37,785 bases of DNA, taken from the IMG/VR virus record IMGVR_UViG_3300025889_000350, positions 1-37,785 of that record. One strand, 5' to 3'. A program made the translations under genes and the position numbers. Below are positions 1 to 37,785 of this stretch, in pieces (the first letter of the stretch is position 1; every line of letters begins with the position of its first letter). A model generated the notes under the pieces. The model was not told the DNA's origin and did no database searches. It worked only from the letters and a program-made list of their open reading frames with translations. This DNA is from a virus.

Positions 1-779
1 CCGACAAAAGCGTCAAGGTTAGCCGCGTCTCCTCCGTTGAGAACCTCGGCAAAGATGTAAAAGTTTGGGCTTTCAATAGACGTCGAACCTTCAGGCACAA
101 CGTAATGGCATGGCGCAAACTGCTGCTGGTTGTTGATGGTGGCGACTTTGCCCCAAACAATTTGGCCGTAGCCGTACCATGTGTAGATGATGCGCCAGAT
201 GTCACCTTTACTCAGATCGGCGGTGACGCCTGATGGCCCCGTCCCGTCAAGTTTATCAATGTTCCAATCTGATTGGTACGTCTTGGTGGCAGCCCCGCCG
301 TCTTTGATGGCCGTGTAAAGACCAGTTGCGTCTACTCCGAAATACAGGCCATTGTTCTCGGAGACATCGTGACCGCCCCACTGGGCGTACTGATTTCCGG
401 TCGGCAAGGCTGGAACGCGAAAGCCGATGCCCATCTCCGAACCGTAGCCGGGGCTGCACCGCCCAGCCTCTGCGCTGTCCAAGTGTGCCTTGCTGTTTGC
501 AGTAGCTCCAGTAGAGATTTTAATCTCCCCGGATGCGGGTGCCACAGACCCGCTGTTGGTCGTCTCGATAACGTCACGCAGCAACGAAGTGCCGTATGAA
601 CTATTGAGTTCAATGATCGGTGTGCGCTCAGCTGTGATTAACTCGCCAAATTGGGATAGCGGATCAAGTATGTTTGTGTACGGCACAATAGCCGTTGTGC
701 CGTCAGATAGTGAGACACGCTTACTATAGTTATGGTGCCCTACGTTAGCAGAGCGTTTACGTGACCCGTTAACGGCCAT
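1..779 (-). CDS. Putative virion protein, C-terminus cut by left window edge
   Basis: An open frame of 259 codons runs from an ATG at 779 down to the window edge without a stop. The start shares one base with the TAA of the preceding gene (TAATG), which suggests coupled translation. The protein is rich in Gly, Ser and Thr. Around residues 100-215 it has a pattern I associate with beta-sandwich phage virion proteins: GYGSEMGIGFRVP, then Gly/Trp-rich strands, WNIDKLDGTG and YTWYGYGQIVWG. It lies between scaffold and (across the window ends) capsid, so a head or tail decoration role is likely. This family assignment is from memory. If position 1 is joined directly to 37785, the frame ends after three more codons (GGI, then TGA). 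Confidence 0.75.
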   Translation of the reverse strand, partial: MAVNGSRKRSANVGHHNYSKRVSLSDGTTAIVPYTNILDPLSQFGELITAERTPIIELNSSYGTSLLRDVIETTNSGSVAPASGEIKISTGATANSKAHLDSAEAGRCSPGYGSEMGIGFRVPALPTGNQYAQWGGHDVSENNGLYFGVDATGLYTAIKDGGAATKTYQSDWNIDKLDGTGPSGVTADLSKGDIWRIIYTWYGYGQIVWGKVATINNQQQFAPCHYVVPEGSTSIESPNFYIFAEVLNGGDAANLDAFV

Positions 780-1207
780 TAAGCGTTCTCACATACCTGC
801 TTGATAGCCGCTTCAAACGCTTTGACGCGCTTTTCAAACGCGACTTCACGCTGTTTCAAGCCGTCCGTGTCGCGTTTTACCGCCTCACGCTCTGCACGAA
901 TTTTCTCGTACATCGTCTTAACGCGCTTTTCCTCTTGATTGAGATTAGCTTCACGCTTACGCAAATCAGCGTTTGCTTCCTCAAGCGGTTTTGTACCTTG
1001 ATCCAAAATGCGCTTTTGCTCGGCGCGGATTTTTTCAAGTTCCGCGCGGGCCTGGTCAACCTGCGCAAAAGCCTCCACGTTAAGTTGCTTGGATTTCTCC
1101 ATAGCTTCCTTGGCGCTGGCTTCAGCCTTCGCCAACTCTTTCAGCTTCTTATCGTATTTGGAAGCGTCTTTGACGAGTTCCAAAGTTTCAACAGCGCCAA
1201 GGGCCAT
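779..1207 (-). CDS. Coiled-coil virion-associated protein, function unknown
   Basis: This 142-residue protein is almost entirely charged alpha helix. From about residue 18 to 138 it is dense in Lys, Glu, Ala and Gln with heptad-like spacing, for example EKIRAEQKRILDQG and EEKRVKTMYEKIRAE. It has no membrane segment and no catalytic motif. The ATG is preceded by AAAGGAG, a strong ribosome binding site. It follows the scaffold gene and overlaps the next virion gene by one base. A rod-like assembly factor, scaffold partner or minor virion protein would fit. I do not recognise the family. Confidence 0.8.
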   Translation of the reverse strand: MALGAVETLELVKDASKYDKKLKELAKAEASAKEAMEKSKQLNVEAFAQVDQARAELEKIRAEQKRILDQGTKPLEEANADLRKREANLNQEEKRVKTMYEKIRAEREAVKRDTDGLKQREVAFEKRVKAFEAAIKQVCENA

Positions 1208-1219
1208 GATCTATCTCCT

Positions 1220-2080
1220 TTATGCAGCTTGGCCGGCGGCCATACGAGCAAGATTTTGTTTCTTCTCGACCGCCCATTTGTGCGACGGATGGTTTTTATC
1301 CATCCATGCCGCCATAAACTCTTTATCTGTGCCTAGCTTTTGCAGCTCGCGCATCGCAGCGTTTGGCGTCAGCGCGCCTGTACCGGCCTCACCGTCGAAG
1401 TCCATACGATCCTCGCCCAACTTTCCGGCCAAACCGTCGACAAATTTCATGGCGGCCACCGGCCCCATGCTGTTGCGCAAACCTTCAAGTTGTTCCGGCG
1501 TCATGCCGAGCTTTCCGGCTGCTTGGTCGATGCCGCGCACTTTCTGATCGTATGCGGCCCCCCACTCTTTACGAAGCGAGGCTTCAGCTTCTTGTGCCGA
1601 TTGTTGAGCCACTTGCACCTGCTCTTGCTGCATACCGCCCACGTACTCATTCCACGCTGACGCGACGGCTTGTGCCTGTTTATCGCTCAGACCGGCTTTA
1701 TGAAACACGCCACGCGCCCAATCCGCCATTTTACCGTCGTCGCCTTCTGGTACTGGCAAATCATATTGTTCCGCCTTCTCAGGGCGGCCCAAACGCTGAT
1801 AGAACGCGTCCAGCTCCGTCTCTTCAGCGTCCGGTCCTGGCAACATGACCGTTCGATCAGCCTTATCAGCGCCGATCAGTTTTTCAAGATTGTGATAGCT
1901 CTTAACAACATTCTCAATGCCCGCGTTGTGCAAGCCTTTAGCTTCCACCCAACCGCGCAAACTCTCGTCCTGAACCGCGTCGGCCCAGGATGATTGCTCT
2001 GCCGGCGCGTTTACCGGCGCCGGGGCTGCTTCCGGTGCCGGGTTGCCCGCTTCAGGCGCGGACCCTGCTTCTTCAGCCAT
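1220..2080 (-). CDS. Capsid scaffolding protein
   Basis: The protein has 286 residues. It has an acidic, Pro/Ala-rich N-terminus (1-35), a largely helical middle, and a basic C-terminal helix (about 260-286, KWAVEKKQNLARMAAG). The segment DKEFMAAWMDKNHP near the C-terminus is typical of scaffolds in BPP-1-like and similar podoviruses. Scaffolds guide capsid shell assembly and leave or are degraded before packaging. The basic C-terminal helix is the usual capsid-binding end. Its position, downstream of portal and close to capsid if the genome is circular, supports the role. No protease domain is visible. Confidence 0.8.
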   Translation of the reverse strand: MAEEAGSAPEAGNPAPEAAPAPVNAPAEQSSWADAVQDESLRGWVEAKGLHNAGIENVVKSYHNLEKLIGADKADRTVMLPGPDAEETELDAFYQRLGRPEKAEQYDLPVPEGDDGKMADWARGVFHKAGLSDKQAQAVASAWNEYVGGMQQEQVQVAQQSAQEAEASLRKEWGAAYDQKVRGIDQAAGKLGMTPEQLEGLRNSMGPVAAMKFVDGLAGKLGEDRMDFDGEAGTGALTPNAAMRELQKLGTDKEFMAAWMDKNHPSHKWAVEKKQNLARMAAGQAA

Positions 2081-2083
2081 GTG

Positions 2084-2338
2084 TTAAACTCCTTGTGGGT
2101 TGAAATACGCCACCAGCTCATCTGGTGACAGGTTTAGATGCTTTTGAATGCGTAAATATACCTCGCGCCGCCCTTCAAGTAGCGCGTGGTCCCTTGGATC
2201 AGTTGAGTATGTGCTTTCATCCGCCCGGCAAAAGCGTGCGAGGTCTTCCATCACAAGATCGGCGCCTTTTCCTTTAAACGCCTCTTGGTACGCACGTTTT
2301 CGCTCTGTCAGAAACTGTTTTGGGGTTTTTTCCGTCAT
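2084..2338 (-). CDS. Bbp19-like phage protein
   Basis: This 84-residue protein matches the Bbp19-type family of Bordetella phage BPP-1 relatives. Hallmarks are FLTERKRAYQEAF near residues 9-21, DLARFCRADESTY around 32-44, DPRDHALLEGRREV around 47-60 and a helical HLNLSPDEL end. Its role is unknown; it is usually found between portal and capsid genes. The start overlaps the stop of the upstream gene by four bases (ATGA). The scaffold starts four bases after its own stop, so the three genes are probably translated as a unit. Confidence 0.8.
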   Translation of the reverse strand: MTEKTPKQFLTERKRAYQEAFKGKGADLVMEDLARFCRADESTYSTDPRDHALLEGRREVYLRIQKHLNLSPDELVAYFNPQGV

Positions 2339-2652
2339 TTTTTTGCCCCGAGAGCGCCTACCGCACGGCCGCCTTTTGAGCTTCTGATTTTTGCAGCTTT
2401 CACAGCGGTATCTATGTCAGGAAAAGATGGGAAATTCAGCCCTGTTCGCAACGCCGCATCGACAGCTTTATCTTCTGAGCTAAATTCGACAACTTTTCCG
2501 TCTTCAACGTATAGAGAGGGGATGTTTGTCGGTTTTCCGCCGTTTAAAAAAGGGTGGACTACGGTCTTAGTTATTTCAGTGGACCGCGTTCCGTCAGGGT
2601 TCTGACGAAACTCATCTGCGTTTAGCGGACGGATATATTTTTTTTCTGGCAT
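2335..2652 (-). CDS. Small conserved phage protein, unknown function
   Basis: The likely start is the ATG at 2652, which overlaps the portal TGA (TGATG); a GTG one codon upstream is less likely. That gives 105 residues. The sequence has STEITKTV at about 24-31, then NIPSLYVEDGKVVEF and a helical part ending in NFPSFPDIDTAVKAAKIRS. I have seen this arrangement in many uncharacterised phage proteins near portal or tail genes, but no function is established. There is no membrane segment. The C-terminus is basic (SSKGGRAVGALGAKK). Confidence 0.75.
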   Translation of the reverse strand: MPEKKYIRPLNADEFRQNPDGTRSTEITKTVVHPFLNGGKPTNIPSLYVEDGKVVEFSSEDKAVDAALRTGLNFPSFPDIDTAVKAAKIRSSKGGRAVGALGAKK

Positions 2653-4274
2653 CACTGCAACGCCTTCATAACGCCTGCTGCTGCCGGCGCCGCTTCGATC
2701 ATCTGTTGCGTCTGCTGCGCCTGCGCACGCTGCTGACGCAGCGCTTTAACCTGATCCGGCCCATTCATCCACGATGCCGGGACAGCGTTAATTTCCGCTA
2801 GCGCCGGGTAGATGACGTCCGAATTAAAGTGGTCGAGCGGTGCCAGGTCTTGCGTCGTGTTAGCATACGCAATAGCCGCTTCAAGCGTCCGTAGCCAGCC
2901 GGCCGCCTCTTCAGCTCTCTGCGAGCGGCTTAGCGGGCTGTCATACTCAATCTCAAACTCACCTTTAGCTTCGATCAGCGCCGGCGGTAGCGGCGGTAAC
3001 AGTCCCTGCTGCACCAAAATATCAACTTCACGCTCAATCATCGGGCCGAGCATTTCACTCTGCTGCCGTCCCATCGTTGGAGACAACAGCGCGCCTTTCT
3101 CGCGCGCTCGTTCCAGCACTTCCGTTGCCGTCATCGCCGGCGTGTCGACAAGAATTTGAAACAGTGAAACAAGAAACGCATCGTTAATCACGACACGCTC
3201 CATATCCATCAGCTCTTGCCCCGCTGCCAAATTACCGACCGGCAGCTCATGGACGAGCCGCTGCCCTTGCGCGTTTACGCCCCCAGGGTTAACAGCCCCA
3301 GGCTTCAGCGATACCGTGTCCAAAACGCCATCGTCATGCGTCAAAAGCACCGGATCAACGACCCTATGGCCCTGCTTGAGCATTGTCTTTTTCTGCTCGT
3401 TCAGGACTTTAATTGCCGGGAGAGCCATCATGGCTGGGGAGCGGCCATAAATCTCTCCCGGTCCCGTTACGTAACGGGAAATAGCGTACGGGAACGTGTT
3501 ATAGCCGCCTTCGTGCAGTACGATTTTCTCATCGCAGCAAATATAATACGACGCAAACTCCATACGCCGAAAGTCAGCTTTGCTTGTGTCAACCTCATCG
3601 CGTGGCATTACAGCGTGAATGATGTCGAAACGCTTGTCAGGCTCTTTTTCGTGGCACTTCAGCACCGCTTCAGGCGCCCGATCAAACGTCTTATTCTCTA
3701 CGCGCTGCATAATCTGGCGAGCTGTCAGCGCATATTTACGGTACGCAGTGTCAACAACGCCTTGATAGCTCATGTCGAACACGATTTCGCGCAAGTTTAT
3801 TGCGTGATACCGTAATCCGCCTTTGTTGTGCGGCATCGGCAAGATACCTGCCGTCCCAAACGCTCCAAGCCCGATATAAACTTCATGCTGTTGCGACGCA
3901 TAATTTGCCTTCGGCGCGTAGCGGTGCTTAAACAGAAGATTAGTAGCTTCCTCAAACCACAGCTTAGTCGCTCTGTCTTTTTCCAGATAGGGATTGCTCG
4001 GCTTCAGCCGGTGCCATTTCTGGTTACGCGGCGTCAGCATGCTCTCCATCGCGGCCGCGAAACGCTCAAGCGCCAAAGCGGCCGTGCTGTCGAACATCTT
4101 TTCAGTGCGTTTCTCGCCGCGCGTCTGCTGATCGGTCGGCGACGAGTTCATATACTCGGAATAGCGAGGCAGGCAGCGGTCAGCAACCTCATCCCAATGC
4201 GACCGCCAAGTGCCTAACTCACCGTCCAGCTTCTCATATCGTTTGATAATGCGCTCAGCGATCGCGTCAGCCAT
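2652..4274 (-). CDS. Portal protein (head-tail connector family)
   Basis: The protein has 540 residues, normal for portals of T7/BPP-1-type podoviruses (Pfam Head-tail_con). Landmarks are the N-terminal helix with RYEKLDGELGTWRSHWDEVA, then CLPRYS, DSTAALALERFAAAMESMLTPR at about 62-83, the ARQIMQR helix, the GEIYGRSPAMMALP loop at about 272-285, and a Gln-rich C-terminal tail. Twelve copies form the ring at one capsid vertex through which DNA enters and leaves. It sits downstream of terminase and two small genes, and couples by TGATG to the next gene. The start ATG at 4274 lies right after the stop of the upstream small gene. Confidence 0.93.
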   Translation of the reverse strand: MADAIAERIIKRYEKLDGELGTWRSHWDEVADRCLPRYSEYMNSSPTDQQTRGEKRTEKMFDSTAALALERFAAAMESMLTPRNQKWHRLKPSNPYLEKDRATKLWFEEATNLLFKHRYAPKANYASQQHEVYIGLGAFGTAGILPMPHNKGGLRYHAINLREIVFDMSYQGVVDTAYRKYALTARQIMQRVENKTFDRAPEAVLKCHEKEPDKRFDIIHAVMPRDEVDTSKADFRRMEFASYYICCDEKIVLHEGGYNTFPYAISRYVTGPGEIYGRSPAMMALPAIKVLNEQKKTMLKQGHRVVDPVLLTHDDGVLDTVSLKPGAVNPGGVNAQGQRLVHELPVGNLAAGQELMDMERVVINDAFLVSLFQILVDTPAMTATEVLERAREKGALLSPTMGRQQSEMLGPMIEREVDILVQQGLLPPLPPALIEAKGEFEIEYDSPLSRSQRAEEAAGWLRTLEAAIAYANTTQDLAPLDHFNSDVIYPALAEINAVPASWMNGPDQVKALRQQRAQAQQTQQMIEAAPAAAGVMKALQ

Positions 4275-4275
4275 A

Positions 4276-4482
4276 TTATTGCCCTAACAGCGTTTTAGTG
4301 GCGAAGTCCGCCGGACCTTGAACGCCCGTCGTGGTGACGCCGGCGCGCGCCTCGGCCTGTTTTCTACGTTTTGTCATGGCTTGTGGTGTATCAACCGCTG
4401 CCGGTGCGGGTGCGGGTGTAGGTGCCGGCGCAGGCGCAGATTTCTCGCCACCACCGAAAACACTTCTAACAGCTCCGCCCAT
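4276..4482 (-). CDS. Small Gly/Pro-rich protein, paralogue of the adjacent gene
   Basis: This 68-residue protein begins MGGAVRSVFGGG, has an Ala-Pro repeat (about 16-30), a basic stretch TKRRKQAEAR and the end ATKTLLGQ. The next gene upstream (4485-4697) starts MGGIFGGGGG and ends VTKTLLGA. The two look like diverged duplicates, sharing an N-terminal Gly motif, a basic centre and a TKTLLG end. Such proteins occur next to portal genes in podoviruses, but their job is unknown; I infer a minor virion or connector-associated role. The portal start follows two bases after its stop. Confidence 0.7.
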   Translation of the reverse strand: MGGAVRSVFGGGEKSAPAPAPTPAPAPAAVDTPQAMTKRRKQAEARAGVTTTGVQGPADFATKTLLGQ

Positions 4483-4484
4483 AG

Positions 4485-4697
4485 CTAAGCCCCTAGCAGC
4501 GTCTTAGTAACGATCTGAGCTTCCTCAGTGACCCCTTGCGGCGACGTCTTAATCGTCTCCGTGCGGCCGGTAGCTGCTGCTCGACGCTTACGCTCCTCAA
4601 GCGCGGCGGCCCTTACGTCAGCGTCGCTGCGCGTCGGCGGCTCCGGCTGTTGCATGATCTGCGGCGACCCGCCGCCGCCGCCAAAAATTCCGCCCAT
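4485..4697 (-). CDS. Small Gly-rich protein, first gene of a late operon
   Basis: The protein has 70 residues: MGGIFGGGGGSP at the N-terminus, a Lys/Arg-rich centre (EERKRRAAATGRTE) and an end in VTKTLLGA. It is the likely paralogue of the following gene (4276-4482). The ATG is preceded by AAGGAG about ten bases upstream, a good ribosome binding site. It is the first gene downstream of the putative late promoter at 4728-4754. Function is unknown; its place ahead of portal suggests a structural role. Confidence 0.7.
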   Translation of the reverse strand: MGGIFGGGGGSPQIMQQPEPPTRSDADVRAAALEERKRRAAATGRTETIKTSPQGVTEEAQIVTKTLLGA

Positions 4698-4727
4698 ATT
4701 TTAACTCCTTCGGCCAAAGGTGTTGCA

Positions 4728-4754
4728 ACAATAGCACAGGTGTTGCAGTTATGC
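4728..4754 (-). promoter_or_regulatory. Putative late promoter for the portal-scaffold operon
   Basis: On the minus strand a -35-like TAGCAT (4756-4751) and a -10-like TATTGT (4733-4728) are separated by 17 bases. The 27-base element 4754-4728 matches the one upstream of capsid (37625-37599) at 19 positions, including GCATA, TGCAACA and GCTA. The terL stop codon lies inside it. It would start transcription about 20 bases before the ribosome binding site of gene 4485-4697. Confidence 0.6.
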
Positions 4755-6286
4755 TACCCTAATACGCTATAATCCATCCCGGTTGCAAGGAGACGTTTTT
4801 TCCTGAACCTGCTTATCCCTGCATCTTTCCGCGCCACTGATCGGCTGAACGTCATAGCCAGCGCGTCTCCGCTGTTAGGCGACGCATACCCGCGCCGCTT
4901 CATCTTATCCTTCGGCTCTAGCTTCATCTGCCCCTTGAGCGAATAGTCGTACATTGGCGCGCCCAGGTCATCCGCCAACTGCCTATCTTCCGGCAGTGCT
5001 GCTGTCGGCAGCCACTCTCGCATGCGCCCCCACAACTCAGTCCGGTGATTAGCGTACATATCCTTATCTTGCGCCCCGCCTCCGGCCGTCACTTCCATTA
5101 CCCGGTAGCCGTAATGTTTCAGGATGTCGATCACACCACCCCCAACGCCATCACCTTCGATGAACACAGCATCCGGCTTGTAGCGATCAATAGCCGCCGC
5201 ACAATACTCGGCCAGCTCGGTCGTGCTGCACCGCTTATATTTCTGCCACTCAATGCTCTTAGCGTCACGGCCGCACCGAAACGCTATCACGGCCTCGTCA
5301 TCCCCGAACCGCGCCGGGTCGACCCCCATCAGCAACGGCGCGCCTGGGTCATCCACCGCTTCCCTGTCCATTGCGTCCGTAATCTCGCCCCGGCTGATAA
5401 ACTGTTGATCCCCCTGGCGCGGAAATTCCCCATATACCTCGACGCGCGCCTGGTCGCTATCCTCACCGTATTGCGCGATGATGCTGTCATACAGCGTCTG
5501 GTCGTTCTCTGATACCGATCTGGCGTCGATCGTCGTCGTAACCCAATGCGCCCGATTAGAGTGAAAGCACTCAAAAAACGGCCCCGACGGGTTTCGCGGG
5601 TTGCTGATAGCGATCCACACGCGATGCACCGTTTTATCTGTAAAATATCCCTGCGTTACCGGCCAGATCGGCGCGGGGATGCCGCTCGCCTCATCGAATA
5701 GCACCACCATACCGCGCTGACTATGCACGCCGGCGAAAGCGTCAGGGTTTTCTTCAGACCATAAACGCGCCTGGATATACCAATACGCGTCATCCAGGTC
5801 AGTTGACGATTTCAGCGTTTCGATCAGCCACGGCGCCGGTCTAAGGCTCATAGCGTTATGCTCGAACCAGTTAGCGTTGATCGCCATCGTCGCCCATTTT
5901 CGTATCTCAGGAAACGTGGTCGACTTCAGCTGTTGCTCGGTGTTGGCGCTGACAACCGTCGTACTTGCCGGGACGCAAGAGAATATCCATAGCGCAATCC
6001 ACGACAGAAACGCCGTCTTGCCGGTGCCGCGACCAGAGCTGAAAGCCATCTTCAACAGCTCAGGGTCGATCTTTTGCCTGACCTTGTTCCTGTTGGTGGC
6101 GATATGGTCCCTGATTTTAGTGAGAGCTTCTAGCTGCCAGCCGCGAGGGCCGGTCATATTTTCCAGCGGAGAGTTAGGCTTTCCCCAAGGGAAGGCAAAA
6201 AGAACGAAAGCCAAAGGGTCGTCAGCTAAAGTTAGCAGCTTGGAGATAAGCTGTTGTTCGTCAGTTCTTGGTTGAGGTTTTGACAT
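4754..6286 (-). CDS. terL: Terminase large subunit (packaging ATPase/nuclease)
   Basis: The protein has 510 residues. The ATPase part has a Walker A at 83-91 (SSGRGTGKT), a Walker B at 194-199 (VVLFDE) and a coupling/SNP segment at 228-230. The RNase H-like nuclease part has acidic residues at D323 (MGVDPARFGDD), E377 with D379 (VFIEGDG) and D474 (SGDALAM). These are all the motifs expected of a working terminase motor, which pumps DNA through the portal and cuts the concatemer. The start ATG at 6286 lies inside a perfect operator-like palindrome (6280-6293). An AAAGGG sequence lies about nine bases upstream. A 143-base gap separates it from terS. Confidence 0.95.
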   Translation of the reverse strand: MSKPQPRTDEQQLISKLLTLADDPLAFVLFAFPWGKPNSPLENMTGPRGWQLEALTKIRDHIATNRNKVRQKIDPELLKMAFSSGRGTGKTAFLSWIALWIFSCVPASTTVVSANTEQQLKSTTFPEIRKWATMAINANWFEHNAMSLRPAPWLIETLKSSTDLDDAYWYIQARLWSEENPDAFAGVHSQRGMVVLFDEASGIPAPIWPVTQGYFTDKTVHRVWIAISNPRNPSGPFFECFHSNRAHWVTTTIDARSVSENDQTLYDSIIAQYGEDSDQARVEVYGEFPRQGDQQFISRGEITDAMDREAVDDPGAPLLMGVDPARFGDDEAVIAFRCGRDAKSIEWQKYKRCSTTELAEYCAAAIDRYKPDAVFIEGDGVGGGVIDILKHYGYRVMEVTAGGGAQDKDMYANHRTELWGRMREWLPTAALPEDRQLADDLGAPMYDYSLKGQMKLEPKDKMKRRGYASPNSGDALAMTFSRSVARKDAGISRFRKKRLLATGMDYSVLG

Positions 6287-6293
6287 TTGTCAA
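6280..6293. promoter_or_regulatory. Operator-like palindrome over the terL start codon
   Basis: The sequence TTGACATTTGTCAA is an inverted repeat of two TTGAC half-sites around four bases, followed by T. It is one of four exact TTGACNNNTGTCAAT sites in the window. The terL ATG is formed by its own bases 6286-6284, so a bound repressor would sit directly on the translation start region of the gene. The most likely binder is the HTH protein encoded at 12255-12470; this is inference. Confidence 0.6.
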
Positions 6294-6368
6294 TAAACCC
6301 TTTTCAAAAATTTTAAAAAATTTGACAGCGTGACCACCGGAAACTTTTACCCGGCGGCCGAGCGCCGG

Positions 6369-6394
6369 CCCCCGCCCCCGGCAGCCCCCCGCCC
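6369..6394 (-). other. G-quadruplex-capable G tract between terS and terL
   Basis: The minus strand reads GGG, C, six G, CTGCC, five G, C, five G. This fits the usual four-run rule with loops of one to seven bases. It lies in the 143-base gap between terS and terL and would be present in their shared mRNA. It is flanked by a very AT-rich block (6300-6325). It may affect read-through or mark a packaging site; the sequence alone cannot tell which. Confidence 0.45.
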
Positions 6395-6429
6395 TAAGCT
6401 TTTTGCTTTTAGTTTCAAGCACTTAGCCA

Positions 6430-6921
6430 CTAGTCCTCAGTTTTTGGTTTAAGCGATCGGCGCCGGCGCTTGTCTAAGCTCAACGCATTATCCTTATTGA
6501 CTAATGTCAATTTATTGAGCTTATCAGCTGCCGGCCGATCGCTATCAGCTGCCGGCCGATCGCTATCAGCTGCTGGCCGATCGCTATCAGCTGCTGGCGT
6601 GATGTCAATTATGCCGGCTTCGTACGCTCGCAAACGATCGCTGGCTTCCTGCATTGCGTCGCCTAGCGATACCGCAACGTTGACGGCCGTCTCGTTGGGC
6701 ATAACCTTTTGCAGCATGCCGACAAATAGCGCCGGCTTATTTTGTGCCAGCTCTAACATATAGCCTTTTGCGCCGTCCGGATGTGCAGCTGATAGCGCAT
6801 GGCGCAATGCTTCTGTTATCTCTTTGTTTAAAACTTCACGGCCGGCGCTCTTGCCTTTCGGATTAGGTGACGGCGCGCCTTTAATGAACTTTCCGCTGTC
6901 GTCTCGTTTTATGTTGCTCAT
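6430..6921 (-). CDS. terS: Terminase small subunit-like protein (DUF5681 type)
   Basis: The ATG at 6921 is preceded by AGGA six bases upstream and gives 163 residues; a GTG start at 6948 is possible but has no good ribosome site. The N-terminus DDSGKFIKGAPSPNPKGKSAGRE matches the DUF5681 pattern (GxSxNPxGR), found in small proteins next to terL that probably recognise the packaging site. A helical domain follows (about 27-85). Near residues 113-137 the seven-residue unit PAADSDR is repeated three times plus a partial copy. The C-terminus is basic. It is the first minus-strand gene leaving the 6.95 kb divergent control region. An operator-like site lies inside its 3' part. Confidence 0.8.
   Translation of the reverse strand: MSNIKRDDSGKFIKGAPSPNPKGKSAGREVLNKEITEALRHALSAAHPDGAKGYMLELAQNKPALFVGMLQKVMPNETAVNVAVSLGDAMQEASDRLRAYEAGIIDITPAADSDRPAADSDRPAADSDRPAADKLNKLTLVNKDNALSLDKRRRRSLKPKTED
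6497..6511. promoter_or_regulatory. Operator-like palindrome inside terS
   Basis: TTGACTAATGTCAAT matches the TTGACNNNTGTCAAT pattern exactly. It lies within the coding 3' part of terS, about 200 bases from the site over the terL start. Two sites at this spacing could allow looping or a transcription roadblock between terS and terL. Confidence 0.5.
6522..6598 (-). repeat. 21-base tandem repeat within terS
   Basis: Three full copies (6522-6542, 6543-6563, 6564-6584) and a 14-base partial copy (6585-6598) occur in a row. Copies 1 and 2 are identical and the third differs by one base. Each encodes the heptapeptide PAADSDR. The near-identity suggests recent slippage expansion. The unit contains the palindromes CAGCTG and CGATCG. 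Confidence 0.9.
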
Positions 6922-6939
6922 ACGGTATCCTGTTACCGT
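6922..6939. repeat. Inverted repeat next to the terS start codon
   Basis: ACGGTA and TACCGT form a perfect six-base inverted repeat around six bases, ending one base before the terS ATG at 6921. In RNA it would hide the AGGA ribosome site, so it could lower terS translation. As DNA it could be a protein-binding site. It is short, so chance is not excluded. Confidence 0.4.
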
Positions 6940-6952
6940 GATATTCACGTTC

Positions 6953-7003
6953 TGTCAATTAGGCGTATTTTCTATTGACGTTTGTCAATTAAAGTGATCT
7001 AAA
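6953..7003 (+). promoter_or_regulatory. Divergent control region: operator and rightward promoter of early operon
   Basis: A full operator-like site TTGACGTTTGTCAAT lies at 6975-6989 and a half-site TGTCAAT at 6953-6959. The same bases provide a -35-like TTGACG (6975-6980). After 17 bases there is a weak -10-like TCTAAA (6998-7003) pointing to the plus-strand operon that begins at 7053. On the minus strand TTGACA hexamers point to terS, but no convincing -10 is seen. A protein bound at 6975-6989 would cover the rightward -35. Confidence 0.55.
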
Positions 7004-7052
7004 AGTGACGCCGAGCGCACAACGCGCCGGCCTAACAGTGAAAGGTAAAGAC

Positions 7053-7268
7053 ATGGATTATAGAGACGCCAATTGTATAGAGCGCGATCGCGTTGCGCAT
7101 TATAGCCGCTCGTTTGGCGGTTTAACGTCAACACTGCGGCGCACTATTCGGCAGAACCCGGACGTTCCGACGTTCAACGCCTATTATGCGGCGCTGCCGG
7201 CGATCGCTAAAAAGCGGCATATGCGCGATATCCGCGCCGAATATAACCGCAAGTTCCGCTCTTCTTAA
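7053..7268 (+). CDS. Small basic protein, first gene of the early operon
   Basis: The ATG at 7053 follows the recurring leader GTGAAAGGTAAAGAC and gives 71 residues; a GTG at 7005 in the same frame lacks a ribosome site. The protein is rich in Arg and Tyr, with SRSFGGLTSTLRRTIRQNPD in the middle and a basic C-terminal helix (KKRHMRDIRAEYNRKF). No family is recognised. Its position as the first gene after an operator-controlled promoter is typical of early host-takeover proteins, which is inference only. Confidence 0.7.
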   Translation: MDYRDANCIERDRVAHYSRSFGGLTSTLRRTIRQNPDVPTFNAYYAALPAIAKKRHMRDIRAEYNRKFRSS

Positions 7269-7295
7269 TCTCTGAAACCTTGAAAGGGTAAAACA

Positions 7296-7925
7296 ATGCT
7301 AAGCTTTAACACGTCTCTTATTCGCGCGGCCGATCAATTTAAATCGAATGAACAAACGCGCTACTATCTGCGCGGCGTTTTCTTTACGGCGCACGCGGTA
7401 CAAGGCGCGATCGGCGTTGCAACTGACGGCCATACGCTGTTGGCAGTCTATGATGAGAAGGGCTATTGCGAGCGCGATATGATCCTATCATTCGACAAGC
7501 CGACGTTGCAGCAGTTTAAACCGCAACGCGGCGACTACACCGAAAACCGGCGCGTTTTTATTGGCGCCGATCGCATGGCGAAAATTGTGCCTTGTGAAGA
7601 CGACACTACCGGCGCAACGTACGGCGTTGCGCAAGTGCAAGAGATTGACGGCACTTTTCCAAATTGGCGCGCGGTACTGCCGAAAACTGACAGTTCAGAA
7701 TTGGACCTGCCGAAAACGGCCGCAACTTTCGACGCGTCTTATATCGCCAAATTTTCAAAAATGATCGCCGAACTTGACTGCAAAAATGCCGGCATGGCGG
7801 TTAAACAATTCTCGCCTAATGCGCCGGCACTGGTAAAATTTGCGCGCGCCGACGTTTTCGGCGTGATTATGCCGCGCCGTGATGACGTCGACGGCGAAAA
7901 CTTGCCGGCTTGGATGAAAGGGTAA
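7296..7925 (+). CDS. Short DNA polymerase III beta-clamp-like protein
   Basis: The protein has 209 residues, against about 370 for a bacterial clamp. It carries clamp signatures in the right order: TRYYLRGVFF (21-30), GVATDGHTLLAV (40-51), FPNWRAVLP (121-129) and PALVKFARADVFGVIMPRR (177-195). The last matches the C-terminal strand that normally ends in MPMR. These correspond to the middle and C-terminal clamp domains; the N-terminal domain is missing. Clamps hold polymerases on DNA. A two-domain subunit would need three copies for a six-domain ring, as in T4 and PCNA, but might instead cap or compete with the host clamp. The leader is TGAAAGGGTAAAACA. Confidence 0.65.
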   Translation: MLSFNTSLIRAADQFKSNEQTRYYLRGVFFTAHAVQGAIGVATDGHTLLAVYDEKGYCERDMILSFDKPTLQQFKPQRGDYTENRRVFIGADRMAKIVPCEDDTTGATYGVAQVQEIDGTFPNWRAVLPKTDSSELDLPKTAATFDASYIAKFSKMIAELDCKNAGMAVKQFSPNAPALVKFARADVFGVIMPRRDDVDGENLPAWMKG

Positions 7926-7929
7926 AACC

Positions 7930-8181
7930 ATGAAAACCGTCGAATATGTCATCCCAGAGCATTTTCTGTCCGCTCTTTTCAATGGCGATATAACCGGGCT
8001 GTCAGATAGCGACGCTGAGAGCCTGCGCCTATTCATTAACGATTGCGTCGACGAGCACGGATATTTTCACGCAATAGCGTCAGGCGAAAACCGGGGCTTT
8101 ATGAAATATCACGATATGCAATCTTACGGCGTGCTCGCGTGCGATTGTGAAACCGTGATTTTTGACGTTGAAAGGGTATAA
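7930..8181 (+). CDS. Small conserved phage protein, unknown function
   Basis: The 83-residue acidic protein starts MKTVEYVIPEHFLSALFNGDITGLSDSD and ends with DCETVIFDVERV. The pattern of a short strand, LSALxNGDxxGLxD, a helix and a final strand occurs in small proteins of phages and plasmids (a DUF6926-like pattern, from memory). No enzymatic residues stand out. It starts four bases after the clamp-like gene, whose stop codon lies in the shared leader (TGAAAGGGTAAAACC). Confidence 0.65.
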   Translation: MKTVEYVIPEHFLSALFNGDITGLSDSDAESLRLFINDCVDEHGYFHAIASGENRGFMKYHDMQSYGVLACDCETVIFDVERV

Positions 8182-8184
8182 ACC

Positions 8185-8439
8185 ATGACCGATCAAAAAT
8201 ATAACGGTTGGGCAAACTACGAGACCTGGCGCGTTAATCTGGAACTATTTGACGGCTATGATCCAGACGGCAGCCCCGTCGACGGCGACATGCTGGCGGA
8301 CATGGCTGACGATTATTTGACGGCCGACGGCGCCGGTGGTTTAGCGCTAGACTATGCGCGCGCGTTTTTATCAGCTGTCAACTGGTATGAAATAGCCCGC
8401 GCCATAAACGAAAATAACGAACTGGACCCTGAAACATGA
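8185..8439 (+). CDS. Small acidic NGWxNYETW-family phage protein
   Basis: The protein has 84 residues and is strongly acidic. Near the N-terminus it has NGWANYETWRVNLELF, the hallmark of a widespread family of small phage proteins of unknown role (DUF7249-like, from memory). The rest is a helix with LADMADDYL and an end in NWYEIARAINENNE. The leader is TGAAAGGGTATAAACC. Its stop overlaps the next small frame (ATGA). Confidence 0.7.
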   Translation: MTDQKYNGWANYETWRVNLELFDGYDPDGSPVDGDMLADMADDYLTADGAGGLALDYARAFLSAVNWYEIARAINENNELDPET

Positions 8440-8510
8440 AAACGCTGCTAGAATTTACGGCTATTTTGTCACTATTCGCTGGCAGCTATAGCCTCTTGTT
8501 AATCTTCTAA
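8436..8510 (+). CDS. Tiny hydrophobic membrane peptide (24 aa)
   Basis: A 24-codon frame starts at an ATG that overlaps the previous stop (ATGA), so it would be translated by coupling. Residues 4-24 are nearly all hydrophobic (LLEFTAILSLFAGSYSLLLIF), enough for one membrane span. It ends just before a terminator-like hairpin. Small membrane peptides like this are easily missed. No homologue is recognised. Confidence 0.45.
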   Translation: MKTLLEFTAILSLFAGSYSLLLIF

Positions 8511-8517
8511 CGATAAG

Positions 8518-8555
8518 CCGGCAGCTGATAGGTTTAACTACCAGTTGCCGGTTTT
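8518..8555 (+). terminator. Hairpin with short T tract, weak terminator or processing site
   Basis: CCGGCAGCTGATAG (8518-8531) pairs with CTACCAGTTGCCGG (8538-8551) with one mismatch and one G-U pair around a six-base loop, and TTTT follows. It lies between the 24-aa peptide and the next operon gene. Because the next gene has the same leader but no promoter of its own, it may be a partial terminator that lowers downstream expression. Confidence 0.6.
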
Positions 8556-8599
8556 CGCTAGCAGATTAAACGGCTAGGCAACAGTGAAAGGTAAAAACC

Positions 8600-8782
8600 A
8601 TGCTAACAATTACCAGTAAAAACGGATATCCCATAAACCTGGTAGAATGCGCCGGCGGATTTTATGCCGTAACATACGGCGCGCGATGCGATAAAGACCT
8701 GAACGCAGAACAGGCTTATAACGCGCTACAGTCTGCATTGTTGCACGCGCTAGCGTTGGAAGGGTTATTCGATGAAGATTAA
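8600..8782 (+). CDS. Small protein of unknown function (60 aa)
   Basis: The protein has a beta-strand-like N-terminus (MLTITSKNGYPINLVECAGGFYAVTYG), then a helix (LNAEQAYNALQSALLHALALEG) and an acidic end. It begins after a copy of the GTGAAAGGTAAAAACC leader, which supports it as a real gene. It overlaps the next gene by 11 bases. No family recognised. Confidence 0.6.
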   Translation: MLTITSKNGYPINLVECAGGFYAVTYGARCDKDLNAEQAYNALQSALLHALALEGLFDED

Positions 8783-8954
8783 AACTAAACGCGGCGCGCG
8801 GCGCCGCTACAACGCTATATTGCGCAAGGTTTGGCGCGATCTAGCGGGCGGTACGCAATACGGCATTGATTGGCATACGCTTGCCATTGTAGCGCCGGCA
8901 GAATACGCCGAGCTGAAACAGATAGAAAACGCATTTAACGCGTTGCCAGATTGA
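8772..8954 (+). CDS. Small protein with basic N-terminus (60 aa)
   Basis: Residues 1-20 are highly basic (MKIKTKRGARRRYNAILRKV), which suggests nucleic acid binding. The rest is neutral to acidic with a helix (AEYAELKQIENAFNAL). It starts inside the end of the preceding gene and would depend on coupled translation. Its stop lies in the next TGAAAGG leader. No family recognised. Confidence 0.55.
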   Translation: MKIKTKRGARRRYNAILRKVWRDLAGGTQYGIDWHTLAIVAPAEYAELKQIENAFNALPD

Positions 8955-8966
8955 AAGGTTTAAAAA

Positions 8967-9131
8967 ATGAAGTATGAAACTAGCGTCGATATAAACCCTA
9001 TTTCCGGTATGGTTTGCGTCTCTGCTATGATCGGCGGTTTTCTCGTATCGCGTCAATTTGTGGGATACACAAAACGAGAGGCTATAGCAGAATTCAGACG
9101 CCAGGTAGCGCGCGATAATGCCGCACGATAA
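8967..9131 (+). CDS. Small protein of unknown function (54 aa)
   Basis: An ATG follows the leader ATTGAAAGGTTTAAAAA and opens 54 codons. The N-terminal half reads as strands (SVDINPISGMVCVSAMIGGFLVS), the C-terminal half as a basic helix (TKREAIAEFRRQVARDNAAR). The shared leader and the 14-base overlap with the next gene support it being real. Confidence 0.6.
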   Translation: MKYETSVDINPISGMVCVSAMIGGFLVSRQFVGYTKREAIAEFRRQVARDNAAR

Positions 9132-9249
9132 AAAACGAAAACAGCTAGCCATAAACCGCACGCGTAAAGAGATTGAAAGGTTTAAACGCCTATCGCGTAA
9201 ACCGCCGGCCGATCTAATGGCCAAGCTTAAAAAACTGGAAAGCGAATAG
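9118..9249 (+). CDS. Small very basic protein, last gene of the early operon (43 aa)
   Basis: The 43-residue product is about one third Lys and Arg (MPHDKKRKQLAINRTRKEIE at the start) and wholly helical in appearance. It overlaps the previous gene and ends seven bases before a strong terminator. A small basic protein could bind DNA, RNA or ribosomes; no family is recognised. Confidence 0.5.
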   Translation: MPHDKKRKQLAINRTRKEIERFKRLSRKPPADLMAKLKKLESE

Positions 9250-9255
9250 ATTTAA

Positions 9256-9284
9256 CCGCCGGCCGATCGCCGGCGGTTTTATTT
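9256..9284 (+). terminator. Rho-independent terminator of the early operon
   Basis: CCGCCGGC (9256-9263) and GCCGGCGG (9269-9276) form a perfect eight-base GC stem with loop CGATC, followed by TTTTATTTT. It lies seven bases after the stop of the last small gene. Confidence 0.9.
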
Positions 9285-9334
9285 TATGCCGGCGGACGGA
9301 TAAAAAACTATAAACCGCTCACAATAGCCTATAA

Positions 9335-9382
9335 CGGCCGCTGGTGCGTATCTATCTCCCCAGGCTAGGGTACCAGCGGCCG
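9335..9382. repeat. Perfect 11-base inverted repeat in gene-free region
   Basis: CGGCCGCTGGT (9335-9345) and ACCAGCGGCCG (9372-9382) flank 26 bases. As RNA this would be a very stable stem with a large loop. The loop itself contains CCCCAGGCTAGGG, which can pair further. No T tract follows closely, so a structured RNA or protein-binding site is as likely as a terminator. No reading frame of note crosses it. Confidence 0.65.
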
Positions 9383-9464
9383 CCTTGAACATGGCGCGCC
9401 ACGCGCTAAAAAAACCGCCTTCTAGTCATATTCTAAAAACGATCGCCGATCGCCGATCGCCTGG

Positions 9465-9509
9465 AATTAAATTGGCAGCCGCCTGCCAGTTTACTCTGCC
9501 AATTTAATT
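9465..9509. repeat. Perfect 14-base inverted repeat with nested hairpin
   Basis: AATTAAATTGGCAG (9465-9478) and CTGCCAATTTAATT (9496-9509) are exact inverted copies 17 bases apart. The left arm can also pair locally (GGCAG with CTGCC at 9483-9487), giving two alternative structures. It lies next to the 45-base tandem repeats and upstream of the iterons. Confidence 0.7.
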
Positions 9510-9528
9510 TCCGGCCGCCATCACCACC

Positions 9529-9618
9529 GCTAAAATTTTCAACAGAAGTAAAGCGCGTTTCCAAAACCCGTCGGCTAAAATTTTCAGCAGAAGTAAAAAC
9601 CGCTTCCAAAACCCTTCG
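9529..9618. repeat. Two tandem copies of a 45-base repeat
   Basis: Units 9529-9573 and 9574-9618 align without gaps and share most positions. Both contain CTAAAATTTTCA and TTCCAAAACCC. Two tandem ten-base copies of CGCCAAAAAC follow at 9617-9636. Tandem repeats beside an AT-rich, iteron-bearing stretch are typical of replication origins. A minus-strand frame crosses them but does not look like a gene. Confidence 0.75.
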
Positions 9619-9665
9619 CCAAAAACCGCCAAAAACGCCATTGGTACAAAGGTACATTTTCACCC

Positions 9666-9688
9666 TCTCCCTATAGAGTATAAAATTA
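9666..9688 (-). promoter_or_regulatory. T7-promoter-like sequence
   Basis: The minus strand has TATAGGGAGA, identical to the start-site part of the T7 promoter, preceded by TAAT at the expected distance. In all, 18 of 23 positions match the T7 consensus, but the specificity region (-11 to -6) is mostly different. No single-subunit RNA polymerase gene is seen in the window. It would fire leftwards inside the candidate origin. Confidence 0.35.
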
Positions 9689-9717
9689 AGGGATATATAG
9701 CAGTTTCTATCCCCTAA
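9686..9717 (-). repeat. Inverted repeat downstream of the primase gene, possible terminator
   Basis: TTAAGGGATA (9686-9695) and TATCCCCTAA (9708-9717) pair at nine of ten positions around 12 bases. On the minus strand AATTTTAT follows. It could end the leftward primase transcript about 145 bases after its stop, or be part of the origin. The stem is AT-rich and therefore weak. Confidence 0.35.
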
Positions 9718-9860
9718 TATATCATATAATATAGATATTATGTACCTCAGTACCTCAATAAGACTATATCTAACGTTAACGGGTTGAAAACACACATTTT
9801 TTGTCTGAGGAACGACTGAGGAAAAAGCTGAGGTACATGGAACATAGAAATGACCCTACA

Positions 9861-12098
9861 TTATATAAGGTTTTTCCATTCAGAATCGCTATGTACCTCT
9901 GTACCTTGCCTCAACGCTTTTACCCGAGTTTGAACGCCGTCAATTCTCGGACGAAAACCCTTCCGATCCCCCACGTAAAAAGACGGATCGGGCAGCCGCC
10001 GCCATATCCTCGCAACAAGTCCTTCAAGCGGCCGACCCTGCATGGTCGACGCCAGGCCGAGCTGGCCGGCCGCCTTGCGAGCGGCGTCGGCGAGTGTATC
10101 GCGCGTCATATAATCACGCTCCCAATTCTCTAAAATCCAGTCTTCTATCTCATCGTAAGACGACTTCGACGCGTTCTCCATTGTCCGCTTACCTTTCGTC
10201 TCTGGCGCGTAAACAACGTCACGATCGACGCAATATCGACGCAGATACCAATACAGCCGTATATGCTCCATACCATTTGGGTCGCGAATTTCATCAAAAA
10301 GCGGCTGATAATAGTCTACCTCTTTACGCTGTCGGGGATTGGTTATCACCATAATCCGCCGATCATCCTCTGGAATGCTGAGCGCGTCGGCGTGGTTGGT
10401 GAAAATCAACGCGTTAAAATATAAGTGTTCTAGGCGAACGCGACCAAATTTCGGATTAACGCGCATTTCGACCGGGCGCGGGTCGACGATCTGCTTAAAT
10501 TTCTCATAGCCCTTATAAAAATCGTCGGCTGACATGTTATCTTTCGCCTCTTCGACGGTGAGAAACTGACATCCTGATCCCCAATCATTATATGTCGCAT
10601 CAGCTGACGACCCTTTACCGATCAGTTGACCGAGCGTTGCCGGCTTGACGGCGCCGGGCAGCATCTTAGAGAGAAAGTCTTTAAGTAGGGAGCGGCCGAC
10701 GCCAAATTGTTCAGCGACCATGACACAAGCAAACCCCCGCAAGGCTGGGTTCTGTATCTTATGCGCGAGCCAGGCCATGAACCATGCGCGTTCGTCTGCG
10801 TCAGGAATAAGAAACTCAATATGGCGTAGGAAAAGCTCAGGCTCTTCATCCGTCTCTGACCATTGCGGCGGCACGTACAAGTTGCCGACGCGACCGCCGT
10901 TGACTGTCACGATTGGCTGGTCGTCCAAAGTTGGCACATACTTAATGTTTTCGACCCTGACCGTATCGCGGCTTTCGAGAAAAGCTGTCTTCAGCAGCAC
11001 CGTGCGGTCGCCGCCGGCGTTGACATGCAGGTAATACATATTACTGAAGTCGGCCAGGTCGATAACAGGATCGCGGCCGTTGATACGGGCTTCCAGGTCG
11101 AAGACCTTTGAGCCGGACTGAACGAACGCAAAACGCTGTTGAATGACAGGCAGCGGGTCATAACCCATAGCTGCCGGCCCGCCGCGCTCGACGATCCACT
11201 CACTCAGGTCGCCGATACGCTTTGTCTTGCAATGCTCATGCAGGCATTTGAATGCGCGGGTGTGCTTAAACTGACCATCGCCGTGACCGAGAGGATTATA
11301 CCCGGCCGTGTCGGCGCCGGTGGTGTGCTGCTCGGACCAGGGGCATTTAATATCAGTCCAGCCATTACTGCCGACAGCCCCACGCAGTAAGCCCTCAGCT
11401 TCCAGCCAGGTCAAAACGGGGTCAACGAAACTGCCGTGCGTCTGGTAGACGGCAGACGTTGAGACTTCAGCTACCTTGACCTTGCAAGCCGCAAGCTCAG
11501 CGTCAGTGATGTTGAACGCGTCGATAAGCTCTTGCAGGGTCCAATCGACGTCTTGCCAGCTGTCTAAACGTGCCTTGAACATATTATTCTTAGGCTTCAG
11601 GTTACAGCTCGACGGTAAGCGCATGATCCGGTACGCGCCACCGGCACCGGCATCGCCATAGCCGCGCTGCACAAGAACCTCGACGACCGTCTCATACAGC
11701 TCGAAATCAGTACCGGGAACGAGCAGATAGCCCCACTGGTAGTTACCGGGTGACGTCTCTAGCTTCCAGCTAGGCTCTACGCCAGGAGCATCCGCCTTAG
11801 TGCCGATATCGTCGAGAACGAGAGCGTAATACCGTTTGAGGTGCTGACGGCCGCGCTTGGTCTGGCCAGTGGCCTCATCGAACGTGCCGTCAACGCTGCA
11901 AAGGCTGAAGTACCAGGCCGCCTCGGTACGGTTCGGGTTGCGGAGCCACCGCTTAAAACCATCGTCGTTGGGAAAACGGTTAAGAAAAATGATGTCGCCG
12001 TCATCCTTAACGATTTGTTTGGAAACGCAGACATACTCATCATCGGCGATATGCTCAAAAACACTATTGAGAAAAGTTGCGGCATCATGTACGGTCAT
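9861..12098 (-). CDS. Primase-helicase: AEP primase plus SF3-type helicase (DUF5906-like)
   Basis: The ATG at 12098 follows AAAGGA by nine bases and gives 745 residues; a GTG 18 bases upstream is less likely. The N-terminal RepB-like archaeo-eukaryotic primase domain has LDDIG at 95-99 (metal-binding Asp), SPGNYQ at 116-121 and RLPSSCNLKP at 160-169. A zinc-binding segment follows (C252, H258, C285, C290). The C-terminal helicase has a Walker A-like GVGRS at 466-470 with Arg in place of the usual Lys, a Walker B-like TVEEAKD at 514-520, and FTNHADAL...DDRR at 566-581. A helical C-terminal region completes it. Such proteins open the origin, prime and unwind DNA at the fork. The gene stands alone on the minus strand, divergent from the other replication genes. 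Confidence 0.85.
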   Translation of the reverse strand: MTVHDAATFLNSVFEHIADDEYVCVSKQIVKDDGDIIFLNRFPNDDGFKRWLRNPNRTEAAWYFSLCSVDGTFDEATGQTKRGRQHLKRYYALVLDDIGTKADAPGVEPSWKLETSPGNYQWGYLLVPGTDFELYETVVEVLVQRGYGDAGAGGAYRIMRLPSSCNLKPKNNMFKARLDSWQDVDWTLQELIDAFNITDAELAACKVKVAEVSTSAVYQTHGSFVDPVLTWLEAEGLLRGAVGSNGWTDIKCPWSEQHTTGADTAGYNPLGHGDGQFKHTRAFKCLHEHCKTKRIGDLSEWIVERGGPAAMGYDPLPVIQQRFAFVQSGSKVFDLEARINGRDPVIDLADFSNMYYLHVNAGGDRTVLLKTAFLESRDTVRVENIKYVPTLDDQPIVTVNGGRVGNLYVPPQWSETDEEPELFLRHIEFLIPDADERAWFMAWLAHKIQNPALRGFACVMVAEQFGVGRSLLKDFLSKMLPGAVKPATLGQLIGKGSSADATYNDWGSGCQFLTVEEAKDNMSADDFYKGYEKFKQIVDPRPVEMRVNPKFGRVRLEHLYFNALIFTNHADALSIPEDDRRIMVITNPRQRKEVDYYQPLFDEIRDPNGMEHIRLYWYLRRYCVDRDVVYAPETKGKRTMENASKSSYDEIEDWILENWERDYMTRDTLADAARKAAGQLGLASTMQGRPLEGLVARIWRRLPDPSFYVGDRKGFRPRIDGVQTRVKALRQGTEVHSDSEWKNLI

Positions 12099-12135
12099 AT
12101 TCGTTAATCCTTTCACTGGTTGACACTATTACCTC

Positions 12136-12186
12136 CCTGGACTTCAGCCCCCGGCTTAAAAATCGGGGGCTTCTTTTTTGTCCAGG
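12136..12186 (+). terminator. Strong hairpin terminator with extra outer stem in the divergent control region
   Basis: AGCCCCCG (12146-12153) pairs with CGGGGGCT (12164-12171), and TTCTTTTTT follows, a textbook terminator for plus-strand transcription. Outside it CCTGGAC (12136-12142) pairs exactly with GTCCAGG (12180-12186). No plus-strand gene ends here, so it probably stops transcripts running from the left antisense to the primase gene. On the minus strand the same DNA forms a long hairpin in the primase mRNA leader. Confidence 0.8.
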
Positions 12187-12191
12187 TCGCT

Positions 12192-12234
12192 ATTGACAGT
12201 CGTAAAGTTAATAGCTAGATTGACGACTGTCAAT
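12192..12234 (+). promoter_or_regulatory. Operator-controlled divergent promoters of the replication genes
   Basis: Rightward, TTGACA (12193-12198) and TAGATT (12216-12221) are 17 bases apart, a good sigma70-type promoter for the operon starting at 12255. The exact operator TTGACGACTGTCAAT (12220-12234) covers the -10 edge and start point, and a half-site ATTGACA lies at 12192-12198. Leftward, TTGACA (12233-12228) and a weak TAACTT (12210-12205) are also 17 bases apart, for the primase gene. A protein bound here could switch both directions. Confidence 0.65.
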
Positions 12235-12254
12235 AACATCTGCGGGCGATAACT

Positions 12255-12470
12255 ATGGACTTGAGAGACTACTTAAAGCAAGAGCGGAGACCGTATCAAT
12301 GGGTCGCTGACGCGTGCGGCGTGTCTCGTCAGGCTGTATTTAATTGGGCGAGCTTTATAATTCGGCCGAGCGAAAAGAATGCAGAGATAATTGAGAAGAT
12401 GACGGACAAAAAAGTGACAGTGAAGGAGATATTAGATGCAGACTACATTACACGAAATCGTCGAGACTGA
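12255..12470 (+). CDS. Small HTH DNA-binding regulator (Cro-like)
   Basis: The 71-residue protein has a helix-turn-helix of Cro/CI/YdaS type at about 14-36 (YQWVADACGVSRQAVFNW), followed by SEKNAEIIEKMTDKKV and a basic end. It has no second domain, so it resembles a Cro-like or minimal repressor rather than a cleavable CI. The gene starts 21 bases after an operator-like palindrome, which suggests autoregulation. It is the best candidate to bind all four TTGACNNNTGTCAAT sites. The ribosome binding site is poor. It overlaps the next small gene by 35 bases. Confidence 0.75.
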   Translation: MDLRDYLKQERRPYQWVADACGVSRQAVFNWASFIIRPSEKNAEIIEKMTDKKVTVKEILDADYITRNRRD

Positions 12471-12615
12471 ACGTCAGCACGCCAATCAGTACACTGGCAC
12501 TGTTGAGATCGACGTCGATCTTCTAAGGCGCGCGCTGCGCGACGCCATGACCCTGCACACTCTTCTAGGGTCTAAGTTCATGTGCGGTGAATGCGGCCAC
12601 TTGAACGAGATATAG
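12436..12615 (+). CDS. Small protein with C-terminal CxxC knuckle (59 aa)
   Basis: An ATG preceded by AAGGAG nine bases upstream opens 59 codons, overlapping the HTH gene. The N-terminal part is helical (LHEIVETERQHANQY; VDLLRRALRDAMTLHTLL). The end has FMCGECGHLN, a CxxC plus His that could hold zinc together with another His or a partner. Its 3' end overlaps the nuclease gene by 25 bases. No family is recognised. Confidence 0.65.
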   Translation: MQTTLHEIVETERQHANQYTGTVEIDVDLLRRALRDAMTLHTLLGSKFMCGECGHLNEI

Positions 12616-12875
12616 AGGCTAAATGCCGAGCGATTGCCAGCGACAGAGAGATGCTGTTTCTCAAATTCGTCTGCCCTGGTAATGCTGGCGTGCCGGATCG
12701 TTTAGTTATCGCCAAAGGCCCGCGTTTTGCGTTTGTTGAGCTGAAAACAGAGACCGGGCGCGTGTCCAGACTGCAAGCAGCGATGCATAAGATACTGCGG
12801 TCGTTTGGCTGTTATGTGGCGGTGGTGCGATCAGTCGAAGAGTTTAAGGACGTTTTAGATGCCATCCAGAAGTGA
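12591..12875 (+). CDS. VRR-NUC domain nuclease
   Basis: The whole 94-residue protein is one VRR-NUC domain of the PD-(D/E)xK superfamily. Visible parts are ERDIEAKCRAIA at the start, GVPDRLVI with D36, FVELKTETG with E50 and K52, and Q62. These are the usual metal-binding and catalytic residues. Stand-alone phage VRR-NUC proteins are structure-specific nucleases, often beside an SNF2-type helicase as here. The role is likely in resolving branched DNA or in recombination-linked replication. It overlaps the helicase gene by 17 bases. Confidence 0.88.
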   Translation: MRPLERDIEAKCRAIASDREMLFLKFVCPGNAGVPDRLVIAKGPRFAFVELKTETGRVSRLQAAMHKILRSFGCYVAVVRSVEEFKDVLDAIQK

Positions 12876-14202
12876 CCTGCATAAGTATCAGCTGAAAGCT
12901 ATCGAATTTATCAGGCAAAACCCTGACGCGTTGATGCTTTGCCCTATGGGTGCCGGCAAGACCGTCATAACGGCGACGGCACTACAGGATATGCTGGATA
13001 AAGGCGACGTAGAACGAGCGCTAGTATTGGCGCCTAAACGGCCGGCGCAGATGACCTGGCCGACAGAAATCGAGAAATGGGACCATATCACGTTCGACTA
13101 TAGCGTTGCGATTGGCGCGCCACAGGCCCGAGAGCGAGCGTTTGAGGTTAAAAGCAGCGTCGTCATTATGAATTATGAGAATTTAATATGGGCGCTGGAT
13201 AATTTTGACCTGGCGATCATGTTCGATGCGATCGTATTCGATGAAGTAACGTGGATGAAAAATCCAAGCTCCAAGCGGTTCAAGAAGCTGAAGAAATATA
13301 TACCGGCGTTTGAAACGCGGATCGGGCTGACCGGTACGCTTGGCGGCGAAGTGCCGGACGTATTCGCCCAGGTTTATGTCATCGACGGCGGTCGTACGCT
13401 CGGTAAGAGTAAGACGGCGTTTGACGCCGAGTTTATGGTGCGCTGGGGGCGCGAGCCATGGCAGATTAAGCCGGCACAAGGGGCCGAAGAGAAACTGGCG
13501 GCCATGATAGCGCCGTTAACTTTTGAGATTGATAATTCTGAATATGAAGATCAGCTACCGCCGCTGATTGAGAACATTATCGAAGTCGAACTGCCGCCTA
13601 ACGCCAGACGCTTGTATGACGAGCTGGAACAGCATTTCGTAGCGGATATTGGCGATGGTGAGGTTCTTATGACGCCGACGGTCGCAGCGACGCTGAACAA
13701 GCTGCAACAGATCGCCAACGGCTTTTACTATACGGATGGCGTACCGTTCCCGGTGCATGAGGCTAAAGCGGACGCTATGGCCGAGGTTCTAAACGGCAGC
13801 GATAGCCTGGTCGGGGTCTATAAGTATAAATATGACGTCGAGCTTATGGGTGATCCGCCGTGCATAAATAGCAGCGTCTCTGATGATGAAGTCAAAGCTA
13901 TGATCGACAGTTGGAATAGGGGCGAGCTTAAATACGTTGCAGGGCATCCGTTAAGTTTTGGACATGGGCTGAACCTACAAAAAGGCGGCAACGTCATAGC
14001 CTGGTTCGGGCATACCTATAGTATGGATGAGTACGCGCAGACCGTCGCTCGTCTGCGTCGCCAAGGGCAAGAGAGTGACCAGGTATGGTCGCATTTGATT
14101 GTGGCGAAAGATACGATTGACACGGATATTATCGCCGTGCGAAGAGGAAAGGGCGAAGTAGAAAAGATGATAGTTGAGAGTATTAGAGAAAGGAACAAGT
14201 GA
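12859..14202 (+). CDS. SNF2/DEAD-like superfamily 2 helicase
   Basis: The protein has 447 residues, the compact size typical of phage SNF2-family helicases. Motifs are a Q/I region LHKYQLKAIEFI (7-18), Walker A PMGAGKT (29-35), motif II DEVT (128-131), motif III GLTGT (156-160), and near the C-terminus GHPLSFGHGLNL and motif VI QTVARLRRQGQ. It should use ATP to move on DNA, probably with the VRR-NUC nuclease encoded just upstream. AAGGA lies nine bases before the ATG. Confidence 0.9.
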   Translation: MPSRSDLHKYQLKAIEFIRQNPDALMLCPMGAGKTVITATALQDMLDKGDVERALVLAPKRPAQMTWPTEIEKWDHITFDYSVAIGAPQARERAFEVKSSVVIMNYENLIWALDNFDLAIMFDAIVFDEVTWMKNPSSKRFKKLKKYIPAFETRIGLTGTLGGEVPDVFAQVYVIDGGRTLGKSKTAFDAEFMVRWGREPWQIKPAQGAEEKLAAMIAPLTFEIDNSEYEDQLPPLIENIIEVELPPNARRLYDELEQHFVADIGDGEVLMTPTVAATLNKLQQIANGFYYTDGVPFPVHEAKADAMAEVLNGSDSLVGVYKYKYDVELMGDPPCINSSVSDDEVKAMIDSWNRGELKYVAGHPLSFGHGLNLQKGGNVIAWFGHTYSMDEYAQTVARLRRQGQESDQVWSHLIVAKDTIDTDIIAVRRGKGEVEKMIVESIRERNK

Positions 14203-14203
14203 A

Positions 14204-15355
14204 ATGGGTAATCATTCTAACGTCGTGGGTGGATCAACAGCCGGCAGGCTGATCGAATGCCCGGCAAGCTACAAGCTATCACAAGGGGTTGAACGCAGGT
14301 CGTCTTCATTTGCGGATGAAGGCTCTATGCTGCACGCCGCTATGGAAGTTATCTTGCTTGAAGATAAAAGCCGTGAAGAGATGATTGGGTTCGAGCATGA
14401 AGACTACCCAGGCCATATCTTAACGGATGAGCTGTATGATGAAATGGTCGTGCCGGCGCTGGACGCTTTAGATGAAGTCGCAAGGCTTTATGGCGAGTAT
14501 GATTTTGAATGCGAGGCGCAGGTGAAGTACCCTGACATCGACGGCGCGTTCGGAACGGCCGACATTATTGGCGGTAATGATAGGTACGCGTTCGTGCTGG
14601 ATTTTAAGTTTGGCCGGGGCGTTATGGTGAGCGCTCAATACAGCCCACAGCTGGCGTTCTACACCAACGCCGCTATGAATACGCCAGAATTGGCGGACTT
14701 CTTTGAGGGTGACAAGCCGATCATTCAAGCCATCATCCAGCCAGCGTTTGAACCTGCCATCGACATTTTTGAGACGGATAAGAACGATATCGCTGAGTTT
14801 CATGCGGCGCTTATCGAAGCCTGGGAAGAGGCGCAGCGTGATAACCCGCCGGCAGCTGTTGGCGATCACTGTCGTTTTTGCCCGGCAATGCCGACCTGTC
14901 CTGAGCAGCGTAAAGGCGTTGATTTAGCGCTGCCGAAAGTAGGCCAGGACATCAAGGTGCCTGAATTGAGCGATTTAATGGCTCTCTGCGATCAGCTAGA
15001 GCCGTGGATCAAAGCGGTCCGAAAGGCGGCGCATGAGACACTGGAAGCCGGCGACCCGGTGCCAGGCTGGAAGTTAGTTCCTAAACGCGCAACGCGACGC
15101 TGGGCGAATGAAAGCGAGGCATTCAAGGCTATGTCGGCCGCTAAGCTGACGCGTGAAGATACGCTGGAAGAGAAAGTTATCTCCCCCGCGAAGGCTGAGA
15201 AGTTATTCAAGAAAAAAGGTCTGGACTTTGAAAAAATGTCCGACCTCGTAATTGCCGTAAGCAGCGGCAATACTTTGGCGCCGGACAGCGACCCGCGACC
15301 CGACGCCATTGCATCCCAACGGGAAGGTGTCGACCTGGCGCTCCCAAAACAGTAA
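14204..15355 (+). CDS. Cas4/RecB-like PD-(D/E)xK nuclease (DUF2800 type)
   Basis: The ATG at 14204 follows GAAAGGAACAAGTGAA and starts right after the helicase stop; the product has 383 residues. The nuclease core is GAFGTAD (114-120), LDFKFGRG (132-139) with D133 and K135, and Q145/Q149. C19 and C223, C226, C232 are spaced like the iron-sulfur cysteines of Cas4/AddB nucleases. This fits the DUF2800 family common in phage replication cassettes with PolA and SNF2 helicases. The peptide GVDLALPK occurs twice, at 238-245 and 375-382, the second just before the stop. The two copies use different codons, so the repetition is conserved at protein level. Confidence 0.85.
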   Translation: MGNHSNVVGGSTAGRLIECPASYKLSQGVERRSSSFADEGSMLHAAMEVILLEDKSREEMIGFEHEDYPGHILTDELYDEMVVPALDALDEVARLYGEYDFECEAQVKYPDIDGAFGTADIIGGNDRYAFVLDFKFGRGVMVSAQYSPQLAFYTNAAMNTPELADFFEGDKPIIQAIIQPAFEPAIDIFETDKNDIAEFHAALIEAWEEAQRDNPPAAVGDHCRFCPAMPTCPEQRKGVDLALPKVGQDIKVPELSDLMALCDQLEPWIKAVRKAAHETLEAGDPVPGWKLVPKRATRRWANESEAFKAMSAAKLTREDTLEEKVISPAKAEKLFKKKGLDFEKMSDLVIAVSSGNTLAPDSDPRPDAIASQREGVDLALPKQ

Positions 15356-15373
15356 GAGAAAGAGAGAAAGAAA

Positions 15374-16066
15374 ATGAGTGATCTGATTAAATTTGCAAAC
15401 TCTGCCGTTGCTGATGTTTCGGCTATTGACGCTCAGCTTGACAAAGCTCTGGCGAAGGCGCCGGCCGTTAACAGCGGTCAGCCATATTTGAAGATTTCGC
15501 AGAAAACCGGTAAGTGGGTTTTCGGCGCTGAAGGTACGCAAGTCGAGGATGATAGTCAGTGGGCTGTCAATCCAGGCTCGCTGATGCACGGTTATGTTTG
15601 CTGGTCTGATCCGAAAGTGACTAAGAAGAAAGCTGAATTGCTTGGCGAGATTATGGTGCCGGCGCCGGAAGACCTACCGCCGTCATCGTCTCTCGACGAC
15701 CACAGCGCTGATGGCGGTATCTGGAAAGATGCCGTTGGCTTTGATCTGGCCTGCGTAAGCGGCGAGGATGAAGGCGAGCAGGTTGTGTTCAACTCAAGCT
15801 CTGGCGGTGGCTGTAAGGCGTATCGTGACGTTTTGCAGGCTATTCGTAACCGCCCTGAGCCTGATTATTTCGTCCCTATCGTTACTCTGGGCGAGACAAA
15901 TTACGTCTCCAACTACGGCGAGACGGTCTATAACCCTGTTTTCAAGGTTGTCGGATGGGCGAATGCTACCGGCGAACGTATGGACGGAGATATCGCTGAC
16001 GCGGGCGCTGACGAACAGCCCGAGGAAACTGAAAACCCACCGCGCCGCCGCCGGCGTTCTGCGTAA
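15374..16066 (+). CDS. Putative single-stranded DNA-binding protein (by position)
   Basis: This 230-residue protein has mixed strand-like content with many Gly and aromatic residues (WVFGAEGTQVEDDSQW; MHGYVCWSD; NYVSNYGETVYNP). A long acidic stretch at about 205-222 is followed by a basic tail PPRRRRRSA. In this kind of phage cassette the slot between the DUF2800 nuclease and PolA is held by DUF2815 single-stranded DNA-binding proteins. I see no clear DUF2815 signature, so the role is inferred from position and acidic tail only. A strong terminator follows directly, which would make this the most expressed gene of the cassette. Confidence 0.5.
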   Translation: MSDLIKFANSAVADVSAIDAQLDKALAKAPAVNSGQPYLKISQKTGKWVFGAEGTQVEDDSQWAVNPGSLMHGYVCWSDPKVTKKKAELLGEIMVPAPEDLPPSSSLDDHSADGGIWKDAVGFDLACVSGEDEGEQVVFNSSSGGGCKAYRDVLQAIRNRPEPDYFVPIVTLGETNYVSNYGETVYNPVFKVVGWANATGERMDGDIADAGADEQPEETENPPRRRRRSA

Positions 16067-16081
16067 CAGCGAGATAGGGAG

Positions 16082-16110
16082 CGCCGGGGTCTAACAGCCC
16101 CGGCGTTTTT
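16082..16110 (+). terminator. Strong terminator/attenuator just before polA
   Basis: CGCCGGGG (16082-16089) and CCCCGGCG (16098-16105) form a perfect stem around eight bases, and TTTTT follows. The polymerase ATG comes only five bases after the T tract. Read-through would set polymerase level well below that of the upstream gene. Confidence 0.88.
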
Positions 16111-16115
16111 CCTCC

Positions 16116-18143
16116 ATGAAAATCTTACACGTTGACTTCGAAACATATTCTCGTTGCAATCTCATTGCGCACGGCGCTCATGCGTATGCGCAGCATATCA
16201 GTACCGGCGTTCACTGCATGGGGTACGCGTTCGATGATGAAGAGCCGCGTCTATGGCTACCGTCTCAACGCTTTCCGCAAGACGTCATTGACCATATCGA
16301 AGCTGGCGGCATGTTGCATTGCCACAACGCGCAGTTTGAACGGCTGATATTCTGGTATGTCGTATGCCCTGACCATGACGTACCTGAGCCTGCTATGGAG
16401 CAATTTTATTGCACGGCAGCTCAGGCCAGATGCCGGGCGCTGCCGGCTAACCTAGACGATCTGGGCCGGTGCCTGGGGTTATCGCTTCTTAAAGATAAAC
16501 GCGGCAAGGAGCTTATCAAGCTGCTCTGCATACCGAATAAGGAGACGGGCGCGTTTAATCGTGATCCTGAGCTGCTGCAAGAGCTGTATGATTACTGTTT
16601 ACAGGACGTCCGCGTTGAGCGCCTGGCGGCCGACTGCACGCCAGCTATGACGGCTGACGAGCTTGCGACGTATCACGCTATGGAGCGGATCAACGACGCC
16701 GGACTTATGGTTGACGTCGAGCTGGCTAAAGCCGCTGGCCGGTACGCCGCACTTGAGCTAGATGAGATATGCCAACAGCTGATAACTGTCACTAACGGCC
16801 AGATACACACACCGCGCCAATATCAGAAGGTTAAAGACTTCATACTGGCCCGAGGCGGCGAGCTGGCGCGCAAGGCTATGACGGTGGTAAAAACCGACCG
16901 CAAAACGGGTATGGAAGAGCGAAAGGTGTCATTCGGTAAGGATAACAGGCGCCGGCTGTTAGAGATTTCTGAAGCTGACCCTGACTTCTTACCGCCGGAA
17001 GCATTGCAGGTTATCGGCCTGGTCGACGACGCAGGGCGATCATCAGTTTCTAAGTTTGAGAATATGGTGAAGCGCGCTGACGTAGAGGATCACCGCGTTC
17101 GTGGTGCGTATATCTGTTTCGGCGCCGGCCAGACCGGCCGCGCCAGCTCAATCGGGCTTCAGGTTCATAACCTACCTCGCAACACTGCAAAAGACCCTGA
17201 CGCAGTGCGGCGCTGGATCATCGAAGATCGTGAGCTGCCGGGCGTTATGGATACGCTATCGTCTATGTTAAGACCTGCGATCATAACGCCACCAGGTAAG
17301 TATTTCGCATGCGGTGATTGGTCAGCGATCGAAGCGCGCGTATTGCCGTGGCTGTCGAAGTCCAACGGCGGCAGTTATGTGCTGGACGTGTTCGCGGAAG
17401 TTGACGCGGACCCTGACGCGCCGGACCTTTACATGATCGAAGCCGGTAATCTGTTCAATAAAGACCCTAAGACGGTCACGAAAAATGAGCGCGCGATCGG
17501 TAAGGTCGAGGTTTTGGCGCTTGGGTATCAAGGCGGGTATCGCGCGTTTCAGGCAATGGCGCGGGGGTACGGTATTACTGTTAGTGATGAAGAAGCCGAG
17601 AAGATTAAAGATACGTGGCGTTTCAATAACCAGTGGGCCGTCGATTTCTGGAAAGAGCTTAACCAAGCGGCGCTGGCGGCCGTGTTTGCGCCTGGCACTG
17701 AGACAAAAGCTGGTCGGGTATCGTACTACCATGCCGGCGACGGCCACCCTCTATATTGCATGCTGCCGAGCGGGCGAGCGCTGTCATACCCGCAAGTAAA
17801 ACTTGAAGAAGGCGACTATGGCCCTGAGCTGACGGCCGTAAAGGGTCAATGGAAGCCAAAAGCTGACGAAACGGAATGGCCTCGTATCAAGCTATACGGC
17901 GGCCTACTTGCCGAGAATATAACCCAAGCGGCGAGCGCAGACATACTATTCAACGCAGTACGCAATGCGCTAGCTGCCGAGTTAAATGTTGTCGGCACGA
18001 CACATGATGAATTGCTTATAGAGACGTCAAAACCTGATATTGACAAATGTAAATTAGTCGATATTATGATGGAAATTCCAGAGTGGGCTGAAGGTCTGCC
18101 AATGGCGGTCGAAGCCTGGACAGGGAAGAGGTATCGTAAATGA
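16116..18143 (+). CDS. polA: Family A DNA polymerase with 3'-5' exonuclease
   Basis: The protein has 675 residues. The proofreading domain has ExoI D7/E9 (HVDFET), ExoII around N71 (HNAQFE) and ExoIII Y160/D164 (YCLQD). The polymerase domain has motif A with D401 (DWSAIEARVL), motif B R459/K463 with Y471 (RAIGKVEVLALGYQGG) and motif C H630-D631-E632 (THDE). This is the phage-type PolA found with SNF2 helicase and DUF2800 nuclease genes, and it should copy the phage genome. There is no Shine-Dalgarno sequence: the five bases between the terminator T tract and the ATG read CCTCC. The next gene overlaps its stop (ATGA). Confidence 0.95.
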   Translation: MKILHVDFETYSRCNLIAHGAHAYAQHISTGVHCMGYAFDDEEPRLWLPSQRFPQDVIDHIEAGGMLHCHNAQFERLIFWYVVCPDHDVPEPAMEQFYCTAAQARCRALPANLDDLGRCLGLSLLKDKRGKELIKLLCIPNKETGAFNRDPELLQELYDYCLQDVRVERLAADCTPAMTADELATYHAMERINDAGLMVDVELAKAAGRYAALELDEICQQLITVTNGQIHTPRQYQKVKDFILARGGELARKAMTVVKTDRKTGMEERKVSFGKDNRRRLLEISEADPDFLPPEALQVIGLVDDAGRSSVSKFENMVKRADVEDHRVRGAYICFGAGQTGRASSIGLQVHNLPRNTAKDPDAVRRWIIEDRELPGVMDTLSSMLRPAIITPPGKYFACGDWSAIEARVLPWLSKSNGGSYVLDVFAEVDADPDAPDLYMIEAGNLFNKDPKTVTKNERAIGKVEVLALGYQGGYRAFQAMARGYGITVSDEEAEKIKDTWRFNNQWAVDFWKELNQAALAAVFAPGTETKAGRVSYYHAGDGHPLYCMLPSGRALSYPQVKLEEGDYGPELTAVKGQWKPKADETEWPRIKLYGGLLAENITQAASADILFNAVRNALAAELNVVGTTHDELLIETSKPDIDKCKLVDIMMEIPEWAEGLPMAVEAWTGKRYRK

Positions 18144-18313
18144 GCGCTATGGATAGATACGTCATAAAAGACGGCGAGGATTATATCTTAGTCTCTGAAA
18201 ACGACGGGTGGACTTTCTTAAATCGCGGGCCTGAACGCACTGAACGCGTCCTTGATATGTCAAACCCTAAAGACATTGAGATTTTGGAACGATATTATGT
18301 CCAAGCGTCCTGA
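18140..18313 (+). CDS. Small protein of unknown function (57 aa)
   Basis: The ATG overlaps the polymerase stop by four bases (ATGA), so translation is probably coupled. The 57-residue product has strands (RYVIKDGEDYILVSENDGWTF) and then a helix (DIEILERYYVQAS). It is acidic, and no family is recognised. It overlaps the next gene by 17 bases. Confidence 0.6.
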   Translation: MSAMDRYVIKDGEDYILVSENDGWTFLNRGPERTERVLDMSNPKDIEILERYYVQAS

Positions 18314-18638
18314 TAACAACCCTAAGTCCAAGTACGGTATGCAAAAGCCATCGCTTGGTCTTATTCCGAAAGCAGCAATGGAAGCAGCGGCGGGCGCGCA
18401 CCAGTTGGGAGCCGACAAGTACGGTCCCTGGAACTGGCGGGAGAACTCTGTCGCTGCTTCTGTTTACGTGAACGCCATGCTGCGCCATATCAAGGCGTGG
18501 CAAGAGAGTGAAGACATCGACCCAGAGAGCGGCGTGTCCCACCTGGGTCACGTCATGGCCTGTTGCGGTATTCTGTTGGATGCCCAGGCTGTAGGTAACT
18601 TGATAGACGACAGACCAGTGAGAAAGGACAAGAAATGA
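18297..18638 (+). CDS. dATP/dGTP pyrophosphohydrolase-like protein (DUF5664/MazZ-like)
   Basis: The ATG at 18297 gives 113 residues; a frame extension upstream to 18252 lacks a ribosome site. The sequence GADKYGPWNWRE (about 38-49), then YVNAMLRHIKAWQ (56-68), DPESGVSHLGHVMACCGILLDA (74-95), matches the DUF5664 family (dATP/dGTP diphosphohydrolase N-terminal domain). Glu, Asp and His residues in these helices are the expected metal ligands. Related MazZ enzymes in 2-aminoadenine phages remove dATP and make dGMP as a precursor. Here no PurZ-like gene is present, so nucleotide-pool control is the safer reading. Confidence 0.78.
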   Translation: MSKRPDNNPKSKYGMQKPSLGLIPKAAMEAAAGAHQLGADKYGPWNWRENSVAASVYVNAMLRHIKAWQESEDIDPESGVSHLGHVMACCGILLDAQAVGNLIDDRPVRKDKK

Positions 18639-18808
18639 TTGAGACGTACCCAGAGATTTTGCGGGCGCGGGTCCGTAAGGGAGAGATGGACTATTATGAC
18701 GCGCTTGACTTCTTGCAGGAGTACGCAGAGGTGTCCGTTGGACGCGCTAGGCAACTCATGGAAGAGGATTGCCCTGTGATCCAAGGAGGGCGCAATGGTG
18801 CTGACTGA
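18635..18808 (+). CDS. Small protein of unknown function (57 aa)
   Basis: The ATG overlaps the previous stop (ATGA). The 57-residue product begins MIETYPEILRARVRKGEMDY and continues as a helix-loop-helix (YDALDFLQEYAEVSVGRARQLMEED). The pattern YYDALDFL...SVGRARQLM may be a small helix-turn-helix, but I cannot confirm DNA binding. It overlaps the next gene by 14 bases. Confidence 0.6.
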   Translation: MIETYPEILRARVRKGEMDYYDALDFLQEYAEVSVGRARQLMEEDCPVIQGGRNGAD

Positions 18809-18989
18809 TTGGGAGATAGTGAGCATGGCGTGGGAGGAGTGCGCTGAAGAGTGCGGCGCGTGTGAGTATTTCGCCTACGACTATTCGACAGACCTGGGCG
18901 CGCAGTCTGATTGCACTCTTGGCGACATCCCCGGCCATGATCCTAAATGGTGCCCTGCGTATGAGCGCGTCTTGGAGGAGTTGAAATGA
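18795..18989 (+). CDS. Small Cys-rich acidic protein (64 aa)
   Basis: A strong AAGGAGG ribosome site lies before the ATG. The 64 residues include five Cys (EECAEECGACEYF, then SDCTLG and WCPAYERV) and a His, enough for a zinc site. It is strongly acidic. The next gene overlaps it by four bases. Small Cys-rich proteins of this kind are common in phage accessory operons; no function is known. Confidence 0.6.
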   Translation: MVLTDWEIVSMAWEECAEECGACEYFAYDYSTDLGAQSDCTLGDIPGHDPKWCPAYERVLEELK

Positions 18990-19126
18990 AGGTATTTTGG
19001 TTTGCGGCTATCGTCTTTCCGGTCATGGTTCTGGTTTCATACTTTGTTCTGGAAGCCATACATGAACACACCGTCATCTATCAAGAGTGCGGCGGCGTGT
19101 ACTGCCCGCAGGATGAAACACGATGA
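18986..19126 (+). CDS. Small single-span membrane protein (46 aa)
   Basis: The ATG overlaps the previous stop (ATGA). Residues 4-24 form one hydrophobic span (FWFAAIVFPVMVLVSYFVLEA), followed by a short soluble tail with two Cys (ECGGVYCPQDETR) that could form a disulfide outside the membrane. It might be involved in exclusion or lysis timing, but it lies outside the lysis cassette. The product is too short for an i-spanin. No family recognised. Confidence 0.55.
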   Translation: MKVFWFAAIVFPVMVLVSYFVLEAIHEHTVIYQECGGVYCPQDETR

Positions 19127-19326
19127 ACAAATCAGGCAACCTCCGTGGTTTTAACACGCTCTCTGAGGAGAGCATTGAGAAAATACGACGTAACACCAGT
19201 GAGAAGCGGCTACAGTACCACGACGGTTGGCCTACGCCTGTCGCCCGGTACGGTACGCCTGATTACTACGAGCGCGTGAACGACGAATTTAACCATCGCG
19301 TATTGATGAGCCGGTCGCGCCGGTGA
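19123..19326 (+). CDS. Small protein of unknown function (67 aa)
   Basis: The ATG overlaps the previous stop (ATGA). The product is basic, with a helical N-terminus (SEESIEKIRRNTSEKRLQ), a Gly/Pro/Tyr-rich middle (HDGWPTPVARYGTPDYYERV) and a basic end (MSRSRR). No family is recognised, but the chain of ATGA overlaps from 18140 on supports it as part of one operon. Confidence 0.55.
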   Translation: MNKSGNLRGFNTLSEESIEKIRRNTSEKRLQYHDGWPTPVARYGTPDYYERVNDEFNHRVLMSRSRR

Positions 19327-19382
19327 ACGGACCTGAGAACGTGTGGGCCGTGTATTCGCGGCTGATAGGAGGAACCAATGAG

Positions 19383-19682
19383 ATGGATAATGAAATCACG
19401 GCCATTCAGGTGGTGGAGCAAGCAAGTTGGGCGGCATCACGCTTGGCTGTGGCGGCAGACTTGGGGGCGAAAATGAAGTGTGAATTTTGCCAAGGGTTAG
19501 GTATATCAAACGCCCGAATGAAAAGTGCCGCCGACGGGGTGCCTCCTTATTGCTTAGAGTGCAACGGCACCGGTGTGGCTGATTGCTGTAACGGCATGCA
19601 AGCCTGTCAGGTGGTCGATAACGATTGGCTTGCGGCGTCCGTCGTCCGAGGACAGGGGACAGCCGAAGAGGGAAGCGAATGA
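19383..19682 (+). CDS. Small DnaJ-type zinc-finger-like protein
   Basis: The frame is open from 19323 (GTG), but the best start is the ATG at 19383 or 19473. AGGAGG lies ten bases before 19383. From 19383 the product has 99 residues. It contains CEFCQGLG (about 33-40) and CLECNGTG (57-64), two CxxCxGxG units as in the DnaJ zinc domain, then CCNGMQAC. Such two-knuckle proteins bind one zinc ion. The role is unknown; RNA binding or protein folding help is possible. It is the last clear gene of the rightward operon, convergent with the holin gene; no terminator is seen between them. Confidence 0.6.
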   Translation: MDNEITAIQVVEQASWAASRLAVAADLGAKMKCEFCQGLGISNARMKSAADGVPPYCLECNGTGVADCCNGMQACQVVDNDWLAASVVRGQGTAEEGSE

Positions 19683-19727
19683 AGAAATGGCCTTTGATTA
19701 AGCAGAAAAAAGACTAACGTTGACCCT

Positions 19728-20195
19728 TCATCTTTTCCTTTGTGTCATGCGGTCGCCAAACCACCAAGTAACGCTCGACACTGCCATGTAGATTACAGCG
19801 CCGACGATCTCTGCTTTGGTTCCAAGGTCTGCAATGGTGAAGTAGATGATGCCGAGCAAAACGATAAGCCCCAGAGTAAGAACAGGGCGCACCAAGCGAA
19901 GGATGTCCACCACCCACCGTGACGCCTTTCCGGTTGCGCTGTCGTGAGCATAGGATGCGTTACGGAGTTCTGTTGCTGATCGGTCGGCTTCGATCTGTCG
20001 CTCATTCTCAAATTCCTTGTCGCGGATTTCGGCATTCAGCTTCGTCAACTCCATGACGCGCTTGTGTTCCGCTTCTTTCTCTTTCATGTCGGCGTACCAA
20101 GTGAACGCCTTGGTAATGCCGGAGAAGATCAGCCCCAGGCCGCCGGTGCCCGCGCCGAATAATGCAGGGCCGATCAGGCCAAGAATAGCTTCCAT
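19728..20195 (-). CDS. Holin (3-TM type)
   Basis: The protein has 155 residues: one hydrophobic span near the N-terminus (about 4-28), a long charged helical part (35-85, EKEAEHKRVMELTKLNAEIR), and two spans near the C-terminus (about 100-118 and 125-145), ending in TWWFGDRMTQRKR. This matches the three-span holin family seen in gene transfer agents and many proteobacterial phages. Holins form holes in the inner membrane so that the endolysin can reach the wall. The ATG shares a base with the endolysin stop (TAATG). Confidence 0.82.
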   Translation of the reverse strand: MEAILGLIGPALFGAGTGGLGLIFSGITKAFTWYADMKEKEAEHKRVMELTKLNAEIRDKEFENERQIEADRSATELRNASYAHDSATGKASRWVVDILRLVRPVLTLGLIVLLGIIYFTIADLGTKAEIVGAVIYMAVSSVTWWFGDRMTQRKR

Positions 20196-20578
20196 TACCA
20201 GGTTCTCCTTCGGCCCATGTCAACGTGGACGAACGTGTTGTACCTCAGTCCAAAACCTTGAAAGCCGACCAATCGACCGACGCGCTCAATCGTTTCCTTA
20301 GACGCCACCGACAGCGGGATATCAAAAGCGTCACCCAAGCGATGCCGAGACAAAGGCGCACCTCCCACACGCGCGTTGTGATATGCGCTACGGTAAGCCG
20401 AGTTTGGACTGAACGGTACGCCGATCTCGCGGCGCAGTTGATCCAGCGCCTGTAGAGCCGCCACGTTGACGAGGATCTCGCCAGTTCCCTTGCACGCGAT
20501 CTCCCCCGGCGAAAAGAACTTGCAGGGCCAAGCGTTGCGCGGAACATCCTGCCAGTTCTCATATATCATTCCAGCCAC
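20195..20578 (-). CDS. Endolysin, peptidase M15 type
   Basis: The protein has 127 residues. The M15A zinc motif SxHxxxxAxD is present (S77, H79, A84, D86; SRHRLGDAFD), and the third zinc ligand lies in FVHVD (H118, D120). AYRSAYHNARVGG (61-73) is the usual substrate-site loop. It should cut peptide cross-links in peptidoglycan. There is no signal peptide, so it depends on the holin encoded next. The first codon is GTG; an ATG nine bases later (20569) is an alternative start. Confidence 0.88.
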   Translation of the reverse strand: MAGMIYENWQDVPRNAWPCKFFSPGEIACKGTGEILVNVAALQALDQLRREIGVPFSPNSAYRSAYHNARVGGAPLSRHRLGDAFDIPLSVASKETIERVGRLVGFQGFGLRYNTFVHVDMGRRRTW

Positions 20579-20587
20579 AATAAGTTC

Positions 20588-21652
20588 TCATTTCCCGTCC
20601 TTCTTGCGAACGATATTCAGGTACTCACACCCATCCTCAACGTCAGCAAACGACCGGATAAATTTGATGGAATTGTCATGGTGCTTGGGCCGGATGACGA
20701 ACATGATCGACGCGCCGTGCTGTTGTTCGTAGAAGCCATGCCGGTGCGCGTGATCGTCGATATATTTATAGCCGCGAGCGCGGGCCATGTGGATTATCCG
20801 GCCATCCGGCATTTCTTGTGTCATTAGCGCCCAAGTATGGTGATGCCCTGCGACATAGATATCCGCGTCCTCGTCCATGTGAGCGGCCCTAGTTTGACCG
20901 TGGAGCGGGTTCCACATGGAATGGCCCTTGTGGTTATGGGCGGCGTCCACGCGGCACTCAACATCGCCGGGGAACACCAGACGGAACCTTGCCCGCCAAT
21001 CGACCATAGGAATCACATCGGCATTGATGGCGCGAAGGTATTGGACGAAGCCACCATCCATATGGTCATGGTTGCCCTCAAGCCAGACAATCCACGGAAT
21101 GCCGCTGTCTTCAAGGAACCACCGCGCCAGCTTGCGCTCCGTCGCCTTTGATACGTCGTTGTTGGCGTATTGGGCAATCAGTCTTGATCCCCACGGCCAG
21201 TTGTCTGCTGTGTCGCCAATGTTCACCGCGTAGCAGTTTGGCGTCTTCTTCATTAGTTCAACGTGTTCGCGCAAGAGCGGGATGTTGCATCCGTTAGAAC
21301 CAAGGTGCGGATCGCCAATGACAACAACCCCGACCGGCTCCATGGATTTGAACTTGATCGGGAACCAGCGCAGCGACTTCTGATGCTGTAGCCGCTTTTC
21401 AAAACGCTTTTCCATCATGCCAAGGATTTCTTCGGCGCTGACATCATCGTCGGGGAAGTTAGGCAGTTCCGCCGCTTGGCTGGCATCATCCAGCTTTGGC
21501 GTGATGCCCCGATCTGCCGCCATTTTTCTGCGCCGCCTGACGGTGCTGTCCTCGACGCCTAACTCGGCAGCGGTCGCCGTGTTCGTTCCGAGACGGGCAT
21601 AGGTGTTTACCGTCTCTTGAAGTTCTTCATCGCTGATAGGTTTCGTTGGCAT
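20588..21652 (-). CDS. Calcineurin-like metallophosphoesterase with N-terminal HTH
   Basis: The protein has 354 residues. An N-terminal helix-turn-helix-like part (about 10-45, TATAAELGVEDSTVRRRRK) is followed by a linker. The phosphoesterase domain has all five blocks: GDPHLG (113-118), GDTADN (146-151), GNHD (193-196), AHNHKGH (238-244) and GHHH (269-272). It should hydrolyse phosphodiesters or phosphomonoesters with two metal ions; the substrate is unknown. It is encoded between fibre and lysis genes, so late expression is expected. Its 5' end overlaps a small lipoprotein-like frame by 26 bases. Confidence 0.85.
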   Translation of the reverse strand: MPTKPISDEELQETVNTYARLGTNTATAAELGVEDSTVRRRRKMAADRGITPKLDDASQAAELPNFPDDDVSAEEILGMMEKRFEKRLQHQKSLRWFPIKFKSMEPVGVVVIGDPHLGSNGCNIPLLREHVELMKKTPNCYAVNIGDTADNWPWGSRLIAQYANNDVSKATERKLARWFLEDSGIPWIVWLEGNHDHMDGGFVQYLRAINADVIPMVDWRARFRLVFPGDVECRVDAAHNHKGHSMWNPLHGQTRAAHMDEDADIYVAGHHHTWALMTQEMPDGRIIHMARARGYKYIDDHAHRHGFYEQQHGASIMFVIRPKHHDNSIKFIRSFADVEDGCEYLNIVRKKDGK

Positions 21653-21728
21653 TATCTGTACTCACATTGAGTGACGCGCTGCAAGTGACGACGAATAGAA
21701 CAAGGATGGCTGCTAGGACGTAGCGCAT
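21627..21728 (-). CDS. Small lipoprotein-like peptide, possible o-spanin (33 aa)
   Basis: An ATG at 21728 with AGGAG seven bases upstream opens 33 codons. The product has a signal-like hydrophobic stretch (MRYVLAAILVLFVVTCSAS) in which VVTC approximates a lipobox, then a short Asn/Thr-rich tail. It overlaps the phosphoesterase gene in another frame. Its size and position beside the lysis genes suggest an Rz1-like outer-membrane spanin or other small lipoprotein. No matching i-spanin is obvious. Confidence 0.5.
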   Translation of the reverse strand: MRYVLAAILVLFVVTCSASLNVSTDNANETYQR

Positions 21729-21738
21729 GGCTCGTCTC

Positions 21739-22050
21739 CTATTGCGTTGAAAACCACTTAGCTAATGCCGCTCCGGTACCGCTACCCATCAAACCGATGA
21801 ACGCGATAATTCCTAGGCCTTTATTTTTTAGGTTTTTGAAGTCCTGGACGGCTGGCTTGATGTCTTCGTCGATTTCTCTTTTGATGTTGCGTTGCTCCAA
21901 CGCGATCAACTCAATGGCGCCAGCGAGTTTGTTGATCTTCTCTTCGATGGCGTCCAGCTTCTTAAATGAGGCATGATGCTGGCGCTGGTTTTCCTGGACC
22001 TCGGCTTGCAAAGCGCCGAGGATTTGCGAGATACGATCAACGTCAGCCAT
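21739..22050 (-). CDS. Coiled-coil protein with C-terminal membrane segment
   Basis: The start at 22050 overlaps the fibre stop (TGATG); an in-frame ATG at 22074 is less likely. The 103-residue product is a long coiled coil (about 1-75, AEVQENQRQHHASFKKLDAIEEK), then KNLKNKGLGIIAFIGLMGSG and a membrane span to the end. This resembles a common family of about 100-residue phage proteins of unknown role encoded near lysis or tail genes. A pinholin-like, regulatory or spanin-partner role is possible. Confidence 0.7.
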   Translation of the reverse strand: MADVDRISQILGALQAEVQENQRQHHASFKKLDAIEEKINKLAGAIELIALEQRNIKREIDEDIKPAVQDFKNLKNKGLGIIAFIGLMGSGTGAALAKWFSTQ

Positions 22051-25000
22051 CACCTTGCCCTTCCTTGTGTCCATGCGTCCGCACCACCGGCCAAGAACTT
22101 GTCGATGATTCCGAAATAGATATTGTCCACTGTGTTGTTGTTGCCGCCAGCAGACCGGAACTTGAATCCGTTGCTGTTAAGGTCAACTATATCTGTGGTG
22201 GGGTTTGTCTCAGCCGCCGGAGTGTTTAAATTAAGAAGTGCATCAGCAGGGTTGTACGTATCTCTAACGCTGTCATTAACAAACCATCCACCAGTCGTCC
22301 CGTAGCGTTTCGTTAGTAGGAATAGAAGGCTACAGTCTAAGGTGACGTTAGTTCCATCAGCATTGGTGTTTCCGTCGTATTCACCTACGCGAAAGCAACT
22401 GGTCGCCAAGTCGGCAACATCGCAGAACGCGTATATGACGTAGGAACCGCCGCTTGCGTTCACACCACCATTTGTACCGAGGTAGATAACGTCATCGTTC
22501 GGGGCTGTGTCTTGGAAGTACGCCGCACTACCTGACGTTTGCTGTGCATTTGTCGAGTTGATAATAATGCGTGACGCAGCGCCAAGAGAGCGATGATACA
22601 CAAACCAGTTATCAGCACTATCTAGCCGCTTAACAATGAACATGGCAGGGGCAACCGGCAATCCATGCCCGACTGTTGCATTTGCTCCGGTCCCTGCCGC
22701 GTCGATATGGATTATCGAAAACCCGCTGATCGTATTTGCCGAAACGGTCGCCGTGATCGAGCCGTCGGTGTTGGTGGACCCTGCGCCACCGGCTTTGAGG
22801 CAGAGAGCCATTTCGTTATCGCCACTAAGCGAACTAAAGTTAACATCTGACCCGGTGCCAAATGTGAACCCGTCACTTGTAAATGCGGTTAGGCCAGAAA
22901 TAGTGTCTTCTGCGTTCGAAACATCTGTGCGAATTCTCTTAGTTGCGCCACGAATAACATCATAAAGTTCCCAACGTGCCGTTCCATTATCGCGGTTTTT
23001 GCCAAGTACAAAGTCAGGCTGAAACGGTAAACCTGTATGCGTATAAGACGAGCCATCGTTTTCCCAGAGTACAACCGCAGCATGCTCGCTCGGGTTCACA
23101 TCGGGCGGCGTGATGTTTTGGGTGGCGAGTGCGGAGAAGCCGGTAGGAATTATGCCGGTGCATTCCGCGTGATCGAAATAAATCGTCGCGCTTTCGCTTG
23201 CGCCGTAAGATTGCACAAATGCAAACAAGTCGCCGGATAGGCCGCTTTTCGTTGGGTTTGTGCCTGCTGATGGATCGCCGGTTCCAGTCGTCGCGTTGAC
23301 ATAATAGGTGTCGCCCACGCCAAGCCACAAATCCCCCGCATCAATATCGACCGCTACTTGCAGCCGCAAATTTGCAGCCAGTGTCGCTGACGTATTCGTC
23401 TGCGATGTTCCATTGTAGATGCGCCGGAACGCGTCAAAGTTGATCGTCCATGCGCCTGTGCCAGCACCAGTCCCGCCGCCTTGTTGGGTCGTTGCCATTG
23501 AAACGGTATCATCACAAAGGCCAGCCGTGACGCTGATAGACCCTGACGTTAGGATCGCATTCTCTACCTCAAAATAAATCTTGCCGGTAGCTGGAAGTTT
23601 GAAAGTAGAACGTCCGTTATTCCAAGACGCACCAGATGAAGGACAAGTTCTGTTGCCGTTTGTATATGCCACAGGGATTGAAGGCGCATTAGGATCAAGG
23701 GTCGCATAGTTCCCATACCCATTAGTCGCGTCATCGGTCGGGCTATCGTTGGTGGCCGTGATGGTGCCGTAGATTGCGAAGTGTCCATAATCACCCGTTA
23801 CAGAAACATCGTCCCATTGCTGATTGGCATGCCCGCCAATCGCTAACCCAACGTTGCCAGTGAAGGTCGTAGCGAACGTGTATTGCAGCACATCGTTCTC
23901 GTAGACTTTGAACGTGCCGCTCTCTCGTGTGACTTTAATCGTGTCGCCAAGCGCGGTCGAGAAGCTTCCGGGGGTTGTGCTTCCGTAACGGCATTGCAGC
24001 GTCTTTAGGTTGTCATAGACAAACCAACTGTCTGTCATGTTGTTCATGCCAGCGTAGCCGCCAGCACTTGCCAGCGTCCCGGCTTCCGTCGCGTCAAAGA
24101 AGCCAACCGCACCATAACTAGACGAAGTAGGGTCTATGGTAAACTCAACAGAACAATCACCAGTGAAGTAGTACGGCAGGTGTATTTCTTTGTCATTAGC
24201 GCCAGTTACATCATCGCCGGTCCAAGAGAAGTTGCCTGTGTCGCCAACAAACTCAGTCCCATCGAAGGCATGCCCAGCCGTCCAATCAGTGTTAGCTGTG
24301 ACCAAACCACCAGCGATATTCGTGCCGCCCTGAAGTAGGAAGCCGTTCTGGCCCCATTGATCCGCGCCATCAACAAATAGCTGCGCTTCGCCAATGCCTA
24401 GTTCGTTATCAGCACAAATTATTGTAAACCAGTGGTAACGGTAAGCCGTTGCAGAAAGTCCACTCATAGCAGACAAAGAATAGTATGTGCCCGAAGTGTT
24501 TGGAGTGTTGGCAAATTCTTTGAGAATAGTGCCATCTGTGGCGTTAGAAGGCGCACTATTTGATCCGTAAAACCTAATGGTACAAGAGGATGATCCAGTA
24601 TTGAGCGACCAGTTAAGGGTTGCTCCTGTAGTGCCGGTTTGAATTACGAAGCCAGTGATTGTTTTCGAATTGCCGCTGCCCCAATCCCAACCTACGTATG
24701 CAGAACCACCAGCGCTGTTTTTAGATGCATACCCAGACGACCATGTTGTGCTGCCGTCATCTATCGCTGTAAGACCACCGGTAGCAGTCATATCGCCAAT
24801 GTAGGCCGATACGTCAGCGTTCTCGTCTACCTCTGATTTTGCTTTTATTGTTAAAGCGGATACGTCGAGGATTTCCCAGTATCCGTCCGAAGTGATTTGG
24901 CCGAGGCCTGCCGTTTCTGGCGAGGTGATTGAGAGGCCGTCGAACATCACTACATTCGACAAATACCCACTCATAAAGTCATTACCAGACGGTCCGTAAG

Positions 25001-25505
25001 CATACCCGCCGATAACGTGCGCTTTGCCGCTCTGGTTAAACGGAAGTTCAGTGTTTTGGGCTGGATAGCTTGCGGACGAAAAAGACGTTATCGCTGTTCC
25101 GTTGACCCAAAGACGCACACGGTCTGCTGCTGTTGCTTGCGTCGTATCTACGGCTACAACGATGTGATAGTACGCCGCCAAATCTCTAAAGACAGCGTTG
25201 GTTTTAATGCTTACCCAAGAGCCGGTGTTGAACGCAACATAGATTGCATCGTTTTCCCACCCTATCGACGCACGATCATTTAGCGTGGCTGGAGTTGCAA
25301 CCGAAACAATCGAACGGGTGTTAGTGTCGTTATAATTTTCGTCATTCTTAAGAATAGCAGAAACGACGAAAGTGCGACGGTTGCCGGAACTGCCGGGAGT
25401 GCGTGAAAGGTAACTCGTAGACCCATCGAACAACGCGCTTCCCGAGATGACATACCCGCCGCCAGCACCCGGCATGAAGATTTTGAGGGGAGGAAGGTGC
25501 AGCAT
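22050..25505 (-). CDS. Large tail fibre/receptor-binding protein with lectin-like domains
   Basis: The protein has 1151 residues, rich in Gly, Ser, Thr and Asn. An N-terminal LamG/concanavalin-like domain (about 20-200, ALFDGSTSYLSR ... YLSNVVMFDG) is followed by a beta-sandwich/discoidin-like part (about 245-380) and one or two SPRY-like parts (about 400-580 and 610-790, GKIYFEVENA). The C-terminal domain (about 830-1150, PAMFIVKRLDSADNWFVYHR) is of DUF7483 type and common in marine phage fibres. Several carbohydrate-binding folds in one chain suggest glycan receptors. It starts on the stop of the gp17-like gene (TAATG), so it is probably the distal fibre attached to that protein. Confidence 0.8.
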   Translation of the reverse strand: MLHLPPLKIFMPGAGGGYVISGSALFDGSTSYLSRTPGSSGNRRTFVVSAILKNDENYNDTNTRSIVSVATPATLNDRASIGWENDAIYVAFNTGSWVSIKTNAVFRDLAAYYHIVVAVDTTQATAADRVRLWVNGTAITSFSSASYPAQNTELPFNQSGKAHVIGGYAYGPSGNDFMSGYLSNVVMFDGLSITSPETAGLGQITSDGYWEILDVSALTIKAKSEVDENADVSAYIGDMTATGGLTAIDDGSTTWSSGYASKNSAGGSAYVGWDWGSGNSKTITGFVIQTGTTGATLNWSLNTGSSSCTIRFYGSNSAPSNATDGTILKEFANTPNTSGTYYSLSAMSGLSATAYRYHWFTIICADNELGIGEAQLFVDGADQWGQNGFLLQGGTNIAGGLVTANTDWTAGHAFDGTEFVGDTGNFSWTGDDVTGANDKEIHLPYYFTGDCSVEFTIDPTSSSYGAVGFFDATEAGTLASAGGYAGMNNMTDSWFVYDNLKTLQCRYGSTTPGSFSTALGDTIKVTRESGTFKVYENDVLQYTFATTFTGNVGLAIGGHANQQWDDVSVTGDYGHFAIYGTITATNDSPTDDATNGYGNYATLDPNAPSIPVAYTNGNRTCPSSGASWNNGRSTFKLPATGKIYFEVENAILTSGSISVTAGLCDDTVSMATTQQGGGTGAGTGAWTINFDAFRRIYNGTSQTNTSATLAANLRLQVAVDIDAGDLWLGVGDTYYVNATTGTGDPSAGTNPTKSGLSGDLFAFVQSYGASESATIYFDHAECTGIIPTGFSALATQNITPPDVNPSEHAAVVLWENDGSSYTHTGLPFQPDFVLGKNRDNGTARWELYDVIRGATKRIRTDVSNAEDTISGLTAFTSDGFTFGTGSDVNFSSLSGDNEMALCLKAGGAGSTNTDGSITATVSANTISGFSIIHIDAAGTGANATVGHGLPVAPAMFIVKRLDSADNWFVYHRSLGAASRIIINSTNAQQTSGSAAYFQDTAPNDDVIYLGTNGGVNASGGSYVIYAFCDVADLATSCFRVGEYDGNTNADGTNVTLDCSLLFLLTKRYGTTGGWFVNDSVRDTYNPADALLNLNTPAAETNPTTDIVDLNSNGFKFRSAGGNNNTVDNIYFGIIDKFLAGGADAWTQGRAR

Positions 25506-27079
25506 TACGCGACCGTCGAGTTAGGAGCAAGCCACGTATTCGTGTCGATCTTCAAGAGAGACGCCCCCGCGTATTGCGCCAGCGTAAAACTGCCAGCAGA
25601 CACCCCATTGACCGTGACCCCCGTGTCCCCGGAAACAGTAACCTCGCCCGCGCCGATGTTGACGAGGTCGATGCGGGTTTCGTTTGCCGTGAAGGCAATC
25701 GAAGCGTTCGTTGGGATCGTAACCGCCACGGCGCTCGCGTTACTGAGTGAGACAGTCTTGAGATTGTCCGCCAGTGCCAGTGTGTACGTGGTCCCTGTCT
25801 GAGCGTTGCGCCCGGCGATTGCCTTTGTCGGGTCAACCGCATCGTCGGCAAGCTGCGTCGTATCGACACCGCCTGTGCCTACGCTGATCGTGCGACCAGA
25901 CTGCGTGATGGTGGAGCCGTCCACAACGAAGCGAGAGATTAGACGCGCCGACCAGTTATCAGGTGTGCCGTCGATGCTGATGAAGTGGACAACATCGCCA
26001 ACCCCCGTAAGGCTGGTGTAATCTGCCGCCGATCCGTTGATCGTGTCTGTGCCGTCCCGCGCAATCGTGATGCTGTTGGATGCGTCAAGAACCTCAAACG
26101 CAAGCGTCAGGCCATCGCTGGTACCGACAGCCGGAAGGTTCATCGTGATCGACCCGCCACTGGCGTCGAGGATGTAATACTTGTTCGCGTCCGTGGTTTC
26201 GATGTTCGTCGTGCCAGCGGTGATAGACACGACATCCGACCAACCTTGCGCCGCTGCTGCTGCCGCCGCTTCGCTCGCTGCTGCGTTAGTCGCAGACGCT
26301 GACGCCTTGGCGCTGTAATGCTTGGCGCTGTACTCGGAGCCATCGACCAGGTCGTCTTCGGCAGCAGTCGCCCATTCTTTAGCTGCACCAGCAGACGCCG
26401 TGTCGGTGACGCCCGTGCCGCCAATGGCCCACGCCTTCGATGAATAATCCGTCGAGGCAACCTGACCGTCCGTCTTGGTAGCCCACTGGCTTGCGAGAGT
26501 GGCGCTTGCCGCCGCTGACGTTTCACTCGCGGATGCTGCTGCCGCACTTGCTGCGGCGTTCGTTTGGCTTTCCTCAATAGCCGTCAACGTCAAAGTAGAT
26601 GCAACAGGATCACCATCGCTGTCAAAGCCGAGGACTTTCGTAGCCCGTGTAACTTTAGCTGGGAGACGGTCGATATCTGCTGTATCGCCGTCCGGTTGAC
26701 GCAGCGAACGGTCGATAAGACTGTTGTTCTGCTGCGTCATAATGACGATTTTATCTAGCGTCTCTTCGACGCTCTCAGACGGAAACGGGTCATTCTCGAC
26801 CAAATCAAGCCCCTGCGTATAAGCTTGAGTGCGCTCAATAACCAGCGTCTCGCCCGTAGCAGGTGCGACGTTCATCGTAACTGTGCCGCCAGCGTCTAAC
26901 CCTGCGCCCGCCACCGAAAAATCAGTATCAAGCACTTTAACGGCTTCAGCGCCAGTGCTGTCAGTGACCAACGTGACAGTCAAGTCGCCGTTCGCAAAGA
27001 ACTTAAACCCCGTGGCAAACGCGGTCGTGCTGTCGTTGCCAGCGTAGCTGATCCGGTTAGTAGTGGTACTGACTGTCAT
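25505..27079 (-). CDS. Tail fibre with T7 gp17-like N-terminal anchor
   Basis: The protein has 524 residues. Residues 1-150 match the T7 tail-fibre N-terminal domain (NRISYAGNDSTTAFATGFKFF; LVIERTQAYTQGLDLVENDPFP), which binds the tail. A shaft rich in Ala and Ser follows (about 165-270, NAAASAAAASASETSAAASA), with WATKTDG and SAKHYSAKA repeats as in phage fibre shafts. A beta-rich C-terminus completes it. It is likely trimeric. It may act as the base to which the next protein (22050-25505) attaches. Its start overlaps the upstream stop (ATGA). Confidence 0.85.
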   Translation of the reverse strand: MTVSTTTNRISYAGNDSTTAFATGFKFFANGDLTVTLVTDSTGAEAVKVLDTDFSVAGAGLDAGGTVTMNVAPATGETLVIERTQAYTQGLDLVENDPFPSESVEETLDKIVIMTQQNNSLIDRSLRQPDGDTADIDRLPAKVTRATKVLGFDSDGDPVASTLTLTAIEESQTNAAASAAAASASETSAAASATLASQWATKTDGQVASTDYSSKAWAIGGTGVTDTASAGAAKEWATAAEDDLVDGSEYSAKHYSAKASASATNAAASEAAAAAAAQGWSDVVSITAGTTNIETTDANKYYILDASGGSITMNLPAVGTSDGLTLAFEVLDASNSITIARDGTDTINGSAADYTSLTGVGDVVHFISIDGTPDNWSARLISRFVVDGSTITQSGRTISVGTGGVDTTQLADDAVDPTKAIAGRNAQTGTTYTLALADNLKTVSLSNASAVAVTIPTNASIAFTANETRIDLVNIGAGEVTVSGDTGVTVNGVSAGSFTLAQYAGASLLKIDTNTWLAPNSTVA

Positions 27080-29904
27080 TGTTGCGGTTCCTCTGCCTCA
27101 ATATCTCTTGCCGCTTCAGCACCGTCGGCCGTTATAGCTGCGATACCGGATGATACAGCATAGGCGTGAAAACGCCTAATAAGTTTAAAGGCGGCGCCCG
27201 GTGTTGTTGGTTTTTCCAGCAGCATCGCCATAACTTCAGGGTTTTTTGCGGCGTCTTTCAAAATTTCGATAATGCCGGCGCGTGGCAGTTTATTGAATAC
27301 GCGTTTCGCTGCTTCTGAGCCGGCCCGCGCAACGATGAGGGCGTTCTGCTCAACGCCCGTACCAGAGGCTTGCGCTATGCCGATTGCGATACGTGAACCC
27401 GCGACGCTTTGTACGAGATTTCCTAGCAGGCTTTCAGCCCCGATATCAGCAGATACGCCGGCGCCGCCGACCCTACGCGTAAATTCAACCCTTGCCGCCT
27501 CGTCGAGCAGCGTCGTCAGTCGTTTTATTTGGTCGTCGTCGGTAAACCCTTCTTTTTTAAGGACGTCCATGACTGACCCCTTACCCGGCGCGATATCTTC
27601 CAAGAGCGCTTGACGGTATTTCTCAAACGAGAACGAACCGGTCGGCCCTGTTGCCTTAATCACGGCGGCGTCATATATAGTAGCTACTAGACCATCTTTA
27701 GCGCCGGGGCTTTTAATCTCGCCGCGTTTTGCGGTGCGGATAAAGTTTTTGAGGTCTTTATATGGTTGCGCTCCGCTAAGCGCTTTATTGACGGCTTTTG
27801 CGGGGTTTTCACCCTGGCCTAAAATCTTAGTGAAGCCTTGCTTATTGACGATATTCGCTTGGTGCGTTTTCAGAACAGCGCCAGCGAGCCTATCGCGCGC
27901 GGCTTCAGAATTTATCGCATTTTCAAACGTCTCACGCAGACCAAAACGGTCGATAAGCGGGCCATTATCATCTATAAAACGTTGTAGCGCCGGCACTGAC
28001 ACTTGTTTCGTGCCATCTTTTGTCGTGCGTATGGTGGACGCGGCCGCAAGACGGATAGTGCGGTCAATAGCATCGTTCATAACCGTCCCGTAATTTGAAA
28101 TGTTTTCAGGATCGTCCATATCCAAGTCGTCGGCGAACTTCGTCGCCTCTTCAAGCTCACGTAGACGAAGATCAGAAGCGCGTTTGCCAGACGCCATAGC
28201 TCTGTCCAGCAACAGCTCAGGGCTGATTTCGGTTTTCCCGCCCATGCCGAGAGCCTGCCCGCCAAATTTACGAGTGAAAGTATTATTCAGCGCTAGCGAA
28301 AATGCCCTAGCTTCATCGTAAGCGGGATCGCCAACAGCGGCTAAGTCATCGGCGATATCTTGCGCTAGCTCATAATACCTGCGCTGATCGCTAGGTGAGG
28401 CGTCGGCATTTCGCGCCTGGTCAAGAACGTAGCTGCGAAGACGCACTAGCAGGTCAGATGTGATCGGCTTATTATCAGCTGCCGCGTCTCCTAAAAGCGC
28501 TTTAGCCATTGCTAGCTGTTCTGGATCAAGCCCAGATAGCGCGTCGTCGGCCGCCTCCCCAGCCATCTGTTTAACTGTCGCGCTCAAAACTGCGTCGAAA
28601 TTCTGCCCCGGCAGCATCTCATTTTTCCAGCTTTCGATGGCGTTAATCGTGGTCGGCGCGTTAAGCTCCACGTTCTTAGGTACTTGCGCCCACAATTCGC
28701 TCTCTGCCGCGCGGCTTTTTTTCAGTGCGTCGGACAGCGCGCCATAGGCTGTTTCACTGATCGACGCACGCACATCCTGGTTTTCGACCGTTATATCCAT
28801 CATAGCGGCCGTTGCGCGGCTGGTTGCATCATCGACGACGCGACCGATACGCATTTCATATAGCGTTTTTTGCAGATTAGCAGCTTCAACAAGCGCTTCA
28901 GGGTCGCCAATCTCTCGCATCGCTTCAATGACGTTTCTGATCGCCAGCTCGACAGCTTTTCCCTGCTCTTGAATATCAGCGCCGAACCGGCTGTCGGCGT
29001 CGCTTAATGCTTTCTCTAGCGCCGCCATCGACGGGTTTCCGGTCTTTTGCGCGGCAGAAGGCAGCGATCCGCTTTCAACTTTAGCCCGTAAATTATCGAC
29101 GATCAGCGGGATATCTTCGTTTTGCTCTTCCAAAAAGTCTTGCAGAAACTTTGCGGCAGAAGTTTCGCGCGCTGCCGGGCTGAATGTGCTAGCTACTCTC
29201 CGTGCTGAATGAATCGTCAGCCTGGCAGCTTGAAGGTACATAACTTGAGGGTTTACAACGCCGCCTGTAATCTCAGCTGCCAGCCGAGTTGTGTTATCGC
29301 CAGGGTCCATGATTTCAGCGAAAAAAGAGCCGGCGCCCGCGCCGATAGCTGAAAAGCCTTCAGCGACGGCTGTTAGACCGGGGTGTGCTTTGATCGTATC
29401 CAGCGTGTCGTTAACAAAACGACCGACACGCGATTTACCAAGCGTGCGAATACCTGATCTAGCGACGCCGATCATAGCCGCGCCTGTCGGAATAGCGCCC
29501 CCGATAGTCTCCCCGGCGTTATAGGCGGCGGCAGCGGTTGTGCCAGGTTCAGGCCGCTCGCCACCTTGCACACTTTCAAAAAGCTGTTCCGCCCCCATAG
29601 CGCCGGCAATACCGCCCCCTAGCACGCTCAGGCCATAAGCAGCGCCGCCGATAGGGCCGCCAGCAAGCAATGGCGAGGCAACTTTAGCCGTTACGCCTGC
29701 GCCCGTAACGAAACCCATACCGGTTGTTGCGCCGCGCGCCGCGCCTGTAACTCCGGCCTCAGCCGTCTCACCAAGCGTAGACGTGGGGGCAGGCGCCTCG
29801 ACAGGCACAGCGCCAGGATACATATCCTCTTGCGCGCCTTCTTCTTCAGGCGGTTCGCCTATAACTGTCGCGCCTGGATAAAGGTCTGACGTCTCTTCAG
29901 CCAT
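27076..29904 (-). CDS. Large internal virion (ejection) protein
   Basis: The protein has 942 residues. The N-terminus is acidic and Pro-rich (1-45), then come Gly/Ala-rich hydrophobic stretches (about 50-150 and 180-200) that could insert into membranes, and a long helical body (250-900). No lysozyme or transglycosylase motif is visible. Its place between internal virion genes and the fibre matches T7 gp16-type core proteins, which enter the host with the DNA and help form the conduit. Similarity is by position and composition only. Confidence 0.7.
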   Translation of the reverse strand: MAEETSDLYPGATVIGEPPEEEGAQEDMYPGAVPVEAPAPTSTLGETAEAGVTGAARGATTGMGFVTGAGVTAKVASPLLAGGPIGGAAYGLSVLGGGIAGAMGAEQLFESVQGGERPEPGTTAAAAYNAGETIGGAIPTGAAMIGVARSGIRTLGKSRVGRFVNDTLDTIKAHPGLTAVAEGFSAIGAGAGSFFAEIMDPGDNTTRLAAEITGGVVNPQVMYLQAARLTIHSARRVASTFSPAARETSAAKFLQDFLEEQNEDIPLIVDNLRAKVESGSLPSAAQKTGNPSMAALEKALSDADSRFGADIQEQGKAVELAIRNVIEAMREIGDPEALVEAANLQKTLYEMRIGRVVDDATSRATAAMMDITVENQDVRASISETAYGALSDALKKSRAAESELWAQVPKNVELNAPTTINAIESWKNEMLPGQNFDAVLSATVKQMAGEAADDALSGLDPEQLAMAKALLGDAAADNKPITSDLLVRLRSYVLDQARNADASPSDQRRYYELAQDIADDLAAVGDPAYDEARAFSLALNNTFTRKFGGQALGMGGKTEISPELLLDRAMASGKRASDLRLRELEEATKFADDLDMDDPENISNYGTVMNDAIDRTIRLAAASTIRTTKDGTKQVSVPALQRFIDDNGPLIDRFGLRETFENAINSEAARDRLAGAVLKTHQANIVNKQGFTKILGQGENPAKAVNKALSGAQPYKDLKNFIRTAKRGEIKSPGAKDGLVATIYDAAVIKATGPTGSFSFEKYRQALLEDIAPGKGSVMDVLKKEGFTDDDQIKRLTTLLDEAARVEFTRRVGGAGVSADIGAESLLGNLVQSVAGSRIAIGIAQASGTGVEQNALIVARAGSEAAKRVFNKLPRAGIIEILKDAAKNPEVMAMLLEKPTTPGAAFKLIRRFHAYAVSSGIAAITADGAEAARDIEAEEPQQ

Positions 29905-31973
29905 TATTGCGCCCCCGGCGTCTGTCTGATCGTGCCTTTTTTATCGCGGAAAAGCGTACCGGCCGGATTATCCTGGTTAAAGGCTTCATAGTCTTGCGGT
30001 GACACCAGCGGCGGCACGCCAAATTGATCGCGGAAACTTTGAAGCTCGTTAATGTCATCAAGAGCCTGCTTACGCGCTTTCGCCGTACCGGACGTTAAAT
30101 TTTTCGCGGCTTCATCCATCAAACGCTGCAAGCCGTCATCTACTGCGTACAGTTTCAGAGCGAACCGTTCAGGGTTGCTGAATATCTCAGGGAGCATTTG
30201 AACATCGCCAGCAATAGCATTCCGCTCACCTTCACTAAAGCGCGGATTATTTTGCAGCACACGTACCAGCGTTCGAGCCGTAAACCCAAGTCTATCGCGG
30301 GCCTGCACAATTTCAGGGTTTTCAGGGTCCATACTAAGTACAGCTTCACCAAGCCCAAACGGCAAACCAGCACCGGCAGCCGTCAAAGCCGCGCCAGGGC
30401 CGGTAAGATAGCCACGTCGCGCGTCGTTGAACACCGTATCAGAGCTGCTATTCGCCAGCCCCCCACCTTGCGTACCTGCGTAAGCGGCAGCCTGACCGCC
30501 TTCATCTTCCATTTTGATCGGAATTTGCCGCCCGCTGACTTCGTACGCTCTTTTAATAAACTCTGGCACAACAGGCTCGACGCGCTGCATAAGCCCGGTC
30601 GTCGGGTCAATCTTAGACGTCGATTTGTATATGTCGGACACGATAAGATCGAGTGTAGCGTAATCGTTTTCCGTCGCCATTCCGCTCGAAATGCGGGCCG
30701 AGACGTCCATCGCTTTACTGAACATCGTCCCTTTAAGCGTATCGCCGAAACCTTGATCCGCTTGCTCTAGGTGTGGCATGGCGCTGCTCAGTTGCGCATC
30801 TGTAGCTTCAGGAAATAGCGCCCGAAGGCGGCCGACACGCTCGCCCATCTGTTTTTGCGTACCGGATACGACGTCACCGACAGAAATACGAAGCTCAGGC
30901 GTAACCATTTGAGGGTCTACACCCATAGCGTTAAGAATGTTCGTCACTGCAATCTCGCGTTCGTTTCCGACCGCCTCTGACGCTATGTACGTACCTTGTA
31001 TCTTACGAATTTCATCTGGCGTCGCTTTATATGGGCTGCCGTTAGCTTTAGACATCGCCGCCTCGTAGGCGGATATGGTCTGCGCAAGCGTCTGCTTACC
31101 GCCCGATACAGCTTTCTGCGCAAGGATAGGGCCGAATTTTTCTCGCGCAGCTTCAGTAGACATGCCTGACCAGTAAGCGTATTTCGCAATTTCTTGCTCG
31201 CCTTCACGGCGGCCTTTACCCTCGGCAAAACGCTCGACAAGCAAATCTTCGCGCATTTTGCGGTAGCCTTTAAGGTTATCCGCAAAAATTTCTGTCATGC
31301 GCTCATCGTTAAGTAGTGCTTCAGCCTCTTCAAAATTACGCTCAGCCATCAGCCGACCAAAAACAAGCGACGTCACCGACTGTTTTCCGGTGTTTTTGAA
31401 CCGTTTTTCTTCGACGGCATTGAGAATATCCGCTTTTTCCATCACGGCGTCGTCGACATCCTCAAAAGCGTCGTCAACATTGCCGACAACGGATGCACGA
31501 TCGGCAATGTCAGTGAGAGACGCCGTAAGGTCGTCCTTCATAAGCGTGCGGCCGGCAGCGATGACATCGCGGCTGTACTGACGCGTATAGCCGGCGCTTA
31601 GGTCGTCAAAAACGATGCTTAATTTCCCGACGCTTTCCTGAGAGCCGTCATGGCGGCCGAGCAGCTCCATAGCCTTTTCGCTGGCGAACGACTGAAACTG
31701 CGTGACTTGATCGGGGTCTGTCGGATCACCTTCAACCTGCAAACGCTGATATTCATCTTCAAGTGTCTGCTGGTATTGATTTTTAAGGCGCGTGCGATTG
31801 ATAAGGTCACGGCGATTATCGACACGGATACGCGCTTCCGCAATCTGCGTCAATCCTTGCTGAACCGCTTTTCCAGCTGCCTCTAACTGCCCCGCCCCGA
31901 AATCTTCAGGACGCATATCAGCCTCAAGAGGCTGTGCGTTGACCATACCCGCGTTAATATCTATTGTAGCCAT
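29904..31973 (-). CDS. Internal virion protein (gp15-like by position)
   Basis: The protein has 689 residues and is mostly alpha-helical and charged (EARIRVDNRRDLINRTRLKNQ near 47-67; ERFAEGKGRREGEQEIAKYAYW near 240). A more ordered C-terminal part follows. There is no enzymatic motif or membrane span. It lies between the small gp14-like protein and the 942-residue protein, as T7 gp15 does. Start and stop overlap neighbours by one base on each side (TGATG, TAATG), indicating a tightly coupled operon. Confidence 0.68.
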   Translation of the reverse strand: MATIDINAGMVNAQPLEADMRPEDFGAGQLEAAGKAVQQGLTQIAEARIRVDNRRDLINRTRLKNQYQQTLEDEYQRLQVEGDPTDPDQVTQFQSFASEKAMELLGRHDGSQESVGKLSIVFDDLSAGYTRQYSRDVIAAGRTLMKDDLTASLTDIADRASVVGNVDDAFEDVDDAVMEKADILNAVEEKRFKNTGKQSVTSLVFGRLMAERNFEEAEALLNDERMTEIFADNLKGYRKMREDLLVERFAEGKGRREGEQEIAKYAYWSGMSTEAAREKFGPILAQKAVSGGKQTLAQTISAYEAAMSKANGSPYKATPDEIRKIQGTYIASEAVGNEREIAVTNILNAMGVDPQMVTPELRISVGDVVSGTQKQMGERVGRLRALFPEATDAQLSSAMPHLEQADQGFGDTLKGTMFSKAMDVSARISSGMATENDYATLDLIVSDIYKSTSKIDPTTGLMQRVEPVVPEFIKRAYEVSGRQIPIKMEDEGGQAAAYAGTQGGGLANSSSDTVFNDARRGYLTGPGAALTAAGAGLPFGLGEAVLSMDPENPEIVQARDRLGFTARTLVRVLQNNPRFSEGERNAIAGDVQMLPEIFSNPERFALKLYAVDDGLQRLMDEAAKNLTSGTAKARKQALDDINELQSFRDQFGVPPLVSPQDYEAFNQDNPAGTLFRDKKGTIRQTPGAQ

Positions 31974-32533
31974 CAGTACACAAATCCCGGCATTGCCTGT
32001 CCAGTAGTCATCATAGTAGCGTTAGTGGTGCTGCCATAAGTCTTAGCCGCTAGGAAAGGATCGGCTCGGCTAGACATAGACCCTACCGTGCTACCGCCTA
32101 AATTACCCGCCATACCGTAAGCTGCCGCCCCCGACATAAGCAGCGTTGACGCTGCCGCGAGACGCGAGGCTTTCTTAGCCTGGCGCCCTCTAAACCGGGC
32201 CATTTCAGCCTGATTTTGAAAGTTTATCGCTCGCGTTTCACCCATAAATTCAATACTCTGCGCCTCAAGCTCTGCTTCCATGAGGTTATCTTCTAACACA
32301 TCCATAGACACAAAAGTATTATTTCGGATCGTACCGCCAGCTTTTCGCCCCGCACGGCGCTGCCGGCGCGCGTTTTCGGCTGCTAGTGAACGCTCAGTTT
32401 TTGCGTTCATATCTAAAATGGCGCCGTTCGTATCGCCAGCCGTCTTAGCGGCGTTACCGGACTGAAGTTGCCCGAGCGCCTGCATCGTCCCGCCGGCGAT
32501 CATGGCGCCGATCGCTATTTCTGCTCCGGTCAT
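31973..32533 (-). CDS. Internal virion protein B-like (gp14-like)
   Basis: This 186-residue protein has a hydrophobic Gly/Ala N-terminus (TGAEIAIGAMIAGGTMQALGQ), a basic helical centre (ENARRQRRAGRKAGGTIRNN) and a second hydrophobic segment (about 123-145, ASRLAAASTLLMSGAAAYGMAG). This layout is typical of T7 gp14-type internal virion proteins, which form an outer-membrane pore during DNA entry. Its position before the gp15-like and gp16-like genes supports the call. Confidence 0.75.
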   Translation of the reverse strand: MTGAEIAIGAMIAGGTMQALGQLQSGNAAKTAGDTNGAILDMNAKTERSLAAENARRQRRAGRKAGGTIRNNTFVSMDVLEDNLMEAELEAQSIEFMGETRAINFQNQAEMARFRGRQAKKASRLAAASTLLMSGAAAYGMAGNLGGSTVGSMSSRADPFLAAKTYGSTTNATMMTTGQAMPGFVY

Positions 32534-32961
32534 GCGCGTACCCTCGCATACAGCGAGCAGTCACCGCCATCAGGGCGGTATGCGACCATACGCTCAGCTT
32601 CCATGTTAAACCCTAACATACGCGCCCACCGATGCCCTTCTTCAAACTCACAATCGACTGTCATCTCAATACGCTGAAGATAGCACATATCAAGAAATCT
32701 TGATACGGCACGATGCACGCTTAAAAATCGTTCTTTCGCGGCCGCATTTGAAATGTAAGCCCACGCCATGCCACGTCCTTGCCACATAGGTAAAACCCCG
32801 GCACTGGCGATTGGAATACCGTTTACGACGCCGGTATAGCCCCACCCATCTCGCTCTAGTAGGTGCGCCTGAGCTGGCGTTAGCCAATCGGACAAATATG
32901 CCTGCCCGTTCTGCAAGTCCATATTAAGGATATGATCGCCCTTAAACTCTACGACGTCCAT
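32530..32961 (-). CDS. gp13-like internal virion protein A / GNAT-like protein
   Basis: This 143-residue protein has an acetyltransferase-like (GNAT) fold pattern: YTGVVNGIPIASAGVLPMW, GRGMAWAYIS, a helix VHRAVSRFLD, then RIEMTVDCEFEEGHRWARMLGF and EAERMVAYRPDG. This is the DUF2833/T7 gp13 type found in podoviruses ahead of the gp14-like gene. In T7 the protein helps assemble the internal core. Whether it binds acetyl-CoA is unknown. Confidence 0.78.
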   Translation of the reverse strand: MDVVEFKGDHILNMDLQNGQAYLSDWLTPAQAHLLERDGWGYTGVVNGIPIASAGVLPMWQGRGMAWAYISNAAAKERFLSVHRAVSRFLDMCYLQRIEMTVDCEFEEGHRWARMLGFNMEAERMVAYRPDGGDCSLYARVRA

Positions 32962-32962
32962 A

Positions 32963-35257
32963 TTATCGGTCCTGAGTGTGCAGCTGAGGCATTAACGCCT
33001 CGACCGTCATAGGCAGCGGCTGGTCTTGTCGAATGTATATGTTTTCCTCTGTGCCGTACTCGCCATCCCATTCAACCTCAACGTCGCCATCAAATAGCGG
33101 AATTGCCGTATCCATATCATCACCGCCTTTGCGGAAAATTAACGGATTTAAGTTATTAGCGTCTATACCGACTTTTCCGCCGAGCGTCTGCCAAAAACGT
33201 ATTATGAGGCGGTGTATGCGCTGTATTTTCCCTTGCGCGGTGCCGTCAGCCGCACCGGCCTCAATCCTGAGCGTTTCCATATCTGAATTATACGTAAGAC
33301 CGACTTGTGCTTTACTCGTCTCCGGTGTCGTTATCGACCCAGATGACACGATGGCTGTACCAAGCGCCGCACCTTCGCCGAGAATTGTAACTGTTTCACC
33401 CTCAAGGTGGCCTAATCCTGTGATGCTGGTGACGCGCTCCCGAACTTCACCGCCCGTTTGATAAGCGGTAAAGCCAGACGTGTTAACATTTGCATCGCTA
33501 CGGGTGTTCAACTCAAATGTGTTAGTCGTACTGTTGGCGACCTTATACACCTTGCCATTAACCTCAGTCATTCCTGAGACCTTAGTGATGCGTACGATGT
33601 CGCCATCGTTAAAACCGTGAGATGCAGCAGTGACTACGCCAGGGTTATTCTGGGTGATACCTGTAATGGTGACAGGGCTGTCCAGCGTCAGTCCGCTGTC
33701 GACGTAAAACGCATCCTCTTGGTCATTAGCGTCATCCCAAAATGTTTTCATATACTCTATGTATCTTTTGGTCGCGCCGTTGATGTACCGATTGACGACC
33801 ATGTAAAGTTCGTCGGTCGCGCCGTCGGGCGCGGGGATAACCGCAACACTTTCAACTTTAGCGGCCGTCGTATTATATTGGTCACTGAAACCGCCTAAGA
33901 TATGCCTGTGAAAACCTAATATCTCCTGATCCCGATCGTATGTCATGCCGACAACACTTCCGTCTGCCATAGCTATCCACACGACGCTTTGCGGTTCAGC
34001 CTGATACGCCATCTGTACTACGCCTGCCTGAAGCAGATGCTCAGCGACTAGGCCCATGTCAGGCGCGCGAAAGCCATCGTCTTCAAAGACATAGGCCAAC
34101 TCGCGCACTTTTCGTTTACTGCGCTGCGCAAATATAATTGCGCGCCCGACGCGAACAGGTTTTATGTTTTCAGCGCTTCCAAACGCTGAGGAGCGCGTGC
34201 CTTGAATGTTTGAAGGCGTCAAGAGGCCGCCGTTATCGTTAGGTCGAACAACCCATTCACCGCCGACTGTGCCGACGACCAGACCTTTTTCATCGTCGAC
34301 CATCCACTGAATAGAGTTTACGGTATCCGCAGAAAGCGTCGTCGTCGCGCCGCTATCGTCTAGTACCGTACCGTCCGTATCGGTAGGGGCAAAGTTCTCA
34401 AAATCTCCGGTGCGGCTAAGATCAATTCGTTGAGGCGTGTCAGTCGCACCCCCAAAACATAGCCTGTTCTGGTGAAAAGTCGATGTTGCCGGATAGCCTG
34501 TTGTCTCCGACCATACGCCAAGACGCCAAGTGGTTGTGGCGGTCGTTGCGGACGCGTCAGGGCCGTCTATGGTCGCTGTGACCGACGTCGTGCTGCCGAC
34601 AGCAGTAATTGTTAGATACGTCCAATTCCCGGCGGCGTCTTCCCACCGAATTAGTCTACCAACGTCAGTGCTTTGAAATCCGGTATCGTTGTTAATGCCC
34701 GTAACCGCCGACGCAGTAACCGTAACGGAGCCGGTAGTCGCAGACAAGCCGAGTGTCGTATCTGTTGCGTTGGTATTGAAATAAGGGCCGTCAATAAAAG
34801 TGATGTTGGTGATACTCCAAGAAGTATCAGACGCGCGCTCAATTTTACGCGAAGGATAGTCAGGATGCGTAACGTACAGCACATCAGCCGACTGCGAAAA
34901 CTGCAACTCGAACAAGTCGGCCTCAGCGTAAGTGGTTGTAAGCTCAACTGGCGATCCCCCGCTTTCAATTTGACCGCGATCTTTAATAAACCGCACGTAA
35001 AGATCGCCAAACTCTAAGATATACGCTTGCTCAGTGTTAAACTCAAAACGTACGACGCGGGTCGCTTTTGAGCTAGTTTTAACTTCGACAACATGCGCGG
35101 TCCCAGGGCGGCGCTGTGCCGGCCCTTGCAAAAGCGGAATAAAATTGAGGCAAGTTTTCAGTCCGGTCTGGTATTTCCCAAGATCAGGGCGCCCATAAAC
35201 AAGCGGCGACACTTCGCCGCCGTTAAAATTGCTCTGAATAGGGCTGACTTTTGCCAT
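32963..35257 (-). CDS. Tail tubular protein B (gp12-like nozzle protein)
   Basis: The protein has 764 residues, the usual length. The N-terminus (FNGGEVSPLVYGRPDLGKYQTGLKTC, about 9-34, then GPAQRRPGTAHV) is the hallmark of this family. The body is beta-rich, with WMVDDEKGLVVGTVGGEWVV near 315-335 and a late insertion with immunoglobulin-like strands (about 540-640). Six copies form the tail nozzle beneath the tail tubular A ring. The start codon follows the tail tubular A stop directly. Confidence 0.92.
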   Translation of the reverse strand: MAKVSPIQSNFNGGEVSPLVYGRPDLGKYQTGLKTCLNFIPLLQGPAQRRPGTAHVVEVKTSSKATRVVRFEFNTEQAYILEFGDLYVRFIKDRGQIESGGSPVELTTTYAEADLFELQFSQSADVLYVTHPDYPSRKIERASDTSWSITNITFIDGPYFNTNATDTTLGLSATTGSVTVTASAVTGINNDTGFQSTDVGRLIRWEDAAGNWTYLTITAVGSTTSVTATIDGPDASATTATTTWRLGVWSETTGYPATSTFHQNRLCFGGATDTPQRIDLSRTGDFENFAPTDTDGTVLDDSGATTTLSADTVNSIQWMVDDEKGLVVGTVGGEWVVRPNDNGGLLTPSNIQGTRSSAFGSAENIKPVRVGRAIIFAQRSKRKVRELAYVFEDDGFRAPDMGLVAEHLLQAGVVQMAYQAEPQSVVWIAMADGSVVGMTYDRDQEILGFHRHILGGFSDQYNTTAAKVESVAVIPAPDGATDELYMVVNRYINGATKRYIEYMKTFWDDANDQEDAFYVDSGLTLDSPVTITGITQNNPGVVTAASHGFNDGDIVRITKVSGMTEVNGKVYKVANSTTNTFELNTRSDANVNTSGFTAYQTGGEVRERVTSITGLGHLEGETVTILGEGAALGTAIVSSGSITTPETSKAQVGLTYNSDMETLRIEAGAADGTAQGKIQRIHRLIIRFWQTLGGKVGIDANNLNPLIFRKGGDDMDTAIPLFDGDVEVEWDGEYGTEENIYIRQDQPLPMTVEALMPQLHTQDR

Positions 35258-35815
35258 TTATAGCCGTGCCGTAATCCAAGGGTCTTCAACGCTTTCAACG
35301 GGTGGGCGCTCAAAAGCGTTAATTTTACGCGCCTCATTTTTCATGTCTTCATAGATTGTTTGAGCCGACTGAAGTTTCGTATTCGACTGCGTTATTTTTT
35401 CGCAGATATCCCTGGCGATACGCGCAACAAGAAGGTCAACAAAGAGCTGGTCAAAGTCATTAGGGTCTGTAACACGGCGTATGTAGACGATTTTCAGCGG
35501 GGCGCCATCATCTGTCAGGATATACCCGCTTTCGATTTGAAGGTCTTTCTGAGCAGCTGTAGGAAGTAGCCTAAGAAAGTCGGCCGGCAGCTTATAGCGT
35601 TTTGCGTACCCGAAAGCAGGGTCAGTGCTGTCAGCCGCTAGTGAAGCGCGCTTACGCGCAAAACTCCATTGGTGCGCGCGTAATTCACTGTCTCTGGCGT
35701 GTTCGTAGACACGGTTGCACTCTCGCGCAGCTGTGCTGTCATCCGTTAAGGCTGTTATTGTTTTAGCGCCGAGACGCTGAAGAGCCAGATTACATATATC
35801 GACAGCGCTTGCCAT
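35258..35815 (-). CDS. Tail tubular protein A (gp11-like adaptor)
   Basis: The protein has 185 residues. Family signs are AVDICNLALQRLGAKTITAL (3-22), YEHARDSELRAHQWSFARKRASL (37-59) and YKLPADFLRLLP (73-84). Twelve copies form the adaptor ring between portal and nozzle. It is encoded directly before tail tubular B, as in other podoviruses. Confidence 0.92.
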   Translation of the reverse strand: MASAVDICNLALQRLGAKTITALTDDSTAARECNRVYEHARDSELRAHQWSFARKRASLAADSTDPAFGYAKRYKLPADFLRLLPTAAQKDLQIESGYILTDDGAPLKIVYIRRVTDPNDFDQLFVDLLVARIARDICEKITQSNTKLQSAQTIYEDMKNEARKINAFERPPVESVEDPWITARL

Positions 35816-35826
35816 GAGGCAGCGCC

Positions 35827-36027
35827 TTAGTTGATAACGACTTGATTAGCTGCAATCAGATCAGCGAGGTCTTTCAAGCACTGAACGACTTGCTGACGGT
35901 CTGCGCTTTCCGCGATATCGACCGAGACCGTACCCGCCGAAGCTGAACCAGCGTCGGACCCCGCAACGGACGTAGACGAGTTCAGGTCGAAATCCGCAAG
36001 GGTCAAAACGTATGTCCGGTTTGCCAT
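35827..36027 (-). CDS. Small virion-associated protein, unknown function (66 aa)
   Basis: An AGGAGA ribosome site lies before the ATG. The product starts MANRTYVLTLADFDLNSST, has a Ser/Ala/Gly-rich middle and ends with a helix (DRQQVVQCLKDLADLIAANQ). It lies between the capsid-decoration block and tail genes and just after an attenuator-like hairpin. A minor head or head-tail joining role is inferred. Confidence 0.7.
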   Translation of the reverse strand: MANRTYVLTLADFDLNSSTSVAGSDAGSASAGTVSVDIAESADRQQVVQCLKDLADLIAANQVVIN

Positions 36028-36052
36028 TTAATTCTCTCCTAAAAGGAAGGAT

Positions 36053-36070
36053 GGGGGGCAGAAGCCCCCC
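36053..36070 (-). terminator. Attenuator-like hairpin after capsid and decoration genes
   Basis: On the minus strand GGGGGGC and GCCCCCC pair perfectly around TTCT, followed by the T-rich ATCCTTCCTTTT. It begins six bases after the stop of the 169-residue gene and precedes the ribosome site of the next. Partial termination here would keep capsid mRNA above tail mRNA. Confidence 0.75.
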
Positions 36071-36076
36071 AACCCA

Positions 36077-36586
36077 TTAGTCCACCACGTATTCGATTTT
36101 GAACGCGATGTCGCCGGCGGCCGCCGTAGCAGCAGCAGCAGAGGCAGTCAGGGCGATGTAGTAGTGGTCGCCGCCCGGATCGGACGAGACACCAGCATCT
36201 TCCCAAACTTTCTGGCCGGTGGTGGTGATGTTGGCCGCTTCGAAACGGTACTCGGTGAAGGCCGTAGCGGCCTGACCGAGCGTAATTGCCGTTGCGTAGC
36301 AGTCCTCATCAACAACCGTACCATCCGTTTCATAGACGCCGACATTCCAAGCCAGCGTCGGCGTACCGTTGCTGTCAAGGTCGTCAGAGGCAAGCTGGAT
36401 CGAAGTGATGGAGCATCCCTTCGGAACCGGAGCCAGCATAACGATGTCGTTGTTGTCAAGGTCGCCAGTTGCGAGAGCAATGGTGCCTTGGGCGATGCGA
36501 ACGCGGCCATGAAGCTCCTGCGTCGGGTTCATTACCGTCGGCGAGGCTTCATAGTTGGTTACGAGCGAGCTATCTTTGGTGGTCAT
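36077..36586 (-). CDS. Putative capsid decoration protein
   Basis: The protein has 169 residues and is beta-rich and acidic (LHGRVRIAQGTIALATGDLD; PVPKGCSITSIQLASDDLD; WNVGVYETDG; HYYIALTASAAAAT). It follows the capsid gene directly with a good ribosome site (GGAGG). An all-beta protein encoded right after the major capsid is usually a decoration or stabilising protein. I recognise this pattern in phages with this capsid type but cannot name the family. Confidence 0.65.
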   Translation of the reverse strand: MTTKDSSLVTNYEASPTVMNPTQELHGRVRIAQGTIALATGDLDNNDIVMLAPVPKGCSITSIQLASDDLDSNGTPTLAWNVGVYETDGTVVDEDCYATAITLGQAATAFTEYRFEAANITTTGQKVWEDAGVSSDPGGDHYYIALTASAAAATAAAGDIAFKIEYVVD

Positions 36587-36589
36587 TTA

Positions 36590-37456
36590 TCAAGCCTCCG
36601 AGCAGGTGATAGCCACGACTTTTTCCTCTTGCAAGCGCGTCGCGCCGAACGTGGCTTTGACGTACACTTGGTTCGAGTAAGATTTGTCGGGGCGTTCCGA
36701 AATCTTGACTTCAATATCGTTCCACAGACCCAGGCACATACCGGACTTCGCGTAGCAGACCACGGTGCGGTCAGTACCCGAAAGCGCGAGGCGCTGACTG
36801 TCGATGAAGTTGAAGCCCATGAACGATTTGATGCGACCGTCAACAAGAACAGGCTTGTTGGTGTAGTCGAGGCTGATAGCCTGAGTTTCACCAAGCAAGT
36901 CGTCGTGCTGCTGCGCGCCGATCAAGCAGTACAGCTCTTCATTATCGACGTCGACTTCTGCTGCGATAAGAAGCTGCATGGCTTCACGCAGTTTGGCAAT
37001 AGTGAGGCCGCCAGCGGTCGTCGCCGCCGTTTGCCCCGCCGGGAAAGTCGTTGAAGTGTCGCCATCTTCGCCGGTTTTTGCGGTGCCGGTAGCAGCGGAG
37101 ATGATTGCATCATCCATAGCGCGGCCAATCGCGTATGCGCCATTGATGGCATACGGGCTGGTCGGGTCGGCGATAATACGCAGCTTATCCTGGTCGTCGA
37201 TCAGATCGGCCCACTCCCAATCTGTCGGGTAAACCCAACGGCGATCTTGAGGGGTCTCAATGAGCGGCGTGTCGGAGTGCCGTGACGTGCGCTGTTGCGC
37301 AGTAACCGCACCGACTTGGTTAACAGGAACACCGGACTTACCGGAGAAGTTTTCGACCATAACGCTACCGCGCAGTTTCGAGCCTTTCTGCTGAAGCAGA
37401 TGCTCGACGGTCGATTTATAGTCAATTACTGACCAATCGAGAATTTCATTGGACAT
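36590..37456 (-). CDS. Major capsid protein (HK97-fold, Phage_capsid_2 type)
   Basis: The protein has 288 residues. Features of this capsid group are an N-terminal arm (SVIDYKSTVEHLLQQKGSKL), RWVYPTDWEWADLIDDQDKL at about 73-92, YAINGAYAIGRAMDDAIISA near 102-121, NEELYCLIGAQQHDDLL near 171-187 and GFNFIDSQRL near 214-223. It forms the shell with the scaffold. There is no protease domain or long delta region. The AGGAGG ribosome site and the putative late promoter upstream fit high expression. Confidence 0.88.
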   Translation of the reverse strand: MSNEILDWSVIDYKSTVEHLLQQKGSKLRGSVMVENFSGKSGVPVNQVGAVTAQQRTSRHSDTPLIETPQDRRWVYPTDWEWADLIDDQDKLRIIADPTSPYAINGAYAIGRAMDDAIISAATGTAKTGEDGDTSTTFPAGQTAATTAGGLTIAKLREAMQLLIAAEVDVDNEELYCLIGAQQHDDLLGETQAISLDYTNKPVLVDGRIKSFMGFNFIDSQRLALSGTDRTVVCYAKSGMCLGLWNDIEVKISERPDKSYSNQVYVKATFGATRLQEEKVVAITCSEA

Positions 37457-37598
37457 TGGGCCAAGCCTCCTAAGTTGTCCTTAAAACTGAACAGCTTACG
37501 GCTTGTCCGAAAATCGGGGCCACCTACTCGCCTAAGTGCGGGGCAGAAGCTTGTCCGCGAAAGGCTTTCAGACCCTCACCATGAGGGCGCTTATCGAC

Positions 37599-37625
37599 AT
37601 ATTAGCAACACTGTTGCAAGTATGC
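37599..37625 (-). promoter_or_regulatory. Putative late promoter for the capsid-tail-lysis operon
   Basis: On the minus strand TTGCAT (37627-37622) and TAATAT (37604-37599) lie 17 bases apart, a good sigma70-like promoter. The element shares 19 of 27 positions with the one before the portal operon (4754-4728). The region 37457-37598 holds no gene; it would be a leader of about 135 bases and contains a CCCTCA/TGAGGG hairpin (37574-37588 region). Confidence 0.65.
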
Positions 37626-37627
37626 AA

Positions 37628-37785
37628 CTACCATTCTTCCTGGACACGAAAGTTTGCTGTCACTGTCCCGGTCCCGCTTAACGTGCGAGCGCACAGCGTC
37701 ACAGGCTGCTGTTGTGGCAGGTCGATATCAAGCGCTGCTACGGCAAGAGTGTTACTCTCGTTCTTTTTCCCCGCCTCAAATACCT
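37628..37785 (-). CDS. C-terminal fragment of a minus-strand gene cut by right window edge
   Basis: An open frame enters from the right edge and ends in TAG at 37630-37628 after 51 codons. It is strand-rich (NTLAVAALDIDLPQQQPVTL; TVTANFRVQEEW), like the end of a virion beta-sandwich protein. It could be the end of the gene open at position 1, or a separate small gene before capsid. With the two window ends joined directly it is not in frame with the left-edge gene. Confidence 0.65.
   Translation of the reverse strand, partial: VFEAGKKNESNTLAVAALDIDLPQQQPVTLCARTLSGTGTVTANFRVQEEW

Follow-up and report, generated by a model that had tools for sequence, protein, structure and literature searches.

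What does a phage gain from a sliding-clamp homologue little more than half the length of its bacterial counterpart? The question is raised by an open reading frame at positions 7296-7925 of IMG/VR virus record IMGVR_UViG_3300025889_000350, of which the whole 37,785-nucleotide stretch analysed is referred to here as the window. The record carries terminase, portal, tail, primase, PolA, helicase, and exonuclease genes. An earlier note on the same DNA had read the product as a phage-encoded clamp of two domains that might either assemble into a trimeric ring or act on the clamp of the host.

Homology and naming of the family

The open reading frame begins with ATG behind a plausible ribosome-binding block (GAAAGGG) and encodes 209 amino acids. 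Near-identical ribosome-binding blocks (TGAAAGGGTAAAAC-ATG and variants) precede the consecutive small genes at 7053, 7296, 7930, and 8185, and for the first of these, ATG 7053 is a likelier start than the GTG 7005 of its listed open reading frame. The protein displays the DnaN signatures RYYLRG, TDGH, IDGTFPNW, and VIMPRR. When searched alone, it matches E. coli DnaN chains weakly (single-sequence phmmer, E 2.6e-4) and the phage clamp group PHROG 947 at E 2.2e-8, while its Pfam match to the DnaN central domain is only sub-threshold. With a profile of the 58-member family, DnaN chains are retrieved at E 1.1e-29; searched one by one, 54 members match PF02767 (DNA_pol3_beta_2). AlphaFold models of the window protein and of a homologue from locus L122 both match DnaN chains in Foldseek (E 8e-8 and 7e-9, respectively). 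The clamp homology read by the earlier note was borne out. That these proteins, hereafter mini-clamps, are homologues of sliding clamps beyond chance is settled. The homology is already present in databases, under entries such as "DNA polymerase III beta subunit, central domain" and "DNA Pol III b subunit fragment". Among open-licence papers, we found none on short clamp-like phage proteins, their architecture of one and a half domains, or their function.

A different name has nevertheless been attached to many of these proteins. All 58 aligned members match PHROG 3007, to which the window protein aligns at E 3.9e-27 (residues 2-197 on profile positions 3-187 of 190), and PHROG 3007, PHROG 12598, and many RefSeq phage records (those of loci L033, L037, L038, and L040 included) name clamp-like proteins "RusA-like Holliday junction resolvase". 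If the name were correct, the window gene would encode a resolvase. However, none of the 58 members has a RusA match in Pfam, against the 54 that match DNA_pol3_beta_2, and the strong matches in Foldseek and profile searches are sliding clamps. A resolvase is therefore barely credible, and the RusA name looks like an annotation error that has been propagated from record to record.

Relatives were found by tblastn in 166 phage records, and at least 514 stretches were confirmed in IMG/VR; single-protein scans of IMG/VR added few new relatives, and an identical protein occurs in two further IMG/VR contigs. The window protein is only 20%–36% identical to the other members of the alignment. It could be argued that such proteins are functionless, decaying remnants of a full-length phage or host clamp, since they are truncated forms of a known protein and the member in Bcep781 is recorded as a "DNA Pol III b subunit fragment". 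We regard this as highly improbable, as all short members examined share the same short architecture (170-232 amino acids in most), median dN/dS lies between 0.05 and 0.13 in four clades, and the pocket residues described below are nearly invariant. The mini-clamp family is under purifying selection.

Domain architecture, ring interface, and docking pocket

Two separate deletions stand out when the mini-clamp is aligned by MAFFT to E. coli DnaN and to a full-length phage clamp, that of Rhizobium phage RR1-A: one removes domain 1, the other a block inside domain 3. When the C-terminal parts of 50 members were compared with domain 3 of six full-length clamps in hhalign, they were placed on E. 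coli residues 316-366 (single-pair E 3.9e-14) and residues from about 256 to 309 were left out. The HMMER alignment to DnaN chain 6ams breaks in the same way, covering 139-253 and then 317-366. A first L-INS-i alignment had matched the final helix to the first half of domain 3, leaving N320 and Y323 unaligned; it was overruled by the hhalign and 6ams alignments in favor of the second half. The AlphaFold model of the window protein, calculated from a 58-sequence alignment (pLDDT 86.5, pTM 0.85), contains a pair of beta-alpha-beta-beta-beta motifs and, after it, one more such motif on its own, so that one and a half processivity-fold domains are present rather than three. The mini-clamp joins domain 2 of DnaN to the second half of domain 3 (Table 1). 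As such, the earlier note was right about the clamp signatures and the loss of domain 1, but domain 3, which it had taken to be whole, is represented only by its C-terminal half.

Table 1. Positions of the mini-clamp gene, its parts, and its genomic landmarks in the window.
Feature	Position	Strand	Basis
Large terminase gene, syntenic with relatives upstream of the mini-clamp	4754..6286	-	
Mini-clamp gene, 209 aa, domain 2 and C-terminal half of domain 3 of the DnaN fold	7296..7925	+	Alignments, profiles, AlphaFold
Domain-2-like part, residues 1-123, two beta-alpha-beta-beta-beta motifs	7296..7664	+	AlphaFold model, alignments
RYYLRG motif, with R152 and L155 of the E. coli DnaN pocket	7359..7376	+	Alignment; pocket list PMC11139829
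TDGH motif, pocket residues T172, G174, H175	7422..7433	+	Alignment; pocket list PMC11139829
IDGTFPNW motif, domain 2/3 junction, contains pocket residue P242	7644..7667	+	Alignment
Approximate junction; E. coli 256-309 missing (first half of domain 3, with I272/L273/E298/E304)	7698..7703	+	hhalign, MAFFT
Residues 142-196 (FDASY ... VIMPRR), C-terminal half of domain 3, corresponding to E. coli 316-366	7719..7883	+	hhalign, HMMER, AlphaFold
VIMPRR motif, pocket residues V360, M362, P363, R365	7863..7880	+	Alignment; pocket list PMC11139829
C-terminal tail, 13 residues past the DnaN end, variable among relatives	7884..7922	+	Family alignment
Primase gene, syntenic with relatives downstream of the mini-clamp	9861..12116	-	
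Phage PolA-type DNA polymerase, 675 aa, without canonical clamp-binding motif	16116..18143	+	

In the model of the window protein, domain 2 has only a short second DNA-facing helix, and in that of the L122 homologue (pLDDT 94) this helix is absent. The segment is similarly short in loci L096 and L081 and in other relatives of L122, which amounts to a still smaller mini-clamp. Because the Foldseek TM-scores to DnaN reach only 0.6-0.67 for both models, it is possible that the half-domain does not sit against domain 2 as it does in DnaN, and that the geometry of the pocket differs as well. A split clamp with domain 1 encoded elsewhere was also considered and was ruled out, as a separate domain-1 gene (PF00712) is absent from 33 of the 34 records searched, the exception being the full-length clamp of RR1-A.

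The dimer interface of DnaN is formed by I78, F106, I272, and L273, together with R103, E298, and E304 (PMC11139829), and R103 and I305 are also named in the title of structure 3pwe. All seven of the former residues fall within stretches deleted from the mini-clamp; judged from the alignments, the two deletions remove both sides of the canonical ring-closing interface. Three copies would moreover supply 4.5 domains instead of six, which disfavors a trimeric ring of complete domains. The trimer of two-domain subunits proposed earlier is rejected in that form.

A genuine sliding clamp for the phage PolA could still close by a new oligomeric arrangement, for example by pairing of the half-domains 3 such that four subunits yield six domains. 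The arithmetic is favorable, since three half-domains per chain give twelve in four chains, as in a six-domain ring, and Y153 and Y154, which we take to be DNA contacts of the clamp, have been kept. However, pairing of half-domains would, by our reasoning, flip the ring faces if the two-fold axis of the domain is radial, and this arrangement has to manage without any of the canonical interface residues and with the DNA-facing helix reduced or lost. We consider a ring of this kind unlikely.

What has been retained is the site at which clamp partners dock. In DnaN, subsite I of this pocket comprises R152, L155, T172, G174, H175, R176, L177, P242, R246, V247, V360, and M362, and subsite II comprises H175, N320, Y323, V344, M362, P363, M364, and R365 (PMC11139829). 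Across the 58-member family, mean entropy is 0.82 bits at the 16 alignable pocket columns versus 2.50 elsewhere, and identity to E. coli is 79% in pocket columns versus 20% elsewhere (permutation p about 5e-5), figures to be read with the caveat that the pocket motifs are the strongest anchors of the alignment and are conserved in clamps generally. Most members have N or D at the N320 position and Y at the Y323 position. Of the 18 pocket residues, the window protein shares 13 with E. coli; the changes are R176 to T, R246 to A, N320 to D, and M364 to R, and the V344 position is occupied by P, where the alignment is uncertain. By these comparisons, the partner-binding pocket between domains 2 and 3 has been kept and is strongly conserved, and we infer that it is probably functional in the mini-clamp. 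Action on functions of the host clamp, the other option raised by the earlier note, would fit better than a ring because the partner-binding pocket is what evolution kept.

Genome context and candidate partners

In the window, the mini-clamp gene lies inside a short group of plus-strand genes between the terminase and primase genes, and the order terL, mini-clamp, primase is common to about 30 relatives. No convincing sigma-70-type promoter was found upstream of the gene. Its distance from the polymerase gene, to which the earlier note had drawn attention, is indeed considerable here (8.2 kb), whereas polA is followed directly by the mini-clamp gene (4 to 101 bp) in Acinetobacter phage 4316, L077-L079, and L088. 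Among the other PolA-bearing loci, polA is in most cases encoded on the opposite strand, at a distance of 2.5-4.5 kb. PolA (PF00476) was detected in 22 of 34 mini-clamp records compared with 8 of 23 random viral contigs, with a one-sided p of 0.025 for samples that are not independent. Phage AH2 is negative for PF00476, yet a DNA polymerase is annotated in it. In the complete genomes of STGO-35-1 (Salmonella), KpnS_VR6602 (Klebsiella), and the temperate D14E (Pseudomonas), all of which carry the mini-clamp gene, a polymerase is neither detected nor annotated. None of the 34 records encodes Pol III alpha, and the idea that these phages bring their own Pol III alpha was rejected.

Several smaller features of these neighborhoods were also recorded. 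In 12 other loci, a relative of the small gene at 8185-8439 (+) accompanies the mini-clamp gene, on the same strand and at a median distance of about 94 bp, which suggests that its product is functionally linked to the mini-clamp. A ParB-like gene is found within a few kb of the mini-clamp gene in several phages (L035, L038, and L040), and in D14E a cytosine methyltransferase gene and a deoxyribosyltransferase-like gene are nearby. The small gene adjoining the large terminase gene (6430-6948, -) encodes a tandem PAADSDR repeat. Finally, the 128-residue product of 18252-18638 (+) matches both PHROG 2252 ("endolysin; inhibits RNA polymerase") and PHROG 801 (dATP/dGTP pyrophosphohydrolase), and the endolysin name is doubtful for it.

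The association with polA, by adjacency in some genomes and by co-occurrence, may be read in favor of the unconventional ring and also of a non-ring accessory subunit, an adaptor that would use the old clamp pocket to bind and tether the phage PolA, SSB, or primase. The latter reading also draws on the terL-mini-clamp-primase synteny and on Xanthomonas phage Rb1, in which the mini-clamp gene is situated between an RdgC-like gene and an SSB gene. However, the gene also occurs in genomes without any PolA, including complete ones with no polymerase of their own, which counts against both readings. Against the accessory subunit, no canonical clamp-binding motif was found in the proteins of the window or in 22 PolA relatives. 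This points, weakly, to a host ligand rather than a phage one, since chance alone would give the window only about 1.4 and 1.3 matches for the two patterns, and with either of them roughly one shuffle in four yields none. We consider an accessory subunit of the phage replisome rather improbable, although less so than a ring.

The DnaN pocket binds the QLxLF-type clamp-binding motifs carried by polymerases, the clamp-loader subunit delta, and repair or initiation factors. We hypothesize, at close to an even chance, that the mini-clamp is incompetent to form a ring and engages the clamp-binding motifs of host replication proteins off DNA, as a decoy or an adaptor. More specifically, its pocket would bind such motifs as a soluble protein, without encircling DNA, and the mini-clamp would then compete with the host DnaN ring or bring a partner to phage DNA. 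The partner would thus be a host protein and the effect competition or redirection. Host delta is a good candidate because it is reported to bind a monomeric DnaN mutant about 50-fold tighter than the ring (PMC11139829). Other phage proteins shut down replication of the host by attacking the same node in other ways: N4 gp8 acts on HolA, and Twort gp168 and G1 gp240 act on DnaN (PMC3594737).

The narrower proposal that the mini-clamp is a soluble decoy, one that strips the host replisome of its clamp loader or of other proteins that bind the clamp, and hence a case of viral molecular mimicry of the clamp, is one that we hold more tentatively and would on balance not expect. A point against the hypothesis in its broader form as well is that several complete phages without a recognizable polymerase must use the host Pol III, and a general Pol III blocker would harm them; the mini-clamp is thus presumably not a complete Pol III blocker everywhere. 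In such phages, it may instead serve as an adaptor or be directed at only some of the partners, for example Hda, MutL, or Pol IV.

Significance and comparison with known systems

If the proposed engagement of host clamp-binding motifs is correct, hundreds of phages, among them phages of Salmonella, Klebsiella, Pseudomonas, Burkholderia, and Acinetobacter, encode a protein that naturally competes for the DnaN docking site, which is already an antibiotic target. Should the protein instead form an unusual ring, no smaller clamp subunit of DnaN descent would be known to us. The family is easy to test and has been hidden under a wrong name in many annotated genomes.

With bacterial DnaN (PF00712/PF02767/PF02768), the mini-clamp shares the central domain, the pocket motifs RYYL, TDGH, DGxFPxW, and MPxR, and the fold of the retained parts, but it lacks domain 1, the first half of domain 3, and the ring-interface residues, and has about 210 residues compared with about 366. 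The full-length phage clamps of PHROG 947, such as that of Rhizobium phage RR1-A, share homology with it in domain 2 and at the end of domain 3, while they possess all three domains and retain the segment deleted in the mini-clamp. The proteins of PHROG 3007 (for instance, Bcep781 gp15, Dhillonvirus EP23p08, and Salmonella phage STGO-35-1 gp41) are the mini-clamp family itself, with the same architecture; the functional name of this group appears to be wrong, and the window protein differs in its extended C-terminal tail. Twort gp168, G1 gp240, and N4 gp8, compared here by description only, are described without mention of clamp homology (PMC3594737), and they act on the very node that we propose as the target of the mini-clamp.
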